From: Candidatus Chloroploca sp. Khr17
Lineage (GTDB): Bacteria; Chloroflexota; Chloroflexia; Chloroflexales; Chloroflexaceae
Assembly: GCF_004138165.1 (NCBI RefSeq)
Contig: NZ_RYFF01000021.1
Location: 1-64,000, forward strand
DNA length: 64,000 bases
Reading direction: 5' to 3'
Part shown: positions 1 to 64,000 of the stretch, piece after piece
Numbering within the stretch: position 1 is the first letter of the stretch
Layout: each line of letters begins with the position of its first letter
Program-made: the position numbers and the translations under genes
The notes under the pieces: model-generated
What the model was told of the DNA's origin: nothing
Database searches by the model: none
The model's input: the letters and a program-made list of their open reading frames with translations, nothing else

Positions 1-126
1 GCGGCACTGATCGCGAAGCTATCCGCGTCGCGCTGGAAGCCGCAAACATCGAAGCGCGGCCCGTCTGGAAACCAATGCCTCGAAGACCTCGCACGCGTCG
101 TCGCGGTAGTGCGGCGAACATTTTAA
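1..126 (+). pseudogene. 3' fragment of DegT/DnrJ/EryC1-type aminotransferase
   Basis: The frame from base 3 reads REAIRVALEAANIEARPVWK and then PM. This resembles the C-terminal part of PLP-dependent sugar aminotransferases (DegT/DnrJ/EryC1/StrS), where a WKPMHLQPVF-like stretch is usual. After base 77 that frame turns arginine-rich. The adjacent frame from base 76 instead reads LEDLARVVAVVRR and stops at 124-126, which looks like the last helix of the same family. The best reading is an internal deletion plus frame change, with the stop supplied by the flanking palindromic repeat. The upstream part lies outside the window, so a real gene with an unusual tail cannot be excluded. Family assignment is from memory of motifs. 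Confidence 0.45.
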
Positions 127-357
127 CGCAGAGGCGCAAAGGCGCAGAGATACAAGAGGAGACTCTGCGCTTCCGCGCCTCCGCGCCTCTGCGTTAAAAC
201 CTCCGGAACGCCGTGGTGCCATGGCCTCGCCTGGGTGCTGCGGCGTTTCTGGTATGGGGCGAACATTTTAACGCAGAGGCGCAAAGGCGCAGAGATACAA
301 GAGGAAACGCTGCGCCTCCGCGCCTCCGCGCCTCTGCGTTAAAACCTCCGGAACGCC
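113..357. repeat. Two ~100 bp copies of a dispersed palindromic element
   Basis: Copy one (113-212) and copy two (258-357) are nearly identical. Each opens with ttttaacgcagaggcgcaaa and closes with the inverted counterpart tttgcg/gcctctgcgttaaaa, so each can fold into a long imperfect hairpin. A shorter relative starts at about 360. Related copies occur at 1146-1259, 3215-3248 and 31705-31777. No protein-coding potential is convincing here. Confidence 0.8.
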
Positions 358-472
358 TGTCATTTTGACGCAACGGCGCCAAGGTTCAAAACGCATCCCT
401 GGTATGGTTCACAAAGATATGATATCCTGGAAGGCATAGATGGTACGAAGCCGTGACCCAAGGAGGGCGTCT

Positions 473-796
473 ATGACCTCCGCCCAACAGACGTTACGCA
501 AGATCCAATCGTTGGAACAACTCTATCGTCGTGGATACCACAGTGACATGATTGATACCACGATTGAGCAACTCATCGCTCGAGAACAGACGCAAGCCAA
601 ACAAGCCTTAGCGCGGTTGGCAGTGACTCTTCATGAATTTGAGGAGCGGTATCAGTTCTCTTCTGAGGATTTCTATCGCCAGTTTCAAGCAGGGGAACTG
701 GGTGATGAAGCCGATTTCTTTGAATGGAGTGCGTTCTACCAGATGTGGTTAGCGACCCAGGAGCAGATCAACCTCCTGAACGCAGCGGGTGGCTAG
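473..796 (+). CDS. Antitoxin-like protein of a TumE-type TA pair
   Basis: This 107-residue acidic, helical protein starts at an ATG 5 bases after AAGGAGGG; an upstream in-frame ATG at 440 lacks such a site. It contains the segment SSEDFYRQFQAGELGDEADF followed by FEWSAFYQMW. This resembles small helical antitoxins found next to TumE-family (DUF6516) toxins, in which an SSEEFY...GELGD...EW signature is common. The next gene starts on the base after its stop codon, which fits a co-translated toxin-antitoxin pair. No DNA-binding motif is obvious. The role is inferred from neighbour and motif. Confidence 0.6.
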   Translation: MTSAQQTLRKIQSLEQLYRRGYHSDMIDTTIEQLIAREQTQAKQALARLAVTLHEFEERYQFSSEDFYRQFQAGELGDEADFFEWSAFYQMWLATQEQINLLNAAGG

Positions 797-1012
797 GTGG
801 ACACACAAGACTACCTGGCTGACTTGAAAGCCAAGCTTGCGAGCAGTGCCCTCGTTATGACCATTGATATCATACAGGAATATGCCACCCCCACCCAGGG
901 CTTCTTCCGAGCAAGACTGAGGCTCTGCAACCATGACTTTCTCGAAGTTGCCGAATTCTTCCAGAGCAGGCAAGCACGGATCCAAACGACGGAATACCGC
1001 TATCAGTTTTGA
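797..1012 (+). CDS. TumE-like toxin, C-terminally truncated
   Basis: The GTG start directly abuts the stop codon of the antitoxin-like gene. The 71 residues begin DTQDYLADLKAKLASS and run through FFRARLRLCNHDFLEVAEFF to TTEYRYQF. This matches the layout of TumE-family (DUF6516) proteins, which normally continue after the YRYH/Q motif with a segment ending in a DNAPHH-like motif. Here a TGA follows YRYQF at once and no DNAPHH-like segment is seen in any forward frame downstream. The toxin is therefore probably truncated and may be inactive. Whether the short form still has activity cannot be told from sequence. Confidence 0.55.
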   Translation: MDTQDYLADLKAKLASSALVMTIDIIQEYATPTQGFFRARLRLCNHDFLEVAEFFQSRQARIQTTEYRYQF

Positions 1013-1145
1013 TTGAGCCATCAGGCGCAATGGTCGTTTCTACACGATAAGCTTGCTTCGGCGGCCTCTTGTTCATTGACTTGTGTGGTTGAAGGTATTA
1101 TACAAGAGCATCGTGCGATCTGGCGAGATCCTTCTCTCCCGAAGC

Positions 1146-1259
1146 GGCGCGCATTTTGACGCAAAGGGGCAAAGGCGCAAAGGTACAAAAAGAACCTCAG
1201 CGCCTCCCCGCCTCCCCGCCTCTGCGTTAAAACCTCCGCGCCTCCCCGCCTCCGCGAAC
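1146..1259. repeat. Dispersed palindromic element, diverged copy
   Basis: The copy reads ttttgacgcaaaggggcaaa at the left and cctctgcgttaaaacctccg at the right, with additional cctcccc iterations. Its right end overlaps the 3' end of murJ, so the last eleven or so murJ codons are repeat-derived. Confidence 0.7.
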
Positions 1260-2864
1260 CCTCACCCTCAGCGCCTCTGCCGGCGCGGCGCGCCCGATGA
1301 GGCTCAGCCCAAGGTACGCTGCCCCCGCCAGCGCCAGCGCTCCGATCAACCAGGCGCTCAACGCGATCATATCCTCGGTCCAGACGTACGGGTGCGTCGC
1401 GGTCAGCGCTGGAATCGCGCCCTGTGAAAGAAGCGTCAGCAGCAGCAAGCCCCCCCCGATGACCCCCGAGGCGATCACCGCCACGCCGACACTTCGCCAG
1501 AGCGCTGGCTGCGCCCAGATGCCTGGGATGGCGTTGCCAAGCACCAGCAGCAGCAGCAACGCTTCGATATTGTTGGCAATGCTGAAGGCAAAGGCGAGAC
1601 TGGTGACGTCGTTGCCCGCACGGAGAAAGAAGATGCCAAGACTCATGTTCAACCCAACCTGGCCTATCCCGATCAGCACAGGTGTCCAGGTGCGCTGCAT
1701 CGCATAGAAGGCGCGGATCAGGATCTCCGAGGCGGCAAAGGCCGGCAAGGCGAGCGCGTAGCCCATCAGGGCGTTGGTGGTGTGTTGCAGTGAGGCGGTA
1801 TCAAAGGCCCCCCGTTGAAAGAGCACGCGGCTGATCGGGACCCCCAGGGTGAGCAGGATGGCCGTCGCGGGTAGGGTGAGCCAGAGAATGGTGCCCAGCG
1901 TGCGCCGAATGTCGTTGCTAAAGTCGTCGTAGCGCTCTTCGGCAACGAGCCGCGCAAGCCGCGGAAAGGCGACCTGGCTCAGGCTCAGCGAGAAGATGCC
2001 GTACGGCAGCAGCATAAGCTGGTAGGCATAGCCAAGTCCGGCGACTTTGGCGGTGCCGTCGCTGAGCCGCGCCGCGAGCACGAGCGTGACGACCAGGCTG
2101 ATATGCGCAGCGGCCTGCCCCAACACCCGTGGCCCCATCTGCCGGGCAATGCGCTTGACCTGTTCGATCCCGCGCCCCAGGTGCAGTCGCAGGCGCATCT
2201 CGAGCGCATTCAGCCCTGGGATCTGGACGAGCAAGTAGAGCAGCGCACCAATCACGACGCCCCACGCCATCCCCCAGATGCCGAGGCCGAGCGCTTGCCC
2301 AAGCAGTGCGCCCCCGATGATGCCAAGGTTGTAGATTGAAGGCGCCATAGCGGGCAGCGTAAAACGATCCCGTGCATTCAGCGCCGCCATCGCCAACCCA
2401 CCGAGCCCGAGCAAGAGCGGCGAAAGCAGAAAGAGCCGTGTCAACTGCGTGCTCAATTCCAGTGTGGCCTGATCAAAGTCTTGCCCACCATAAAGCGTGG
2501 TAATTAGCCACGGCGCAGCCAGGAAAATAACGATGCTGGCGATACTCAAGACCAGCAGTGACCACGTCACTACCGCACTCGCCACCTGCCAGGCTCGCTC
2601 TTTGCCGTCACGCTCCCACGTCTCAATAAAAACCGGAATAAAACTGCTCCCCAAGGCCCCGCCAATAATCACCAGATACAGCAGATCCACCACCGAAAAA
2701 GCCGTCCGATAGGCCGCCGCCTCCGCCGAGGTGCCAAAAAGATAGGTTGCCACCATATCGCGCAGCAACCCCGTCACCCGACTCAGCACAAAGCCGGCCA
2801 TCACAATCAGACTATTGCCCAAAGCCCCGCCGCGTACGCGGCGCAACAGCATCCCAAGTTGCAC
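1227..2864 (-). CDS. murJ: Lipid II flippase MurJ
   Basis: This 545-residue integral membrane protein has about 14 hydrophobic helices and belongs to the MurJ/MviN (MOP superfamily) lipid II flippases of peptidoglycan synthesis. The N-terminal segment NSLIVMAGFVLSRVTGLLRD is typical, as are charged positions within the early helices. The chosen start is GTG, preceded by AAGGG at a suitable distance; an ATG four codons later is an alternative. The C-terminal tail RVRVRGGGEARRF is unlike the family and is encoded within a dispersed repeat. The start codon overlaps the -35 element of the divergent rpsT promoter, so expression of the two genes may interfere. Confidence 0.9.
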   Translation of the reverse strand: MQLGMLLRRVRGGALGNSLIVMAGFVLSRVTGLLRDMVATYLFGTSAEAAAYRTAFSVVDLLYLVIIGGALGSSFIPVFIETWERDGKERAWQVASAVVTWSLLVLSIASIVIFLAAPWLITTLYGGQDFDQATLELSTQLTRLFLLSPLLLGLGGLAMAALNARDRFTLPAMAPSIYNLGIIGGALLGQALGLGIWGMAWGVVIGALLYLLVQIPGLNALEMRLRLHLGRGIEQVKRIARQMGPRVLGQAAAHISLVVTLVLAARLSDGTAKVAGLGYAYQLMLLPYGIFSLSLSQVAFPRLARLVAEERYDDFSNDIRRTLGTILWLTLPATAILLTLGVPISRVLFQRGAFDTASLQHTTNALMGYALALPAFAASEILIRAFYAMQRTWTPVLIGIGQVGLNMSLGIFFLRAGNDVTSLAFAFSIANNIEALLLLLVLGNAIPGIWAQPALWRSVGVAVIASGVIGGGLLLLTLLSQGAIPALTATHPYVWTEDMIALSAWLIGALALAGAAYLGLSLIGRAAPAEALRVRVRGGGEARRF

Positions 2865-2887
2865 GGACGGAACCCTTCTGCTATACT
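2859..2887 (+). promoter_or_regulatory. Sigma70-type promoter for rpsT
   Basis: TTGCAC and TATACT are separated by 17 bp, about 65 bp upstream of the rpsT start. The -35 hexamer overlaps the first codons of the divergent murJ. Confidence 0.65.
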
Positions 2888-2951
2888 TAACCGTTAGCGG
2901 GAAGAAGACAAAAACGAAGCGTAACCTGGATTATACCGGAGGTACCCATCC

Positions 2952-3212
2952 TTGGCGAACACACAGTCGGCAAAGAAGCGCATTCGAAGCAATGCACGCA
3001 AACACGAGCGCAATACAGTCTATCGCTCGCGCGTCAAAACAATGGTGAAAAAGGCCGAAATGTCGATCTTCAGCGGCACACCCGACGAAGAGGCCGTACG
3101 TGACGCAATTAGCACGCTCGATAAAGCAGCCGTTAAAGGCATTATTCACAAAAACAATGCTGCCCGCCGCAAATCACGTCTGATGAAGAAACTCAACGCC
3201 GTCGGCGCCTAA
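2952..3212 (+). CDS. rpsT: 30S ribosomal protein S20
   Basis: The 86-residue basic protein begins [20 protein letters not shown] and ends [13 protein letters not shown], which is typical bacterial S20. S20 binds 16S rRNA early in 30S assembly. Length matches the family (about 85-90). The start is an unusual TTG preceded by GGAGG nine bases upstream; weak start codons are known for rpsT in other bacteria, where they serve autoregulation. The gene is monocistronic, with a promoter upstream and a large repeat array downstream. Confidence 0.96.
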
Positions 3213-3214
3213 CC

Positions 3215-3248
3215 GCAATTTGACGCAAAGGCGCAAAGGCGCAAAGGG
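3215..3248. repeat. Short copy of the dispersed gcgcaaaggcgc element
   Basis: It reads tttgacgcaaaggcgcaaag immediately after the rpsT stop codon, and matches one arm of the elements at 113-357 and 31705-31777. Confidence 0.6.
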
Positions 3249-3262
3249 TCTCAATACCCCCG

Positions 3263-4166
3263 CGAGACGGGTGAGACCTGTGAGGTCTCACCCGTCTCGC
3301 GGGGCTTAGGAGACCTCACCGGTCTCACCCGTCTCGCCGGGCTAAGCAGACCTGTGAGGTCTCACCCGTCTCGCCGGGCTAAGCAGACCTGTGAGGTCTC
3401 ACAGGTCTCGCGGGGCTTAGGAGACCTCACCGGTCTCACATGTCCCACAGGCTGCGCAGACCTGTGAGGTCTCACATGTCTCGCCGGGCTCAGGAGACCT
3501 CACAGGTCTCACAGGTCTCACAGGCTCAGGAGACCTCACAGGTCTCACATGTCCCACAGGCTCAGCAGACCTCACAGGTCTCACATGTCCCACAGGCTCA
3601 GCAGACCTGTGAGGTCTCACATGTCTCGCCGGGCTCAGGAGACCTCACAGGTCTCACAGGTCTCACAGGCTCAGGAGACCTCACAGGTCTCACATGTCCC
3701 ACAGGCTCAGCAGACCTCACAGGTCTCACATGTCCCACAGGCTCAGCAGACCTGTGAGGTCTCACATGTCCCACAGGCTCAGCAGACCTCACAGGTCTCA
3801 CATGTCCCACAGGCTGCGCAGACCTGTGAGGTCTCACATGTCTCGCGGGGCTTAGGAGACCTCACAGGTCTCACATGTCCCACAGGCTCAGGAGACCTCA
3901 CAGGTCTCACATGTCCCACAGGCTCAGCAGACCTCACAGGTCTCACATGTCCCACAGGCTGCGCAGACCTGTGAGGTCTCACATGTCTCGCGGGGCTTAG
4001 GAGACCTCACAGGTCTCACATGTCCCACAGGCTCCGCAGACCTGTGAGGTCTCACATGTCTCACAGGCTGCGCAGACCTGTGAGGTCTCACATGTCTCGC
4101 GGGGCTCCGCAGCCCTCACCGGTCTCACCCGTCCCACAGGCTCAGCAGCCCTCACCGGTCTCGCAG
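3263..4166. repeat. Tandem array of ~25 units of 36-37 bp
   Basis: About 25 consecutive units share the frame ggctNNgcAGACCTxxxAGGTCTCACatgtc. The centre of each unit is a palindrome, AGACCT-N3-AGGTCT, whose three-base centre is CAC in about 15 units and GTG in about 10; the two forms are exact inversions of each other. Unit ends alternate between cccaca and ctcgccg. Four-unit blocks (one GTG unit, then three CAC units) recur, giving a higher-order period near 145 bp. There are no unique spacers, so this is not a CRISPR array. Long open frames across it exist only because 36 is divisible by three. Confidence 0.9.
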
Positions 4167-4172
4167 CGTTAA

Positions 4173-4213
4173 CCCTATACCCTATACCCTATACCCTATA
4201 CCCTATACCCTAT
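4173..4213. repeat. Heptamer microsatellite (CCCTATA)n
   Basis: Five complete CCCTATA units and a partial sixth follow TTAA. The last units contain the stop codon of holA on the minus strand. The motif looks telomere-like, but nothing else suggests a replicon end because coding sequence continues on both sides. Confidence 0.9.
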
Positions 4214-5172
4214 CCCCTAGCTCCCCCCACGCACGTTTCCGCCACAAAAAGCTCAAGCGCGGTCTCAGGCTGAATGCGCCCAGTTTTGGTAGCAAGGTCG
4301 AGTTCGAGCAGGCGGGCATGCAATTCGCTCAGTTCACCATGCCCAAAGGCCCGCGCCTGTTCAATTGCCTTGCGCACAACAAAGGGCTTTTGCCCTAATT
4401 CGGCGGCAATCGCCTCAGGCCGCATCCGCTGGGCGACAAGTTCCTGAACCCCCAGGAGAATGCGGATCTGACGGGCGAGCATAAAGAGAATGTAGGTCGG
4501 GGCCTGACCATCTTCCAGCAGGGCGTGGGCCCCGCGCAGCGCCGCGCCGATGCGCCGCATACTAAGATCATCGAGGAACGCAAAGAGATTCTGCTCTTGA
4601 CTGTCTTGCACGAGCAGATCAACCGTTGCCACGGTGATCGTCCCCTTGCGCCCGACATAGGTCGCCAGCTTCTCCAGTTCCGTCTGGAGCATCCGCGGAT
4701 CACCGCCTGCGAGCTCGATCATGTGCTGGGCCACCGGCGGATCGAGGCGCACCCCAAAGCGACGGGCGCGTTCGGTCATCCAACGCACCAGTTCGCCGCC
4801 CTGAGGGGGCTGAAACTCGTGCAACTCCCCGCTCTTCTTCAACTGCGTAAAGAGCACACTCCGGCGGTCAACATCTTCGCCCTCAACAAAGACCAGTAGA
4901 CAAGCCGGGGGCACCTGATCGAGGTACGCCCGTAACTCATCGCGCTCTTTGCCCGCCTTCGTATGCTTCAGCGCATCGCTGACAATGACCAGGCGCTGAT
5001 CGGCGAGGAAGGGCATCGCCTCACACGCCGCCGCCAGTGTCTCAAGCTTCAGCCGCCGCCCATCGAGCCGACTAATATTCAACTCTGCCACGTCCGCCGG
5101 CACACGCGCACACAACTCGGCAACCGCCTCACTGCGCGCCAGTTCATCAGGGCCGTAGAAGAGATAGAGCAT
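4210..5172 (-). CDS. holA: DNA polymerase III delta subunit
   Basis: The 320-residue protein matches HolA, the clamp-loader subunit that opens the beta sliding clamp. It begins MLYLFYGPDELARSEAVAEL and carries the degenerate AAA-type N-terminal fold, without a functional Walker A as expected for delta. The central part has the family segment ELAGGDPRMLQTELEKLATY, and the C-terminal helical collar domain follows. Length is normal (about 320-340). The stop codon comes from the CCCTATA microsatellite, so the exact C-terminus (CVGGARG) may vary with repeat length. It stands alone on the minus strand. Confidence 0.92.
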   Translation of the reverse strand: MLYLFYGPDELARSEAVAELCARVPADVAELNISRLDGRRLKLETLAAACEAMPFLADQRLVIVSDALKHTKAGKERDELRAYLDQVPPACLLVFVEGEDVDRRSVLFTQLKKSGELHEFQPPQGGELVRWMTERARRFGVRLDPPVAQHMIELAGGDPRMLQTELEKLATYVGRKGTITVATVDLLVQDSQEQNLFAFLDDLSMRRIGAALRGAHALLEDGQAPTYILFMLARQIRILLGVQELVAQRMRPEAIAAELGQKPFVVRKAIEQARAFGHGELSELHARLLELDLATKTGRIQPETALELFVAETCVGGARG

Positions 5173-5499
5173 ACGAGTCCCGCCCAGAAAAAAATCTACC
5201 TCGGCATGCCGTGAATGGGTCAGTTTCGAACCTGCAAGCGCAGGTGGGTGCCCGCCTGTGAGTATCTGCGGCCCGCCGCATAACTCAACTCGTTAGAGCA
5301 AAGCTCCCATCGAAACCGTGTTGGCTCAAAACAGATACCCACCCACGTGCAGCCGAGGATACCCTGATCCTACCATGACCCCGAAGGTTACGCAAGTAGG
5401 GCCGAAGCACCCTCAGACCTGGCAGGTGGGCGGCAGGCAACCCTTCCGCTATCCCCAGGAGCCTGGTGCCACCCACCTGCCAGGTCTCCCCGGATCGCT
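5173..5499. other. Intergenic region with a 16-bp inverted repeat
   Basis: AGACCTGGCAGGTGGG at 5415-5430 is perfectly complementary to 5472-5487, with a 41-base loop. Another partial copy (gcgcaggtgggtgcccgcctg) lies near 5235. The arms share the AGACCT/AGGTCT ends of the large array at 3263-4166. No gene was recognised here. Confidence 0.6.
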
Positions 5500-6645
5500 T
5501 CATCCCTTTGTCTCCAACCCCCGCACGATGCCCACAATCAATCGTGTTGTGCGTTCCACGAGCCGTGGCATCGCGGCAGGATCACTGTTCTGCGCCAGCG
5601 CCCCCGGCGCAGGTCGTGCCAGAATAGTCATGGTTCGATAGCCGTGACGCCGCAGAATGCTTGCCAGTCGTCCCCGTTGCGCCAGGATCTGTGGTTCAGC
5701 ATCAATCTGGGGATCGGCCGTGTCGGCTTCGAGCGCCAGTTCCAGCAAGAGCGGATCGGCCACACCCCCTGCCCGTTCGCGGCTCGCAATGACCACCTGG
5801 TTGCCCACCAGCGGCTCGAGCGCAATGCAGAGCGTCCGGGTACGGTCAAAGGGGAACCGCCTGAGCAGATTGGTGACACCACGCTGGTCGCTGGCAACGG
5901 CACCAACCGCGATTGCCCACACCTCGACATTGGTCAACGTGCCAAGGCGTTGCACAGCGGCCAACATCGTCGCCAGGGTTGCCAGGCCGCCATCGGGGTT
6001 GGCAGGCGTTGGCGGGCGCAAGGCGGCCACCAGCAACAGCAGATAGCCCAGCACACCAGGCAGGCTGATCAGCCATGGAAGACCGGGGAGCAAGAGACTC
6101 ATCCCGGAAGCCAGGATCGTCACGGTGGCAATGGCGACTCGTGCAAGCGCGGCGATCGGCCCTGTCCCGCAGAGCGCCGCAAGCCCACGGTGCGCCAGCG
6201 CCATATCGAGGGGGGCCAGCAGCAAGATATGCCAGCGTGGCACGGCCGGTTCAAGCCCCATGGCACCGGCAATCGCCCGGGTACCCACAATATTCTGGCT
6301 CGCATAGCGCCGCCCTGGCGAGGGCAACGGCATGCCCAGACTATCGAGCAGAAACCACCCAAAGATCACCAGCGCCAGCAACAGCGATGGCGACGGCAGC
6401 AGCGGCGTCAGCAATGCCGCGACCAGCCCCAGCAGGGCCGGCCAGCGATACCAGTGCCCTCGGTGCGGAACGACGCGTATTTCGTAGGTGCCAACGCCCA
6501 TCCCTGCATGGCGGAGCCGCCCATTGACAAACGCCGCCACCGTTGCCTCACCCTGCGACGTCGCCAACCGAGAACCAGTCTGGTCAGCCAATTGGCTGAC
6601 CAGCACTTCGAGTTCTCGCGTATCGTCACGAATAGGTGTATACAT
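5500..6645 (-). CDS. Membrane protein with degenerate M28-like region
   Basis: The 381-residue protein has a soluble N-terminus, two hydrophobic helices near residues 70-110, two more near 165-210, and a C-terminal soluble domain. The order HILLLAPLDMA, then PANPDGGLATLATMLAAVQRL, then VEVWAIAVGAV resembles M28 aminopeptidases, where HxD, DNASG and a E-E pair carry the zinc ligands. Here the first histidine and the glutamate pair are absent, so any peptidase fold is probably inactive. This assignment is inference. The gene starts 17 bases downstream of the PPC-domain protein gene, which suggests an operon and a cell-envelope role. Confidence 0.5.
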   Translation of the reverse strand: MYTPIRDDTRELEVLVSQLADQTGSRLATSQGEATVAAFVNGRLRHAGMGVGTYEIRVVPHRGHWYRWPALLGLVAALLTPLLPSPSLLLALVIFGWFLLDSLGMPLPSPGRRYASQNIVGTRAIAGAMGLEPAVPRWHILLLAPLDMALAHRGLAALCGTGPIAALARVAIATVTILASGMSLLLPGLPWLISLPGVLGYLLLLVAALRPPTPANPDGGLATLATMLAAVQRLGTLTNVEVWAIAVGAVASDQRGVTNLLRRFPFDRTRTLCIALEPLVGNQVVIASRERAGGVADPLLLELALEADTADPQIDAEPQILAQRGRLASILRRHGYRTMTILARPAPGALAQNSDPAAMPRLVERTTRLIVGIVRGLETKG

Positions 6646-6662
6646 AACCTGGGCAACTGGGC

Positions 6663-8153
6663 TTATGGCACAGGTGTAGCTGTATTGGTTGGGGTCGCCG
6701 TTGGCTGATCAAGCACAAACTCACGATCAGGCGTGCCGGTGGGCACAGGCGTAAGCGGGTTAATCGGCAACCCGGTGATCGCCGTCCGGCCACAATCGGT
6801 TTGCCCAGGCAAGCAGAGCAACAGGACAAGATCGTAGCGAATAAACTGGTTGCCAATATCGCCAACATTCTTGATCTGCATAAAATAGAACCCATCAACC
6901 TGAGGGATAAACTCGATCTGTGAGTCGAGCGAATTGCCGCCTGGGATATCGTCATTGATGTCAATCACCGAAACCCCATCGCGATCAGTGAGTACCATCA
7001 CCGTATCCGCGCCCGCCTGCGTATCCTCGTTCACCCTCGTACGCCCAACATAGCGCCGGGTATCGGTATACATAATGTAACGCTTACCCGTCTTGCCAAA
7101 GAAACTTACCCAGTCAGCGTCGCCATCAGGACAGAGCGCACGGTTTTCTTGGAGTTCATTCGATGTGATGAGCTTGGACTGCTCAGGCAGACCATCGGGC
7201 TCAAAGAGATCGAGACAGACATTGCTAACCAGGGTTGGCGTTGGCCCGTAGCTCCCGCTGAGCAGCGCAATCACATACAGGAAATCCACTGCACCTCGTC
7301 CGGCAACATCACGTACCCGAATATAGTACCGCCCATCAGCAGGAATACGGATCGTAATACGGGGGCGCGTATCGCCCGGATTAGGACTCCCGGGGGTGCG
7401 GTTGAAGAAATCATCATTAAAGGCGATACTATTAAGATTAGCGTCAAAGATTTCGAGGCTCAGATCCAACCCAGGTGACTGACTCGCAATATCAATCGTA
7501 TAGACCTTGCCCTCGACCCCACCAAACACAAGCCAGTCAACATCGCCAGCGGGGCAGATTGCCCGTTCTTGCGAGGTGTCAACATCAATCACTTTGGCCG
7601 TGGCTGGGCTGTTATCATCCTCAAAGCCATCACGACAGACTGGGCCACGGGTTGGGGTCACGGTTGCTGGGCGGGATGTTGGCGTCGTTGTTGGCGTTGG
7701 GGTAAACGTTGCCCCAGTGACGGTAAGCTGCAAAAAGATACTCTGCGTCACATTCGTCTGGCCCGCAGCGGTACCGGTAATAATGCCGGCAATCGTATAG
7801 ACCCCTGGCGCAACCGTGCTGGCGACTGCGGCACCAATCGTGATCTGCTGGGACGATCCGACGGCAATGAACGTTGAACCAGAAGGGGCGATCTGAATGC
7901 CAGTGGGAATATTGCTAAAAGCTAGGGTAAACGTACGATCCACCGCACCGGGAATATTATTATTCGTGACGGTAATCAGAATCTGACTTGTCCCACCAGG
8001 CGCAACGCTTATGGTAGGGGTGGGAGGATCAATCGTAATAGCGGTCTGAGCGCTGAGCGGAGGTGAGGTGAAAGGGGCAGTTACCGCGAGAAAGAGTGCA
8101 ACGATAATGAACGTGGCAACCGCGGCATTGCGCCAGTGTATACGGTGGTTCAT
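6663..8153 (-). CDS. Exported protein with two PPC-like domains
   Basis: The 496-residue protein has an N-terminal signal peptide (hydrophobic residues about 10-30, ending near PLSAQT). An Ig-like/NPCBM-like beta domain follows (about 40-150), then a Thr-Pro linker. Two repeats, with cores CPAGDVDWLVFGG and CPDGDADWVSFFG, each preceded by an acidic FEDD or FEPD segment, match bacterial pre-peptidase C-terminal (PPC) domains. These usually decorate secreted proteases, but no protease domain is present here. The C-terminus is a TPT-rich tail. Cell-surface adhesion or scaffold function is inferred. A consensus promoter lies just upstream. Confidence 0.75.
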   Translation of the reverse strand: MNHRIHWRNAAVATFIIVALFLAVTAPFTSPPLSAQTAITIDPPTPTISVAPGGTSQILITVTNNNIPGAVDRTFTLAFSNIPTGIQIAPSGSTFIAVGSSQQITIGAAVASTVAPGVYTIAGIITGTAAGQTNVTQSIFLQLTVTGATFTPTPTTTPTSRPATVTPTRGPVCRDGFEDDNSPATAKVIDVDTSQERAICPAGDVDWLVFGGVEGKVYTIDIASQSPGLDLSLEIFDANLNSIAFNDDFFNRTPGSPNPGDTRPRITIRIPADGRYYIRVRDVAGRGAVDFLYVIALLSGSYGPTPTLVSNVCLDLFEPDGLPEQSKLITSNELQENRALCPDGDADWVSFFGKTGKRYIMYTDTRRYVGRTRVNEDTQAGADTVMVLTDRDGVSVIDINDDIPGGNSLDSQIEFIPQVDGFYFMQIKNVGDIGNQFIRYDLVLLLCLPGQTDCGRTAITGLPINPLTPVPTGTPDREFVLDQPTATPTNTATPVP

Positions 8154-8192
8154 GAATACACGCGGCTCCTAACATGAGGTTGAATCTTGAGT

Positions 8193-8222
8193 ATTATACT
8201 AATGTGGGTTACTCCATGTCAA
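8193..8222 (-). promoter_or_regulatory. Consensus promoter for the PPC-domain gene
   Basis: On the minus strand TTGACA and TATAAT are separated by 18 bp, about 40 bp upstream of the ATG of the exported PPC-domain protein. Confidence 0.75.
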
Positions 8223-8289
8223 GATAAGAGCCGACAACCATTCGCGACGCCTGGGGCGCATCCCTAGGCCATGAAAGGAACAATATCCC

Positions 8290-9369
8290 ATGCCTATGCC
8301 GCAACCGTACGACATCGCCATTATTGGTGCCGGGCCGATTGGCCTTGAACTGGCCGTGTGTCTCAAGCTCAGGGGGGTACGCTATGTGCAGTTCGATGCG
8401 GGTCAGATTGGTCATACGATGACCTGGTGGCCGCGCCAGACGACCTTTTTTAGTACAAGCGAGCGTATTGCGATTGCGGGGGTGCCGATCCCCAATAATC
8501 ATCAGCAACGCACGACCGGCGAAGAGTATCTGGCGTATCTGCGGGCGGTCGTCGAGCAGTTCGACCTGCATATCAATAGCTACGAGCCGGTGACGAGCGT
8601 GACGGGCGCGCTCGGGGCGTTTACGCTGCACACCAGCCATCGCACCGGGCCTCGCACCTATCAGGCGGCGCGGGTAGTCCTGGCGATTGGTGATATGCAC
8701 TGGCCCCTTCGCCTCGATCTTCCCGGTGAGGATCTGCCCCATGTGAGTCACTATTTTCGTGATCCGCACGACTATTTTCGGCGCCGGTTGTTGATTGTTG
8801 GCGGCAAAAATTCCGCCGTCGAAGCCGCTCTCCGCTGCTGGCGGGCCGGTGCCCAGGTGACGATGAGCTATCGCCGTGCGACCTTCGATGAGCGCCGGGT
8901 GAAGCATTGGCTCATGCCCGATCTGCTGGCCCAGATCGAAGCCGGGACGATCCGCTTTTTGCCCGAGACGATGCCGGTGGCAATTACGCCTGATTATGTT
9001 GAATTCGCTCATACCGTCGACGGCGAACCGGTGCCTGGGACGACGCTGCGCCATGCGACTGATTTTGTCTTGTTGGCAACCGGCTTTCGCGGCGACCAGA
9101 GCCTGCTCGAAGAGGTGGGCGTGTTGCTCGAAGGTTCCAATCGCGTTCCCCGCTTTGATCCCGAAACAATGGAGACCAATGTCCCCGGTGTCTATGTCGC
9201 AGGGACGGTGGCGGCCGGCGTTCAGCAGCGCTACTCGCTCTTTATCGAAAATTGTCACGACCACGCCGGCAAGATCACGCGGGCGGTGACTGGCCTCTGG
9301 CCGACAACGCTTGGCGATATTCCCGCCCGCACCTATGGGCTCGCCTTTGAGCAATTTGAGGCAAATTGA
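8290..9369 (+). CDS. YpdA-like FAD/NAD(P)-dependent disulfide reductase family protein
   Basis: The 359-residue flavoprotein has an N-terminal FAD-binding GxGxxG ([16 protein letters not shown]) and a second dinucleotide motif ([15 protein letters not shown]) near residue 170. The C-terminal ATG-type segment [10 protein letters not shown] follows, with [11 protein letters not shown] later. The arrangement fits the YpdA/Bdr family, known in Firmicutes as bacillithiol disulfide reductases. No redox-active CxxC is visible, which is also true of YpdA. Chloroflexota are not known bacillithiol producers to my knowledge, so the substrate is open. The ATG follows AAGGAA at a good distance. Confidence 0.75.
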
Positions 9370-9389
9370 CACTCTGCGTTATTTATGGC

Positions 9390-9419
9390 TTGACAGGTCT
9401 CATAGGTATTTGTTATACT
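9390..9419 (+). promoter_or_regulatory. Near-consensus promoter for the CocE/NonD hydrolase
   Basis: TTGACA and TATACT are separated by 18 bp just after the flavoprotein gene. The predicted transcript has a leader of about 235 bases with a small hairpin (gcgcatcaggatgcgc) before the hydrolase start. Confidence 0.75.
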
Positions 9420-9597
9420 TTTTATAACGCACCGTGTAATATTTGTCATATGCTTTGTGGCGAAGCCAGGATGCTTTCTCCCAGAGCATGTTCAGGTTCA
9501 AGAGGGCAGGGTTCTCGTTTTCCCTACCCTATCTTTCCCATTTTCATTCGACAAGGTTTTAGGCTCCTTTACCGTTCGGAGGCATGGAGCGCATCAG

Positions 9598-9645
9598 GAT
9601 GCGCTGAGCTATTTCCTATTTGTTATTTCCTAAATCCTTGTCTTA
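9598..9645 (+). repeat. 48-bp dispersed repeat, copy 1
   Basis: gatgcgctgagct, then tttcctatt, then cctaaatccttgtctta. The second copy is at 22029-22076, also in an untranslated region upstream of a gene. It lies directly before the hydrolase Shine-Dalgarno site. Confidence 0.7.
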
Positions 9646-9659
9646 TAGAGGAAGATCTC

Positions 9660-11435
9660 ATGCGGCGTTTGCTGGCGGCCATCGGCATAACTGGGCTCGG
9701 ATTGGTTGGCGCGGGGTTCTATGCCAAGCGTCGCCAGATCATTGCTCGTGCGTTTGGCTTGCGCCCACCCGAATATGCGGTGGCTGCCGAGTATGATCTG
9801 CCTGTGCCAATGCCCGATGGCACGGTGCTCTATGCGGATCGCTTTTTTCCGCGTGCCAGTGGGCAGTTTCCGACGATTTTGATCCGTACGCCGTATGGTC
9901 GCCCCTCCGAGACCCGGTTGCTCGGGCCGGGTGGGTTGATGGGGGCGGCACTCTTTGCTGAGCGTGGGTACAATGTGGTGGTGCAGGGCGTCCGCGGGCG
10001 GTTCCGTTCGGGCGGGTTCTTTGAACCTTTTGTTCACGAGCACGAGGATGGCCGCACGACGTTGGACTGGATCGCTGCCCAGCCCTGGTTCGAGGGCAAT
10101 CTGGGGATGTGGGGGCCAAGTTATCTTGGCTATACCCAGTGGGCCGTGGCCGCCGATGCGCCGCCGTTTCTCAAGGCGATCATGCCGGTGATTACAACCA
10201 GCCGCTTCTCGCATTCGTTCTATCCTGGTGGCCCGTTTGCCTATGAGTCGTCGCTGCGCTGGGCAACCTATCTTGAGGCGACCAACCGCCGCTCGCTTGA
10301 CCTGGTTGCCCTCGTGCGGGTGTTGCGCCCGCAGCGCGAGGCGACCCTGGCGGCAACCCTGGCTTCGGCACCGCTCGCTGAAGCCGATCGCCGGGCGACC
10401 GGGGCTGTGCAGCCCTTCTTTCAGCAGTGGCTTGCCGAGCCAGACCCTGAGGGTGCCTATTGGTCGCGGGTGGATTTTGATCGCTCGCTTGCGCGGGTAA
10501 CGCCAGCCGTGCATCTGGTCGCTGCGTGGTACGACATTTTCCTGCGTGACCAACTTGCCGATTATACCGACTTGCTGGCTGCTGATGCGCGGCCCTATCT
10601 CACGGTGCTCGCCGGGCACCATACCTCCAAGAGCATCCTTGGCGCGGCTGTGCGCGAGGGGTTAGCGTGGTTTGATGCGCTGTTGCAAGGGCGTGACGTG
10701 CCGCGCCGACGGGCCGTACGGCTGGCGCTGCTCGGGGCGCACGAAACGCACGAGATGGATTTTTGGCCTCCGCCGGCGCAATTGCAGCGGCTCTATCTGC
10801 ACGCGGGGGGCTGGTTGCGTGAGACCAGGGCGCAAGAGGCTCCCGCTTCATCGTTCGCGTATGACCCGCACGATCCAACGCCTTCGGTTGGCGGGCCGGT
10901 CTTGAGCCCGAATGGTGGGGCGCGTAACCAGGCGCTGGTTGAGGCGCGGGATGATGTGTTGCTCTTTACCAGTGTCCCGCTCGAAGCGCCGCTTGATGTG
11001 CTTGGCTATGTGCGCCTCGAGGTTTTTGTACGTTCCAATCTGGCCTATTTCGATCTCGTCGGGCGGCTCTGTGCGGTTGACCCTGATGGGCGGAGCATCA
11101 ATGTCTGCGAGGGTACTATCCGCGTTGAGCCGGGTGTCGGTGAGCGCCAACCTGACGGCAGCCTCCGGCTCGAACTTGATCTCTGGGCCACAGCACGGCG
11201 CTTTCAGGCCGGGCAACGCCTGCGGTTGCATCTCTGTAGTGGGGCTCACCCCCGCTGGAATGTCAATAGTGGGGACGGACGGGCCTTGAGCGACGCTGTA
11301 CCGGCGGGTCTGCGTGCTCGCCAAACGATCTTTCACGACGCCCAGCATCCCTCAGTTCTGCTTCTTCCCGTTGTCAGTGAAGCAACCAGGCAGGCCATGG
11401 CAGGCGAGCAACTCCAGGAGGTTGCAACAACATGA
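9660..11435 (+). CDS. CocE/NonD family hydrolase (X-Pro dipeptidyl-peptidase-like)
   Basis: The 591-residue protein starts at an ATG preceded by GAGGAAG; upstream in-frame codons fall inside the leader. Residues 1-25 are hydrophobic, a possible anchor. The alpha/beta-hydrolase core has nucleophile serine in WGPSYLGYTQW, a probable acid in AWYDIFLRD and the histidine in VLAGHHTSKS. The C-terminal part (about 360-585) fits the galactose-binding PepX_C beta domain of the S15/CocE family. Members hydrolyse esters, amides or Xaa-Pro peptides; the substrate cannot be read from sequence. The preceding flavoprotein gene has the same direction, but a promoter separates the two. Confidence 0.88.
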   Translation: MRRLLAAIGITGLGLVGAGFYAKRRQIIARAFGLRPPEYAVAAEYDLPVPMPDGTVLYADRFFPRASGQFPTILIRTPYGRPSETRLLGPGGLMGAALFAERGYNVVVQGVRGRFRSGGFFEPFVHEHEDGRTTLDWIAAQPWFEGNLGMWGPSYLGYTQWAVAADAPPFLKAIMPVITTSRFSHSFYPGGPFAYESSLRWATYLEATNRRSLDLVALVRVLRPQREATLAATLASAPLAEADRRATGAVQPFFQQWLAEPDPEGAYWSRVDFDRSLARVTPAVHLVAAWYDIFLRDQLADYTDLLAADARPYLTVLAGHHTSKSILGAAVREGLAWFDALLQGRDVPRRRAVRLALLGAHETHEMDFWPPPAQLQRLYLHAGGWLRETRAQEAPASSFAYDPHDPTPSVGGPVLSPNGGARNQALVEARDDVLLFTSVPLEAPLDVLGYVRLEVFVRSNLAYFDLVGRLCAVDPDGRSINVCEGTIRVEPGVGERQPDGSLRLELDLWATARRFQAGQRLRLHLCSGAHPRWNVNSGDGRALSDAVPAGLRARQTIFHDAQHPSVLLLPVVSEATRQAMAGEQLQEVATT

Positions 11436-11751
11436 TGCAGTACATCCGGGCCACCGGGCCAGTAGGGTTAGGGCTACCGCCCTAAAGAGGTGTTTTGTGG
11501 GGGCCTGCGGTCTCCGGAAACTCGCGTCGTATGCTGGTAAAAACGGCCAGCATACGCAATGGCTCGTAGGGCGACAGCTCCAGGAATGGGTGGTTGTCTG
11601 GCAACAAGCCAGCTAGGCTAACTTGTTGCCAGACAAGTAGCAAGAGACGGCAAGGCAGGGCTCGGCCCTGCACACAACAACCAGGCGCAGCCAGAGAGGC
11701 TGCATCACTACAGCAGCGGTATCACTACCGCATCAAGAGGAGGCCTCGACA
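11436..11751. other. Hairpin-rich leader of the acyl-CoA dehydrogenase gene
   Basis: Contains a 10-bp hairpin CGTATGCTGG/CCAGCATACG (11528-11556), a perfect 15-bp hairpin TTGTCTGGCAACAAG/CTTGTTGCCAGACAA (11594-11636), gcagggctcggccctgc and agcggtatcactaccgc. The first may terminate the hydrolase transcript. The others may lie in the leader of the next gene. No coding potential is convincing. Confidence 0.6.
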
Positions 11752-12921
11752 ATGGAGTACGAGCACAGTGATGAGATCAAGATGCTGCGTCAGACGGTGC
11801 GCGAGTTCGTGGATAAGGAGATCCGTCCTATCGCCCGTGAGGTTGATGAAGAGGAGCGGGTGCCGCTAGAGACGTTTAAGAAAGCCGGTGAGTTGGGCTT
11901 GTTGGGTGTGCCGTTCCCCGAAGTGTATGGCGGGCTCGACATGGGCATCACGGGCTATTGTGTGTTGATGGAGGAGTTGAACCGTGCCTGTGCGAGCCAT
12001 GCGACGATCTTTGGGGCGCATGCCCAGCTTGCCGCGATGAGTGTTTACCTCGGGGGCAATGAGGCCCAGAAGGACAAGTACCTCCGCCCGATGAATGAGG
12101 GCCGTCTCGTGGGGGCCTGGGCCTTGACCGAGCCGAACGCGGGCAGTGATGCGGCTAATCTTAGTACAACCGCCGAATTGCGTGGCGATGAGTGGGTCAT
12201 CAATGGTCAGAAGATGTGGATCACCAATGGCAGCTTCGCCGATGTGATCATTGTGCATGCTGTGACCGACAAGACCAAAGGTGCCCGTGGTGGGATCACC
12301 GCGTTCATCGTCGAGAAAGACTTCCCCGGTTTCCAAGTGGGCAAAGTTGAGGACAAGATGGGCCTGAAGGCGTCGCATACCGCAAGCCTCTTCTTTGAGG
12401 ATATGCGTGTGCCAGCCGAAAATGTGCTTGGTGGCGTCGGCCATGGGTTCCAGGTTGCCATGCGGACCCTCGATATCGGGCGCTGCGGGCTTGGTGGCAG
12501 CAGTGTTGGGGCAGCGAAAGAGGCGTTTGAGCTCAGTCGCAATTATGCTATCGAGCGCCATCAGTTTGGTCGACCCATCGCTGATTTGCAGGCGATCCAG
12601 TTTAAGCTTGCCGAAATGGCGGTCAAGATCTATACGATGGAGCAGATCGTCTACGATTGTGCACGCAAGGTTGATGATGGCAAGAATGCGACGCTCGAAA
12701 GCAGCATCGTCAAGCTCTACTGTACCGAGATGGCGAGCCAGGTGATTGACGAAGCCATCCAGATCTACGGCGGCATGGGCTTCTCACGTGAAGTGCCGCT
12801 CGAGCGGATGTACCGCGATGCCCGGGTGACCCGTATCTTTGAGGGCACCAACGAGATCCAGAAGAGCGTCATCGCGAGCGAGTTGCTCAAGCAGGTCGGC
12901 TACCGCGTCAATCGACGCTAG
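11752..12921 (+). CDS. Acyl-CoA dehydrogenase
   Basis: This 389-residue flavoenzyme fits the acyl-CoA dehydrogenase family (FAD-dependent alpha,beta-oxidation of acyl-CoA with transfer to ETF). The N-terminal helical domain is followed by the signature AWALTEPNAGSDAA (about 120-133) and the FAD-binding WITNGSFAD. The C-terminal helical domain contains IQIYGGMGFSREVPLERMYR. The catalytic base is Glu364 in RIFEGTNEIQ, as in short/medium-chain and glutaryl/butyryl types. ATG is preceded by AGAGGAGG. Its electron acceptor is probably the ETF encoded by etfAB at 55964-57731. Chain-length specificity cannot be set. Confidence 0.93.
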   Translation: MEYEHSDEIKMLRQTVREFVDKEIRPIAREVDEEERVPLETFKKAGELGLLGVPFPEVYGGLDMGITGYCVLMEELNRACASHATIFGAHAQLAAMSVYLGGNEAQKDKYLRPMNEGRLVGAWALTEPNAGSDAANLSTTAELRGDEWVINGQKMWITNGSFADVIIVHAVTDKTKGARGGITAFIVEKDFPGFQVGKVEDKMGLKASHTASLFFEDMRVPAENVLGGVGHGFQVAMRTLDIGRCGLGGSSVGAAKEAFELSRNYAIERHQFGRPIADLQAIQFKLAEMAVKIYTMEQIVYDCARKVDDGKNATLESSIVKLYCTEMASQVIDEAIQIYGGMGFSREVPLERMYRDARVTRIFEGTNEIQKSVIASELLKQVGYRVNRR

Positions 12922-12958
12922 AGCTTTGCTCTGCCGATCCTCTGTCCCGAAGAAGCGT

Positions 12959-13003
12959 TTTCGCGTGGTTAGTGGCGGCAAAGCCGCCACTAACCACGCG
13001 AAA
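12959..13003. terminator. 21-bp perfect hairpin, convergent gene ends
   Basis: TTTCGCGTGGTTAGTGGCGG plus C pairs perfectly with its complement across an AAA loop. It sits between the convergent acyl-CoA dehydrogenase and cytochrome genes, so it may terminate in both directions. There is no clear U-tract. Confidence 0.75.
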
Positions 13004-13048
13004 TATAGGGATACGTAGCTGTGCCGTGAACAAAGATGACATAGCTGC

Positions 13049-14299
13049 CTAATCACCCTCTTGCCCCGTAGGATGGCAGCTAGCGCAGTCATCAATATTG
13101 CCTGAAATTCCCTCCTCACTATGTTTGGCAAGTGTGGCGGCTTGCGGATGTGCATGGCAGTTGTAGCAGGTATACACGGTATACTGTTGCGGGTTCGTGT
13201 GGCATGTCGCACACGCGATTGTGCCCTCACCGCCATGGTTCAGCGGGAAGGTATGATCAAAGATGGCCCCTTCCCAACGGCTCGTCGTGTGACAACTGTT
13301 GCAATTCGTGCCAAACTGTCCCAGGTGAACCTGTGGCTCGGCGTGACATGATGCGCAATCCGTGGGTGTACCCTGGAAGATATGGTTGCTGTGACAACTT
13401 GTGCAAGGTGTCGTGATGTGGGCACCGGTAAGCGGGAAGGCGGTGCGACTGTGATCGAAGGTCGCTTGCTCCCAACCAGCCGGGGTATGACAACTCGCGC
13501 AGTCACTGCCGTAGGTGCCATTATGGATGTCATCGGTCTGGTGGCAACCGACACAAGTCGTCGCAAGGCCAACAAAACCCGCAGCATCACGTACCTCACC
13601 ATGGCAACTCGTACACGTAGCCTCGCCGTGTTTGCCAGCGAGAGGAACCGTCAGGGTATTGTGGTCAAAGCCGCTGAAGCGATCAATGCCGTCATGACAG
13701 TTTTGGCAGTCTGCCCCAAAATCAGCAACGTGCGAGACGACAAAATCAGCCTGGTAGTCCATATGGCAGTCGATGCAAATCGCCTGATCGAAACGATAGG
13801 CATTGATTGGGCGCGGGGTGATCTTCAGCGCAGTGTGGCAATCGGCACAGGCAAAAACAGACCCAGTGCTGGTGTACTGGTGAGCAGTCAACGCGAAACC
13901 CAGTGCAGCGTGCGGGAATGCCGTGAGCTCCATTTCAGTGAGCGTAGCAGTCGGTCCGCCATGTTCGGTGTGACAACTCAAACAAGCTCCCCCGTCGGGC
14001 AAAGCACCGTGCAGAGTGTCAGAGCTGGTGAGTTGAGCCTGGATGTCGGTGTGGCAGTCGAGGCAAAGACCGGCCATGCCACGGGTATCGAGCGGGTTGG
14101 TATGACAAGCACCACAATTCCCCCCGAGTGCAGCGTGTGAGCTCACGCCGCCAAGCGGTACACCCATCCGCGCCTGGGCATTCAGGGGGCCAGGGCTGAA
14201 CATATTGCCACCACCGAGAATCCAGGCAATCAGGACGGCCACCATAGCCGTAAGCCCGGCAGCTATGCCAAAGGGTGTAAGACAGCCAAGACGATGCAT
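13049..14299 (-). CDS. Fifteen-CXXCH multiheme cytochrome c
   Basis: The 416-residue protein has a single N-terminal hydrophobic segment (about residues 8-30: signal or anchor) followed by fifteen CXXCH heme-binding motifs, for example CGACH, CLDCH, CADCH, CQNCH, CTSCH, CVGCH and CYNCH. Additional histidines such as HTEHGG and HSNH could be distal ligands. Motifs resemble cytochrome c3/c7-like repeats. It would be periplasmic and carry electrons over long distances. The ATG is preceded by GAGGAG. It is the last gene of the ferredoxin - FAD oxidoreductase - cytochrome b operon, starting 11 bases after the latter. Partner and terminal acceptor are unknown. Confidence 0.9.
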   Translation of the reverse strand: MHRLGCLTPFGIAAGLTAMVAVLIAWILGGGNMFSPGPLNAQARMGVPLGGVSSHAALGGNCGACHTNPLDTRGMAGLCLDCHTDIQAQLTSSDTLHGALPDGGACLSCHTEHGGPTATLTEMELTAFPHAALGFALTAHQYTSTGSVFACADCHTALKITPRPINAYRFDQAICIDCHMDYQADFVVSHVADFGADCQNCHDGIDRFSGFDHNTLTVPLAGKHGEATCTSCHGEVRDAAGFVGLATTCVGCHQTDDIHNGTYGSDCASCHTPAGWEQATFDHSRTAFPLTGAHITTPCTSCHSNHIFQGTPTDCASCHAEPQVHLGQFGTNCNSCHTTSRWEGAIFDHTFPLNHGGEGTIACATCHTNPQQYTVYTCYNCHAHPQAATLAKHSEEGISGNIDDCASCHPTGQEGD

Positions 14300-14310
14300 C
14301 ATCAGTCTCC

Positions 14311-15171
14311 TCAACGCAACAAGGTTGCGTAGTAGAGCGCGGCACCAATATGCACACATGCCAGCGCGAACAGGGCCACTCCGAGGGGGATATGGATGGT
14401 GTGCCAGAGAGCCATCAGGCGGCGTGCAATGGCGAGGGATTCGATCTGACGCAAGAGCCGTTGGCGCTCGGCCAATGTATGGCGGATCTCGACGACCGTT
14501 GCTTGATCGATGATCCCAAGCGTGGCAAGGAGGCGTTGCTGCTCGGCCCGGTCGCGCCAGGCAAGGAGCGGACGAGCGAGCAGTGCCGTGAGTGGACTAC
14601 CAAGAACGGGTGGTGGTGTCGTAAGCAGATCGGTGGATGGCAGGTTACGTAAGGCCGAGCCAGGACGGGCTAGAGTCTCTAGGCGTGTCGCGCTTGCGGT
14701 CAGGCGAGCCTCGAGATCGGCGAGCGATAGTTCGGCACCGTCCACGGTGCGGGGAATGGCTGTGTAGACATAGCGTCCCACGAAGCCACTCAGAACAACC
14801 ACGACTGTGAGTAAGGTGACGACTCCAGCCAGTCCATTGAACCGCCAGGCCGTATGCAACACCACCATATACGAACCCACGATGCCCATAACAATATGCC
14901 ACTGAAGCCAGGTACTCAGCCGCCCATAGGTTCGCCCGCGCATCCGTTTGCGTAGCGAGTAGAGGGTTTCGGTAGCCAGCATGAGGAGAAAGCCGATCAC
15001 ACCCAGGCTGTGACCAAAGAAGGCGCCAGGGGCGGTGTCAAGGCGCTGCATGGCCCAGACATAGCAAGCTGTGACCGCTCCGACCCCAATCACGGCTATC
15101 TCTAGTTCATAGGTCGTGTGGCGCGGCGGTCGTCGCCCCCGAGGTAGTGGCAGTTCACCGCTTGTCTGCAT
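14311..15171 (-). CDS. Membrane cytochrome b-like protein
   Basis: The 286-residue protein has about five transmembrane helices, near residues 25-45, 52-72, 92-110, 115-140 and 255-280, with a roughly 100-residue soluble, partly helical stretch before the last. Histidines lie in the helices (FFGHSLG, LQWHIVMG, VVLHTAWRF, LWHTIHIPLG, CVHIG), consistent with two b-type hemes in a ferric reductase or b561-like fold. The start is an ATG after GGGAG and overlaps the end of the FAD oxidoreductase gene by 17 bases, showing tight coupling. Likely role is passing electrons across the membrane to the multiheme cytochrome. Exact family not recognised. Confidence 0.7.
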   Translation of the reverse strand: MQTSGELPLPRGRRPPRHTTYELEIAVIGVGAVTACYVWAMQRLDTAPGAFFGHSLGVIGFLLMLATETLYSLRKRMRGRTYGRLSTWLQWHIVMGIVGSYMVVLHTAWRFNGLAGVVTLLTVVVVLSGFVGRYVYTAIPRTVDGAELSLADLEARLTASATRLETLARPGSALRNLPSTDLLTTPPPVLGSPLTALLARPLLAWRDRAEQQRLLATLGIIDQATVVEIRHTLAERQRLLRQIESLAIARRLMALWHTIHIPLGVALFALACVHIGAALYYATLLR

Positions 15172-16477
15172 GGCTCTGCTCCCATTCAGCATAGAACGAC
15201 ATGATGAGGTGCGCAATGGCGCTCTTATCAGCGAGCAGGGCTTGACGAATAGGCGTAAGATCGGCGTTGGCGGCAATCAGCCGCTGTAGTGGCCGCGAGA
15301 GCGTTTGATCCCCCATCACAAGCGCCCCTTTGAGCGTCTGCTCACCAAGCATCAGGCGTAGGCGATTGACCGGATGTGGATCCACAACGACCCACGCTGA
15401 GCCAGCCATCCGCCAGGTTTCGCTATCACCACGGGCAATCGCGACGAGATCTGCATCCTCTCCACTACCCACAGACCCGATGATCGTTGTGGGGATACCA
15501 GCGAGCAAGGTGACATTCTGCGCTACGGTACGGCGGTAGGGCGTGGGGATGCCTGCCATCGTGGCCGCAGCAGCTTCCCCATGGGCCCGGGCCGTTGCCC
15601 AGAGCGTGTCGAGCGTCGCTTTGCCCGTCACTTCATTGTAGACCTGGGCGACGTCACCAGCCGCCAGAACATCCTCCGCGCTCGTCTTGAGGTAGGCGTC
15701 AGTCAGAATGCCCCGGTCGAGCTTGAGGCGACCGCTTTGGGCAAGATCGAGCCGTGGATGTGTGCCAATCGCGACGGCTAATAACGCACACGGGATGCGC
15801 TCGCCAGCCATGGTCTCGACCGCAATAAGGCGACCGCGTTTGCCGATCGCTTCACGTATCTGACTATGATGGTGAAGGATGATCCCTGTAGCACGAAGGT
15901 GATCCTCGACAAGTTGTGACTCATCGGGGTCGAGCACATTGGCCCAGTAACGCGCCCCGCGCAGCATGTAGTGAACCCGGCACCCCCGCGCATTGAGGCC
16001 CTCGGCAATTTCCAGGGCGGTGATGCCACCGCCGACAACAACGGCTTGCAGACCTTGACGCGCACGGCGCACAATGCTACGGGTATCGGCAAGGCTATCA
16101 AGGGTGACGATGCCGTCGAGCTCGCTCCCAGGGAAGTCAGGTAAGGCTGCACGCGCACCGGTGGCGAGAAGCAGTTTGTCATAAGCGAGGGTTTGCCCAT
16201 CAGCAAGGATCAGGCGATGCGCATAGGGATCAAGCTGATTAGCCCGAGCCTGCACCCAGGTCAAGCCGAGCGCACGCAACTCGGCGGGCGAGCGAGGAAA
16301 GAGTTGCGTCTCAGGGATAAGCCCACTGAGATAATAGGCGAGACCCGGACGCGAATAGAAACCCGCAGGATCGTCAGTAACGACCGTAACACTGGCCGAC
16401 GGCTCACGGGTGCGTAACGATTCGGCAGCGGCAATGCCAGCTACGCCCGCTCCGACAATAACATAGCGCAAACCCAT
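15155..16477 (-). CDS. FAD/NAD(P)-dependent oxidoreductase (NirB/rubredoxin reductase-like)
   Basis: The 440-residue flavoprotein has FAD-binding YVIVGAGVAGIAAAESL at the N-terminus and a NAD(P)-binding motif AVVVGGGITALEIAEGL near residue 145. ATG-type LLLATGAR and the DVLAAGDVAQVYN motif near residue 275 follow. This is the class II pyridine nucleotide-disulfide reductase layout used by NAD(P)H-nitrite reductase and rubredoxin reductases. No CxxC disulfide or Fe-S ligands are evident. ATG is preceded by GAGGAA. It lies 17 bases after the ferredoxin gene and overlaps the cytochrome b gene, so it probably moves electrons between NAD(P)H or ferredoxin and the membrane cytochrome. Confidence 0.85.
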   Translation of the reverse strand: MGLRYVIVGAGVAGIAAAESLRTREPSASVTVVTDDPAGFYSRPGLAYYLSGLIPETQLFPRSPAELRALGLTWVQARANQLDPYAHRLILADGQTLAYDKLLLATGARAALPDFPGSELDGIVTLDSLADTRSIVRRARQGLQAVVVGGGITALEIAEGLNARGCRVHYMLRGARYWANVLDPDESQLVEDHLRATGIILHHHSQIREAIGKRGRLIAVETMAGERIPCALLAVAIGTHPRLDLAQSGRLKLDRGILTDAYLKTSAEDVLAAGDVAQVYNEVTGKATLDTLWATARAHGEAAAATMAGIPTPYRRTVAQNVTLLAGIPTTIIGSVGSGEDADLVAIARGDSETWRMAGSAWVVVDPHPVNRLRLMLGEQTLKGALVMGDQTLSRPLQRLIAANADLTPIRQALLADKSAIAHLIMSFYAEWEQSHADKR

Positions 16478-16494
16478 TAGATTCCTCTTCTTTG

Positions 16495-16755
16495 TTACGC
16501 ACGCGAATGATCCGTCGGTGCAAAACGGAGCACACCTCGTGGGCAGCGGGCGATGCATTGCCCGCAGGTAAGGCAGCGTGGATCTTCAATCGCTGCGTTG
16601 CACCAGACGTAGGCTCGTACGTCAAGACCGATCGGGCAGTTGTAAGAGCAGACACCACACTGGACACAGCGCACCGAGTCGGCAACGACCTGTCCTGTGG
16701 CAAGCACCTCGGCCCTGATGAGATCCAGGGTGAGGGATCGTGCTACGAATGCCAT
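16495..16755 (-). CDS. Di-[4Fe-4S] ferredoxin-like protein
   Basis: The 86-residue protein has two cysteine clusters, CVQCGVCSYNCP and CLTCGQCIARCP, each CxxCxxCxxxC, separated by about 30 residues. It would hold two [4Fe-4S] clusters. The spacing and the YNCPIGLDVRAYV segment recall HdrC- or succinate dehydrogenase-like iron-sulfur modules rather than short clostridial ferredoxins. The chosen ATG is preceded by GAGAGAGG; a TTG one codon upstream is the alternative. It is the first gene of the electron-transfer operon and probably the cytoplasmic electron entry or exit point. Confidence 0.85.
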   Translation of the reverse strand: MAFVARSLTLDLIRAEVLATGQVVADSVRCVQCGVCSYNCPIGLDVRAYVWCNAAIEDPRCLTCGQCIARCPRGVLRFAPTDHSRA

Positions 16756-17054
16756 CAAAACCTCTCTCTCGCATGGGCGACATTGTTTGTGGTCGCCTGC
16801 ACGATAGTTATGAATTCTCCCTTGAGCGTAGCACCAGTTACTTGGAATTTGCTTGGAATTTTGATGATCCTGGTAGCAGAGTCATAATCTATGGTGAAGC
16901 AACCTTATCGATCTGTCCTGACGATCCTTCACCTGCCTCGCCACCTTTTTCCTGTGAGCAATCTTGGAATATGACGTGATGCTTTCCAATGTGCATCCAA
17001 GGAAAGAGTTGTAGAGTAGGCTCACATATCATTTTAGTAAGGAGCTTCATTCTT
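16756..17054. promoter_or_regulatory. Divergent regulatory region with 11-bp direct repeats
   Basis: CTTGGAATTT occurs at 16841-16850 and again at 16852-16861 (11-bp period), with a third near-copy CTTGGAATAT at 16963-16972. A possible plus-strand promoter, TTGATG - 16 bp - CATAAT, follows the pair. Tandem repeats of one helical turn are typical operators of PhoB/OmpR-type regulators. The regulator is not identified. Confidence 0.45.
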
Positions 17055-17519
17055 ATGAACCAACGTGCTTTGTTTGCTATCGCTGCAGCAGTGACTGCCT
17101 TCGTGCTCATCCTGCTTGCGGTGTTCGGCCCTGGTTTCTCTGGTTCTAGCACGACATCCACTCCCACTGATGTGGCCCCCCTCCAGGCGACTACGGCCAT
17201 TGGCACACAGCCCATGACAACCCCAGCGACTCTCCAGCCTTCAAATCCAGCAGGCTCTTATCCGGTCTCGGCTGATCAGGCAGGGAGCCTTGCGGTTGCT
17301 AGTAGTAGTGGTGCTACGCTCACAGGCACGCCTACGCTTGTAACGTATCAGGGTGCCGTTGCCTACGAAGTGCCATTAAGTACAGGCCTTGTCTATGTGG
17401 ATGCAACCAGCGGCCAGATCCTCGCGACCCCCGGCACTAGCACTACCACGACCTCAAACGGAAATTCAACGACGAATGACAATAGCGGAGATGACGATGA
17501 CGAGGAAGATGATGATTAG
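17055..17519 (+). CDS. Membrane-anchored PepSY-like protein with acidic tail
   Basis: The 154-residue protein has an N-terminal hydrophobic helix (about residues 5-25), a Thr/Pro-rich linker and then PVSADQAGSLAVASSSG. Later come YEVPLSTGLVYVDA and TSGQILA. This pattern (SxxxAxxxA, then a beta pair, then YVDAxTGxIL) resembles a PepSY domain. The C-terminus ends in an acidic run, DDDDEEDDD. ATG follows AAGGAG eleven bases upstream. It is divergent from the electron-transfer operon, and PepSY domains often accompany multiheme cytochromes and membrane flavocytochromes. It may be an accessory periplasmic protein of that system. Confidence 0.6.
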   Translation: MNQRALFAIAAAVTAFVLILLAVFGPGFSGSSTTSTPTDVAPLQATTAIGTQPMTTPATLQPSNPAGSYPVSADQAGSLAVASSSGATLTGTPTLVTYQGAVAYEVPLSTGLVYVDATSGQILATPGTSTTTTSNGNSTTNDNSGDDDDEEDDD

Positions 17520-17534
17520 TGTCACCTTCTTCAT

Positions 17535-17593
17535 CATCGTGTCTTGATCAAAAAAAGCCAGCAATGCTGGCTCTTTTTGATCAAGACACGATG
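17535..17593. terminator. 28-bp hairpin with A/T-tract arms
   Basis: The arms pair over 28 positions with one A/C mismatch, enclosing GCCAGC-aat-GCTGGC. The inner flanks are A7 and CT5, which gives a working U-tract in either direction. It follows the PepSY-like gene by 15 bases. Confidence 0.85.
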
Positions 17594-17645
17594 GGTTGTC
17601 GGGTTGTGGTTTGCATAGAAAACACCCTTCACCGCATCGTATATA

Positions 17646-20405
17646 ATGCACCGTATGCTGTATCGTCCTTCGCTGGTGCTGGTGCGCGTGGCCCAGGTTG
17701 CGCTGGGGTTGCTCGCGCTTGCCTATCTGCTCTATGCTGCTGTGCATGTGCGGCAACTTCTGGCGTTTCCTTTTCCTCTTGACTATGGCGAAGGCCCTCT
17801 GGTCTCGCAAGTCGAGCGCCTGCGTGCCGGGGTGCCGATCTGGCGTCTCTATGCTGATCCAGAGAACGCCCCTTTTCTGATTGTCAATTATCCTCCGCTC
17901 TACCTGGTGCTTACGGCGATGCTGACGCCACTGACAGGGTCGGTGTTGATGGCTGGTCGCTTGCTTTCCCTGGTGGCGACGCTTGCCGCAATGGGGGCCA
18001 TTGCCTGGCTTTCTCACCCTGGGGCCGCGGCTTCACCCGTGGTACGCCGTACCTCGTGGTTGCTTGTGCTCCTCTTTCTTACCATCCCAATTGTCCGCGA
18101 ATGGTCGGCCCTGATGCGGGTTGACCTGCTTGGCTTGGCGCTTGGGCTCTGGGGCTTGGTGGTGCTGGCGCATCCGCCGTTGCCCTCGCTGCGCCGCGTG
18201 GCCGTCGCTGGCCTCTTGTTGACCGCGAGTCTCTTTGTCAAGCCGTCACTGCTTGCGGCCCCGCTTGCCGCATCGGCCTGGCTTGCCTGGCAGGTCTTGC
18301 CAGGCCTGAGCGCTGCGCGCCAGACGCTACCGGGGCGCAGGCGGCACCGTCGCTATGCCGACCGCTTGCCGCTCTACCGCCTGGTAGTGCTTGGGTTGAC
18401 CCTCGGACTGGCAGGCGGGCTCGCCTTGCTCGGCATGCAATGGGCGAGCCAGGGCTGGTTTTGGTTGCATGTCGTTGCCGCCAATGCGAATCGCTGGGAT
18501 GCCGACTTGGCCTTGCAGTTCTGGGGGCAGCAAATCCGCCTGCGCTGGCCGCTGGCCGTTGCGGCCTTGCTGGTTGCGTTCGCCGGGCTGTCGTTGCTGC
18601 GCCGTGACCCTGTCGTTGCTACCGCGTTGGAGTCGGGTGCTTTGCCACCTAGATCCAATCCTTTGCAAACAAGAACTGACGAACGGCATAGCCTCCATTC
18701 CCAACCTCCCCCCACTGGGGGGAGGAGCCAGACACCCTCCCCCAGCGGGGGAGAGCCGGGGAGGGGGCGAAAGGCTTCTTTGCAAAGGATTGCACCTGGA
18801 TCTTCCTCGCGAATCCTTCCCCTCTCCGCTATCGAGATGGAGCCTGGGGGTGAAGTCAGTTGGCCGCGCTCGTCGTTCCAACTCGCGCTCTTGTATACGC
18901 TCACCGGTTTTCTTACCGCGCTTGGCGTGGGCAAGGTTGGCGCGTATAGCAACTATTTCCTCGAACTCTACGCTGGTCTGATCTGGCTCATCGCGCTCGC
19001 GCCGAGTCTGATCCGCTCCTGGTTGCCATGGCGTGGCGCGATCTTCTATGGCTTGCTTGTGCTGGCGCTGGCCTACTATCCGCCGCTGTGGCACGCTGAC
19101 CAGTTGCGCCCGGCCAGTTTGGTCGAGCCATTGAAACCGCGGTTCGTCTTTGGGCGTTATGGGCTGCTGACCGATGCCAGGCGGCAGGCGGAAGTGTTAG
19201 CGGCCCAGGCCAGGGTTGGTGCGCTGCTCACGACGACGGTGCAAGCGGCGGGGCCGGTGGTGCTGACCGACATGCCTGGGGTTGCCTCAGCCGCCGGGGT
19301 GACCTCGCGGCTCCAGGCGTTCGAAATGCGTCAGTTGCTTGATCAGGGGCTGGCTGATGAAACGGCGTTGCTGCACGAACTTGCCAATGGCACGCTGCCC
19401 CTGGTGATCCTCGATTACCTGGGCAACTGGCTAAGCCCCGGTGTGGTCGAACTGGTGCAGCGCCGTTATGCGCACGACGGTTCGCTGGGCACCTTCGATC
19501 TCTATCGTCCGGTCGCAACCGGGCCTGCCTCCCCGCTTGACGGCGAGTTTGTCTTGGGCGACACGGCTTTGCGCCTGACGAACTATCACGTCGTGCCGTC
19601 AGTTGGGCCAACCTACGAGTCCGGCGAACTGGTGACGCTGACGCTGGCATGGCAGCGTCTGCCTGCGATGCCTGCTCCCAACGATAACCTGAGTGTTGTG
19701 GTTGACCTGGTGCCCCTCGACGGCGGCGTTGTGGCGACAAGTACCCGCCGACTGCTCTACGGCGTCTATCCGCCGTCGCGCTGGCCGACCGACGCTACGG
19801 TGCAACATATGCACCCCTTTGCTATACCAACGAATCTGCCGCCAGGCTCGTACCAGATCAAGGTCAGCCTTGTTGAGCCTGAAGGCGCAGTAGCAGATGT
19901 GATATTGCCGACGATCCTCACGGTTGCGCCGCAAGGCGGGCAATATGTCGCCGCAACGGACTACATGGTACCAGGGGTTATGTTGGCCGCGTGGACAAAC
20001 CTGGGTGGCCTCGAGCGTCTCGGGTGGCCGTTGACGCCGCTGGTTCCCTTTGACTGGGGGCGCCTGCAATGTTTCGAGCGCCTCTGCCTCGAACTCCGGG
20101 GCAACGCCGTTACCTCGCGCCCCTCTGGGACAACGCTCTACCTCGCCGAAACCCGCCGGAGCACCACGTGCCTCGATGGTGCCCCGAGGCCTGATGGCCT
20201 CTGCCCAGCTATGGCCGAAGCCGCAGCGCGCATCGCCCTACCTGGCACGCCCGTGAGTGGTGAAATTCGGCACGACGATCGCATCGTTCAATGGACCACC
20301 CATGCCCGTTTTGAACGCCGCTTCGACGACGACGCTGTCATGCTCGGGCGACTTGGGGCCGAAACCTTGCGCCTACCTCCAGGGCAGCGCTATCGCTGGC
20401 CGTAA
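17646..20405 (+). CDS. GT-C type membrane glycosyltransferase (GT39-like)
   Basis: The roughly 919-residue protein has about 10-12 hydrophobic helices in its first 530 residues and a soluble, probably extracytoplasmic C-terminal part. The first loop has FPLDYGEGPLVSQVERL, where acidic residues match the catalytic loop of GT-C/PMT-like glycosyltransferases that use polyprenyl-phosphate sugars. An arginine/proline-rich insert at about residues 336-386 is encoded by a palindromic element. A TATAAT at 17642-17647 would place transcription start near the second ATG (17655), so a leaderless start there is possible. No Shine-Dalgarno site is visible. Substrate is unknown. Confidence 0.7.
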   Translation: MHRMLYRPSLVLVRVAQVALGLLALAYLLYAAVHVRQLLAFPFPLDYGEGPLVSQVERLRAGVPIWRLYADPENAPFLIVNYPPLYLVLTAMLTPLTGSVLMAGRLLSLVATLAAMGAIAWLSHPGAAASPVVRRTSWLLVLLFLTIPIVREWSALMRVDLLGLALGLWGLVVLAHPPLPSLRRVAVAGLLLTASLFVKPSLLAAPLAASAWLAWQVLPGLSAARQTLPGRRRHRRYADRLPLYRLVVLGLTLGLAGGLALLGMQWASQGWFWLHVVAANANRWDADLALQFWGQQIRLRWPLAVAALLVAFAGLSLLRRDPVVATALESGALPPRSNPLQTRTDERHSLHSQPPPTGGRSQTPSPSGGEPGRGRKASLQRIAPGSSSRILPLSAIEMEPGGEVSWPRSSFQLALLYTLTGFLTALGVGKVGAYSNYFLELYAGLIWLIALAPSLIRSWLPWRGAIFYGLLVLALAYYPPLWHADQLRPASLVEPLKPRFVFGRYGLLTDARRQAEVLAAQARVGALLTTTVQAAGPVVLTDMPGVASAAGVTSRLQAFEMRQLLDQGLADETALLHELANGTLPLVILDYLGNWLSPGVVELVQRRYAHDGSLGTFDLYRPVATGPASPLDGEFVLGDTALRLTNYHVVPSVGPTYESGELVTLTLAWQRLPAMPAPNDNLSVVVDLVPLDGGVVATSTRRLLYGVYPPSRWPTDATVQHMHPFAIPTNLPPGSYQIKVSLVEPEGAVADVILPTILTVAPQGGQYVAATDYMVPGVMLAAWTNLGGLERLGWPLTPLVPFDWGRLQCFERLCLELRGNAVTSRPSGTTLYLAETRRSTTCLDGAPRPDGLCPAMAEAAARIALPGTPVSGEIRHDDRIVQWTTHARFERRFDDDAVMLGRLGAETLRLPPGQRYRWP
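18651..18803. repeat. In-frame palindromic element inside the glycosyltransferase gene
   Basis: The 153-bp segment (51 codons) is bounded by AGATCC...AATCCTTTGCAAA and the inverted TTTGCAAAGGATT...GGATCT. Inside are the hairpins cctcccccc-act-ggggggagg and ctcccccagcgggggag. Encoded residues are Pro/Ser/Gly/Arg-rich (PPPTGGRSQTPSPSGG), unlike the flanking hydrophobic helices. The element keeps the reading frame open. Confidence 0.7.
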
Positions 20406-20424
20406 GGCCCCGCGTCGCCCCGTG

Positions 20425-20797
20425 ATGCCGTGCCCGTGCCGTACCCGCGCCGTGCCCCATGGACGGCAGGGTACGGGCAAGCCGTACCCCTACAGCCGCG
20501 TCGCCCCGCCGCCCACCGCGTAGGGTCACGGCTTGCCCGTGCCCTGCGCCGTGCCCGTGCCGTACCCGCGCCGTGCCCGCGCCGTGCCCGCGCCGTGCCC
20601 GCGCCGCGTAGGGGCACGGCGCCGCCGTGCCCTGCCGCCGTGCCCGCGCCGTGCCCGCGCCGTGCCCGCGCCGTGCCCGCGCCGCGTAGGGGCACGGCTT
20701 GCCCGTGCCCGCGCCGTGCCCTGCGCCGTGCCCGCGCCGTGCCCGCGCCGTGCCCGCGCCGTGCCCGCCGTGTAGGGGCACGGCTTGCCCGTGCCCT
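20425..20797. repeat. GC-rich minisatellite of ~11-bp units
   Basis: Tandem copies of gtgcccgcgcc (11 bp) occur in runs of three or four, broken by longer units such as gtaggggcacggcttgcccg. Runs and spacers repeat in blocks of about 100 bp. Related gggcacgg-type sequence is found at 54990-55030 and 55610-55690. Open frames across it, in all directions, reflect composition only. Confidence 0.85.
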
Positions 20798-20894
20798 CCC
20801 CCCGCCCATATATGGTATACTACGCATAGTTTTGATGAGATTTGTATAGATTCTGAAGAAGAGCGCGTGCGCTCAAGATAAAGGTAGTTCGCTC

Positions 20895-22004
20895 ATGTCC
20901 GTGCAGACTGGCATTGTGATGCTTAACCTCGGGGGACCAGCGACCCTCGATGAAGTCGGCCCTTTTCTCGTCCGCCTTTTTGCTGACCGCGAAATTATTC
21001 AGTTGCCCCTGCAAACCTGGCTCGGCCCCTTCATTGCCCGCCGACGCACCGCTGCCGTGCAAGAGAATTATCGCCTGATTGGCGGTGGTTCACCGATTTT
21101 GCGCTGGACTACTATCCAGGGTGAAGGTATGGTACGCTGGCTCGACCGGCTCTCGCCAGCGACGGCCCCTCATCGCTTTTATGTCGCCTTTCGTTATGCG
21201 CCTCCTTTTAGCGAAGATGCCCTGCGTCAGATGCAGGCTGATGGGGTGCAGCGCGCGGTCGCCTTTACCCAGTATCCCCAGTTTTCCTGTGCCACCACTG
21301 GCTCAAGCCTCAATGAACTCTGGCGGGCAGCGCGGCGGCTCGGCCTCAGCAACGCTTTCGCTTGGAGCGTAATTGACCGCTGGCCGACCCATCCTGGTTT
21401 TATCGAGGCAATGACCCGTAGCGTGCAGCTTGGCCTGGAACAGTTTCCCGCCGCTGAACGAGACAATGTGCTCTTGCTCTTTAGCGCCCACTCGCTGCCC
21501 CTCACGATCATTGAGCGTGGCGACCCGTATCCCCAGGAGATCGGTGCGAGTGTGCAGGCGGTGATGGAGCAACTCGGGCTTGCGTACGAATATCTGCTTG
21601 CCTACCAATCGGCGGTTGGGCCAGTGCGCTGGCTTGGGCCACAGACCGAGCAGGTGATCAAGCAATTGGGTGCGCAAGGGCGACGCAACGTTCTTGTCGT
21701 CCCGATTGCTTTCACGAGTGACCATATTGAAACGCTCGCCGAGATTGACCATGAATACGGCGAACTAGCTCACAGTGTTGGCATCACCAATTTCAAACGT
21801 GCTCCTGCCCTCAACGGCGACGAAAACTTTCAGCATGCTCTCGCTGAGCTTGTCGCTGACCATCTCGCAAGTGGGCTCAACCACTCGCGCCAGTATGCGC
21901 TGCGCTGCCCCGGATGTACCAGCGACCAGTGTCGCACCCTGCTCAATCCGGTTGCCTCTCAGGAATCTATGGCGCTCGACCACAACAGTCAGTTGCGAAT
22001 GTAG
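20895..22004 (+). CDS. hemH: Ferrochelatase with [2Fe-2S] cysteine ligands
   Basis: The 369-residue protein matches HemH, which inserts Fe2+ into protoporphyrin IX in heme synthesis (some Chloroflexota use it on coproporphyrin). Catalytic His199 is in FSAHSLPLTIIERGDPYPQE. The end carries Cys338-x2-Cys341-x4-Cys346 (RCPGCTSDQCR), and Cys132 sits in YPQFSCATTGSS. These four positions correspond to the [2Fe-2S] ligands of animal ferrochelatase, by motif comparison from memory. ATG follows ATAAAGG. TATACT near 20813 may be its -10 element. It may supply heme for the multiheme cytochrome at 13-14 kb. Confidence 0.93.
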   Translation: MSVQTGIVMLNLGGPATLDEVGPFLVRLFADREIIQLPLQTWLGPFIARRRTAAVQENYRLIGGGSPILRWTTIQGEGMVRWLDRLSPATAPHRFYVAFRYAPPFSEDALRQMQADGVQRAVAFTQYPQFSCATTGSSLNELWRAARRLGLSNAFAWSVIDRWPTHPGFIEAMTRSVQLGLEQFPAAERDNVLLLFSAHSLPLTIIERGDPYPQEIGASVQAVMEQLGLAYEYLLAYQSAVGPVRWLGPQTEQVIKQLGAQGRRNVLVVPIAFTSDHIETLAEIDHEYGELAHSVGITNFKRAPALNGDENFQHALAELVADHLASGLNHSRQYALRCPGCTSDQCRTLLNPVASQESMALDHNSQLRM

Positions 22005-22028
22005 GGCAACCGCCCTCCATCGCGTCCT

Positions 22029-22076
22029 GATGCGCTCGGCTCTTTCCTATTTTCTAGCTCCTAAATCCTTGTCTTA
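22029..22076 (+). repeat. 48-bp dispersed repeat, copy 2
   Basis: gatgcgctcggct, then tttcctatttt, then cctaaatccttgtctta; about 80 percent identical by eye to 9598-9645. It is preceded by an inverted gcgtcctgatgcgc. It lies between hemH and mutS2. Confidence 0.7.
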
Positions 22077-22177
22077 GGGCGACAGCCCTAACAACCCATA
22101 CGCATAGGGCCGCAGGCCCCAAAAAATCCTTCCTATGGATGAGGTACCCACAGCCTGGCTGTGGTACCATACATCCT

Positions 22178-24685
22178 ATGAACATAGCACCACAAACCCT
22201 CGAAACCCTCGAGTTTTTCAAAATTCGCGAGCAACTCGCTCGCTATACGGCCTTTTCTGCGTCACGCGAGCTTGCGCTCGCCCTCTTGCCTTCGACGCAG
22301 GTGGCCGAGGTTCGTCAGGCCCTCGCGTTGACTAGCGAGGCCCGTCAGTTGCTTGATGAGGTTCCTGATCTCTCAATTGGCGGCGTTCGCGATATTCGTC
22401 GCGCCGTCCGCCATGCCGAGCGCGGCGGGTTGCTCGATGGCCCGAGTTTGCTTGAAATTGCGGGTACGACAATGGCTGCTCGCCAAATGCGTACGCGTCT
22501 GCTCAAGCTCAACCCCGAGCTCTTTCCCCTTGTGATCGAGCGGGCCGCGTTGCTGCCGATCCTCCCGCCGCTTGAAGATGAGATTCTGCACGCGATTGGT
22601 GATGACGGCAATGTGCTTGATAGCGCAAGCGCTGAACTGGGCCGTCTGCGCCGCGAGATCCGGATTGCCTTTGCCCGCCTCCAGGAAAAGCTTCAGCATA
22701 TGATCGGGTCGGCTACCATTGGTACTGCCCTGCAAGAGCCAATTATTACAGTGCGCAACGGGCGGTATGTGGTGCCCGTCAAGGCCAGTCATCGCAAAGA
22801 TGTGCGCGGCCTCGTGCATGATCAGTCGAGTAGCGGTGCAACGCTCTATATCGAGCCAATGGCCGTCGTCGAGTTGAATAATCGCTGGCGTGAGTTGCAA
22901 TCTGCCGAAGAAGAGGAGGTGCAGCGCATCCTCGCCTTGCTTGCCGAGCGGGTGGGCCTGGCCGCCCCGCAGCTTGTGGCCGCCGTCGAAGCGATCGCCG
23001 AGCTTGATCTCGCCTTTGCCAAGGCCAAATATGCGACGAGCCTGCGCTGCGTTGCCCCCGAGATAGTCAACTGGTCGCCCGATGCGCCGATCACGCCGGT
23101 GGCTGATCCTCAGCCCCTTGACCCCGACCGCCAGCGGGCACCGTTGCTGCTCACCGAGGCGCGTCATCCGCTGCTTGATCAAAGCACTGTCGTCCCAGTG
23201 ACGCTCTGGCTCGGCGCTTCGTTTCGTTTGCTGCTGATCACCGGGCCTAATACCGGCGGAAAAACGGTTGCCCTCAAAACGACCGGCTTGCTGGCGCTGA
23301 TGGCCCAGGCCGGTCTGCATATTCCCGCTGCTGCCCCGTCGCGCCTGCCGGTTTTCCACCATATCTTCGCCGACATTGGCGACGAACAGAGTATCGAGCA
23401 GAGTCTTTCGACCTTTTCGTCGCATATGCGCACGATCATTCGTGTGCTTGGTGCGCTCGAAGCAGTGCCGTTGCCCGAAGAACTCTGGGATGCCGATCAC
23501 TGGAAATTGCTGAGTGAAGAACGCCCCCCCGCGCTGGTGCTCTTTGATGAACTCGGGGCCGGTACCGATCCGGTAGAGGGGGCCGCCCTCGCGCGCGCCA
23601 TTGTCGAGCGCCTGCTCGAACTCGGTGTGCTCGGCGTCGCGACGACCCACTATGCCGAACTCAAGGCGTTTGCCTACAATACCGATGGCGTGCAAAATGC
23701 TTCGGTCGAATTTGACCTCGAAACGCTCGCCCCCACCTATCGGCTGAGCATTGGCTTGCCAGGCCGTTCTAATGCGCTCGCGATTGCCCGTCGTCTTGGC
23801 CTCGATGCAGTGCTGGTTGACCGGGCGCATAGCACGCTTGACCGGAGTGATGCAGCGGTCGAAGATCTGCTCGCCGGCATTCACAAAGAACGTGAAGCAA
23901 CGTCGCTCGCGCTCCAGCGTGCCGAAGAACTCCGCGTTGATGCCGCGAAGTACCGTGATCGCCTTGGACGCGAATGGCAGGAATTTCAGCAGCAGCGTGA
24001 ACAAGAGGCTGAAGCCGCCCATCGTGAACTTGAAGAAGAATTGCGCGAAGCACGCGGCCAACTCAAACGGTTACGTGACGACTTCCGCAGTGTCTCGCTC
24101 TCGCGCCAGTGGCTTGAAGAGGCCGATCAGCGCTTGAAGGATACTGCCGAGCAGGTCAAAGCTGCCGCAAAGCAAGCCAAGCCTGCCACCGTGGCTCCGC
24201 GTACGCAGGAACCGCGCCCATTGCAACCTGGCGATACCGTCATGGTGCGTTCCGTCGGGCTCAAAGGCGAAATCGTCGCGCTTGATCACGAAGACGCCAC
24301 GGCGACCGTTCAGGTTGGTGGGTTTCGCATGACGGTTGATCTCCGCGAATTGACCCGCGAAAAAGGTCAGCCTGAAACGGCGCATTCCCGTCGCGACTAT
24401 CGCCCCGAACGTACCGTTTCCCTCCCGCCCCCCCCAGATGTCTCTATGACCTTCGATATGCGTGGCTGGCGCGCTCACGAAGTGAGCGACCGGCTTGATC
24501 GCTACCTCAACGATGCCTACCTCGCCGGCCTCTCCCAGGTGCGCCTCGTGCATGGCAAAGGGACAGGTGCCCTGCGCCAGATCGTGCGTGATGTCCTCCA
24601 GACCCATCCCCTGGTCGTCAATTTCACTGGCGGCGGGCGCGATGGTGGGGATGGGGTGACGGTTGCCACCCTCGTTGACCGCTAA
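22178..24685 (+). CDS. mutS2: MutS2 endonuclease/ATPase
   Basis: The 835-residue protein is MutS2 (also implicated in ribosome rescue/collision sensing). It lacks the mismatch-recognition N-domain of MutS. The ATPase has Walker A in ITGPNTGGKTVALKT (about residue 365), Walker B in LVLFDELGAGTDP and the signature TTHYAELKAFA. A coiled-coil stretch rich in E/R/Q follows (about 570-680). The C-terminal Smr domain has FDMRGWRAHE and LVHGKGTGALR, with the DxR and HGxG nuclease motifs. The start is the ATG opening NIAPQTLETLEF; no Shine-Dalgarno is seen, so a leaderless mRNA is possible. Confidence 0.94.
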   Translation: MNIAPQTLETLEFFKIREQLARYTAFSASRELALALLPSTQVAEVRQALALTSEARQLLDEVPDLSIGGVRDIRRAVRHAERGGLLDGPSLLEIAGTTMAARQMRTRLLKLNPELFPLVIERAALLPILPPLEDEILHAIGDDGNVLDSASAELGRLRREIRIAFARLQEKLQHMIGSATIGTALQEPIITVRNGRYVVPVKASHRKDVRGLVHDQSSSGATLYIEPMAVVELNNRWRELQSAEEEEVQRILALLAERVGLAAPQLVAAVEAIAELDLAFAKAKYATSLRCVAPEIVNWSPDAPITPVADPQPLDPDRQRAPLLLTEARHPLLDQSTVVPVTLWLGASFRLLLITGPNTGGKTVALKTTGLLALMAQAGLHIPAAAPSRLPVFHHIFADIGDEQSIEQSLSTFSSHMRTIIRVLGALEAVPLPEELWDADHWKLLSEERPPALVLFDELGAGTDPVEGAALARAIVERLLELGVLGVATTHYAELKAFAYNTDGVQNASVEFDLETLAPTYRLSIGLPGRSNALAIARRLGLDAVLVDRAHSTLDRSDAAVEDLLAGIHKEREATSLALQRAEELRVDAAKYRDRLGREWQEFQQQREQEAEAAHRELEEELREARGQLKRLRDDFRSVSLSRQWLEEADQRLKDTAEQVKAAAKQAKPATVAPRTQEPRPLQPGDTVMVRSVGLKGEIVALDHEDATATVQVGGFRMTVDLRELTREKGQPETAHSRRDYRPERTVSLPPPPDVSMTFDMRGWRAHEVSDRLDRYLNDAYLAGLSQVRLVHGKGTGALRQIVRDVLQTHPLVVNFTGGGRDGGDGVTVATLVDR

Positions 24686-24702
24686 AATCCTTGCTTGGCT
24701 AA

Positions 24703-24767
24703 GCAACGTATTGGTTGGGTGAAAGGTGCCGACTTTGCTGGCATCTTTCACCTAACCAATATGTTGC
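24703..24767. terminator. 28-bp hairpin with wobble pairs after mutS2
   Basis: gcaacgtattggttgggtga continues to tgcc and pairs with ggcatctttcacctaaccaa continuing to gttgc, with a few G-U pairs and a 9-base loop gactttgct. It starts 18 bases after the mutS2 stop codon. Confidence 0.75.
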
Positions 24768-24850
24768 AAATATCTGCAAACAAAAAGCATTTGATCGTTT
24801 AATATATACTCTGAGGGATTTTGGCCGGGTTCTGTTGAAGGAAATACCCC

Positions 24851-27013
24851 ATGGCTGGCGCAAGCACACGTCCTGACCCTCCTGACCACATTCGTCACCT
24901 GCCAAACAGTGTCGCAGTGGTGGCTACCAGTGGTGGTGATGTGCTGGTGCATTGTCCCCCCGAGACGCTGAAATATTTGTTGCATGATGGTTTGATCCCT
25001 CCCTCAATTATTGTGCTGCCGATGGATCTGACGGCAGGGCAAGAACTCGGCTCGAGTGGTTTTGTGCGCCGGGGGATCAACTATGCGAGTGTCGAGTTTT
25101 TGATCTACTCGAACTTCTTTGGGCAGCAGCGCAAAACGCGTCTGGTGACCGTCACTGAGCACCAGGCCCTGCGTTTGCGCACGATCCTCAACGAAACAAT
25201 CCGTGGGCCTGCCGATCCTGAAGATTATGGCGAGTTTGCTTGGGTGCAGCAGGAGTGTGCTGCCGTCGGCTATTATCCACCGCTTGGGCGTGTGTTGATG
25301 CTAGAGGATCTGGTTGAGATTGTGAGCCTGGAGGCCGGGGGCGGCGATTTTGGGGTGACGCAACTGGCCCTTGAAGATGACCATTTTGTCTTTCGCGAAG
25401 AAGGCTGCGTCATCGCTCGTCTCACGACCCAGATTACGACGCTTGCCGTGCCCCTTCATCTTGCCCCACCGCGCCCGCTCCAGCGCCAGGAGATTACGCT
25501 GCAATTCATTGGCGGCAGCGATGGCTTTGATCCCTCTGGCATTACCACCTGTTTTCTCGCTTACCTTGGTTCAACGGTGCAGACCCAGGCAACGCTCTTT
25601 GATGCGGCGGCCTATGTTGTGCTGCGTCTTGGCAATCTGGGCGTCTCGCCAAGCCATATCTCTGAGGTGGTGCTGTCGCATCTGCACGAAGATCATCTCG
25701 CCGGGTTGCCTGAATTGATCTTGATGGGCAGCCATCGGGTGCGCTTGGTGACTTCGACCTTGATCTATCGTAGTCTGCTGCGCATCCTCGAAGCAATGCT
25801 CGATGTCCCGGCTCATCAGGTGGCGGCGCTCTTTGATTTCTACTGTCTTGATCCCGGAACTCCGCTTGAACTGGAAGGACGCCGCTTTGAGGCGATCTAT
25901 GCGATCCATTCGATCCCCACGATTGCGGTGCGGGTGCAGGGTATCTGCTATTCGGGCGATATGCGCTATGATGAGACCTGGTTTAGTCAGCTCGAAGCCC
26001 AGGGGGTGTTGCTGCCCTGGCGTCGTGAGCAACTGATGCGCTTTGCCGAAGGTGCCAGCATCCTGGTGCAGGATGTTGGGGGCGGATCGATCCATACGAC
26101 GATGTCGGCCCAACTCCTTCAGACCCTCACCGCCAAGAGTCAACGCCTGGTGCTCGCTCATACCAACAAGCATCAGTTGCCCGAGGATAGTGATGGCCTC
26201 GGCGATCGCATTGAGTTTGCCGGCAGTGGTATGGTTGTTGGCATGGGTGCCCATGTGCCTGGCGATGCCTTTACCGAGATGGTCGAGACGATTGCTGCCT
26301 GCCCAATCTTCGCCCGTTTGCCCATTGGCGAGCGGCTCATCCTCGCCAGCCAGGTCGAAGTGCTTAACTGGGCCGACGGCGATGTGATTCTGCACCAGGG
26401 CGATCCCTCTGATGGGGTGACCTATATTGTGCATTCTGGCCTGGTCGCGATCGATATGGATGGGGCGCAGATGCGCCTGCTGGGGCGTGGTAGCAGTATC
26501 GGTGAGCGTGGTGCCCTGCTTGGCGAGGCCCGTACGACCACGATGCACGCCCATGGCGAACTCCAGCTTTTGAAACTTACCCCCACGGTCTTTTTGCCGA
26601 TTGCCAGAACCTTGCAGCTTGTCGAGGCATGTACCCGTGCCGACTGGATGGCCGAGTTGCCAATGCTACGGAGTTTGCCTTGGGCCAGTTTGCTTGATCT
26701 TGCGCTCGATTTTCAACCATATCATCTGTTGCCGGGTGATACCCTCTTTTCGGCAGGCGAACCTGGGTACGAAGGCTATCTGCTGGTATCTGGTACTATG
26801 CGCCTGATCGATCCTGCAGGCAATGAAATCGCCCTCAAAGCCGTCCCGGGTACCTTCGTGGGCGGCTATGCCGCCCTTTTGGGCGAGCCGCGGCGTACCA
26901 GTGCGCTGGCGGTGACACCAGTTGTGGTGTGGAGCCTGCCGGCCTCGACGCTCGAACGGCTCAATTTGCTCTACCCTCATCTGCTCTTGCACCTGCGTAC
27001 GATCGTTGAGTAA
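24851..27013 (+). CDS. MBL-fold protein with two cyclic-nucleotide-binding domains
   Basis: The 720-residue protein has an N-terminal region of unclear fold (1-200), then a metallo-beta-lactamase domain with HLHEDH at about 277-282, SGD near 365 and LAHTNKH near 425. Two CAP-like cNMP-binding domains follow (about 475-590 and 605-715). The first keeps a phosphate-binding-cassette pattern (IGERGALLGEARTTTM: Glu and Arg present). The second (VGGYAALLGEPRRTS) lacks the usual Glu. There is no DNA-binding domain. It may be a nucleotide-regulated hydrolase or a phosphodiesterase. The start ATG follows GAAGGAAATA. It is transcribed alone, with hairpins on both sides. Confidence 0.75.
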   Translation: MAGASTRPDPPDHIRHLPNSVAVVATSGGDVLVHCPPETLKYLLHDGLIPPSIIVLPMDLTAGQELGSSGFVRRGINYASVEFLIYSNFFGQQRKTRLVTVTEHQALRLRTILNETIRGPADPEDYGEFAWVQQECAAVGYYPPLGRVLMLEDLVEIVSLEAGGGDFGVTQLALEDDHFVFREEGCVIARLTTQITTLAVPLHLAPPRPLQRQEITLQFIGGSDGFDPSGITTCFLAYLGSTVQTQATLFDAAAYVVLRLGNLGVSPSHISEVVLSHLHEDHLAGLPELILMGSHRVRLVTSTLIYRSLLRILEAMLDVPAHQVAALFDFYCLDPGTPLELEGRRFEAIYAIHSIPTIAVRVQGICYSGDMRYDETWFSQLEAQGVLLPWRREQLMRFAEGASILVQDVGGGSIHTTMSAQLLQTLTAKSQRLVLAHTNKHQLPEDSDGLGDRIEFAGSGMVVGMGAHVPGDAFTEMVETIAACPIFARLPIGERLILASQVEVLNWADGDVILHQGDPSDGVTYIVHSGLVAIDMDGAQMRLLGRGSSIGERGALLGEARTTTMHAHGELQLLKLTPTVFLPIARTLQLVEACTRADWMAELPMLRSLPWASLLDLALDFQPYHLLPGDTLFSAGEPGYEGYLLVSGTMRLIDPAGNEIALKAVPGTFVGGYAALLGEPRRTSALAVTPVVVWSLPASTLERLNLLYPHLLLHLRTIVE

Positions 27014-27020
27014 GCGCTTG

Positions 27021-27053
27021 AGACCTCACAGGCTTGCCCGACCTGTGAGGTCT
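27021..27053. terminator. 12-bp hairpin built from the array core sequence
   Basis: AGACCTCACAGG and CCTGTGAGGTCT face each other across a nine-base loop. The arms are the same core found in the 3263-4166 array. It lies between two convergent gene ends, as a bidirectional terminator would. Confidence 0.6.
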
Positions 27054-27067
27054 GACGGGTGTTCAAC

Positions 27068-27565
27068 TCAGGGCGCATCTTCAGCCCAGAGCATGCCGAC
27101 GCGCCCGCCTCCTAGGGCCATGATGCCATTATCGAAGGGGGCTTCGCTCAATGAACGCCAGCCTGTTATCGCTTCGCCCTGCAAATCGTAGATTGCTACA
27201 TCGCCACTGATGGCCCCGTTGGTAAAGTAACGACTTCCCTGGGGAAAGAGCGCCAGAAACTCGCTCGCCAACACGTCGGCTTTTTCGCTGGGCATTACCT
27301 CGGTCGGATACGCCAGTTCACCAACGATCAGATGGGTCACGAGTTTGGCGGCAATCCGCCGAGGCACCTCGATCCACGCTGCGCCAAGGCCACGTAAGCC
27401 CGCTGCCTCAGCGAGTGCATCGAGCGCTGCACTCGCCGGGGCAGGCGTGGCTTCAGCGAGACGGGCCACGAGTAAACTCAGCGGATAGCTCGCGGCCCGT
27501 GCCTGGTCGAGCGCATCGGCTAGTTTCATCAACGCTGGATCTTCATCAGGGAGTAATATTGACAT
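27068..27565 (-). CDS. Hypothetical protein
   Basis: The 165-residue soluble protein starts at an ATG with AAAGG upstream. The N-terminal half is an Ala/Leu-rich helical region (ALMKLADALDQARAASYPLS); the C-terminal half is richer in beta-type sequence (GDVAIYDLQGEAITGWRSL) and ends GGGRVGMLWAEDAP. No known domain is recognised. Codon use resembles its neighbours. Its mRNA may share the hairpin at 27021-27053 with the convergent MBL/cNMP gene, and upstream lies a 24-bp inverted repeat. Confidence 0.7.
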   Translation of the reverse strand: MSILLPDEDPALMKLADALDQARAASYPLSLLVARLAEATPAPASAALDALAEAAGLRGLGAAWIEVPRRIAAKLVTHLIVGELAYPTEVMPSEKADVLASEFLALFPQGSRYFTNGAISGDVAIYDLQGEAITGWRSLSEAPFDNGIMALGGGRVGMLWAEDAP

Positions 27566-27620
27566 CAATTTTGCCTTTAAGATAAGGTTTCAGAAGAGCT
27601 AGATCGGCTTTACGCTCGAC

Positions 27621-27676
27621 GCGGAGTGCCAACTGCAGTCGGCTTCCGGCTCAGCCGACTGCAGTCGGCACTCCGC
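27621..27676. repeat. 24-bp inverted repeat, dispersed family
   Basis: GCGGAGTGCC and ACTGCAGTCGGCT pair with AGCCGACTGCAGT and GGCACTCCGC, with one mismatch and loop tccggctc. Thirty-seven bases of it recur with four differences at 37707-37743. Confidence 0.75.
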
Positions 27677-27778
27677 TGAGCATCAACGGTACAGTACCCT
27701 GAAACCTTGTCTAAATATAACTTCGTAACATGACATGATGAGGGTGCTCAACGGGCAATAGCCTGGCAATAGAAAAGA

Positions 27779-27799
27779 AGCCCCTGCATCGCAGGGGCT
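27779..27799 (-). terminator. Intrinsic terminator of the 15-codon gene
   Basis: On the minus strand AGCCCCTGC-gat-GCAGGGGCT is followed by TCTTTTCT, a classical hairpin plus U-rich tail. Confidence 0.8.
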
Positions 27800-27839
27800 C
27801 CTTAAGGTCTTGGAGGGGTATCACCAGACTGGTTTGAAC

Positions 27840-27887
27840 CTAACGGGCCTCACCAGCAGTGATACCCAGACGCTTATGATCACTCAT
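27840..27887 (-). CDS. Very small protein or leader peptide, 15 aa
   Basis: The frame encodes MSDHKRLGITAGEAR and a TAG stop. Its ATG lies 8 bases after AAAGGAGG, the strongest ribosome site seen in this window. A consensus promoter lies about 50 bases upstream of the transcript's coding part, and a clear intrinsic terminator follows about 40 bases after the stop, so the whole transcript would be roughly 165 nt. GGGTATCAC near the frame's middle pairs with GTGATACCC after the stop, and a CCCCTCC could mask the ribosome site. No long gene lies downstream on this strand, so it is not an obvious attenuator. Function unknown; a small RNA with incidental frame is the alternative. Confidence 0.55.
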   Translation of the reverse strand: MSDHKRLGITAGEAR

Positions 27888-27943
27888 GGGCATCACCTCC
27901 TTTACGCCTGAACGGCATTTCTTGTGAAACTTCCAACAGGAGT

Positions 27944-27972
27944 ACTATACCTGAGAGATGTGCCTGTGTCAA
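27944..27972 (-). promoter_or_regulatory. Consensus promoter of the 15-codon gene
   Basis: On the minus strand TTGACA and TATAGT are separated by 17 bp. Transcription would start near 27937 and end near 27771. Confidence 0.8.
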
Positions 27973-27996
27973 GAGTAAAAAGAGGGAATTTTTTCC

Positions 27997-28041
27997 TGCC
28001 GTGGTCAACGAGCCAGTTTTGCTGGCTCGTTGACCACGGCA
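27997..28041. repeat. 20-bp perfect hairpin in a divergent spacer
   Basis: TGCCGTGGTCAACGAGCCAG pairs perfectly with CTGGCTCGTTGACCACGGCA across ttttg. It lies upstream of both the small minus-strand transcript and the plus-strand flavoprotein gene, where no transcript is expected to end. It belongs to the GCCAG/CTGGC-tipped hairpin family. Confidence 0.8.
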
Positions 28042-28139
28042 AGGGTGGGGACATGCGACCATTGTCCTTGTCGCGGCGCGGCTGAATCTGGCGTATACTA
28101 AGAGGATGCGAGCGCATTTTGCACAGAAAGTGAATATCC

Positions 28140-29804
28140 ATGGCTCAGCAGAGTGATTATGATGTTATTGTCGTTGGCGGTGGTCACAATGGGTTGACCG
28201 CTGCTAGCTATCTGGCAAAGGCTGGCAAAAGGGTGCTGGTCGTTGAACGGCGTGAGATTGTTGGGGGTGCCGTCTGTACCGAAGAAGTTATTCCAGGCTA
28301 CAAGATTGATGTTGGTTCGTCAGCCCATATTATGATCCACCTCACCCCGATTGTGAAGGATCTGGAACTTGAGCGCTATGGGCTCGAATATATTCAGATG
28401 GATCCTTTTGCGTTCTTTCCCCTGCCCGATGGAAGTGGTTCGATTAGCTTTTATCGCGATACCGAAAAAACAATCCAGAGCATTGCCTCAGTCTCGCCGC
28501 ACGATGCCGAGGCCTACCGTCGCTTTCTCGCCTATTGGAAACCGCTCAATGAAGCAGTTTTTGATGTGTTTCTCAATCCTCCGTCGGCGGCCCGCCTCTT
28601 TTCGACGGTTGGTTCGGCGGCCTCACAGTTGCCGTCGGCTGACCGTAATTCGTTTGAGGTTACGCGACGACTCTTTACGAGCTACGCTCAGTTGATCAAC
28701 GAGACCTTTGAGAGCGAGCCGATGCGGGCGGCGATGACTTGGCTTGCCGCCCAGAGTGGCCCACCACCTGATGAGATTGGGGCAGGGGATTTCTTTGGCT
28801 GGCACGCGATGATGCATACCTGTGGGGCGGCCCATCCGCGCGGTGGAAGCGGTGAGTTGACCCAGGCGATGGCCCGATCCTTCAAGAGCGCCGGCGGCGA
28901 TCTGGTGCTTGGTGCCCCCGTGCGCCGGATTATTGTCAAGAACGGGCAGGTGCAAGGGATCGAAACAATTGATGGACAGCGTTATTCGGCTCCCATCGTT
29001 GTCTCCAATGCCCATGTTTTGACTACCATGCTCGATCTGGTTGGCCCTGAATATCTTTCGTCAACCCTCGTGCATCGCCTGCGCAATATCCGCATTGGCA
29101 ATGGCTTTGGGATGACCGTTCGCTGTGCCGCCGAAGAGTTGCCCGATTATCTCGCTGCCCCGAGCGGCGGTCAACCCCACGAGAGCCACCACGGGCTGCA
29201 ATTGCTCTGCCCTTCGATGAATTATGTCCGTCGCGCCTATGAGGATTATTTGCGTGGTCAGCCTGCCCATGATCCGGCCGTCATTGCGATGACCTTTTCG
29301 GCGATCGATCCCGATGTTGCCCCTCCTGGCAAACACACGGTCTTCCTGTGGGCGCAGTATTTTCCCTATGCCCTCAGCGATGGCCGCCATTGGGACGATG
29401 TGCGCGAAGAGGCCGCCGACTCGATCCTCGAGGTGCTCTACCGGTATGCCCCCAATATGCGCGGCAAGATCATTGATCGCTTCATTCAGAGCCCGCTTGA
29501 TCTTGAGCGGCGCATCGGTTTGCTCAAGGGCAATGTGATGCACGTCGAGATGAGTTTTGATCAGATGTTCTTCTTTCGTCCGCTCCCTGAGCTGGCCGAA
29601 TACCGCACGCCGATCAAGGGGCTCTATCTGACCGGGGCCAGTACGCATCCGGGCGGGGGCGTCTTTGGGGCGAGTGGCTCGAATACGGCTCGTGTTGTTT
29701 TGCGCGACGCTCGCCAGCGCACCTGGGTGCCGCTCGCCGCCGGTGCCGGCGCCGGTGCGCTTGCCGCCGGGTTCTGGGCGGCCAGCCGTATGCGCCGCCC
29801 GTAG
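28140..29804 (+). CDS. CrtO/phytoene desaturase-family FAD oxidoreductase
   Basis: The 554-residue flavoprotein begins with a dinucleotide-binding motif IVVGGGHNGLTAASYLAKAG and ERREIVGGAVCTEE, typical of the carotenoid desaturase/ketolase superfamily (CrtI, CrtO, PYROXD2). The C-terminal FAD motif is GLYLTGASTHPGGGVFGASG. The GGGHNGL form is nearer CrtO-type beta-carotene ketolases and PYROXD2-like proteins than classical CrtI. An unusual Ala/Gly-rich hydrophobic tail near residues 530-550 could anchor it to membrane. A -10-like TATACT lies near 28096. Involvement in keto-carotenoid formation is plausible for this phylum but unproven. Confidence 0.75.
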   Translation: MAQQSDYDVIVVGGGHNGLTAASYLAKAGKRVLVVERREIVGGAVCTEEVIPGYKIDVGSSAHIMIHLTPIVKDLELERYGLEYIQMDPFAFFPLPDGSGSISFYRDTEKTIQSIASVSPHDAEAYRRFLAYWKPLNEAVFDVFLNPPSAARLFSTVGSAASQLPSADRNSFEVTRRLFTSYAQLINETFESEPMRAAMTWLAAQSGPPPDEIGAGDFFGWHAMMHTCGAAHPRGGSGELTQAMARSFKSAGGDLVLGAPVRRIIVKNGQVQGIETIDGQRYSAPIVVSNAHVLTTMLDLVGPEYLSSTLVHRLRNIRIGNGFGMTVRCAAEELPDYLAAPSGGQPHESHHGLQLLCPSMNYVRRAYEDYLRGQPAHDPAVIAMTFSAIDPDVAPPGKHTVFLWAQYFPYALSDGRHWDDVREEAADSILEVLYRYAPNMRGKIIDRFIQSPLDLERRIGLLKGNVMHVEMSFDQMFFFRPLPELAEYRTPIKGLYLTGASTHPGGGVFGASGSNTARVVLRDARQRTWVPLAAGAGAGALAAGFWAASRMRRP

Positions 29805-29859
29805 CAGACTGCTGCGGGGGCGGTGCGGCTTGAGGCCCCAAGAATCTCGCGTCTGCATG

Positions 29860-29890
29860 CGCAAACGGCCAGCGAAGCTGGCCGTTTGCG
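29860..29890. terminator. 14-bp hairpin between convergent genes
   Basis: CGCAAACGGCCAGC-gaa-GCTGGCCGTTTGCG, with outer ATGC/GCAT pairing. It lies between the flavoprotein gene and the convergent hypothetical gene. Confidence 0.8.
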
Positions 29891-29931
29891 TAAGCATAAG
29901 TACACTGCCTGGGGCGTAGCCCCAGAATAGG

Positions 29932-30492
29932 CTACTCTTCGTGCGCTTCGTAGTAGGCCGCCAGGCCAGCCAACGCCATTTGCGCCAGGAAGGGCGTGAC
30001 TTCGTTGCCAAGTGCGGTGCGGAAGGCACTGTAGTCAATGGCGACGGCTTCGCGCCACTGCTGCGCGCCAACGTAGTCTGGGAGGTACCGCCGCAACTGC
30101 GCCGCTAGATGCCGTCGTGTGTTGGGCAAGGCTATGGCGAGTACCGCTGTCCGCAGGTAAGCCGAAAAGGCCTCGCTCTCCGCTTCCTCAACGATTGGTG
30201 GTTCACCACACTGCCGCAGCATTGCCTCGACGAGTTCATCGGCGAAGTGCAGTGGCGCAAAGGTATCGCTTCGAAAGAGTTCTAAACAAAAGCTGTTGGC
30301 TACCTCAGGGTCGGCATAGAAGGCATTGGCGACCGCACGCTGCCCTTTGAGCGCCTGCGAAGCCGCGAGAATGCGCCTTTGCTCGCCTTCATCTGGCTCT
30401 AATGCGAGCCAACTGCCTGCACATCGCGTGAGCCGGGTGGCTTCTGTACCCCCGCCCGCTCGCGTTGAGACCCGAACCGATCTTCCTCGCAT
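29932..30492 (-). CDS. Hypothetical protein
   Basis: The 186-residue, mostly helical soluble protein starts at an ATG preceded by GGGGAG. The first ~30 residues are Arg/Gly/Thr-rich; the rest is Ala/Leu/Glu-rich with segments such as HFADELVEAMLRQCGEPP and LAAQLRRYLPDYVGAQQW. No catalytic or binding motif is evident and the family is not recognised. It is divergent from cysK, and a hairpin lies at its 3' end. Composition resembles neighbouring real genes. Confidence 0.7.
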   Translation of the reverse strand: MRGRSVRVSTRAGGGTEATRLTRCAGSWLALEPDEGEQRRILAASQALKGQRAVANAFYADPEVANSFCLELFRSDTFAPLHFADELVEAMLRQCGEPPIVEEAESEAFSAYLRTAVLAIALPNTRRHLAAQLRRYLPDYVGAQQWREAVAIDYSAFRTALGNEVTPFLAQMALAGLAAYYEAHEE

Positions 30493-30607
30493 GCGTTGTC
30501 TCCCCTTCGTCTCCCTATGTCTGGCGCTGTCCTCGGCTCTTTCCTCTTTCCTTCTCTAAGGCTGTAGTATACTCGATCTCGTAATCTTTACTATTTCTAT
30601 TAAGAAC

Positions 30608-30636
30608 TTGACTTTACGCCCCGTCAGGTCTACAAT
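30608..30636 (+). promoter_or_regulatory. Promoter for cysK
   Basis: TTGACT and TACAAT are separated by 17 bp, with about 37 bp of leader before the cysK ATG. Confidence 0.75.
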
Positions 30637-30679
30637 ATGCAGGAAAGTAAAGTTTGTAGCTTGTAAGGAGTAGGAGATC

Positions 30680-31609
30680 ATGGCGCGCATTTTTGGGAAC
30701 ATTACTGAACTAGTGGGCAATACTCCGCTTGTGCGCATCAATCAGGTCAATGATAGCCATGCAACGCTTGTGGCCAAGTTGGAATTTTTCAATCCCGCCA
30801 GTTCGGTCAAAGATCGCATCGGGCTTGCGATGATTGAGGCCGCCGAGCGCGCTGGCTTGATTACGCCTGGCGAGACGGTGCTGGTTGAGCCGACCAGTGG
30901 CAATACGGGGATCGGGTTGGCCTTTGTCGCTGCCGCGAGGGGCTATCGCTTGATTTTGACGATGCCCGAGACGATGAGCGTCGAGCGTCGGAAGTTGCTG
31001 CGTGGCTATGGGGCTGAACTTGTGCTTACCCCGGGGCCTGATGGCATGCGGGGGGCGATTGCTCGTGCCGAGCAGATCCTCGCCGATCTTCCCAATGGCT
31101 ATATGCCTCAGCAGTTCAAGAATCCGGCCAACCCCGAGGTGCATCGCCTCACGACCGCCGAAGAGATCTGGCGCGATACCGATGGGGCGATTGATGTGCT
31201 GGTCGGTGGGGTGGGTACCGGTGGCACGCTCACTGGCGTGGGTGAGGCGCTCAAGGCCCGCAAGCCTTCGCTGCGTGTGGTTGCCGTTGAACCCGAGTCC
31301 AGTCCGGTGCTCGCCGGTGGTAAGCCTGGCCCGCATAAGATCCAGGGTATCGGGGCCGGTTTTGTCCCCGACGTGCTCAATATCGCGATTCTTGATGAGA
31401 TCCAGCCTGTCAGCAACGATGATGCCTTCGCCATGGCCCGCCGCCTGGCGCGCGAAGAGGGTCTGATGGTTGGCATCTCAAGTGGTGCCGCTGGTGTTGC
31501 CGCACTTCGTGTCGCCCATCGCCCCGAATATGCAGGCAAATTGATCGTCTTCATTGTGCCCAGCAACGGCGAACGCTACCTCAGTACCCCCCTCTATGCC
31601 GAAGAGTAA
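30680..31609 (+). CDS. cysK: Cysteine synthase A (O-acetylserine sulfhydrylase)
   Basis: The 309-residue PLP enzyme converts O-acetylserine and sulfide to cysteine. The PLP lysine is Lys44 in [23 protein letters not shown] binds substrate and phosphate (about residue 74), and [13 protein letters not shown] near 180 is the PLP-phosphate loop. Length and motifs fit CysK rather than cystathionine beta-synthase; no CBS domain follows. ATG is preceded by AAGGAGTAGGAG. It has its own promoter and ends in a strong hairpin. Confidence 0.95.
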
Positions 31610-31635
31610 GCATTGGCTGCTGGCCTGACTATGCA

Positions 31636-31668
31636 AAGGGGGCGCGCAGTTTGACTGCGCGCCCCCTT
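31636..31668. terminator. 15-bp GC hairpin after cysK
   Basis: AAGGGGGCGCGCAGT-ttg-ACTGCGCGCCCCCTT, 27 bases after the cysK stop codon. Confidence 0.85.
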
Positions 31669-31704
31669 CGTGTTGCGTTTAGCCCCACTACTTTTCAACT
31701 AAGC

Positions 31705-31777
31705 TCACGCGAAGGCGCGAAGGGTTCGCTCACGTAGGCTAAAAACGTTGCGCCTTTGCGCCTTTGCGTCAAAACAA
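31705..31777. repeat. Dispersed gcgcaaaggcgc palindrome
   Basis: cacgcgaaggcgcgaagggt at the left and gcgcctttgcgcctttgcgt at the right are inverted relative to each other. It is a relative of the elements at 113-357 and 1146-1259. Confidence 0.7.
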
Positions 31778-31802
31778 GCGCCTTATTTGCAAGGTAGTGC
31801 GC

Positions 31803-32705
31803 TTAGCTCTGCGCACTACGCTGTTTTTTGAGATAACGCAGCATCCCTGCGGTACTCATCTCGCTCCAACTGCGTGCCATGGTGATCGCCGGGCTGTCAT
31901 CGGGGCAACGAATCCACTCGGCGGCCAGCGCGATCGTGTCAGGTTCACCTGCATCGAGCGCCTTCTCTGTCAGGTCAACCAGTTCTTCCAGTTTCGCGTG
32001 GGCGCGCTCTAGCTGGAAGTCAACATCATCGTGCGGCCCATGGTGGGTCACATAGATCCGCGGTAGGTTCATCTTCCGCAGCATCGCGATCGTGTTCCGC
32101 TGCGCCATCAAATCATAGGTTGGCACTGGCGTCACCGGGAAGGCGAGCCCCCAATGATCCATAATCAGACCGGCTGCATCGCCAATAAAGAGCCCCCCGC
32201 TCTTGAGATCACGGTAGGAAAGATGATCCGGCGAATGCCCCGGGGTCGCGATCGCGGCAAGCACCACATCACGCCCGAGGTCAAGCCGCAACGCTTCAGC
32301 TGGAAGCAAGCGTTCCGCCGGGATCGGTTTAATGTCGCCGTGCAACGGCCAGGCCGCTTCACCAACTGCTCGCCGCACGCTCGGAACCAGCTTGGAGGGG
32401 TCAACAAGATGCGGCACAGAGGTGCTGTGAATATAGACCGTCGCTCGGGGGAGTGCCGCCGCCAAATACCCGGCCCCACCGGCATGATCCATGTGAATAT
32501 GCGTACAGAGAATGTGTTCGACCTCTTCGGCTCGCACCCCAAGCTTTTCCAGCCCCGCCAGCGTATGCGGTACCGTCAATGAGGTTCCTGTTTCGATCAA
32601 GGCGATCGTTTCACCACGCACAACATAGGTTACACCGACCCCAGGTACACCTAGCAGATTGTGGTCAATCGCGGTAATATGCGAATCAACATTGATGATT
32701 TCCAC
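31803..32705 (-). CDS. MBL-fold metallo-hydrolase
   Basis: The 300-residue protein has the metallo-beta-lactamase metal motif THIHMDHAGG (about residue 68-77), the second histidine in ATPGHSPDHLSY, Asp in FIGDAAG, and YVTHHGPHDD near 220. These are dinuclear zinc/iron ligands of glyoxalase II-like hydrolases. Substrate cannot be inferred; similar proteins are often annotated as hydroxyacylglutathione hydrolase-like. The start is GTG after AAGGAG; there is no ATG nearby. It is 39 bp downstream of dnaE on the same strand... reading order dnaE is upstream only in map sense: this gene's 5' end faces the dnaE 3' end at 32745, so read-through is possible. Confidence 0.85.
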   Translation of the reverse strand: MEIINVDSHITAIDHNLLGVPGVGVTYVVRGETIALIETGTSLTVPHTLAGLEKLGVRAEEVEHILCTHIHMDHAGGAGYLAAALPRATVYIHSTSVPHLVDPSKLVPSVRRAVGEAAWPLHGDIKPIPAERLLPAEALRLDLGRDVVLAAIATPGHSPDHLSYRDLKSGGLFIGDAAGLIMDHWGLAFPVTPVPTYDLMAQRNTIAMLRKMNLPRIYVTHHGPHDDVDFQLERAHAKLEELVDLTEKALDAGEPDTIALAAEWIRCPDDSPAITMARSWSEMSTAGMLRYLKKQRSAQS

Positions 32706-32744
32706 GCCATACTCCTTTTTGATTGATGCGTTTGCAGTGTAACA

Positions 32745-35700
32745 CTATTCTGCGATCACGCGTTCAGTCCCGAGCACTTCCTTTAAGTTGTCAATGAGGC
32801 CAGCGGAGATCTGAATCGTGTGCTGTGATTGGAGGATGACCGTGCCGACGCCATTGGGCAGATAGAGCGTCACGCGATCAGGGCCGACGCTCTCGCGCAG
32901 CACACTGTAGATATCCTGCATACACCGGACATCGGCTTCGTCATTGCCAGTCCGCAGCAGATAGAGCCGCAAGGTGCGTCCCTGTGGTGCAGCCGGTGTT
33001 TCGTGGTACGTTCCGCCATTGCTGGCACTGCCATTCCCTTTGCCATTGCCACGACTCTCGCCGCCGTTCACCTTCACCTGTTGCTTGGCCCGAATCGTCG
33101 TGATGGGGGTGGTCGCCGGGGGACTCGGGGGCGGTGTTGGGGGCACTGGCGTTAGGGTGGCGTCGTTTGTTGTTCGTGTTGGCTCACGCACTGACCCTGT
33201 TGCCGTTGCGCCTAGCCGGGCCTCGGGTTCGACAAGCTCACCAAACCCCTCAAGATCCATTTCGCTCGCGATCGGTGCAGGCGCCGGTTGGGCCGCTGCA
33301 ATGACAGGCTCGACACTCTCGACGACAAGTTGGGTCACATCGCGGCGGTTATCAACCTTGGCGGTCAGTTTGACGGCCCCATCATCACACAGCAGATCGC
33401 CCGCTTTCGCCAGGGTGCGCGGGAAGGCGACCAGTTCGATGGTGCCGGTCAGATCTTCCAGATTCGCCACGAGCATCGTATCGCCTTTGCGCGTCGTGAT
33501 CCGGCGCACGCCATTCAAGACGCCGACAAACGTCATCGTCGAGCCGATGCTTTCTTCACTGATATCGCTCAGACTGCTGACCTCGGTCAGATCGACCCCC
33601 TCGAGCGCACGCGCAACGGGATCTTCCGACACATTCAGCCCGAGCAACTCCTTTTCCCAGAGCAACTCCTCTTTCATTTCCGCTGGGGTTGACGTTATGA
33701 TCGGCATCGGCACGCGGGACACGTTCAGGTTCTGGGAGTTGCCGGTTGTCTCGCCAAACATATCAAAGAGGCTGCTCTGGCCCACGTCGCGGGCCTTTTG
33801 GGCTTCGGCCCCTGCGCTGATCGCTTGGTCGAGAATCGCAAGTTTCTGCCGTCGCGAACCGGGCATGCTATCGAACGCACCACCCTTGATCAGACTCTCC
33901 AGGACACGCTTGTTGATCGCGTGGCGATCAACGCGCCCACAGAGATCCTCCAGTGAGACAAAGGGGCCGTTGGCTTCACGTTCGGCAATGATCACCTCGA
34001 CTGGCCCATCGCCAACATTCTTGATGGCTGCGAGCCCGAACCTGATTCCGCGGTCAAATTGCACGCCTACGGGCAACGTCCCGTTGAGTGCCTCGATCTC
34101 GAACCCCTTCTGCGACGCATTGACATCGGGTTGCAGCACCGCAACGCCCAGTCGCCGTGACTCAAGTGCTCCCTTCGCGACATCCTCAATCGTCCCACCC
34201 GCGCCGGTCAAGACGGCCGCCATATATTCGACTGGATAGTTCACCTTCAGCCAACTCGTCTGATAGCTGAGCAAGCCATAGAGCGTGGCGTGAGGTCGGT
34301 TAAACGAGTAGCCCGCAAAAGGCAGGATTAGTTCCCATAACTCGTCGGCAACCTGCTGACTGATTCCCTTTTTGAGACAACCAGCCTTGAAGATAGCGCC
34401 ATTCTCGGCCATTAGCGCCTTGTTCTTCTTGCTGATCGCCTTGATGACCACATACGCTTGCCCAAGCGTATAATCGGCAACACTCTGAAGCAGTTGCATA
34501 ATCTGCTCTTGATAGACAATCACGCCATAGGTGTCTTCAAGGATCGGCTTGAGAATCGGATGCAGATACTTGATCTGGCTTGGATTATTCTTATTCGCAA
34601 TATAGAGCGGAATCTGCTCGAGTGGCCCGGGCCGATAGAGCGCTACCATTGCATAGAGATCCTCGACCCTGGTTGGCTTGAGTTGCATCAGATAGCGGGT
34701 CATGCCCGCAGACTCAAGCTGAAACACATTGCGTGTTTCGCCCCGCCCCAGACTTGCAAAGACATTGGGATCATCAAGGGGGATCTGATCCAGCCAGAGG
34801 CTCTGCCCGGTTGAGCGCTCGATATACTTCAACGCCTCGGCAACGATAGAGAGATTGGTCAGCCCGAGGATATCCATCTTGAGCAGACCCATTTTAGCGA
34901 GGGTTGAACCTTCAAAAGCGGCCATGACGGCCTGCTCATCCTTGGTCGTCCGCTGGAGGGGCACAAGATCCTCGAGCGGCGAGCGACTCACCACGAGCCC
35001 ACAGGCATGTGTCCCGACCGAGCGCATCCGTCCTTCGACCTTTTTGGCCCAATCAATCAGATCCTTCAGATGGGGCTGGGTCTCGTAGATCTGGCGCAAC
35101 TCAGGCACGCGCTCGAGCGCCTGGGTAATGGTTGTGCCGACAGGTAGCGTCGGGATAAGCCGGGCAACCCGATCGACTTCACTCAATTCGATGCCCAGCA
35201 CCCGCCCCATATCACGCAACGCCGCCTTGGCCCCGAGCGTACCATACGTGATAATCTGGGCTACATTTTCACGCCCATATTTAGTGGCGATATAATCAAG
35301 AATTTCGCCACGACGACTATCAGCAAAATCGGTATCAATATCGGGCATTTCAAGCCGTTCACGTGAAAGGAACCGCTCAAAAAGGAGTTTATTGGCAACC
35401 GGGTCAACATCCGTGATCTCAAGGGCATAGAGTACCAGCGAAGCCCCAGCCGAGCCGCGGGGGAGACAGGGGATACCACGTGAACGCGCATACTTCACGT
35501 AATCCCAGACGATCAGCATATAATCGGGGAACCCGGTGGCATTAATCACATCAAGCTCATCTTTGAGCCGAGCCATATAGTGATCAGGCGGAGCGCCGTG
35601 AAAGCGCTTCATCAACCCCTCTTCGCAGATGAGTTTCAGATACGACGACGCATCGTGGCCTTCGGGCAGATCAAACTGGGGCAACTGCACGCGGCCAAAG

Positions 35701-36551
35701 TCGAGCTTGAGATTGCACATCTCGGCAATGCGCCGGGTATTCTCGAGCGGGCCGGTACCATAGCGCTTGAAGCGCTCCCACATGGCTTCACCCGACATAA
35801 TGTGATAGCTCTCGTCCATGGCAAAGTCTTTGGCACAGAACTCCTGATAGGTCAGGTTCATCCCCATTGACATCACCATATGTTGCGTCTTCACATCCTC
35901 AGGGCGCACAAAATGGGTGTCACTGGTTGCGACTAGGGGAATGCCAAGTTCGTTGCCAATCCGCACCAGTTCTTCATTGATGCCCTCGAGTTCGGGAGTA
36001 TTATCGTGCAGCTGAAGTTCAAGAAAATAGTTGTCGGGGCCAAGCAAATCGCGGTAATAGGCGGCCATCGCGACGGCCTGGTCGCGTTGCTGCGCTATGA
36101 GTGCCTGAATGACTTCACCAGCAATGCACGATGAAGTGACAATCAGACCTTCGTGGTGCTGCTCAAGTAATGCGCGGTCGATGCGCGGGCGCGCAAAGAT
36201 CCCTTTGCCCATGCCGTCAAGATGCGAGCGTGTCGTCAAATGCACCAGGTTGCGATAGCCAACCTCGTTTTTCGCGAGCAGCAACAGATGGTAATAGTTC
36301 TTTCCGCCCTTGACCATCTGACTCGTCCGCGAACCGGGGGCCATATAGGCCTCGACGCCGATAATCGGCTTGATGCCGGCCTTTTTCGCCGCATCATAGA
36401 ACTCCATCGCCCCATACATCACCCCGTGGTCAGTTAGGGCAATGCTATCCATCCCTAGCTCAACGGCACGTGCAGCGATGGCCTTGGTTGAGGCGTATCC
36501 GTCAAGCAGGCTATATTCCGAGTGAACGTGGAGGTGTACAAAGTCTTTCAT
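32745..36551 (-). CDS. dnaE: DNA polymerase III alpha subunit
   Basis: The 1268-residue replicative polymerase starts with the PHP domain (FVHLHVHSEYSLLDG, metal-binding histidines intact; proofreading PHP is plausible). The catalytic palm has PDIDTDFADSRR near residue 410. Fingers, beta-clamp-binding and helix-hairpin-helix regions follow, then the OB fold (FVGVLNGVRRITTRKGD, about 1000). Between the OB fold and the C-terminal domain is a ~100-residue Pro/Thr/Asn/Gly-rich low-complexity linker (PVPPTPPPSPPATTP, SRGNGKGNGSASNGG). Start at the ATG opening KDFVHLHVH; the Shine-Dalgarno is weak. Confidence 0.97.
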   Translation of the reverse strand: MKDFVHLHVHSEYSLLDGYASTKAIAARAVELGMDSIALTDHGVMYGAMEFYDAAKKAGIKPIIGVEAYMAPGSRTSQMVKGGKNYYHLLLLAKNEVGYRNLVHLTTRSHLDGMGKGIFARPRIDRALLEQHHEGLIVTSSCIAGEVIQALIAQQRDQAVAMAAYYRDLLGPDNYFLELQLHDNTPELEGINEELVRIGNELGIPLVATSDTHFVRPEDVKTQHMVMSMGMNLTYQEFCAKDFAMDESYHIMSGEAMWERFKRYGTGPLENTRRIAEMCNLKLDFGRVQLPQFDLPEGHDASSYLKLICEEGLMKRFHGAPPDHYMARLKDELDVINATGFPDYMLIVWDYVKYARSRGIPCLPRGSAGASLVLYALEITDVDPVANKLLFERFLSRERLEMPDIDTDFADSRRGEILDYIATKYGRENVAQIITYGTLGAKAALRDMGRVLGIELSEVDRVARLIPTLPVGTTITQALERVPELRQIYETQPHLKDLIDWAKKVEGRMRSVGTHACGLVVSRSPLEDLVPLQRTTKDEQAVMAAFEGSTLAKMGLLKMDILGLTNLSIVAEALKYIERSTGQSLWLDQIPLDDPNVFASLGRGETRNVFQLESAGMTRYLMQLKPTRVEDLYAMVALYRPGPLEQIPLYIANKNNPSQIKYLHPILKPILEDTYGVIVYQEQIMQLLQSVADYTLGQAYVVIKAISKKNKALMAENGAIFKAGCLKKGISQQVADELWELILPFAGYSFNRPHATLYGLLSYQTSWLKVNYPVEYMAAVLTGAGGTIEDVAKGALESRRLGVAVLQPDVNASQKGFEIEALNGTLPVGVQFDRGIRFGLAAIKNVGDGPVEVIIAEREANGPFVSLEDLCGRVDRHAINKRVLESLIKGGAFDSMPGSRRQKLAILDQAISAGAEAQKARDVGQSSLFDMFGETTGNSQNLNVSRVPMPIITSTPAEMKEELLWEKELLGLNVSEDPVARALEGVDLTEVSSLSDISEESIGSTMTFVGVLNGVRRITTRKGDTMLVANLEDLTGTIELVAFPRTLAKAGDLLCDDGAVKLTAKVDNRRDVTQLVVESVEPVIAAAQPAPAPIASEMDLEGFGELVEPEARLGATATGSVREPTRTTNDATLTPVPPTPPPSPPATTPITTIRAKQQVKVNGGESRGNGKGNGSASNGGTYHETPAAPQGRTLRLYLLRTGNDEADVRCMQDIYSVLRESVGPDRVTLYLPNGVGTVILQSQHTIQISAGLIDNLKEVLGTERVIAE

Positions 36552-36819
36552 GGAAAAGTCTTTACACTTGTAAAACCAGCAAACCCCACTGCTTATGCAA
36601 AAAACGAATGTTTTCCACAGCCTTGCTGTCAATTTAGCGCACCATAACGCGCTTTTTAGACATAACGTAGAGGGGGGCGGGTCAGACGATTGCTGGTCTC
36701 TATTATAACACAGGGCTCTGGCTCTGTGGCTAGTGTAAAGGGTACAAAGCGGTCAGTCGCCTCGTATGAACGGTTCTTACGCGGCGACTGATCGGATCGT
36801 GCAGGCGCATCAAGACGCC
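36552..36819. other. Spacer with putative dnaE promoter and ssb-end hairpin
   Basis: On the minus strand TATAAT (plus ATTATA near 36712) is a possible -10 for dnaE. ggtcagtcgcc near 36752 pairs with ggcgactgatc near 36786 and could terminate the ssb-like gene. No coding sequence is seen. Confidence 0.4.
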
Positions 36820-37245
36820 CTAGAACGGTATTTCTTCGTCTTGCACTGGGGCTTCCACATCTTCGACTTCGGCAACCGCTTCGCTTGGCAGTCCCGGACG
36901 AGCATCAAGAAAGAGCACATTTTCAGCGCGAACAAGGGTTCGTGAGCGTGTCTGCCCACTTGCTTTGTCTGTCCACGCGTCGGTACGCAACGCCCCGTTG
37001 ACCCGCACCCGACTACCCTTGTGCAGATAACTATTGCACAATTCGGCCAATTTGCCCCAGGCCTCAACACTTGTCCAATCTGTCTCAAATTCACGCCGCC
37101 CCTCGGTATCAAGGTTGGCAAACCGTTTCGTCGCGACCCTCAAACGACAGACCGCCGCACCATTGGCCAGAAAACGTAACTCAGGATCGGCTCCTAGCCA
37201 GCCAAGCAACTCTACGCAATTGACGGTTCCCTTCACCGGTTCCAT
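36820..37245 (-). CDS. Single-stranded DNA-binding protein, paralogue
   Basis: The 141-residue protein has an OB fold of SSB type: VNCVELLGWLGADPELRFLA, then VCRLRVATKR, then TDWTSVEAWGKLAELCNSYL and KGSRVRVNGALRTDAW. The C-terminal tail EDVEAPVQDEEIPF carries the acidic tip with Pro-Phe used to recruit repair proteins. It is shorter and more divergent than the second SSB at 49544-50077, with a shorter linker. It may be a specialised paralogue (for recombination or DNA uptake). ATG is preceded by GGCAGG. It lies upstream of dnaE on the same strand. Confidence 0.9.
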   Translation of the reverse strand: MEPVKGTVNCVELLGWLGADPELRFLANGAAVCRLRVATKRFANLDTEGRREFETDWTSVEAWGKLAELCNSYLHKGSRVRVNGALRTDAWTDKASGQTRSRTLVRAENVLFLDARPGLPSEAVAEVEDVEAPVQDEEIPF

Positions 37246-37777
37246 ACCTGCCCTCTTTCTTCCTTATGCGCCCGCCTCTCCTCCACAGGGTATGCGCTGC
37301 GCTCTGCTCATACGCTCGCCATCTATACCGTCGCGCCCCCCCCAAAAGATACGGCTCTCTCGGCAAGTTCACCTCTTGCCAAACCCATTAGGCGTGCAGT
37401 ACATCTCCGGGGTCGCCGTCGCCGTAAACGGCTCGGCTACTGCGTGCGAAGCCGACCTGCGCCGGCTGAGGCTGAGTCAGGCCGCGCAGGCGGCCTTCGC
37501 TCTCGCTCGCCAAGGGCTTCGCCCCGACGGCGCTCCGGTCAGGTGATCTTTACATCAGCCCTGCAAGGTATTGTCTCTAGGGTAGGTATACTAATAAAGA
37601 CTGGTATACTCTTATTGTCTTTGCGCAATGCATCCGCTCGATCCCGCGCAGGTGAGTTTCGCATCCCAGCGCCGAGCGCTTATGGTTTTTCAGAATTAAA
37701 TCAGGTAGTGCCGACTTCAGTCGGCTTCCGGCTCAACCGACTGATTAGTCTGTAGTTTAGATACAAAAGCAGGGCAC
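37246..37777. other. Gene-poor region with repeat and possible gene decay
   Basis: Contains two tatact-like boxes near 37586 and 37607, and a repeat copy at 37707-37743. A GC-rich stretch (37410-37545) has broken open frames. No intact gene is supported; it could include the missing 5' part of the decayed kinase downstream. Confidence 0.4.
37707..37743. repeat. Copy of the 27621-27676 palindrome
   Basis: AGTGCCGACTTCAGTCGGCT then TCCGGCTCAACCGACTG matches 27625-27661 with four differences. Confidence 0.75.
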
Positions 37778-38574
37778 ATGGGCGACTCTCTTCAAGCAGC
37801 TTCTGCCGACAAACAGGCAACGATCCTCGAGTTGAGCCAGCTTGTCTGCTCTTCACTTGATCTGGCAGAGGGCTTTGAACGCATTCTGACTGCGGTGCGT
37901 GATCTGAGCCTCGCCATGACCCGACCAGTCTGGCGTGAGGCACCTCAGCGTCGCGGCATTCTGATCACGGTCATAACTGATCTCCAGCCTGTGCCTCCCT
38001 TCGCCGGTGATGCTCCCGCTCTTCGTGAAATGATCACGAATCTGCTCTTAAATGCTGTCGATGCGATGCCTGCGGGTGGTCAACTGACCTTGCATATTGC
38101 GCTTGTGTCCGCGTCGGCAAGCCCCCTGCGACAAGCATCAGCGCTCATCCAACTCCAGCGATACCGGGGTTGGTATGAGCCAGGAAGTGCAGGCGCGCAA
38201 TCCCCTCGCGCATACGCCAGGCACCTTCTTGTTGTCGAAGATGAGCCGCTGGTGCGACGGGTACTGGTGCGCCAGATCCAGCGCCTCGGCTATGATGTCA
38301 CGGAAGCCGCCGCTGGTGCGACCGCCCTTGCCTTGCTGACGGCACATCATTTTGATCTGCTCTGTACTGACTTGGGGATGCCTGGCCTCTCGGGATGGGA
38401 ACTGATTGACGTGTGCGTATGCAGTACCATGATCTGAAGATCGTGCTGATCTCGGAGTGGGGCGATCAACTTGATCCCGCCGAAGCACGGACCCATAGCG
38501 TTGATGCGATCCTTGCCAAACCTTTCGACCTTACTAGTTTGCAGCGTATTTTGTATAGTTTACTTGACCAATGA
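37778..38574 (+). pseudogene. Decayed hybrid histidine kinase/response regulator
   Basis: Pieces of one kinase-receiver protein lie in three frames. The first frame has a GAF-like start (ILELSQLVCSSLDLAEGFER) and the kinase N-box MITNLLLNAVDAMPAGG. The G1 box SSDTGVGMSQEVQAR is in another frame (38151 on). The first frame resumes with a receiver start HLLVVEDEPLVRRVL and CTDLGMPGLSGWELID. The receiver end, DLKIVLISEWGD to DAILAKPFDL with the conserved Lys-Pro, is in the third frame and stops at 38574. The dimerisation/phospho-His region and part of the ATPase are missing. Several independent lesions argue for decay over sequencing error. Confidence 0.75.
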
Positions 38575-39164
38575 AAGAACAACCTTTGCCCTCATCAACT
38601 CGATCGGTTTCACCGTGGCCGATCCGCCAGCGTCAGATCCGTCGCCAGATCGTCTATCTTTGGTGGACATTGATGTTGATCGTGAGTCTTATGCTCGCGA
38701 GTGGCATGCTGGCGGTGACCCTTCAGGCCTCACGTGATGATACGAGACGCACTGATCTTGCCTTGGTGGTGACACCTGTCGTGCCCTCACAGGCGATGAT
38801 TGATCATACCCTTGATCTCTATCGCCGCGGTCTTGTCGCCCAGATGTTGCTCGTCGGCGAGGGCAGTGATGGCCTGCGTGCGCGCCTCGTTGAACAGGGC
38901 CTTAGTGAAGAACGCATTGTGTTGCTATCGACCGCTCACCACGTGCCTACCGACCTACAACTCGCCGGACAGAGTGCCCGTACCCAGGGAAGCCAGACTG
39001 TGCTTGTCGTTGCTGAACCTGTAGACATGTTGACCGCACTCAAAATTATGCGCGACCAGGATCTCCGTGCCTATAGTTCACCTGTCCGCGAGTCGACCCT
39101 CGATCTCGGGACGTTATTCCGCGGTACGATGCGCTATTGGAACTATGTGCTTGCCTTGTCTTGA
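38571..39164 (+). CDS. DUF218 (YdcF/ElyC-like) membrane protein
   Basis: The 197-residue protein has one N-terminal transmembrane helix (about 28-52) followed by a DUF218/YdcF-type domain: LALVVTPVVPSQAMIDHTLD, then LYRRGLVAQMLLVGEGSDG, then GLSEERIVLL. The usual GGG motif at the start of the domain is changed to VTP and the domain is short, so it may be a divergent member. E. coli relatives act in envelope maintenance. Its ATG overlaps the stop of the decayed kinase (ATGA), so it was probably translated by coupling to it. Confidence 0.7.
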   Translation: MKEQPLPSSTRSVSPWPIRQRQIRRQIVYLWWTLMLIVSLMLASGMLAVTLQASRDDTRRTDLALVVTPVVPSQAMIDHTLDLYRRGLVAQMLLVGEGSDGLRARLVEQGLSEERIVLLSTAHHVPTDLQLAGQSARTQGSQTVLVVAEPVDMLTALKIMRDQDLRAYSSPVRESTLDLGTLFRGTMRYWNYVLALS

Positions 39165-39206
39165 GGCTGAAAAACGTGTGATTAACACGAGACGTTGTGC
39201 CCACGT

Positions 39207-39235
39207 TTGACAGCCCCCTCACGCTCTGCTATAAT
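39207..39235 (+). promoter_or_regulatory. Perfect consensus promoter for rplU-rpmA
   Basis: TTGACA - 17 bp - TATAAT, exact consensus. The leader of about 120 bases before rplU is rich in short inverted pairs (gcagacctgcagc near 39308) and may carry an L21-type autoregulatory structure. Confidence 0.9.
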
Positions 39236-39365
39236 GCACCGGGTTAAGGGCGGTGTTCCCGCTCTATTTTCATGTTGTCGAGAAACGAGTTGTTGGCCGC
39301 AGCACCAGCAGACCTGCAGCGGGTTCCTGCTACTCGTCATGCAGCTGCCGAAGGAGAATGTTGCC

Positions 39366-39680
39366 GTGTATGCGATTATCCGTGATCGCGGAATGCAATA
39401 CCGCGTTGAGCAGGGTCAGGTTCTTACCATTGACCTCGTAGCACATGCCGAGGCTGGGGCTGAGCTTGAGCTTGGCGAAGTGCTTCTGGTCAGTGATGGT
39501 GAAAAGGTTACGGTTGGTTCGCCCCTCGTCAGTGGGGCTATGGTACGGGCCGAGGTGCTTGACCATGTCAAGGGCGACAAGATTGTTGTCTTCCGTTACC
39601 GCAACAAGAAGCGCTATCGCCGTCGCACCGGCCATCGCCAGCGCTATACACAGATCAAAATTAACGAGATTACGATCTAG
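39366..39680 (+). CDS. rplU: 50S ribosomal protein L21
   Basis: The 104-residue protein reads [20 protein letters not shown] and ends [12 protein letters not shown], matching bacterial L21. The GTG start with AAGGAG nine bases upstream gives the family's normal length (about 103); upstream in-frame ATGs would add an unrelated extension. It is first in the rplU-rpmA-(rpmE) cluster behind a consensus promoter. Confidence 0.95.
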
Positions 39681-39694
39681 AAGAGGAACAAGTC

Positions 39695-39970
39695 ATGGCA
39701 CATAAAAAGGGTGTAGGCAGTTCGCGCAATGGCCGCGATAGCAAGCCCAAAATGCGTGGCGTCAAGATGTATGGCGGGCAGCGCGTCGTTCCTGGCAATA
39801 TTATTGTTCGCCAGTGCGGCACCAAGATTAAGCCTGGCAAGAATGTTGGCCTCGGGCGTGACTATACGATCTATGCGATGATCGAGGGTGTTGTCAAGTT
39901 TCAGCCCTATTCGCGCACCCAGAAGATGGTGAGTGTCATCCCCTTTGAGGTTGCCGCGAGCGCTGATTAA
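39695..39970 (+). CDS. rpmA: 50S ribosomal protein L27
   Basis: The 91-residue protein begins [15 protein letters not shown] and contains [17 protein letters not shown], diagnostic of L27. Its N-terminal tail reaches the peptidyl-transferase centre. There is no Firmicute-type cleavable N-terminal extension, because the AHKK sequence follows the initiator directly. It lies 14 bases after rplU with GAGGAAC upstream. Confidence 0.97.
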
Positions 39971-40030
39971 CGAGCGTATAGTTAGCCTGATCTGTTGCGT
40001 AAAGCTTGTCAAAACGCGAAGAAATAGCCC

Positions 40031-40066
40031 GGAAGGCCTGATGAGAGCGCTACGTTCTCGCCTTCC
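40031..40066 (+). promoter_or_regulatory. Leader hairpin upstream of rpmE
   Basis: GGAAGGC pairs with GCCTTCC, and GAGA with TCTC inside it, 18 bases before the rpmE start region. It may be an autoregulatory leader of the ribosomal protein gene. Confidence 0.45.
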
Positions 40067-40084
40067 GTAACGAGGAGCGTAGTT

Positions 40085-40384
40085 GTGAAGCAGGGCATTC
40101 ACCCCAAGTACAATACCGATGGCGTGGTTTGCACGACCTGTGGCACCCGGTGGCAAATTGGCACAACACGCCAGAATCTGCGTGTTGAGATTTGCTCAAA
40201 TTGTCACCCGTTTTATACCGGTGAGCAGCGCATTGTTGATACTGCCGGCCAAGTTGATCGTTTTATGAAGCGCCTCAGTGCTTCGCAGGATCGCCAGGCC
40301 GCTATCGAAAAGCAGCGCACAGCCAAAAATCAGCCCCAACCCAAGAAGAGTTTGCTCAAAGAACTCTATGGCGACGATGCGTAA
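40085..40384 (+). CDS. rpmE: 50S ribosomal protein L31 (zinc-binding type)
   Basis: The 99-residue protein starts KQGIHPKYNTDGVVCTTCGT and has a second pair, ICSNCHPFYTG. Together these four cysteines form the zinc ribbon of the C+ L31 class. The final ~30 residues (QRTAKNQPQPKKSLLKEL) are an extension beyond the usual ~70. The start is GTG after GAGGAGCG. It follows rpmA by 114 bp and may be co-transcribed. Confidence 0.95.
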   Translation: MKQGIHPKYNTDGVVCTTCGTRWQIGTTRQNLRVEICSNCHPFYTGEQRIVDTAGQVDRFMKRLSASQDRQAAIEKQRTAKNQPQPKKSLLKELYGDDA

Positions 40385-40405
40385 TTCGCGTCGCTTGCGT
40401 GCCGC

Positions 40406-40444
40406 AACAAGAAGCGCACTGGCTTGACCAGTGCGCTTCTTGTT
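40406..40444. terminator. 17-bp perfect hairpin after rpmE
   Basis: AACAAGAAGCGCACTGG-cttga-CCAGTGCGCTTCTTGTT, between convergent rpmE and the WYL regulator gene. Confidence 0.85.
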
Positions 40445-40456
40445 ATGGTACGCGAC

Positions 40457-41470
40457 TCAGGCCTCTTGTCCGCCGTCGTATAAGGCTACCATGCGCCTGG
40501 CGTGTGCTTGTATCTCTGCACGCAGGGCCGGTGGGGCGAGAACTTCGGCGTCGGCACCCCACCCAAGAATCCACGGCAAGACTTCGCGGATGCCGCCAAT
40601 GGTCATCGCGAGTTCGCATCCACCGTTGGCTAGTTCGGTCAGACGCTGCGAGTGATGCCAGAGGCTCTCACGGATCTGAGGGGCCACGTGGGCACTGAAG
40701 CGTACCTGCACCTCGACCTCAGTCTCGTCCATCACGCCCCAGGCACGGGCAAGAAAGGCGTACGGGTCAAAGTCAGTCGGCACCGTATAGCTTTCATCAA
40801 GCAGTTCGGCGGTCTCGATGCGCTCGATTTTGAAGGTGCGAATCGCCGCTCGTAGGCGATCATGCCCAATCACATAGGCCGCTGGCGCACTACGTGAAAC
40901 CTCAATGAAGTAGGGCGCTACGTCACGTTCGGTAAGTTCACGGTTGGGAGCACGGTAACGGAGCCGCACCATGCGCTGTTCGGCCCAGGCTAGGGTCAGG
41001 ACTTCGAGGATGCGAACATAGGCGGTGCGTACGGGCCGTTCACGAACAAGATCGGCAACCCGTGCAATGTGCTCAGCAACGGTGCCTGCTGGCATCCCTG
41101 CGGCAAGCTTGTCGAGGGCCGAGACCGTGTGCGGATTGTGTTCGTCGCTATGATGCGCCAGCAGGCGGGCGGCAAAGTAGAGCGCAACCGTTTCGTTGAG
41201 GTTGAGCCGGATCGTCGAGAGGTAGGTGGCACGGTTGATGCCAAAGCGTCCGCTATCCTCCCAGATCGGAACACCCATCGAGTCAAGGGCTTCGAGATCG
41301 CGGTAGATGGTGCGTCGGGTCACCCCACAATCGCGGGCCAGATCACTGACCCGCAACCCCTCGGGTGCATTGTAAAGCCGATGCTCGAGCCGGCGGAGGC
41401 GGGCCGCTTTGCTGGCAATGCGATGATCTTCCTCCTCCGGAGACCGATCCTGTGATGCTGCAATTGCCAC
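40457..41470 (-). CDS. DeoR/YafY-type HTH regulator with WYL domain
   Basis: The 337-residue protein has an N-terminal winged helix (about 25-85: LRVSDLARDCGVTRRTIYRD as recognition region), a middle helical region, and a C-terminal WYL domain (YVIGHDRLRAAIRTFKIERI near 200). WYL proteins sense ligands such as nucleic acid and often control DNA-damage, defence or stress genes. The start is GTG, three bases after the stop of the small membrane protein gene, so the two are translationally linked. No defence genes are adjacent. Confidence 0.85.
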   Translation of the reverse strand: MAIAASQDRSPEEEDHRIASKAARLRRLEHRLYNAPEGLRVSDLARDCGVTRRTIYRDLEALDSMGVPIWEDSGRFGINRATYLSTIRLNLNETVALYFAARLLAHHSDEHNPHTVSALDKLAAGMPAGTVAEHIARVADLVRERPVRTAYVRILEVLTLAWAEQRMVRLRYRAPNRELTERDVAPYFIEVSRSAPAAYVIGHDRLRAAIRTFKIERIETAELLDESYTVPTDFDPYAFLARAWGVMDETEVEVQVRFSAHVAPQIRESLWHHSQRLTELANGGCELAMTIGGIREVLPWILGWGADAEVLAPPALRAEIQAHARRMVALYDGGQEA

Positions 41471-41473
41471 GGC

Positions 41474-41686
41474 TTAGATCACAAAAGAGACGGCAACCAT
41501 CCCGAAAAACAGGACAGAACTCAAGATGGCGATCAGCCGCAAATCGCGCCGGACATACATATAGTCCTGCGTATAATCGGGCGCAGACGCATGGTGGCGT
41601 GCAACAGTGGTTGGCCCTGGACGCCGCTGCTGGGGGCTGCGGATCGGCTGCCGACGACGCTGTTGTGAGCGAGAAGTACTGGGCAT
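41474..41686 (-). CDS. Small single-pass membrane protein
   Basis: The 70-residue protein has a basic, Gln/Ser/Pro-rich N-terminus (RSQQRRRQPIRSPQQRRPGP) and one C-terminal transmembrane helix (LIAILSSVLFFGMVAVSFVI). AAGGAAC precedes the ATG. Three bases separate it from the WYL regulator gene, suggesting co-expression. The family is not recognised; the topology suggests a membrane-associated cytoplasmic tail. Confidence 0.65.
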   Translation of the reverse strand: MPSTSRSQQRRRQPIRSPQQRRPGPTTVARHHASAPDYTQDYMYVRRDLRLIAILSSVLFFGMVAVSFVI

Positions 41687-41733
41687 GAGACGTTCCTTGA
41701 ACTTGATGACGCTATCGCTACAGACACGGTATT

Positions 41734-41778
41734 ATACCATGTTGCGGCTGGGGCTTTGCCCCAGCCGCAACATGGTAT
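41734..41778. terminator. 21-bp perfect hairpin
   Basis: ATACCATGTTGCGGCTGGGG plus C pairs with its exact complement across ttt. It follows the NHL lipoprotein gene on the minus strand, upstream of the small membrane protein gene. Confidence 0.85.
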
Positions 41779-41799
41779 AGGGCTACACTGAAAAGCTGT

Positions 41800-43851
41800 T
41801 TAGCGGACACCAAGTAGCTCGACGGCATCGATTTCGTTCCAGCTGGCCCCGTTTCGCTGGTCAATGGTAAGCCGTACGCCAACGATCCGGGTGAGCGTCT
41901 GGGGAAAGGTAATGTCACGGGCCAATGGGCACGTTGCGGACGGGCCTGGTTCGCCGGTGTAGACGGTAAAGGCCTCGCCGCGTTCGTCAATCAGTTCGAT
42001 CTGGCTGACAAAATCCGGGTTAAAGCTGTGGTAGATCACCACACCAACCGCAAAGACCGGGGTTGCATAGCGTAATTCAAGGGTCTCAAGCGTATCAGGG
42101 GTAGCGGCGGCCCAGGCGTTGGGGCTATCCTGGCAGCCGACAACATCGGGCGGCCCGGTAGCGCCTGCCGGTTCGTAATCGGGGGCATAAAAACTCGAGG
42201 CCGTCGCCTCGCTGGCCCACTGACGGATCAGGGTTTCTGGATTCAGGGTCGGTATGAGGGCGGCTTCTTCCCCCAAACTTTCAGCCGTTGCACTGGTCTC
42301 TTCGTCGGCAGCCGCAAGGGCCTCCTGGTCAAGCTGGAGGCGGAGCGCGGTGATGGCGCTATACTCGCCACTATTGTCGCTGACCCAGACGATCCCGCCA
42401 GGTGCGGCGGCAAGGCCATTGGGGAGGTTGAATTCGCCGGGGGCGGGCAGATTGCCACGGGTGACGGGTTGGCCGCCCCGGGCGACGATCCTTCCGCCTG
42501 GAGCGAGTTGGAGGATGCCCTCGGTGTAGGTGGCAAGATAGATGAAACCGTCAGCATCTACATCAATGGCCCCGGCGGCAAATTGTTCGGGGAGCGCCGG
42601 ATCGCCAAAGCGCGCCAGTTCTTGCCCGTTGGCTCCAAGTTTGACGACGCCACCAAAGGTGTCGGCGAGATAAACGTTGCCACTGGCATCAACCGCGAGA
42701 TCGGTTGGCGAGAGGTCAGGCGTTAATTCAATGCGCCCGAGCGCACGCCCGGTGGGGCTAAAACGCACAATGCTACTGATAATCCGCCCGCTCTCGGGGC
42801 CGGGGCGGGCATCCAGGGCATAGACATTGCCGTCGGGGCTAACCGCGATGCGTTGCGGCGAGGCGAACCCAAACTGATCAGGGCCACTGCCGGCACTGCC
42901 CCAGCGTTCGACAAACGTGCCCTCGGCAGTGAAACGAGCAATTGCATTGCGTCCAAAATCGGCAACAAAGAGATCGCCCTCGGTTCCATAGGCGACATCA
43001 TACGCATCAAGGATCGTTTGGGATTCGAAGGTGCCGATCAGGTCGCCATCGGCGGCAAAGATCCAGACCCCACGGCGACTCTCGGCGAGATAGATGGTGC
43101 CATCAGGGGCGGTTGCAAGCCCGCGGGCGGCCACAAAACGCCCATCAGGTGGGCCGGCACTTCCGCCGAGCCGTAAAACAAAACCGTCGGGGCCACGATC
43201 AACCACCACCGGCTGCTCGGCGCGATCAACAATCGGCACTGGCGTCGGGGTTGGCAACGGGATCAAGCGAATACTCTCAAGCATCGCTTGATAGAGGGCT
43301 GCCTCAGCAGGCCACGCCTCGGCTGAGGCCTGACCAAGCACCCGCAGGGCTGTTTGTGCCCCCAGCACCGCAGAAAGTTGACCGGCGGCACCCGGCGCAC
43401 GCAACTCGGCGGTGACACCGGCCCCGCCATCAAGGGTGAGTGCCCGCGTTGGACTGATGACATAGCCGGCCTCTTGGGCGGCCATGCTACTCCAAGCAAA
43501 CAGCGCCTCGGCATCCTCGGCGATCGCGGCACCAAAGCGTCCGGTCAGTTCATCAAGGGGGATGGCGTCAATGCTCAACACCAACGCAGGCCCGGGACTA
43601 GCAAGATCGAGGGTCGCCTCGTCAGGAGCGAGTTGCAGCACCTGATCAGTCTGACGCGTGACCCAACCAGCCGGGTAGCTGAGGCGAAACCCCTGAACCT
43701 CGGCTGTGAGCGTATGCGCCAACACAATGGGTGTTGGCGACGGCACTGCCGTAGGCGGGGGCGGCTCAACCGATGGTGCCTCAGGCGCAGGGGGCATAAG
43801 AGTACAGGCACTCAAAACGAACGCACACACGAAGATGAAAACGTGACGCAT
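41800..43851 (-). CDS. NHL-repeat lipoprotein
   Basis: The 683-residue protein has a lipoprotein signal (FVFIFVCAFVLSAC type, cysteine near residue 16) and a Pro-rich linker. A domain at about 45-205 is followed by a six-or-so-bladed NHL/SMP-30-like propeller (repeats such as GLATAPDGTIYLAESRRGVW and RIAVSPDGNVYALDARPG). A C-terminal beta domain (about 560-683) is of discoidin/F5-8C type (ATASSFYAPDYEPAGATGPP). It is likely anchored on the cell surface and may bind carbohydrate or protein. ATG follows GGAGGAG; a GTG one codon earlier is the alternative. Confidence 0.8.
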   Translation of the reverse strand: MRHVFIFVCAFVLSACTLMPPAPEAPSVEPPPPTAVPSPTPIVLAHTLTAEVQGFRLSYPAGWVTRQTDQVLQLAPDEATLDLASPGPALVLSIDAIPLDELTGRFGAAIAEDAEALFAWSSMAAQEAGYVISPTRALTLDGGAGVTAELRAPGAAGQLSAVLGAQTALRVLGQASAEAWPAEAALYQAMLESIRLIPLPTPTPVPIVDRAEQPVVVDRGPDGFVLRLGGSAGPPDGRFVAARGLATAPDGTIYLAESRRGVWIFAADGDLIGTFESQTILDAYDVAYGTEGDLFVADFGRNAIARFTAEGTFVERWGSAGSGPDQFGFASPQRIAVSPDGNVYALDARPGPESGRIISSIVRFSPTGRALGRIELTPDLSPTDLAVDASGNVYLADTFGGVVKLGANGQELARFGDPALPEQFAAGAIDVDADGFIYLATYTEGILQLAPGGRIVARGGQPVTRGNLPAPGEFNLPNGLAAAPGGIVWVSDNSGEYSAITALRLQLDQEALAAADEETSATAESLGEEAALIPTLNPETLIRQWASEATASSFYAPDYEPAGATGPPDVVGCQDSPNAWAAATPDTLETLELRYATPVFAVGVVIYHSFNPDFVSQIELIDERGEAFTVYTGEPGPSATCPLARDITFPQTLTRIVGVRLTIDQRNGASWNEIDAVELLGVR

Positions 43852-43874
43852 CACAACTCCTCCTGGCCACGGCG

Positions 43875-45044
43875 CTACGGCGAGCGCACAGGTTCTGGGG
43901 CTGCCTTGAGAGGATCATGGTTGGCCTGATTGACATAGAGCATCTGGGTTGGATAGGCAAACTGAATATTTTCAGCGGCAAAGCGCTCAAAAAGAGCTAG
44001 ATTGATCGCCTGTTGCGTATCCATATAGACCAGGAACTCGGGGGAGAGGACAAAATAGACCACTTCGAAGGTCAGGGCAAAGTTATCGAACTTCTGAAAA
44101 TGGGCGCGATCAAAGCGGGTGTGGGCCTGGGCTTCAATGGACTCGCGAATAATTGTGGGAATCTTGCGCAAGAGTTCGGGGGGCGTCTCGTAGATAATCC
44201 CGAGCGAAAAGACGATCCGCCGTTCTTGCATGCGCGAGAAGTTTTGAATGCGACTATTGAGCAGATCGGCATTAGAAAAGACCAGATGTTCACCCGAGAT
44301 GCTCTGGAGGCGGGTCGTTTTGATCCCGATGCGCTCGACGGTACCCGCCATCGTCCCCACGACAATAAACTCTCCCGGCACAAAGGGCTTATCGAGTGTA
44401 ATCGAGAGCGATGCAAAGAGATCACCGAGAATATTTTGCACGGCCAGGGCAATCGCAATGCCGCCGATCCCCACACTTGCAAGCAGCGGCGTAATATTGA
44501 TCCCGGGCAGATTCTCGAGAATGAGTAGCAGAATGATCGAATAGAGCACCAGGCGGGTAATCGCCGTCAGCAACTGGGCGGTCGCCACGCGCCCACGATC
44601 AAGTTCGAGGTTACGCTGGGTATACTGGTCACCCCATCCCGTAATCAGGGCATTGCCCCAAATGCCGAGCTGGATCAGGAAAGAGATGCCTGCAGCCGTT
44701 CTGATCAAGTCTATCAGCCCATCAGGCAGGATCAGAATGGTTAAACCAAAATAGAAGGCAACAACAAACTTGACCCAGCCCTTGGTCTTTTTGGTGATAA
44801 TGGCGATTGCATCATCAACAAAAGTATGAGTTGTCTCGGGATGACGGGCAAAGCGCCACCGCAAGCCAAGTTGCAGCAGCGTGATCGCCAGAAAGATGAC
44901 GGCCATGATGATCAGGGCAATCAGCCAGCGTGTTGGTGAATTCGTCGTAAAGATCGCGGTCAGATCGCCAAAGATCGTCATCCACTCATTGACTGGCTGG
45001 AGCAATTCAGTAAGTTCGGTTTCCAATTCCTCTAGTTCAGGCAT
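43875..45044 (-). CDS. MscS-family mechanosensitive channel
   Basis: The 389-residue protein has three to four N-terminal transmembrane helices (about 40-65, 90-110, 120-140, 170-185). The pore helix and beta domain follow: LASVGIGGIAIALAVQNILG, then FIVVGTMAGTVERIGIKTT. The C-terminal alpha/beta vestibule ends near NQANHDPLK. It should act as a tension-gated osmotic safety valve. Its start overlaps the 3' end of the upstream alpha/beta hydrolase gene by 13 bases, which indicates translational coupling. Confidence 0.9.
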   Translation of the reverse strand: MPELEELETELTELLQPVNEWMTIFGDLTAIFTTNSPTRWLIALIIMAVIFLAITLLQLGLRWRFARHPETTHTFVDDAIAIITKKTKGWVKFVVAFYFGLTILILPDGLIDLIRTAAGISFLIQLGIWGNALITGWGDQYTQRNLELDRGRVATAQLLTAITRLVLYSIILLLILENLPGINITPLLASVGIGGIAIALAVQNILGDLFASLSITLDKPFVPGEFIVVGTMAGTVERIGIKTTRLQSISGEHLVFSNADLLNSRIQNFSRMQERRIVFSLGIIYETPPELLRKIPTIIRESIEAQAHTRFDRAHFQKFDNFALTFEVVYFVLSPEFLVYMDTQQAINLALFERFAAENIQFAYPTQMLYVNQANHDPLKAAPEPVRSP

Positions 45045-45805
45045 AACTCCTCTTCAAGAAACGTCCGAATCAGGTCACGCAGTTGTGCTGGCTGGTCAAA
45101 CTGGATGCCGTGACCGCTTGCCGCAATGATGGTGGCGCGACAGTGCGCAATGCGCTCGGCGAGCCGAAAGAAATCGGTTTCCAGATTATTGACTTCACCG
45201 TCGCCATTGAGCAACAACACTGGACAGGCAATGCGGTCAGCCTGGTCGTAGCAGATATTGCCGCCGGCTGCATAGATCGCCTGCGCCGCCGCCGCCCAAC
45301 CCTCGATCAACGGGGCGATCTGGTCTTCGCCATGGTTGGCAATGATCTCGTCGCGCCAACTGGCATAGTTGGCGTCCCAGGCACTGACAGGGAGCCACTG
45401 CTGGGCCGCGGCGGCCATCGGGGCCGAGATGACCCCGGCGACACCCCAGGCAACCACGCCACAGACGAGATCGGGCCTGGTTGCCGCTACTAGCAACGCA
45501 CTCTCGGCCCCATCACTAAAGCCAAGCACGACGACTGGCCCCGGATTGAGGTGCTCGAGCAGCCGAATCATATCGTCGGCATCACGCTGGTAAAAATCAG
45601 GCGGAAAGTCGCGGAACGGGGGGCGGCTGGCCCCATAGCCCCGCAGATCGGGGGCAATGACCCGCCAGTTTGTCTTCAGATCATCAATCAAGTCACCCAG
45701 GTGACTACGTGCCGTCCCTGTAAACCCGTGCAACAAGAGCAAGGGATGGCCTGCACCTTCATCATAATAGGCAAGATTCAGATCATCGAGCACAACGTGG
45801 TGCAT
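45032..45805 (-). CDS. Alpha/beta hydrolase
   Basis: The 257-residue protein has the alpha/beta-hydrolase fold. Oxyanion HGFTG is near residue 27, nucleophile Ser in VVLGFSDGAESALL (about 96), a probable acid Asp in LLNGDGEVNN and His in ASGHGIQFDQPAQL. The family includes proline iminopeptidases, esterases and C-C hydrolases; the substrate is not inferable. It is divergent from the Crp-type regulator across a 54-bp spacer. Confidence 0.85.
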   Translation of the reverse strand: MHHVVLDDLNLAYYDEGAGHPLLLLHGFTGTARSHLGDLIDDLKTNWRVIAPDLRGYGASRPPFRDFPPDFYQRDADDMIRLLEHLNPGPVVVLGFSDGAESALLVAATRPDLVCGVVAWGVAGVISAPMAAAAQQWLPVSAWDANYASWRDEIIANHGEDQIAPLIEGWAAAAQAIYAAGGNICYDQADRIACPVLLLNGDGEVNNLETDFFRLAERIAHCRATIIAASGHGIQFDQPAQLRDLIRTFLEEELCLN

Positions 45806-45859
45806 ATAATTTCCCCTATAATAGTAACAAGCACTCTCTTATTATAGCCGAAGCGCAGT
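45806..45859. promoter_or_regulatory. Divergent promoter region with 8-bp inverted repeat
   Basis: CTATAATA (45816-45823) and TATTATAG (45840-45847) are inverted around a 16-base spacer, providing -10-like boxes in both directions and a possible dimer operator. The adjacent Crp/Fnr gene makes autoregulation plausible. Confidence 0.45.
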
Positions 45860-46516
45860 ATGACCATGACGCTTGATGAGTTGCGATCCATTCCGCTCCT
45901 TGCTTTGCTCGATGACCGAACGCTTGCCGATACGGCCCGTCGCATGCATCGTTCAAGTTTTCGCCCCGGACAGCAGATCCTCCAGGAAGGTGAGCAGCCG
46001 CCTGGTCTCTTCTTTGTGCAGCGTGGGCGCGTGCGGCTCTCGTGCATGGCGGCTGATGGGCGTGAGCAGGTACTGGCGATGGTTGGCCCTGGAGAACATT
46101 TTAACGCCGTGCCGCTCTTTGATGGCAACCCCAACCCGAGCTCGGCCCGGGCGATGAGTCCGGTGATCTGCCTCATTTTGTCACGTGAAGACCTGATTGC
46201 CCTGATCCGTCAGCATCCCGATTTTGCGCTGGCCGCGCTCAACGCGATGGCCGTCCAGTTGCGTGAGCTTGTTATGCTTGTCGAGGATCTCGCGTTTCGT
46301 TCGGTACGGGCGCGGATGGCGCGGCAACTGCTGGCCGAGGCGGGTAGCGGTGCGGCGGAATTGACCCATCAAGAACTGGCCGAACGCGCCGGTACCGTCC
46401 GTGAAATCGCCGGACGCGCACTCCGCCGTCTGGCCGAAGAGGGCATGGTACGGCTCGAACGCGGGCGCGTCATCGTGCTTGACCCCGAGGGCCTGGCACG
46501 CGTGATCGAAGAATAA
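45860..46516 (+). CDS. Crp/Fnr-family transcription regulator
   Basis: The 218-residue protein has an N-terminal cNMP-binding beta-barrel (FRPGQQILQEGEQPPGLFFV to ICLILSREDL), a dimerisation helix, and a C-terminal winged helix (LTHQELAERAGTVREIAGRA, about 165-185). The phosphate-binding cassette (HFNAVPLFDGNPNPSSAR) lacks the canonical Glu-Arg arrangement of cAMP binders. There is no Fnr-type Cys set. The effector is therefore unknown. A tandem ATG lies two codons on (45866). It is divergent from an alpha/beta hydrolase gene. Confidence 0.88.
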   Translation: MTMTLDELRSIPLLALLDDRTLADTARRMHRSSFRPGQQILQEGEQPPGLFFVQRGRVRLSCMAADGREQVLAMVGPGEHFNAVPLFDGNPNPSSARAMSPVICLILSREDLIALIRQHPDFALAALNAMAVQLRELVMLVEDLAFRSVRARMARQLLAEAGSGAAELTHQELAERAGTVREIAGRALRRLAEEGMVRLERGRVIVLDPEGLARVIEE

Positions 46517-46638
46517 AGTTTGTGCTACGAAAGGTTTGTGGAGTTATGAGACTTTAGTGGTAGACGAGGGCATCGGCATTATAGTAATCTGTTTACGAAC
46601 AACTCTTTCTTCAGTTTGAGCTAATGAGGAGCAAGCCT

Positions 46639-46875
46639 GTGCCGTACATTATTGTCGAACCCTGCATTGGGACCAAAGACGCGTCGTGCGTAGCCGTTTG
46701 TCCAGTTGATTGCATTTACGAGGGCGAAGATCAGTACTACATCAACCCTGACGAGTGCATTGACTGTGGCGCCTGCGAGCCAGAATGCCCAGTTGAGGCT
46801 ATTTTTGCTGACGACTCGGTGCCAGAGCAGTGGAAGAGCTATATCGAGAAGAACCGTACCTTCTTTGGTGCCTAA
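46639..46875 (+). CDS. 7Fe-type ferredoxin ([3Fe-4S]/[4Fe-4S])
   Basis: The 78-residue protein begins [20 protein letters not shown] and carries [12 protein letters not shown]. This is the Thermus/Azotobacter-like 7Fe ferredoxin pattern: the first cluster has Cys-x7-Cys-x3-Cys (3Fe type, with one more Cys in PVDC), and the second is CxxCxxCxxxC. The GTG start preceded by GAGGAG gives the normal N-terminus. A TATAGT near 46579 may be the -10 box. As a soluble low-potential carrier it could serve central metabolism. Confidence 0.93.
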
Positions 46876-46914
46876 TTTGGCGGCGAAGCCGTCAAGAAGC
46901 AACCCGTAAGAAGC

Positions 46915-46971
46915 ATGGTGCTTCGCGTGCAAAAGCCCAGCTTAGCTGGGCTTTTGCACGCGAAGCACCAT
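46915..46971. terminator. 27-bp perfect hairpin with 3-nt loop
   Basis: ATGGTGCTTCGCGTGCAAAA continues to GCCCAGC, loop tta, and pairs without mismatch to the inverted copy. Inner AAAA/TTTT flanks give possible two-way termination between the convergent ferredoxin and nucleotidyltransferase genes. Confidence 0.9.
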
Positions 46972-46985
46972 TGGCTTTCAGGGCA

Positions 46986-47576
46986 TTAGCCCTCGGAAAA
47001 GGCTTGATAGCCCTCGGGAGTATCAAGATCAATGCAGACCGCAGGATCAGCTACGTCAAGCCAGTGGACACGTGTGGTCGGATTGCGCAACAGGACGCGT
47101 GCGCCCGTATCACCTTCAAGGGTTGCGACAGATGGAAAGAGTGCGGCGGCAAGCAAGACAGGATTGCCGCGCTGACCCTGATAACGTGGCACAATGGCAT
47201 CAGCTTCGGGGTGGGGGGCAAACGTGGTGATCAACTGATTGATGAGCCCTGGCGTGATGAAGGGTTGATCAACGAGCAGGATCACCGCTGCGGATGCCTC
47301 GGTGGGCAAGCTTGCCAGCCCACATGTGAGCGAAGCCGCCTGTCCAGTCGCAAAGGCGGCACACTCCACAACATGCACGCGGCTGCGCAGATCGCCGAGG
47401 GCCTGCCGTACAGCCATGGCCTCGGCCCCCAGCACCACCGTTAACCCGGCGAGGTGACTGGCGAGGGCAACCGTGGCGACGTGGCGTACCAGCGGTTGCC
47501 CTCGCCAGATCAACAATGGCTTGGGTGCCCCCATCCGGCGTGACTGACCGGCGGCCAGCAGAACCCCATAGATCAC
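46986..47576 (-). CDS. MobA-like nucleotidyltransferase (MocA family)
   Basis: The 196-residue protein starts with the nucleotide-binding signature LLAAGQSRRMGAPKPLL and has ILLVDQPFITPGLI (metal/acceptor motif) and GQRGNPVLLAA. It fits the MobA-like NTP transferase domain; the closest functional group is MocA, which adds CMP to molybdopterin. The GDTGARVLLR segment near residue 155 is typical of that group. Its start overlaps phoU by four bases, although no molybdenum-enzyme gene is nearby. Confidence 0.85.
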   Translation of the reverse strand: MIYGVLLAAGQSRRMGAPKPLLIWRGQPLVRHVATVALASHLAGLTVVLGAEAMAVRQALGDLRSRVHVVECAAFATGQAASLTCGLASLPTEASAAVILLVDQPFITPGLINQLITTFAPHPEADAIVPRYQGQRGNPVLLAAALFPSVATLEGDTGARVLLRNPTTRVHWLDVADPAVCIDLDTPEGYQAFSEG

Positions 47577-48229
47577 GGGTTCAGTTCAACAACCTGGGCA
47601 TTCAACCAATAAACCACACGCTCGGCAATATTGGTTGAGCGATCGCCAATGCGTTCAAGTTTATGCGCGATCAACAAGAAATCGGCCGCCCGGGCCGGAT
47701 TAGGATAATCCACCAGGCTATGGGCCAAGGTATGCTTCACCTGCCGATAGAGCAGATCGACTTCGGCCTCTTCAGTCGCCAGAGCTTGAGCTGCCCCAAG
47801 ATCGCCGCTGCTCAACACTTCGAGGGCGCGCCCAAAAAGCCCCTGAACCATCCTAGCAAGGTGCATCAGATCGGCTGGTGGCTTAAGTGGCTCGGCTTGC
47901 TCGCCCCCAAGCACCATGCGGGCAATGCCTTTGGCATAATCGCCAATTCGCTCGAGTTCACTCCCGATGGCGATAATGCTCAGGATGCTCCGCAGATCGC
48001 GTGCGACGGGCTGTTGCAAGGCAACCAGGGCGATGGCATGATCTTCTAGGGCACGTTGGGCCGTATTGATCAGGCGATCATCTTGCTGCACTTCTTGTGC
48101 CAGTTCACGATCCTGATTTGTCAGCGCCGTCAACGCACGTTGAATTGCGATATTCGTCTGAGCACCAAGATCTTGCACCTGATGCCGCAACGAAGCAAGT
48201 TCGGCATCAAAATGATCACGTACGCGCAT
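47573..48229 (-). CDS. phoU: Phosphate-signalling protein PhoU
   Basis: The 218-residue helical protein has two PhoU three-helix repeats, each with the metal-binding E/D-xxx-D signature: SELERIGDYAKGIARMV (about 85) and HKLERIGDRSTNIAERVVYW (about 190). PhoU mediates between the Pst phosphate transporter and the PhoR kinase and limits phosphate uptake. ATG follows GAGGAGG; an in-frame upstream GTG-type start is less likely. No pst or phoR gene is adjacent; instead a MobA-like gene overlaps its end. Confidence 0.93.
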   Translation of the reverse strand: MRVRDHFDAELASLRHQVQDLGAQTNIAIQRALTALTNQDRELAQEVQQDDRLINTAQRALEDHAIALVALQQPVARDLRSILSIIAIGSELERIGDYAKGIARMVLGGEQAEPLKPPADLMHLARMVQGLFGRALEVLSSGDLGAAQALATEEAEVDLLYRQVKHTLAHSLVDYPNPARAADFLLIAHKLERIGDRSTNIAERVVYWLNAQVVELNP

Positions 48230-48333
48230 CGCACACCTCCTCGTGTCACTGCTCAATTCTCTTCTTTTTTCAGTTTACCCGATAGAACCTCTTCAGTTCA
48301 ACGAGAGATTCGGTCACAAAAGCGAGAGGTCTG

Positions 48334-48393
48334 ATTACCGGCTGAGGATGTGCGAGCCATAGGCCCGCACATCTTTAGCCGGAGGCCGGTAAT
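48334..48393. terminator. Two-tier inverted repeat after the UbiA gene
   Basis: ATTACCGGC pairs with GCCGGTAAT, and inside it GATGTGCG pairs with CGCACATC. It lies 14 bp beyond the 3' end of the prenyltransferase gene. Confidence 0.6.
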
Positions 48394-48406
48394 GTTGCAA
48401 CAGGAG

Positions 48407-49426
48407 TTAGTGCCGCCCAAGGCGTTGCAATGCTTGCCATGTCATCCCATTGGCGAGCAGCGGCACCATATGAACCGTGAGCAAGACCCCCTGGCTTGTC
48501 GGCACCATGCCGGGACTCACAAGAGCGATGGGCATCGAGAGCAACAGGATCAGATGGAGCATGCCAAGATCCACAGGTCTGAGTTTGCCACGTAGCCCTT
48601 GACCAAACAGTGTACCGGTGAGCAGCACAACGAGACTCACCGCACCAAGGGCCACGCGCTGTGCTGCTGGTGTCAGCGCCATCTGGTTGGTCGAAGCACC
48701 CCAGAGGGGTAGAATTAGCAAACATAGTTGCAGGCTCAGGGCATATATTTTCATCAACAAAGGAACTTCCATAGTGCCATGGGCATTTACAGTTGCCCCA
48801 AACATAATCGCCGTAGTCTGCGCCCCACGGTCACGGTCATTGGCGAGATCGCGCAGCGCACCGTGGACACCATTGACCAGCATGATCACGAGGCTCTCGT
48901 AGATGGCAAGCAGGGCCGTAAGGCGGGTGGGCTTGCCGCATTGGAGCGCCCCAGCCGCAAGCAGGGCCGTCCAGCCGAGGGCCTGGATAAGATCGGTGAG
49001 GATCGGCCAGCGCACCCGCTTCCCCCAGTGATTATAGGCTCCTAGCGCCAGCACCGCCAACCCGAGGGCAAGTCGAGCAGGTCGCAGCGGTATGGTTGAT
49101 GCCATACCCGTGGTTTGCAGTGCGAACGCCGCTGGCACTGCAAGGGCTGCGACTGCCCCGGCCTGGGGTGGTGAAATACGCCCCTGGATTAACGGATAGT
49201 CGACACGAAGTGGCTGGGTACGATCAAGCTCGCGATCACACAGATCGTTATGAACATATGCAAAGACATGGAAAGCCGCTCCCATACCCACGAGCTTTGC
49301 CATCGCACCAGGTGACAACCGCAGCTCAACACTGACTGCCCCGAGCACCGGCAGCACCATCGTTGCGCCGCTCGCCGAAAAACGCACAAAACGATAGAGA
49401 TCATCCAGCCAAAGCTTGAAATTCAT
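48407..49426 (-). CDS. UbiA-family prenyltransferase
   Basis: The 339-residue integral membrane protein has about eight or nine helices and two Asp-rich motifs: NDLCDRELDR (about residue 64, NDxxDxxxD) and DLANDRDRG (about 190). These bind Mg-prenyl diphosphate in UbiA-superfamily aromatic prenyltransferases (quinone, heme O, chlorophyll or archaeal-type lipid synthesis). The exact acceptor is not readable. ATG follows AGAAGG. It is divergent from ssb. Confidence 0.85.
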   Translation of the reverse strand: MNFKLWLDDLYRFVRFSASGATMVLPVLGAVSVELRLSPGAMAKLVGMGAAFHVFAYVHNDLCDRELDRTQPLRVDYPLIQGRISPPQAGAVAALAVPAAFALQTTGMASTIPLRPARLALGLAVLALGAYNHWGKRVRWPILTDLIQALGWTALLAAGALQCGKPTRLTALLAIYESLVIMLVNGVHGALRDLANDRDRGAQTTAIMFGATVNAHGTMEVPLLMKIYALSLQLCLLILPLWGASTNQMALTPAAQRVALGAVSLVVLLTGTLFGQGLRGKLRPVDLGMLHLILLLSMPIALVSPGMVPTSQGVLLTVHMVPLLANGMTWQALQRLGRH

Positions 49427-49543
49427 GGCACCTTCTCTTGACAAACCAGGATAATCGTGGTAAAATCAGCACATAAGTTCAGTTCTGCTCGATCATCGTT
49501 ACGGCGGGCAAAGCTTAAAGAAGACAGCGAGGAGGAAGCCACC

Positions 49544-50077
49544 ATGGCCAAGGATCTGAACAAAGTACAGTTTACGGGACATCTTGGCGCAGACCCTGAG
49601 ATGCGTTACACTGCTCAGGGGAGTGCCGTCACCAACTTTCGGGTGGCGAGCAACCGCACCTGGAAAGACCGCGAAGGTGGTGCTCACGAAGACACCGAAT
49701 GGTTCCGCGTGGTTGCGTGGGACAAACTGGGTGAGATCTGCAACCAGTACCTGACCAAAGGCTCACGGGTCTACATCGAGGGCCGCTTGCAAACGCGCAA
49801 GTGGGTTGATCGTGAAAATCAAGACCGCTACATCACCGAGGTGATTGCCCAAGATATGATTATGCTCTCGGCACGTGGTGAACGGGGCATGCCTGCAGGT
49901 GACGAGCATTTTGGTGATGCCGAGCAGTTCGAGGAAGCGCCACCGCCACCTGCGGAAGCGCCGCCACGGCGAACTCCGGCGGGTGCGACATCGAATGGCG
50001 GCCGGGCAGCGGCTAGTCGCAGCATTGCGCGGAACCAGCCCCAGCCAATCGAAAATGACGAGGATATTCCCTTTTAG
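49544..50077 (+). CDS. ssb: Single-stranded DNA-binding protein SSB
   Basis: The 177-residue protein is the canonical SSB: OB fold KVQFTGHLGADPEMRYTAQG, then WFRVVAWDKLGEICNQYLTK and VYIEGRLQTRKW. A Pro/Ala/Gly-rich disordered linker (about 125-165) and the acidic tip ENDEDIPF follow. It coats single-stranded DNA and recruits replication and repair proteins. ATG follows GGAGGAAG; longer upstream in-frame starts lack a ribosome site. A second, divergent SSB is at 36820-37245. Confidence 0.95.
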   Translation: MAKDLNKVQFTGHLGADPEMRYTAQGSAVTNFRVASNRTWKDREGGAHEDTEWFRVVAWDKLGEICNQYLTKGSRVYIEGRLQTRKWVDRENQDRYITEVIAQDMIMLSARGERGMPAGDEHFGDAEQFEEAPPPPAEAPPRRTPAGATSNGGRAAASRSIARNQPQPIENDEDIPF

Positions 50078-50090
50078 GGTTGATCTTTCT

Positions 50091-50139
50091 TGCGAGCGCC
50101 CCCAAAAGCCAGCGTAGCTGGCTTTTGGGGGCGCTCGCA
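50091..50139. terminator. 23-bp perfect hairpin after ssb
   Basis: TGCGAGCGCCCCCAAAAGCC continues to AGC, loop gta, then the exact inverted complement. It starts 13 bases after the ssb stop codon. Confidence 0.9.
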
Positions 50140-50298
50140 GTGCCTCAGGTTGAGGGCGTGAGACCTGAAAACCCGTGGTTAGGGGCATCACCCGCGAAGT
50201 TCACTGCTAGCGTTGTAGGCCCGGTTGAAGGATGCTTCATACTTCGGAGTTGTGTATCACGTTCTGATGAACTCGGCCTACCTGCTATCTCCTATCTC

Positions 50299-51219
50299 CT
50301 AGGCATAGATCGGTGTACACCAGCGGCGATAGGCGCTCAGCCGTGCGCGCACGAGATCGGCATAGAGCCGTACCAGCAAGCCAGCGATCGGGCCGACTTT
50401 GCCGTCACCAACGGTACGGTGGTCAATTTCCACGATTGGTTTCAGTTCAGCCCCGGTACCGCAGAAGAAGGCCTCGTCGGCAACGTAGAGTTCGGTGCGG
50501 TCAATGGCACGTTCAATGACCGGCACGCCGAGGTGCTCACGGGCCAGTTCGACCACGACCTGGCGGGTGATGCCTTCGAGCACGTCGCTGTAGAGCGGCG
50601 GGGTGATCAGTTTGCCGTCGCGCACGATAAAGAGGTTTGCTGCACTCGCCTCGGAAACCTGGCCGTCACTGCCCAAGACGATGGCCTCATCGTACCCATT
50701 CAAGAGCGCCTCGGTCTTGGCCAGCGCCGAGTTGATGTAGGCACCACAGGCTTTGGCGCGTGAGGGGATGATATTATCGTCAATGCGTCGCCATGACGAG
50801 ACACAGGCACGTACCGAGTCGCCAGCCATATATTGGCCAAAGCCAAGGGCAAACATCGTAAAGGCATCAGTCAACCCGTTCATCTGCACCGCAATCGCCG
50901 GATCGCTCTTGTAGACGAGCGGGCGGATGTAGACATCTTCGCGAAAGCCCTCGCGCCGCAGCAGTTCCACGGCAAGGTCACACAACTCATCAACACTATA
51001 GGCCAACTTCATATAGAGAATGCGGCTTGAACGATGCAGTCGTTCCATATGGGCGCGCAACTGAAAGACATACAACTGCTCTTGCTCGGGTACCCAGTAC
51101 CCACGAATCCCCTCAAAACATCCCGTGCCGTAGTTGAACGTATTGGTCATCACACTGATCTGAGCCTCTTCAATCGGGACAATGGCACCATTGAAAAACG
51201 CGAAGCGATTGGCTGGCAT
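50299..51219 (-). CDS. ilvE: Branched-chain amino acid aminotransferase
   Basis: The 306-residue PLP fold-type IV enzyme transfers amino groups between Glu and the branched-chain 2-oxo acids. Key segments are FNYGTGCFEGIRGYW, the PLP lysine in IIPSRAKACGAYINS, SEASAANLFIV, GITRQVVVELA and DEAFFCGTGAELKPI. Length is standard. ATG follows AGGAGTA. It lies 20 bases after the methyltransferase gene on the same strand, and may share a transcript with that gene and the Opp ATPases. Confidence 0.95.
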   Translation of the reverse strand: MPANRFAFFNGAIVPIEEAQISVMTNTFNYGTGCFEGIRGYWVPEQEQLYVFQLRAHMERLHRSSRILYMKLAYSVDELCDLAVELLRREGFREDVYIRPLVYKSDPAIAVQMNGLTDAFTMFALGFGQYMAGDSVRACVSSWRRIDDNIIPSRAKACGAYINSALAKTEALLNGYDEAIVLGSDGQVSEASAANLFIVRDGKLITPPLYSDVLEGITRQVVVELAREHLGVPVIERAIDRTELYVADEAFFCGTGAELKPIVEIDHRTVGDGKVGPIAGLLVRLYADLVRARLSAYRRWCTPIYA

Positions 51220-51239
51220 AGTCTACTCCTACAACATCT

Positions 51240-52442
51240 TCAAATTTGAAGCGGATCGCATATGATCGCCGCCGGACGTTCGGCGACTCGGGTAAGCACA
51301 ACAACAAGTGCCCGTTGGCCTGGGCCACGTAACTGACGGGCTAATTGGTCGGTGTCGAGCGGTGAGCCCCGTTTTTTGACCGTTACTTCACCAGCGTCGA
51401 GCATGCGCAGACGGGCACGCAAGGCTTTGAGTTGAAACGGGAGCCAGGCAAGAATGCGCCAGGCACGGGCCAGCGGGGTTGGCGTATAGACCGGCGCAGT
51501 CAGATACGCAATTTGCGGGTCGAGTTGCGCGGCATCAAGTTCAACGGCAAGATCGGTCACCATGCCTGCACGAATGATCGCGGGATCAGGCTCATAGAGC
51601 CAGGCCGCAGGTGGAGTAAGGCGGTGACCTGGAGGCGGCGAGGGGTGTTCGGTGCTACGGGTTGCAACCTGATAGCCGCCAGTTGCATCGAGGTGATGGA
51701 GTACCGTTGCGCGGCGGCGGGTGGAGACCAGGGGGCCACACCAGAGCGTCGTTTCTTTCAATTCGCCATCAAGTGAGACCAGTTCAACTTCGGCGTCACC
51801 GGGCAAGGCTTCACGAGGAACCCCTGGGGCCAATTTGATTGCCAACGCTGGGGTGACGCTTTGCCAGCCGAGCACATGGCTCAGGGGTGGCTCGTAGGCA
51901 TCGACATCTTTGAGGCGCCGGTCACCGCGGCGGCGTCCGGGGTCACAAAAGAGCGCCTCGGCGTCCGGGGGCGGGCTTGCACGTAGATCCCCCACCCGCG
52001 CCGCAACCTGTGCGCCAAAACCGAGCGCCTCAGCATTGGCCTGGCACATGGCAACCCGCACAGGATCGCGGTCAACCGCCGTGACCGATGCCCCGACCGA
52101 TGCCAGGGCCAAGGCATCGCCCCCGATACCACAGCAAAGATCAGCGACCTGGCGATAGCTACCAAGGCGGGTTGCACGATGGGCCGCAACCGAGGCGGCA
52201 CTCGCCTGTTCAAGGGCTTCACGGGTAAAATAGAGCTGTTCAGCCTGCGGGAACTTGGCACGCGCACGTTGGCGCAACTGCACCGTCTCGACTACTGCAC
52301 GAGCCTGCTCGGGCGTACAGAGGCGTCGCAGCCGCTCAAGCTCGGGCAACACGGCCGCCTCACCGGTCAGGCGTGGTGTCAATTCAGCCAGCACGGCCTG
52401 ACCTGTGCTGGTCAGCAGCCACGAAAACGTCGCGAGATCCAC
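51240..52442 (-). CDS. Class I SAM methyltransferase with THUMP-like domain
   Basis: The 400-residue protein has a Rossmann-type SAM-binding motif DLCCGIGGDALALASVG (about 100) and TAVDRDPVRV. FCDPGRRRGDRRLKDVDAY (about 165) serves as a motif IV variant. The C-terminal THUMP-like domain (about 320-400) includes EVTVKKRGSPLDTDQLARQL. Such proteins are predicted RNA methyltransferases; the target is unknown. It is packed between the OppF-like gene (2-bp gap) and ilvE on the minus strand. Confidence 0.8.
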   Translation of the reverse strand: MDLATFSWLLTSTGQAVLAELTPRLTGEAAVLPELERLRRLCTPEQARAVVETVQLRQRARAKFPQAEQLYFTREALEQASAASVAAHRATRLGSYRQVADLCCGIGGDALALASVGASVTAVDRDPVRVAMCQANAEALGFGAQVAARVGDLRASPPPDAEALFCDPGRRRGDRRLKDVDAYEPPLSHVLGWQSVTPALAIKLAPGVPREALPGDAEVELVSLDGELKETTLWCGPLVSTRRRATVLHHLDATGGYQVATRSTEHPSPPPGHRLTPPAAWLYEPDPAIIRAGMVTDLAVELDAAQLDPQIAYLTAPVYTPTPLARAWRILAWLPFQLKALRARLRMLDAGEVTVKKRGSPLDTDQLARQLRGPGQRALVVVLTRVAERPAAIICDPLQI

Positions 52443-52444
52443 AG

Positions 52445-53548
52445 CTAATCTGCCGCACCCTTCACCTTCATAATATCGGCGTGAATGCGAGCGGCCAGTT
52501 CTTCGGCCTGCTGACGCGCCACAGCCGGCATCAACTCACCAGCCTCACGCGCCCGCCAGCAAGCAGCAAAATGACCATCGCCATAATCAATAAAAGGAGG
52601 TTCTTCCTCTTGGCACTTCTGGATCGCAATCGGGCAACGCGTATGGAAGTGGCACCCAGACGGCGGATTGAGGGGACTCGGCACATCGCCTTGCAGAATA
52701 ATGCGGCGGCGCTGTTGTTCCACCCTTGGGTCAGGAATTGGCACAGCCGAGAGCAGCGCCTGGGAATAGGGATGCAAAGGCATGCTATAGAGTTTCGAGC
52801 CTTCGGCGAGTTCCACCATCTTGCCGAGGTACATCACCGCCACGCGATCCGAAATATGCTTGACCACACTCAGATCGTGGGCAATGAAGAGATAGGTCAA
52901 CCCAAGCTTATCCTGCAACTCTTCGAGCAAGTTCACCACCTGGGCCTGGATCGAGACATCGAGCGCCGAGACGGGCTCATCGCAGACGACAAACTCAGGT
53001 TCGACAGCAAGGGCGCGGGCAATACCAATCCGCTGACGCTGACCGCCCGAGAACTCGTGGGGATAGCGGCTCGCGAAGGCCGGATTGAGCCCGACGAGAC
53101 CAAGCAGTTCCTCGATGCGTTCACGGACAGCGTGCCCCTCACGGAGCTTGTGAACCCGAATTGGCTCACCAATAATATCGCCCACGGTCATACGCGGATT
53201 GAGTGAGGCATAGGGATCTTGAAAAATCATCTGCACCTTACGGCGCATCTTGCGCAGGGCATCACCACGGATCGCCGTCAAGTCGGTACCCTGAAAGCGC
53301 ACCTCGCCCTCGGTAGGGCGATAGAGTTGCAAAATAGCGCGCCCGGTCGTACTTTTGCCACACCCTGACTCACCCACAAGCCCGAGCGTCTCACCGCGCT
53401 TGATCGTAAAACTCAGGCCATCAACTGCCTTGACCGTACCAACGCGACGCTGAAAGATGATCCCACGCGTCACGGGGAAATGCATCTTCAGATCCTTCAC
53501 CTCAATCAGATTTTCGCCACTGGTGCTATCATAGGCAGAAACTGTCAT
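52445..53548 (-). CDS. Oligopeptide ABC transporter ATPase (OppF-like)
   Basis: The 367-residue ATPase has Walker [15 protein letters not shown], a Q-loop, signature [20 protein letters not shown] and Walker [14 protein letters not shown]. It ends with the oligopeptide-family C-terminal ([20 protein letters not shown]), whose cysteine-containing region binds an Fe-S cluster in some DppD/OppF homologues. It energises peptide or nickel uptake. It follows the OppD-like gene by 66 bp. No permease or binding protein is adjacent here, unlike the separate operon at 59.4-64 kb. Confidence 0.92.
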
Positions 53549-53614
53549 GCGCGGTCTTCCTTCACTCTAGAGCAACTGTCAATGATTGCTTGCCAACCTT
53601 CGTTCACAGACCTC

Positions 53615-54631
53615 TCACGCAGCCTGATCCTCAAGTTTGAGTTCAGGAATTGGTGTTTCCATCGAAATATCAAAGAGACATGCCGCATGATGATCGGGGG
53701 CAACCTTGCGCAGCGGGGGTGTCTGAGTCAAGCAGCGTTCCTGGACATAGTCACAGCGAGGGCTAAACGGACAGATCGGGGGCAGGTCGATCAGATTGGG
53801 CGGCAACCCACGAATTGGATTGAGCTTGTGGCCGCGTTCTTCGTCGAGCCGAGGAATTGAGCGGAGCAGACCAATCGTATAGGGCATCCGCGGATTCGCA
53901 AAAATCTCTTTTGTGTTGCCCTCTTCCACCACCTTGCCCGCATACATCACCGTCACGCGGTCGGTCATCCCGGCAACAACCCCAAGGTCGTGGGTAATCA
54001 TCAACACAGCGGTCTGGAGTTCTTCCCGCAGGCGATTGATCAACTCAAGAATCTGGGCCTGGATAGTCACATCGAGGGCCGTTGTTGGTTCATCGGCGAT
54101 CAGCAACTCGGGATTGCACGAGAGGGCCATCGCGATCATCACGCGCTGACGCATTCCACCTGAAAACTGATGGGGATAATTATCAAGGCGCTTAGAGGCA
54201 CTAGGAATGCCGACCATATGCAACAACTCGGCGGCTCGATTATACGCCTCTTTGCGCGAGAGACTCATATGCAATTCGAGCGACTCGGTGATCTGTCGCC
54301 CGATGGTCAGCACCGGATTGAGCGAGGTCATCGGATCTTGAAAGATCATCGCGATCCGATTACCCCGGATATGGCGCATCTCCGCATCGCTCAGCGTCAG
54401 CAAATCCTCGCCATCAAAAAGAATCTGGCCCCCGGCAATCTTGCCTGGAGGCGAAGGAATAAGGCGCATAATCGAAAGCGAGGTGACACTCTTGCCACAT
54501 CCCGACTCGCCCACGATCCCGAGGGTTTCGCCACGATCGACATGAAACGAGACACCATCAACCGCTTTGACCACCCCATCCTGAGTATGGAAATGGGTCT
54601 CTAGGTTCCGAACTTCAAGCAATGGGGCCAT
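53615..54631 (-). CDS. Oligopeptide ABC transporter ATPase (OppD-like)
   Basis: The 338-residue ATPase has Walker [17 protein letters not shown], signature [20 protein letters not shown] and Walker [15 protein letters not shown]. The C-terminal region is oligo_HPY-like, with [17 protein letters not shown]. It forms an OppDF pair with the next gene. ATG follows GAGGATAG; the longer upstream frame has no ribosome site. Because no permease genes adjoin, the pair may serve a permease encoded elsewhere, possibly the one in this window at 61-63 kb. Confidence 0.92.
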
Positions 54632-54814
54632 CGCTATCCTCGCTTGGATATCCAGATGTAGCACATTAAAGAGAGACGGTGGTAAGACCTACCACCGCTT
54701 GGCGATCATGCCAGGATCGTGAGAGAGCAGCCTTGCTGGCGCATTCGTTTTGCCTAAATCTCGTGTTGCTGGATCGTACCACGAGCACGGCACACTGTCA
54801 AGAATTTACCACAG

Positions 54815-54843
54815 TTGCACAATCACCAGAGGCGTGGTATACT
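54815..54843 (+). promoter_or_regulatory. Promoter for tRNA-Arg
   Basis: TTGCAC - 17 bp - TATACT, ending 20 bases before the tRNA. Confidence 0.8.
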
Positions 54844-54863
54844 CTTGCTGGTTGCACAAATAC

Positions 54864-54940
54864 GACCCCGTAGCTCAGTGGATTAGAGCGTTTCCCTGCG
54901 GAGGAAAAGGCCGTGCGTTCGAATCGCACCGGGGTCGCCA
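54864..54940 (+). tRNA. tRNA-Arg (anticodon GCG)
   Basis: Acceptor stem GACCCCG/CGGGGTC, D-arm GCTC...GAGC with A20-type loop, anticodon stem TTTCC/GGAAA with loop CTGCGGA (U33, GCG at 34-36), T-arm GTGCG-TTCGAAT-CGCAC, discriminator G, encoded CCA. It reads CGC (and CGU by wobble). Most bacteria use an ACG (inosine) tRNA for these codons, so a GCG arginine tRNA is unusual. Confidence 0.95.
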
Positions 54941-54950
54941 ATTGAAGGTC

Positions 54951-54984
54951 AAGCGTCCAGTTGCAAACTGGGCGCTTGTTTTTT
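54951..54984 (+). terminator. Intrinsic terminator of the tRNA gene
   Basis: AAGCGTCCAGTT-gca-AACTGGGCGCTT followed by GTTTTTT, eleven bases after the CCA end. Confidence 0.92.
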
Positions 54985-55034
54985 GTTGGGGCACGGCGCT
55001 ATCGTGCCCCGATCGTGCGCCTGCGGAGGGCACG

Positions 55035-55514
55035 TTATGATCCAAAGCAAGCCGTCACGGTGAAGCGCTCGCTGCCGCGACCCCCGGTGACGATCAGTGA
55101 ACCGCAGCGCAGCCAGGCGTGGGCCTCCATCGTGGTCGATGTGGCGGGATCAGTTTTGTTCAGGGCGACGCCGAGGTAGAGCGTCGTGGGGATGTGGCGG
55201 CGGGCGAGCCAGGCCCGGGCGGCCAGCGCCTGCGGAAAGCAATTGCTTGTCCAGGGGGTATAGCGATGCACCCGAGCGATGGCTTGCCCCACCCGGCGTG
55301 CCTGCGCGAGCTGTTCAGGCGGTACCTCGGTGGGAGTTTCGACGTGCAACGTGCCGAGCGCACGGGCGAGGCGGCGAAACGGAACAACGCGCAGGGCGAG
55401 GCGTGCGAGGCCCAGCAGCCCAAAGATCTCGACCAGCAACCAGCGGTCGGCCCACGAGAGGGCGGCCAACTTGCGTAGTTTTGCCTGATGGCGACCGAAT
55501 AATCCCTGTGCCAA
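55035..55514 (-). CDS. Stand-alone lasso-peptide B2-type protein
   Basis: The 159-residue protein matches the transglutaminase-like B2 family (McjB C-terminal homologue) that cleaves lasso-precursor leaders. The putative nucleophile is Cys92 in WTSNCFPQALAARAWL and the histidine is His132 in MEAHAWLRCGSLIVTGG. The third acid residue expected about 12 residues later is not evident. The chosen start is TTG after GGGAG, giving normal family length; the longer frame upstream is repeat-derived. TATAAT lies near 55549. No lasso cyclase, B1 partner or precursor was found nearby. Confidence 0.75.
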   Translation of the reverse strand: MAQGLFGRHQAKLRKLAALSWADRWLLVEIFGLLGLARLALRVVPFRRLARALGTLHVETPTEVPPEQLAQARRVGQAIARVHRYTPWTSNCFPQALAARAWLARRHIPTTLYLGVALNKTDPATSTTMEAHAWLRCGSLIVTGGRGSERFTVTACFGS

Positions 55515-55963
55515 TGATGTCTCCCGAGCAATGTGATGCCCAGGCTGATTATACGGCACTTTGCTGACGGTTAGAACAACCGCCGTGCGATTGCTTCTCA
55601 ATGCCGAGCGCGGGGCACGGGGTGGGCACGGGGGTGGGCACGGGCATCGTTTGGACACGGTGGGAGGTACGGGCACGGGCAAGCCATGCCCCTATTTTAG
55701 GTGTGCGCATTTGTGAACCCTCATTGAGATAGGCTGGAATTAGAACGATCAATCAGCCTAGCCATAGCAATGAGGACAATCATGCCTAGCAAACTCACAT
55801 CGACCACATGCGCATCGACTCGGATCAATACATGCAAGTACGCATCTGATCCGGGATCTGGTCTAGGAGGTAACGGTAGAACTAAAACGCCGTATGCTTG
55901 CTCCTTGTAGTACAACAACAAACAGGCCAGCATTGCTGGCCTGTTTGTGTTTGCACATAGGCA
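55515..55963. other. Intergenic region with GC-repeat remnants
   Basis: Contains a G-rich gggcacgg-type repeat (55610-55690) related to the satellite at 20425-20797, a short CGGATCA/TGATCCG inverted pair, and the hairpin at 55918-55948. No gene is recognised. Confidence 0.55.
55918..55948. terminator. 14-bp hairpin after etfA
   Basis: ACAAACAGGCCAGC-att-GCTGGCCTGTTTGT, 16 bases beyond the etfA stop codon. Confidence 0.85.
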
Positions 55964-56941
55964 CTAACGCCCGAGGCGTTGGCGCAACTCGGCAGTGAGC
56001 AGGGGCAAAACCTCATTGACATCACCAACCAGACCAAAATTAGCAACCCGGAAGATTGGCGCTTCGGGGTCTTTGTTAATTGCCACAATATTGCGGCTGG
56101 TGCGCATCCCCGCGAGATGCTGGATCGCACCCGAGACGCCAGCGGCCACATAGAGCTTGGGGCTGACTGTCTTGCCCGTCTGCCCGACCTGATGCTCGTA
56201 CGGCACCCAGCCGGCGTCAACGATGGCACGCGAAGCGCCATACGCGCCACCGAGTGCCTCGGCGAGCGGTGGGATCAGCTTATAGTAATTATCCTTATCG
56301 CTGAGGCCACGGCCACCGCTGACGATGATTGCCGCATCGGTCAGGTTGACGGCACCAGTCTTTGGGGCCACATTGTTGACCTGGGTACGCATGGTTGTAG
56401 CGGGCAACGGGAGGCTTGTAACCGTACCGCCACTTGCGCTGCCGGCTGCTTCGGCAAAGCTCTGCTTGCGTACCAGAGCAACGACGGGACGTCCGGCAGC
56501 AAAGGTGTAGGTATTGATCACATTGCCACCGTGCGACGGACGCACCGCGCTGACCGCCCCGCCCTCAACTTTCAGATCGGTGACATCAACGGCCAACCCG
56601 GCATCGAGATCGGCAGCCAGGGCCGCACCAAAATCGCGCATCTGGAAACTGGCGCTCGCCAGCATCAAAGCTGGCTGAGCGGCCTCGACGGTGGCCTTGG
56701 CGGCGGCTACGTGACCATCGGTTGTATAGGTCGCCAGCGACGCATCACTCACCGTATAGACTGTTGCCGCACCGAGGGCAACTACCTGGCTTGCCAGGCC
56801 TGCCACATCGCCACCGACCACCAGGGCATTGAGTGGCCCGCCGAGGCTTGCCGCTAGTTCCTGGCCCTTGCCCATTAACTCACGCGAGACAGCGGCGACG
56901 TCACCGCCGACCTGCTCAATATAGACGAGAACACCCGCCAT
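55964..56941 (-). CDS. etfA: Electron transfer flavoprotein alpha subunit
   Basis: The 325-residue protein has the ETF-alpha C-terminal FAD domain: [20 protein letters not shown], then [20 protein letters not shown], then [20 protein letters not shown]. The N-terminal alpha/beta domain begins [20 protein letters not shown]. With EtfB it accepts electrons from acyl-CoA dehydrogenases (such as the one at 11752-12921) and passes them to the quinone pool. It follows etfB by 13 bases. Confidence 0.95.
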
Positions 56942-56954
56942 TGGGAAGCTCCTT

Positions 56955-57731
56955 CTAGATGATCTGATTTTCGAGCAACTTATCGACCAGTTTGCGAACC
57001 TTTGCGGCAGCATCAGGGCCATCAATGATTTCACCCGAAGGGCGTGGCGGCGGTGGCACGCGGCTCGAAATCGTAGCTGCGGCGCTTAACCCACTCACCC
57101 CGAGGTCAGCAGCGGTCCAAACTGGAGGCTGGATCTTGGCCACCTTCTTGATCTTCAACAACGACGGATAGCGTGGGTTATTAATATCCTTGATCACACT
57201 GACCACAGCCGGCAGGCTTGCTGTCACCGTCTCGACCACCGTCTCGAGGTGGCGTTCAGCCGTCACCTTCTTGCCAGCGGGGTCAACGTCCAGCACCTTG
57301 CCCACATAGGTCAACTGCGCCCATCCGAGGGCACGGGCAAGCGCGGGCGCAAAAGCGCCACTCTCATCATCGGTACTATTACGGCCACAGAAGACCAGGT
57401 CAACATCACCCAGTTTCTTGATCGCAGCGGCAACAACCTTGGCGGCCGCGAGCGTATCAAGCTGCGCAAACGACGCATCCTTGAGCAGCAGCGAATCGGT
57501 TGCCCCCATTGCGAGCGCACGCCGCATCTGCTCAACCCACTCATCACTGCCCATCGAGAGCACCGTCAATTTGCCGCTATGCTTCTCATTCCAGGCCAGA
57601 CCCTCCTCGATGGCGTACTCGTCGAAGAGATTGATAATCTTCTCGATCCCATCGGCGTTAATGCTGAGGTCAGAATTGATCTTGACCGAGTTATCGCGTG
57701 GTACCTGTTTCATACACACGACAATGTGCAT
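56955..57731 (-). CDS. etfB: Electron transfer flavoprotein beta subunit
   Basis: The 258-residue protein begins HIVVCMKQVPRDNSVKINSD and carries the AMP-binding segment LVFCGRNSTDDESGAFAP and NNPRYPSLLKIKKV, typical of EtfB. It partners with EtfA. ATG follows GGAGTTGGGT; the longer N-terminus is not supported. The subunit order etfB-etfA is the common bacterial one. The C-terminal PPPPRPSGEIIDGPD linker and final helix are normal. Confidence 0.95.
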   Translation of the reverse strand: MHIVVCMKQVPRDNSVKINSDLSINADGIEKIINLFDEYAIEEGLAWNEKHSGKLTVLSMGSDEWVEQMRRALAMGATDSLLLKDASFAQLDTLAAAKVVAAAIKKLGDVDLVFCGRNSTDDESGAFAPALARALGWAQLTYVGKVLDVDPAGKKVTAERHLETVVETVTASLPAVVSVIKDINNPRYPSLLKIKKVAKIQPPVWTAADLGVSGLSAAATISSRVPPPPRPSGEIIDGPDAAAKVRKLVDKLLENQII

Positions 57732-57901
57732 ACCCAACTCCTTGCATGTCCTGGCGCACAAGGTGCGCTGCTATGACTGTTCCCTAACGGGGTTGATTGT
57801 ACCACTTTTTAGCCTATCAGTCAGACGCTTTTAGGCAAGCGAGATGCATCATTTCTCGGTTGCCTGACGTATAATATTCGTGGGAGATACGTCCTCAGAG
57901 G

Positions 57902-57960
57902 CGTTCATGTGCTGGCACCAGAGGCCAGTTTAGCTGGCCTCTGGTGCCAGCACATGAACG
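57902..57960. repeat. 27-bp perfect hairpin before the FHA gene
   Basis: CGTTCATGTGCTGGCACCAG continues to AGGCCAG, loop tttag, then the exact inverted copy. It lies between the divergent etfB and FHA genes, after TATAAT (57870-57875) and just before the FHA ribosome site. It would form in the FHA mRNA leader, not at a gene end. Confidence 0.85.
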
Positions 57961-57973
57961 GAAGGTACAACCA

Positions 57974-58798
57974 ATGCCATTTTGTCCTCAATGCGGGGCC
58001 CAGAACCCTGCTTCAGCACGTTTTTGCGATCAATGTGGTGCCCAGATGATCCCTTTGCCCGCGCAGACATTGCCACCGGCACCGTCGCCAGCACCGCCGC
58101 CGCCAGTGCGCCCGGTGCCTCCGGTCGTACCGGCGAGCCCTGGCGTACAGCAGGGGGGCATTGCGGTTGCCTCACCAGGGCCAAGCGTCTGCCCGCAGTG
58201 TGGTACATCGGTGATTCCGGGCGAGGCGTTCTGCGATAACTGTGGCGCGGCCTTGCTTGGAACGATGCGCCCGAGCATGCCTGCGGCAGCCCCGGGGCTC
58301 CCTTTTGGTGGCGTACCAGCCCAACCCACCTACCCTCCACCCCAGCCAGTCACCCCAACCCCTCCGCCACGTCCGGTACCGCCGCCCCCGGCCCCGCCAG
58401 TGCGTCCGGCCCCACCAGTCGTACCTGCGTCACCGCCCCCGGTACGCCCGGCCCCGCCGCCGCCACGCACCATACTCGCCCCGGCGGTCTTGATCATGCG
58501 GGCAAACAACGCCCGGCTTTCGCTGCCGCCTGCGGCTGAAGCACTTCTTGGGCGGGCCGACCCGGTCAGCAACTTCTTTCCGGATCTCGATCTGACGCCT
58601 TATGGCGCGGTCGAGCATGGTGTGGGGCGTCGCCATGCGCGGATCTTTGTGCATGCCAACCAGATCTATCTCGAAGACCTCGACAGCACCAATGGCACCT
58701 TTCGCAACAACGCCCGGCTGACGCCTCGCCAGCCTGTGCCGTTGATCAACGGCGACGAATTGCGTCTGGGGAGGCTCGTGGTCACGATCCAGCTGTAG
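57974..58798 (+). CDS. Double zinc-ribbon protein with FHA domain
   Basis: The 274-residue protein has two zinc ribbons: CPQCGAQNPASARFCDQCG at residue 4 and CPQCGTSVIPGEAFCDNCG near 72. A Pro-rich disordered linker (about 95-175) and a C-terminal FHA domain (about 180-274) follow. The FHA part carries the phosphothreonine-binding features: LLGRADPVSNFFPDLDL, then GVGRRHARI, then LEDLDSTNGTF. Such proteins read Ser/Thr kinase phosphorylation, often in envelope or secretion regulation. ATG follows GGAAGG. A 27-bp hairpin forms in its leader. Confidence 0.88.
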   Translation: MPFCPQCGAQNPASARFCDQCGAQMIPLPAQTLPPAPSPAPPPPVRPVPPVVPASPGVQQGGIAVASPGPSVCPQCGTSVIPGEAFCDNCGAALLGTMRPSMPAAAPGLPFGGVPAQPTYPPPQPVTPTPPPRPVPPPPAPPVRPAPPVVPASPPPVRPAPPPPRTILAPAVLIMRANNARLSLPPAAEALLGRADPVSNFFPDLDLTPYGAVEHGVGRRHARIFVHANQIYLEDLDSTNGTFRNNARLTPRQPVPLINGDELRLGRLVVTIQL

Positions 58799-59382
58799 GG
58801 GGATGGCAAGGGTTCTTGTGGTGCAAGCTGGCAGCTTGCACCACAAGAACGGCGGGTTTTTACTGAAGTTGCGGCTGATCCATCAAAATTCGCAGCAATT
58901 TGCGGATTTCATTTCTACACACCTGTGTTATACTGAGCAACAACAGATGCATAAAGGGGTAGATTTTGCGTTTTTGCATACAGCCAAGGAATAATTTTCT
59001 AATGCTTGTAGCATACCCATAGGCAGTCTGATTCGTGTTAGCTTGCTGTTGTATGCATGGCGTCTGATTTCAGAGTTGAGCAGATGTAGCCTGCTGTGGT
59101 TGCCACTTCTCTTCCACCTATATTACCCTGATTGTCTGATTTCATAAGCTCCTGCACCTACCAGTTGTTCATTGGTAGTGTTCAGTGTTGTCTCTTTCCT
59201 CGCGTGTCTTTCCCTTGATTGTGGCAAAGTGCGTATGTTGCAATGCTGATCGCAGGACAGCAGGCTGGGCTTTGCTGTGGGCATCAGCTTGATCTTCACC
59301 ATTGCTCGCGCAAACGCAGGTTCATAGACCATGACGGTGGTAGCGATAGAAGACAACTTATTGTAAGGAGGAACACACGCTG
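58799..59382. other. Long leader or intergenic region before the oligopeptide ABC operon
   Basis: After the hairpin at 58812-58850 no gene is supported. A weak CTACCA/TGGTAG pair lies near 59158-59178, and TTATACT near 58927 could be a -10 box. The short open frame at 58803-58994 reads through the hairpin and has no ribosome site. Confidence 0.5.
58812..58850. terminator. 18-bp perfect hairpin after the FHA gene
   Basis: GTTCTTGTGGTGCAAGCT-ggc-AGCTTGCACCACAAGAAC followed by ggcgggttttta, 13 bases after the stop codon. Confidence 0.85.
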
Positions 59383-61092
59383 ATGAAGGAAGACACCACT
59401 TCTCGCATTCACCCGGGGATCGAACAGGCTCAAACGCAGTTACAACAGGGCCGCATCAGTCGGCGTGATTTTTTGCGTGTAGCAACGCTGCTTGGCGCAT
59501 CCCTTCCCTTTGCGTCCGTGCTGGCTGCCTGTGGTGGCGGCACGACCACGACTGCGCCCCCTCCAGTTGACCCTGTGGCTCCTGCGGAGCCAACCCTTGG
59601 TGCGATCAAGCGTGGCGGTGTACTACGAGTTGGCATTGCTGTGCAGGCGGTTGATCATCCGGCACGTTTCTCGTGGACTGAGAGCGCCAATGCGTTTCGT
59701 CATGTCTTTGAGTATCTGACCGAGACCGATGAGAATAATATTACGCATCCGTTGCTACTGGAAAGCTGGGAAGCCAGCGATGATCTGACGGTCTGGACGC
59801 TGAATTTGCGTCAGGGCATCAAGTGGACGAATGGCGATGAACTGGTCGCCGAGCATGTTCGCTATAACTTTGGTGAGTGGCTCAACCCGGATGTTGGCTC
59901 GTCGATCCTCGGTCTATGGGAGGGTTTCCTGACGATCGATGGTGTCGAGGTGGTCGATGATTATACGGTTCGCCTCAATCTGAGCGCACCGAAACTGGAT
60001 GTGCCCGAGAACCTTTACCACTATCCAGCCGTGATCATGCACCCCAGTTTCAATGGTGACGTCAAGACTGGCACCAACCCGAGTACGGGCCCGTATACGC
60101 TCACCGAGTATGTCGTTGACGAGCGGGCCAAGTTCACCCGTCGTGAGGACTACTGGCAGTTGGGCGAGGATGGCGACCCGTTGCCCTACCTTGACGCGGT
60201 GGAGTTCATCGATCTTGGTACTGACCGTACCTCGTATGTGGCTGCAATGCAGACCGGGGCCATCCACACGATGTACGAGCCCAATGTCGAGAATTACCTC
60301 TCGTTGCGCGATGATCCCAATATTGTCGTCTACAGCGTTGATACCTCGCAGGCCCGGGTGCTGCGTATGCGCGTTGATCAAGAGCCGTGGAGCGACAATC
60401 GGGTACGCACGGCCCTCAAGATGTGTCAGGATCGCGAGCAAATCCTCAGCGTCGCCTACAACAACGAAGGCCTGATTGGTCACGATGTTCACGTCTCACC
60501 AGTTCAGCCGGAATTTGCGCCAATGGACACCCCTGCCTATGATCCTGAAGGTGCCAAGGCACTGCTCGCCGAGGCCGGCTTCCCGGATGGTCTCAGCTTC
60601 AATCTCTCGGTGGGCACGGGGTGGACCGATGTTGTTTCGTATGCCGAGACACTTCAGCAAGATGCGCAGCCAGGGGGTTTCAATATTACCCTCGACACGA
60701 TGCCCAATAATGCCTACTGGGATATCTGGACAGAAACGACGGTTGGCATTACCCCGTGGACGCATCGCCCGTTGGCGGTGATGCTCTTGCCGCTGGCCTA
60801 TATTGCTGATGAAGCGGGCAATCCCGTCCCGTGGAATGAGACGCGCTGGGTTGACGAAGAGTTTTCGACATTGCTGCGTCAGGCCCAGGGCACGCTGGAT
60901 ATCGAAGCCCGGCGCTCGATTATGGCTGATCTGCAGCGCATTCAGAACGAGCGTGGCCCGGTCGCGATCGCCGTCTGGCAGCGTGTCTGGGAAGTTTTTA
61001 ACCCGGCCTTCCAGGGCGTGGTCGCCCACCCCACGCTGCACAATCAGTGGTTGCGAGTCTGGTACGATCCCGATCTCGACCCACGGGCGTAA
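59383..61092 (+). CDS. Oligopeptide ABC transporter substrate-binding lipoprotein (SBP family 5)
   Basis: The 569-residue protein has a twin-arginine signal (ISRRDFLRVATLLG, about 23-36) and a lipobox LAAC near residue 49, so it is a Tat-exported lipoprotein. The body fits solute-binding family 5 (DppA/OppA): YLTETDENNITHPLLLESWE, then GIKWTNGDELVAEHVRYNF, and later VRTALKMCQDREQI. It captures peptides or similar substrates for the permease genes that follow. ATG is preceded by AAGGAGG. Confidence 0.92.
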   Translation: MKEDTTSRIHPGIEQAQTQLQQGRISRRDFLRVATLLGASLPFASVLAACGGGTTTTAPPPVDPVAPAEPTLGAIKRGGVLRVGIAVQAVDHPARFSWTESANAFRHVFEYLTETDENNITHPLLLESWEASDDLTVWTLNLRQGIKWTNGDELVAEHVRYNFGEWLNPDVGSSILGLWEGFLTIDGVEVVDDYTVRLNLSAPKLDVPENLYHYPAVIMHPSFNGDVKTGTNPSTGPYTLTEYVVDERAKFTRREDYWQLGEDGDPLPYLDAVEFIDLGTDRTSYVAAMQTGAIHTMYEPNVENYLSLRDDPNIVVYSVDTSQARVLRMRVDQEPWSDNRVRTALKMCQDREQILSVAYNNEGLIGHDVHVSPVQPEFAPMDTPAYDPEGAKALLAEAGFPDGLSFNLSVGTGWTDVVSYAETLQQDAQPGGFNITLDTMPNNAYWDIWTETTVGITPWTHRPLAVMLLPLAYIADEAGNPVPWNETRWVDEEFSTLLRQAQGTLDIEARRSIMADLQRIQNERGPVAIAVWQRVWEVFNPAFQGVVAHPTLHNQWLRVWYDPDLDPRA

Positions 61093-61178
61093 GCTCTGAG
61101 GCCGCCAACTGGAGGCGCGGCCCCGACTCTCCCGCATCCGATGCTGCCGGCACAGGATGCGGGAGAAGAGGATATTTT

Positions 61179-62501
61179 ATGCTCAAACTCCTCTTACGCC
61201 GGTTTCTCTTCTTGATCGTCACCCTCTTTGCCGTATCCGTGACCGTCTTTGCGATCTCAGAACTGGCACCAGGGGATATGGCCACCAATGTGCTGGGCAA
61301 TACCATCACTCCGGATCAGCGGGCGTCGTTCAATGCCCAGAATGGACTCGATCAGCCGGCCTTGACCCGCTATCGGCGCTGGATGTTGGGCAGTGACCGC
61401 GAGGCGGCACAGCTGATTGGTGCCCCAGTTGATCGGTTTTACGATACCGAAAATAACCAGACCAACTGGTGGGTGGTTGGCTCCAACGAGACGATTTATC
61501 GCCATCGCTCAGAGGATGGTGAGGTCATCCTCCAGCTTGAACGGGCTCTCTTGCCCGATGGCAAGCTTGGCCCATCGCGCATTGTCGCTCTCGGCGATGA
61601 GATCTGGGTAACGAATGACGAAGGCGAAGAGATCTTCTGGGGCGTCAATGAAGATGGTCGTGCGGCGATGTGGATCCGTGGGTTGAACCAGAGCGAGGAA
61701 CGTTTAACACGGGCCGGCTGGATTAGCACGGCTGGTGCTCCGAGTGCGTATATTCCGCTCCAGAAGGGACTTTTACGGGGCGATCCTGGGATTTCGCTCA
61801 TTACGCGGCAGCCTGTGATTGATACGCTTGTGCCACGCTTGCTCAATACGCTCTTTCTCGCCGGCATTGCGTTTGTGATCATCATGCCGCTGGCCCTTTT
61901 CCTGGGGGTCATTGCTGGGCTGTATGAAGGCCGCCCCCTTGACCGTGTCTTGTCGGTTGGTGGCCTGGTTGCGACGGCAACCCCAGAATTTGCCAGCGGC
62001 GTATTTCTCATCGTCATCTTTGCGGTCTGGCTTGGCTGGTTCCCTGGCGCGGTTGTCATTCCACCAGGAACCTCGATTTTTGAGCAGCCTCAGATGCTGA
62101 TTTTGCCCATTATGACCTTGATGCTGGTTGAACTAGGCTATGTGCTGCGCGTCACCCGTGCCAGCATGAGCGAAGTCTTGCGCACGAACTATATTCGTAC
62201 CGCTGTGCTCAAGGGCTTGCCCTACTGGCAAGTCATCTGGCGTCACGCACTGCGCAATGCGCTGCTCGCCCCGATTACGGTGATCATGCTGCATATCAAC
62301 TGGCTGATCGGGGGCATTGTGGTGGTCGAAACCCTTTTTGGTTTTCCCGGCCTGGGTAGTTATGTGCTCGCCTCGGCCCTCAACAATGACGTCTTTGCCC
62401 TCCAGGCTGCAACGATGATCCTGGTGGTGATTGCGGTCGTCTCGCAATTGCTCGCCGATCTGATCTATGTCTATTTGAATCCGCGTATTCGTTATACATG
62501 A
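61179..62501 (+). CDS. Oligopeptide ABC permease (DppB/OppB-like) with large periplasmic insert
   Basis: The 440-residue permease has one N-terminal helix and then a C-terminal six-helix core with the EAA-type loop RASMSEVLRTNYIRTAVLKG near residue 325. Between YRRWML (about 68) and KGLLRGDPGISLIT (about 195) lies an extra ~125-residue hydrophilic region (QTNWWVVGSNETIYRH, NDEGEEIFWGVNEDG) absent from typical DppB. It looks like a folded periplasmic domain. ATG follows GAAGAGG. The SBP and second permease genes flank it. Confidence 0.9.
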   Translation: MLKLLLRRFLFLIVTLFAVSVTVFAISELAPGDMATNVLGNTITPDQRASFNAQNGLDQPALTRYRRWMLGSDREAAQLIGAPVDRFYDTENNQTNWWVVGSNETIYRHRSEDGEVILQLERALLPDGKLGPSRIVALGDEIWVTNDEGEEIFWGVNEDGRAAMWIRGLNQSEERLTRAGWISTAGAPSAYIPLQKGLLRGDPGISLITRQPVIDTLVPRLLNTLFLAGIAFVIIMPLALFLGVIAGLYEGRPLDRVLSVGGLVATATPEFASGVFLIVIFAVWLGWFPGAVVIPPGTSIFEQPQMLILPIMTLMLVELGYVLRVTRASMSEVLRTNYIRTAVLKGLPYWQVIWRHALRNALLAPITVIMLHINWLIGGIVVVETLFGFPGLGSYVLASALNNDVFALQAATMILVVIAVVSQLLADLIYVYLNPRIRYT

Positions 62502-62513
62502 GCTAACCTGCCT

Positions 62514-63503
62514 ATGGCTACTGCAGAACAGACCGCTGGTGACCAGTTGCCCAGCCCTTCGGCGACGCGCACGTCGCGCTGGCAGCGCCTTGAGGCACAA
62601 CTCGGTCTCTTTCGCCGCTCACGCATTGCCCTCGTTGGCCTCTGTCTGGTTGGCTTCTGGGTGGTGGTTGCCCTGTTTGCCGATAATTGCCTCGTTACGC
62701 CGTCCTGTTATGCGGGCATTGTGCGTGGCGATGATATTACGACCTGGGCAACGTCGGACGAGTATCGCTCGTGGCTTTCGCGCTATTCGCCGGTTGAGCA
62801 GTTTCGTGGACGTACCCGTGAAGGTCCTTCATGGGATCATTGGCTCGGCACTGATACCCGTGGGCGTGATATCTGGGCGCGCCTTGCCCACGGTTCACGG
62901 CTGATCCTAACCCTGGCGCCGCTGTCGGTGATGGTGGCTTTGCTGGTTGGTGGCACGCTTGGCTTGCTTGCGGGTTATTATGGCGGCATGGTTGATGAGG
63001 TGACGATGCGCATTCTTGATGCGATCATTGCCTTTCCGCAGATCTTGCTCTACCTCGTCATTATTGCCTCGTTTGGTGCGTCGGCAACCAATGTCTTGAT
63101 CGCCATCACGATTGCTGGTGCACCAGGCATTGCCCGTCTGGTACGTGGCCTTACCCTCGATATCAAGACCCGCGATTATGTTGCTGCCGCTCAGACCCAG
63201 GGCGAACACTCGTGGTACATCATGGTTTTTGAGATCCTGCCTAATGCCCGTGGCCCGATCATTATTGACTCGATGCTTCGCGTGGGCTATGCCGTCTTTT
63301 CGATTGGAACGCTCGGCTTTCTTGGCCTCGGCTTGCCCCCACCTTCGCCCGATTGGGGCAGCATCGTCCAGGCTGGACGTTCTTCGATCCAGGCCGGACG
63401 CCCCTGGGAAGCGCTGTGGGGTTCGCTTGCGATTGCGATGGTGGTCGTCGGGCTAAATCTGATTGCCGATGGTATGTCCGAGGAAACGCGGCGCTATCGC
63501 TAA
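62514..63503 (+). CDS. Oligopeptide ABC permease (DppC/OppC-like)
   Basis: The 329-residue permease has an N-terminal cytoplasmic segment, a helix near 35-55, a periplasmic part (HWLGTDTRGRDIWARLAHGS) and a five-helix core with the EAA-type loop LTLDIKTRDYVAAAQTQGE. The HWLGTDxxGRD motif is diagnostic of DppC/OppC. Twelve bases separate it from the first permease gene. It pairs with that permease to form the membrane channel. Confidence 0.93.
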   Translation: MATAEQTAGDQLPSPSATRTSRWQRLEAQLGLFRRSRIALVGLCLVGFWVVVALFADNCLVTPSCYAGIVRGDDITTWATSDEYRSWLSRYSPVEQFRGRTREGPSWDHWLGTDTRGRDIWARLAHGSRLILTLAPLSVMVALLVGGTLGLLAGYYGGMVDEVTMRILDAIIAFPQILLYLVIIASFGASATNVLIAITIAGAPGIARLVRGLTLDIKTRDYVAAAQTQGEHSWYIMVFEILPNARGPIIIDSMLRVGYAVFSIGTLGFLGLGLPPPSPDWGSIVQAGRSSIQAGRPWEALWGSLAIAMVVVGLNLIADGMSEETRRYR

Positions 63504-63545
63504 GGGCATGCCGTCAAAGCACGTGCCCAAAAGAGAGGAGCAGAG

Positions 63546-64000
63546 ATGCGAAGGTCAGAAGACATCGCCAATCTCCCGGTCGTCAAAGTCAATAACCTTG
63601 GCATCGCTTACGAGACAAGTGCCGGCGATGTGCTTGCGGTGCGTGATGTCTCGTTCGAGATCTTTCGGGGCGAAGCGCTTGGCATTGTGGGCGAGTCGGG
63701 GTGCGGCAAGAGTACCGTGGCCTTTGGCATGGTCAATTATCTTGGGCGCAATGGCAAGATCGCCCATGGCTCGATCGCGTTCCAGGGGCAGTCGCTGGTT
63801 GGGCGAAGCCCCGAAGAGTTGCGCCGTTTGCGGGGCGACCAGATTGCGATGGTTTACCAGGATCCGATGACGTCGCTCAATCCGGTGCTGCGCATTGGCA
63901 CGCAAATGGCCGAGGTGTTGATAACGCACCGAGGGATGGCGAAAGACGAGGCCCGCGAACGCTGCGTCACGATGCTGCGCAAAGTCAATATGCCCGACCC
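63546..64000 (+). CDS. Oligopeptide ABC ATPase (DppD-like), 5' part
   Basis: The frame opens with an ATG after GAGGAG and runs to the window edge without a stop (about 151 codons). It has Walker [18 protein letters not shown] (about 46) and [19 protein letters not shown] as Q-loop region. The signature and Walker B lie beyond the edge. It is the fourth gene of the SBP-permease-permease-ATPase operon. The separate OppDF pair at 52.4-54.6 kb is a distinct set. Confidence 0.93.
   Translation, partial: MRRSEDIANLPVVKVNNLGIAYETSAGDVLAVRDVSFEIFRGEALGIVGESGCGKSTVAFGMVNYLGRNGKIAHGSIAFQGQSLVGRSPEELRRLRGDQIAMVYQDPMTSLNPVLRIGTQMAEVLITHRGMAKDEARERCVTMLRKVNMPD

Follow-up and report, generated by a model that had tools for sequence, protein, structure and literature searches.

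The window analysed here, a 64,000-nucleotide stretch of Candidatus Chloroploca sp. Khr17 (NZ_RYFF01000021.1), contains a compact minus-strand unit of four genes together with one divergent plus-strand gene. The unit encodes an 86-aa iron-sulfur protein (FER, 16495..16755) with two [4Fe-4S] motifs (CxxCxxCxxxCP), a 440-aa flavoprotein (FAD, 15155..16477), a 286-aa membrane protein (CYTB, 14311..15171) and a 416-aa multiheme cytochrome (MHC, 13049..14299) with an N-terminal membrane anchor and exactly 15 CXXCH motifs. Counted from the starts, FER and FAD are separated by 17 bp, FAD and CYTB overlap by 17 bp, and CYTB and MHC are separated by 11 bp. All five open reading frames and the heme and cluster motifs were recovered, so that the coordinates, gaps, overlap and motifs of the original prediction were correct; its oxidoreductase is borne out by a Pyr_redox_2 match (2.5e-49) in FAD, and its five-helix membrane protein by five computed hydrophobic segments in CYTB. 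A perfect 21-bp hairpin (12959..13003, z -9.6) between the 3' ends of MHC and a convergent acyl-CoA dehydrogenase gene likely marks the 3' end of the four-gene unit; it has no T run and is not called in the terminator list. A terminator-like hairpin (17556..17572, plus strand) lies 3' of the divergent gene. With 3 terminator-like sites in the region versus 3.7 in shuffles, their number provides no evidence.

FER, FAD, CYTB and MHC constitute a conserved unit. In a 400-genome Chloroflexota panel, in which each genome was scored for CYTB and MHC at no more than its 4-6 best candidate places, the genomes with a close CYTB and those with the MHC family are the same 24 at thresholds chosen after the lists were seen (MHC E <= 1e-20, CYTB E <= 1e-46); taking all 56 genomes with CYTB, MHC is present in 24. 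Among 65 CYTB loci (70 were profile-searched, and L132-L136, fetched for PepSY and lacking CYTB, were left out), the FAD, FER and CYTB genes cluster within 4.5 kb on one strand in 56, although the loci are not independent, several genomes contributing more than one (L074/L075, L102/L103, L025/L026 and others). MHC accompanies 25 of these clusters, and two more are cut by contig ends. The 29 clusters without an MHC match, termed type B, come from other Chloroflexota families and indicate that the FAD/FER/CYTB core does not require MHC. Nine loci lack FAD or FER matches, comprising a fragment (L026), a locus with broken FAD frames (L073), a CYTB accompanied by an 8-heme cytochrome c (L077) and six weak CYTB matches. 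Pairwise distances of CYTB, FAD and FER are correlated both in the MHC-bearing type A (rho 0.83-0.89, 24 rows) and in type B (rho 0.82, 0.77 and 0.75; 28 rows, without the contig-end MHC-type loci L023 and L025), with 0 of 500 permutations as high in either; inside any one family the CYTB-FAD correlation drops, to 0.63 both in a set of 13 loci (0 of 500 permutations as high) and in one of 8 (1 of 500). Gene order is kept in three families and rearranged in a fourth, where the genes are still together. The distribution is patchy, the unit being found in 10 of 61 relatives and absent from one genome of the same genus (G002). Since the proteins other than CYTB all come from broad redox superfamilies, one might suspect a chance neighbourhood of unrelated redox genes; this explanation is refuted by the co-conservation, namely the retained order, the shared 24 genomes, the distance correlation and the similar arrangement seen in two further phyla, and retains practically no credibility. 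The search for conserved neighbours across Chloroflexota thus upheld the core of the proposed module.

The fifth gene (17055..17519, plus strand, with an in-frame ATG upstream at 16989) encodes, as predicted, an anchored protein with a PepSY-like domain and an Asp-rich tail. Its product gives no match to Pfam PepSY (PF03413), but the domain matches a place in its own genome where that model scores over the cut-off, and of the orthologs beside the unit one exceeds the 24-bit cut-off (26.0) and two fall under it (14.4 and 22.0), which makes it a likely PepSY relative. Of 10 informative organisms in the Chloroflexales, 8 have the gene next to the unit. No PepSY match was found beside the unit in ZM16-3, ZM17-4 or the loci of other families, and a core role for PepSY was therefore rejected. 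Of the five-gene module originally proposed, the four minus-strand genes stand as a unit, and PepSY is an accessory, lineage-specific neighbour. PepSY-named proteins also adjoin membrane redox systems in flavinylation gene clusters, where those described are three-helix PepSY_TM proteins, in contrast to the singly anchored, divergently transcribed domain found here (PMC8238504).

CYTB is the least familiar member of the set. It exceeds the cut-off of no Pfam or NCBIfam model, reaching 11.1 bits against Ferric_reduct (PF01794; cut-off 28), a model to which three plasmid-borne relatives score 13.0-16.1 bits and a fourth gives no match; CYTB and some relatives also score weakly, below cut-off, to Ni_hydr_CYTB. 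By sequence, no significant relative was found in the PDB (best E 0.25), and the AlphaFold model, built from 11 rows, is too poor (mean pLDDT 53.8) to judge heme geometry from. The histidines are more informative. Two helices each carry two histidines 14 residues apart, giving candidate ligand pairs for an inner (H92/H260) and an outer (H106/H274) b heme. Among the 54 Chloroflexota rows with E below 1e-15 and more than 180 aa, H92 and H106 are present in 54 of 54 and H260 and H274 in 53 of 53 rows with letters; in an alignment including plasmid relatives from two more phyla, the first two are conserved in 21/21 and the last two in 20/20 rows. With helix borders set by hand round the five computed peaks, the positive-inside rule places the long loop (about 136-254) on the cytosolic side. 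On this pattern, CYTB is a putative diheme cytochrome b. Two additional histidines, H54 and H257, occur in all MHC-type rows with letters and in none of 25 rows of the MHC-less type. Among plasmid relatives, H54 is absent from 15 of 16 and H257 from all but Emticicia (Gluconobacter having a gap at the site); as these relatives mostly do have a multiheme cytochrome c, the two residues do not track MHC outside Chloroflexota.

MHC belongs to the c7/c3 superfamily (PF14522, 77.1 bits; PF14537, 68.6 bits; both over cut-off) and is built in part of 66-aa three-heme repeats. Its 15 CXXCH motifs compare with an average of 0.18 and a maximum of 4 in 10,000 shuffles, and across the loci first MHCs contain up to 30 such motifs and second ones up to 47. 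Cytochrome c assembly proteins are encoded. In the PDB, nothing was found beyond a match at about 3e-4 to hydroxylamine oxidoreductase, which we read as shared heme motifs. An extracytoplasmic multiheme protein is supported, as originally proposed; Chloroflexota are mostly single-membraned, and its description as periplasmic is therefore better replaced by extracytoplasmic.

At the opposite end of the proposed chain, the FAD protein carries an NADPH fingerprint, GGGxxA followed by Leu172-Arg173, where AorC has GAGFIG and Glu-Met. This fingerprint is found in 54 of 54 FAD rows with letters at the site (two of 56 rows in one count having none there), and the NAD-type fingerprint (GxGxxG, acidic end of strand 2) was looked for in the FAD protein and not found. 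Matching changes, compared by pattern rather than alignment, switched the cofactor of E. coli glutathione reductase (PMC5817062) and appear in the title of the NADPH-engineered PDB entry 5voh. NADPH is accordingly the predicted donor, and NADH is disfavoured by the fingerprint. The best PDB relative by sequence is AorC (8c0z_E, 4.5e-48), and the PadH model matches at 7.4e-50 but with 170 bits versus an equivalog cut-off of 475. The homologous subunit of AorABC docks to [4Fe-4S] clusters, its FAD lying 9.5 A from one in AorA (PMC10413684). The structural model of the FAD protein has a mean pLDDT of 68.3 and is low over much of residues 317-391, too low for its C-terminal part to be compared with that of AorC. 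In a quick tree of FAD, which carried long-branch warnings, each listed family formed one group. The known relatives differ in context: AorABC is a tungsten enzyme using NAD+ and PadH a subunit named NADH-dependent, belonging to phenylglyoxylate dehydrogenase (Pad; PadH/PadF), whereas the FAD protein here has an NADPH fingerprint and is accompanied by a membrane b cytochrome, with no catalytic subunit like that of AorABC. By analogy with AorA and AorC, FER more probably serves as an internal relay, from FAD to the inner b heme, than as a donor, because the small Fe-S gene is packed with the gene of an NAD(P)H flavoprotein whose homologue docks to [4Fe-4S] clusters. Of the two starting points originally offered, a pyridine nucleotide is thus retained, and ferredoxin as electron donor is judged the less likely.

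The four genes probably encode a transmembrane conduit from NAD(P)H to the multiheme cytochrome, a reading supported by the clustering, the same 24 genomes, the four invariant histidines, the positive-inside topology and the like layout elsewhere. The proteins would form one membrane complex carrying electrons across the cytoplasmic membrane, probably without quinone. NADPH would reduce the FAD protein in the cytosol, from which electrons may pass to the two [4Fe-4S] clusters of FER, as from AorC to AorA, and then through the inner and outer b hemes of CYTB to the membrane-anchored 15-heme MHC. Projecting from the cell, MHC would reduce an external acceptor, possibly a metal ion, an oxidant or a partner protein; within the conduit reading, this outward direction is somewhat favoured. 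The nearest functional parallel is with NOX and ferric reductases (FRE), in which NAD(P)H reduces FAD and electrons pass over two b hemes, held by paired histidines in two helices, to an outside acceptor. Their paired histidines stand about 13-14 residues apart, a spacing that marks the family and is matched by the two helices of CYTB. In contrast to those enzymes, CYTB stays far below the Ferric_reduct cut-off, the place of their fused FNR-type FAD/NADPH domain is taken by a stand-alone Pyr_redox_2 protein, and the proposed chain has a [4Fe-4S] protein added within it and a multiheme cytochrome after it. In our best reading, the unit would operate as a NOX or ferric reductase does, but with its parts divided among several proteins and a multiheme wire accepting the electrons.

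Among 72,556 plasmid records, at least 53 carry relatives of CYTB, mostly annotated as hypothetical; they come from Proteobacteria and Bacteroidota, and the neighbourhoods inspected again hold flavin/Fe-S proteins and, mostly, multiheme cytochromes c. Among the DNA collections scanned, cross-phylum matches came from plasmids only; viral contigs yielded no relative, and genome contigs were scanned with two short patterns whose reach is limited to close relatives. The neighbourhoods of 16 of the 53 were inspected, revealing front ends of two other NAD(P)H/FAD/Fe-S types than that of Chloroflexota, with Pfam domains scanned in 4 of 16 and the remainder resting on annotation and motifs. In three scanned cases, the front end is of FNR type (FAD_binding_6, NAD_binding_1, Fer2), encoded separately from CYTB. 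The plasmid clusters of FNR-[2Fe-2S] protein, hypothetical protein and 7-heme cytochrome c (Alteromonas, Sphingobium and others) therefore share with the Chloroflexota unit the same CYTB family, with a dehydrogenase before and a multiheme cytochrome after it, but differ in their unrelated front end and seven hemes. The relatives of Alteromonas and Glaciecola plasmids lie near a hydrogenase.

Of the 16 plasmid relatives inspected, 10 have copper or heavy-metal genes nearby, and three CYTB relatives are annotated 'iron reductase'. Together with the wire-less type B, these observations lend some plausibility to an assimilatory or detoxifying surface reductase of Fe(III), Cu(II) or oxidants, in which MHC would act at short range rather than as a long wire. 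The idea amounts to a restricted version of our main reading; it is possible, though less likely than not: the five flanking window proteins scanned (one a ferrochelatase) include no metal-resistance or iron-uptake gene, and cytochromes with up to 30 CXXCH, let alone the second copies, look beyond short-range reduction.

The conduit could also run inward, with MHC accepting electrons from outside donors and the chain reducing NADP+ for carbon fixation, given that the relatives of the window, judging by their organism names, are phototrophs. Inward flow has to overcome the membrane potential, and the electrons must arrive at the potential of NADPH. Flavoproteins of this kind can run towards the nucleotide, as AorC does in reducing NAD+ (PMC10413684), but the occurrence of the unit in other Chloroflexota families and the metal genes on plasmids, which fit a reductase better, add to that energetic cost and make inward flow quite improbable.

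A further comparison concerns CbcL, MtrH and MtoC, which likewise combine a membrane part, putatively with two b hemes, and multiheme c outside. CbcL is described as one fused protein with six predicted helices, proposed to be quinol-linked, and Table 1 of the same article has no CbcL/MtrH/MtoC entry for Chloroflexi (PMC6295460); here the genes are separate, CYTB has five segments, and the front end is of NADPH type. That precedent and the sub-threshold Ni_hydr_CYTB scores would be in keeping with CYTB as a quinol oxidase or quinone reductase, with FAD/FER feeding or draining the pool at the cytosolic side. We regard such a quinone link as unlikely, since the adjacency of FAD and FER to CYTB in 56 of 65 loci and their replacement by other NAD(P)H/FAD/Fe-S types in other phyla suggest direct coupling to CYTB.

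The unit would be a variant of known transmembrane electron conduits, unusually modular in its composition, and a literature search for such a gene set found no description. More tentatively, and with the odds somewhat against so broad a claim, CYTB may be a general transmembrane socket to which three or more kinds of NAD(P)H/FAD/Fe-S front end, and cytochromes with between 7 and 30 hemes (up to 47 in second copies), have been joined in evolution, providing a quinone-independent export distinct from Mtr/CymA, CbcL and ImcH; in the single-membraned Chloroflexota, the 66-residue three-heme units would have lengthened the cytochrome into a surface wire of adjustable reach, fed by NADPH directly. 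Among bacteria, the export routes to multiheme cytochromes that are known best, those through CymA, CbcL and ImcH, begin at quinol. An NADPH-fed conduit, if true, would instead link the electron pool of anabolism to acceptors outside the cell. Its invariant CYTB, exchangeable dehydrogenases and stepwise lengthening of the heme chain would offer a testable case for how conduits are assembled and tuned, and a function is thereby proposed for plasmid proteins that are mostly annotated as hypothetical, many of them encoded near copper-resistance genes.

The minus-strand unit comprises FER (a two-[4Fe-4S] protein, 16495-16755), FAD (a Pyr_redox_2 flavoprotein, 15155-16477), CYTB (a five-helix putative cytochrome b, 14311-15171), and MHC (a 15-heme cytochrome c, 13049-14299), and the gene calls, gaps, and motifs of the original prediction all proved correct when ORFs, domain matches, and the CXXCH count were re-checked. 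The window belongs to contig 68 of a 6.4-Mb genome. Among named organisms, Candidatus Chloroploca mongolica matches this locus most closely (97% CYTB identity), which makes the source a member of the Chloroflexales and a filamentous anoxygenic phototroph. A perfect 21-bp hairpin lies just past the end of the unit, with a convergent acyl-CoA dehydrogenase gene opposite.

The association of the cytochrome b-like gene with its neighbors, on which the predicted module depended, holds across the phylum. Within the window's own genome, genus, family, and order, CYTB occurs in 10 of 61 genomes (its own counted), and the order FER-FAD-CYTB-MHC is kept in the CYTB-bearing ones wherever contigs extend far enough. 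In a phylum-wide Chloroflexota sample, 56 of 400 genomes contain a CYTB match (E <= 0.001); all their neighborhoods were fetched and profile-scanned, and FAD and FER adjoin CYTB (within 4.5 kb, same strand) in 56 of 65 loci. These 56 include 25 with MHC, two cut by a contig end (L023 and L025), and 29 without an MHC match, hereafter type B, ordered FAD-FER-CYTB. Among the MHC-bearing loci, L067 deviates, with the order CYTB-MHC-FER-FAD. The nine loci without a FAD or FER match are a fragment (L026), a locus with broken FAD frames (L073), one pairing CYTB with an eight-heme cytochrome (L077), and six weak CYTB matches (L086, L089, L090, L097, L120, and L124). Genomes with close CYTB (E <= 1e-46) coincide with those that have the MHC family (E <= 1e-20), the same 24 of 400, at thresholds picked after the lists were seen; when every CYTB genome is counted, MHC is found in 24 of 56. 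For CYTB, FAD, and FER, pairwise distances are correlated both in 24 MHC-bearing (type A) loci (rho 0.83 to 0.89) and in 28 type B loci (rho 0.75 to 0.82), with 0 of 500 permutations as high in either set. In a quickly built FAD tree, sequences group by family, which fits the expectation of mostly vertical inheritance accompanied by losses.

Several loci differ in composition. Type B loci (L078-L083, L085, and others) belong to other Chloroflexota families; their FAD protein is longer (stop-to-stop frames of about 500-700 aa), as is the cytosolic CYTB loop in the three rows looked at. At L077 (7051-8913), the genes near CYTB and its cytochrome resemble response regulators by eye. The weak CYTB relatives of L089, L120, and L124 (~300 aa) lie a few kb from a protein of 812-828 aa, which in L089, the one scanned, joins Pyr_redox_2 to FHA domains.

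MHC contains 15 CXXCH motifs in 416 residues, far above chance expectation (mean 0.18 and maximum 4 across 10,000 shuffles). Its heme spacings of 32, 16, and 18 residues form a 66-residue, three-heme repeat, and the first cytochrome of each cluster has 14 to 30 motifs in unbroken frames, commonly 15, 18, 21, 27, or 30, with 14 and 17 occurring as well. The heme chain thus looks as if it had been lengthened through unit duplication. Second cytochromes in some clusters contain up to 23, 41, and 47 motifs, with 33 in L059; beside the L067 module, a contig-end-cut second cytochrome (7213-8460; 10 CXXCH) has an MtrC/MtrF-like domain match. MHC is the only close-family member found in its genome, although two further contigs score with PF14522. 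The genome also has two matches to PF01578, a cytochrome c assembly family.

CYTB exhibits five hydrophobic peaks and arginine-rich loops, which, with helix borders drawn by hand, would place its N terminus and the 136-254 loop on the cytosolic side. In the Chloroflexota alignment, H92 and H106 are invariant in 54 of 54 rows and H260 and H274 in all 53 rows with letters; on the deduced topology, H92/H260 would lie near the inner face and H106/H274 near the outer, the layout of two putative stacked b hemes. Two further histidines, H54 (window 15010-15012, minus strand) and H257 (14401-14403, minus strand), perfectly split Chloroflexota loci with and without a multiheme cytochrome: they occur in all MHC-type rows with letters (27 and 26, respectively) and also in L073 and L077, which both have a multiheme cytochrome, but in none of the 25 rows lacking MHC, which show Tyr/Leu/Phe and Arg at these positions. 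They possibly form a docking or third-cofactor site. CYTB gave no Pfam or NCBIfam match above cut-off and no significant PDB match by sequence, and its structure prediction was of poor quality.

Among solved sequences, FAD is closest to AorC, from the Aromatoleum aldehyde oxidoreductase (4.5e-48); in a fold comparison, putidaredoxin reductase is the top match and AorC the eighth. In AorABC, the FAD lies 9.5 Å from an AorA [4Fe-4S] cluster (PMC10413684). The second dinucleotide site reads GGGxxA, with hydrophobic-Arg ending strand 2, in 54 of 54 rows with letters, whereas AorC has GxGxxG and Glu-Met. According to PMC5817062, GxGxxG marks NAD enzymes, whose strand 2 usually ends in an acidic residue, and GxGxxA NADP enzymes, and seven changes including A179G, V197E, and R198M switch the cofactor of Escherichia coli glutathione reductase; an NADPH-engineered NOX carries G159A, D177A, and A178R (title of PDB 5voh). 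With positions matched to both by pattern, this fingerprint resembles known NADP-type sites, and FAD is therefore predicted to use NADPH.

The divergent gene (17055-17519, plus strand), originally labeled PepSY-like, encodes what appears to be a genuine PepSY relative, as judged from domain comparison in its own genome and orthologs. In 8 of the 10 Chloroflexales organisms that are informative (Ja1-D5, with too short a contig, falls outside this set), it is transcribed divergently from the unit, with no PepSY match beside the unit in ZM16-3 and ZM17-4, nor, by profile scan, in unit neighborhoods of other Chloroflexota families. Its tail is highly variable, with mixed Asp/Glu in the window (17460-17519), a long Asp run in Viridilinea (L018, 12196-12690), and Gly/Glu/His in L019. 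Some 3.4 kb past this gene lies a ferrochelatase gene (20895-22004), adjoined by GC-rich low-complexity repeats (20340-20850) with, by eye, long overlapping ORFs on both strands. On contig 153 of the same genome (L135, 5931-8364), three consecutive genes encode a two-domain PepSY protein, a protein of 128 aa, and an ApbE flavin transferase, possibly a second extracytoplasmic redox system, opposite a gene resembling a response regulator by eye.

Relatives also occur on plasmids of other phyla. Among 72,556 plasmid records, tblastn with a short Chloroflexota CYTB returned 14 matches, all annotated hypothetical, and an Alteromonas relative 53, three of them named 'iron reductase'; neighborhoods were inspected for 16 of the 53. 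The histidine pairs are conserved in 21/21 and 20/20 rows of an alignment including five Chloroflexota rows (Gluconobacter being truncated). A seven-heme cytochrome directly follows CYTB in 13 of 16 plasmids (unannotated in Methylocystis); Roseomonas divides the motifs 4 + 3 between two frames, in Emticicia cytochromes with 23 and 32 CXXCH begin one gene further along, and the Gluconobacter locus, with broken genes, has no multiheme cytochrome. H54 and H257 occur together only in Emticicia, and since 15 of 16 relatives are without the pair, it does not track the cytochrome outside Chloroflexota. Before CYTB, an FNR-type FAD/NAD protein that carries a [2Fe-2S] domain was found by Pfam in the three plasmids scanned (Alteromonas, Caulobacter, and Methylophaga), and annotation and motifs point to it in most others; it is split in Roseomonas and Gluconobacter, and Bradyrhizobium has only a short [2Fe-2S] piece adjoining a transposase gene. 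In Emticicia, a protein combining two Fer4 motifs with Pyr_redox_3 is encoded behind CYTB instead. Together with the Chloroflexota FAD/FER type, no fewer than three front-end types thus pair with the same membrane protein. Of the plasmids carrying these mobile copies of the module, 5 of the 16 inspected and 26 of all 53 are typed conjugative. At the plasmid loci (L147-L161), copper or heavy-metal genes lie near the module in 10 of 16, and a hydrogenase is nearby in the Alteromonas and Glaciecola plasmids. Previous studies of the hydrogenase region in Alteromonas may mention neighboring genes; our literature search on this region found no description of the set, and the passages of PMC3701524 examined do not mention the genes neighboring the hydrogenase.

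A literature search, mostly outside subscription journals, likewise found no description of the Chloroflexota gene set. Its proposed working resembles that of NOX/ferric reductases, but membership fails, with a CYTB Ferric_reduct score far under cut-off and an unfused flavin domain. Like CbcL, it joins a putative diheme b to a multiheme c, although these parts are unfused here; Table 1 of PMC6295460 lists no CbcL homologs for Chloroflexi.

Electrons would pass from NADPH through FAD, the two [4Fe-4S] clusters, the inner and outer b hemes, and the multiheme cytochrome to an external acceptor. Outward flow is favored by the NADPH fingerprint of FAD, by the location of plasmid relatives among metal-resistance genes, and by the membrane potential, which aids electrons leaving the negatively charged cytosol.
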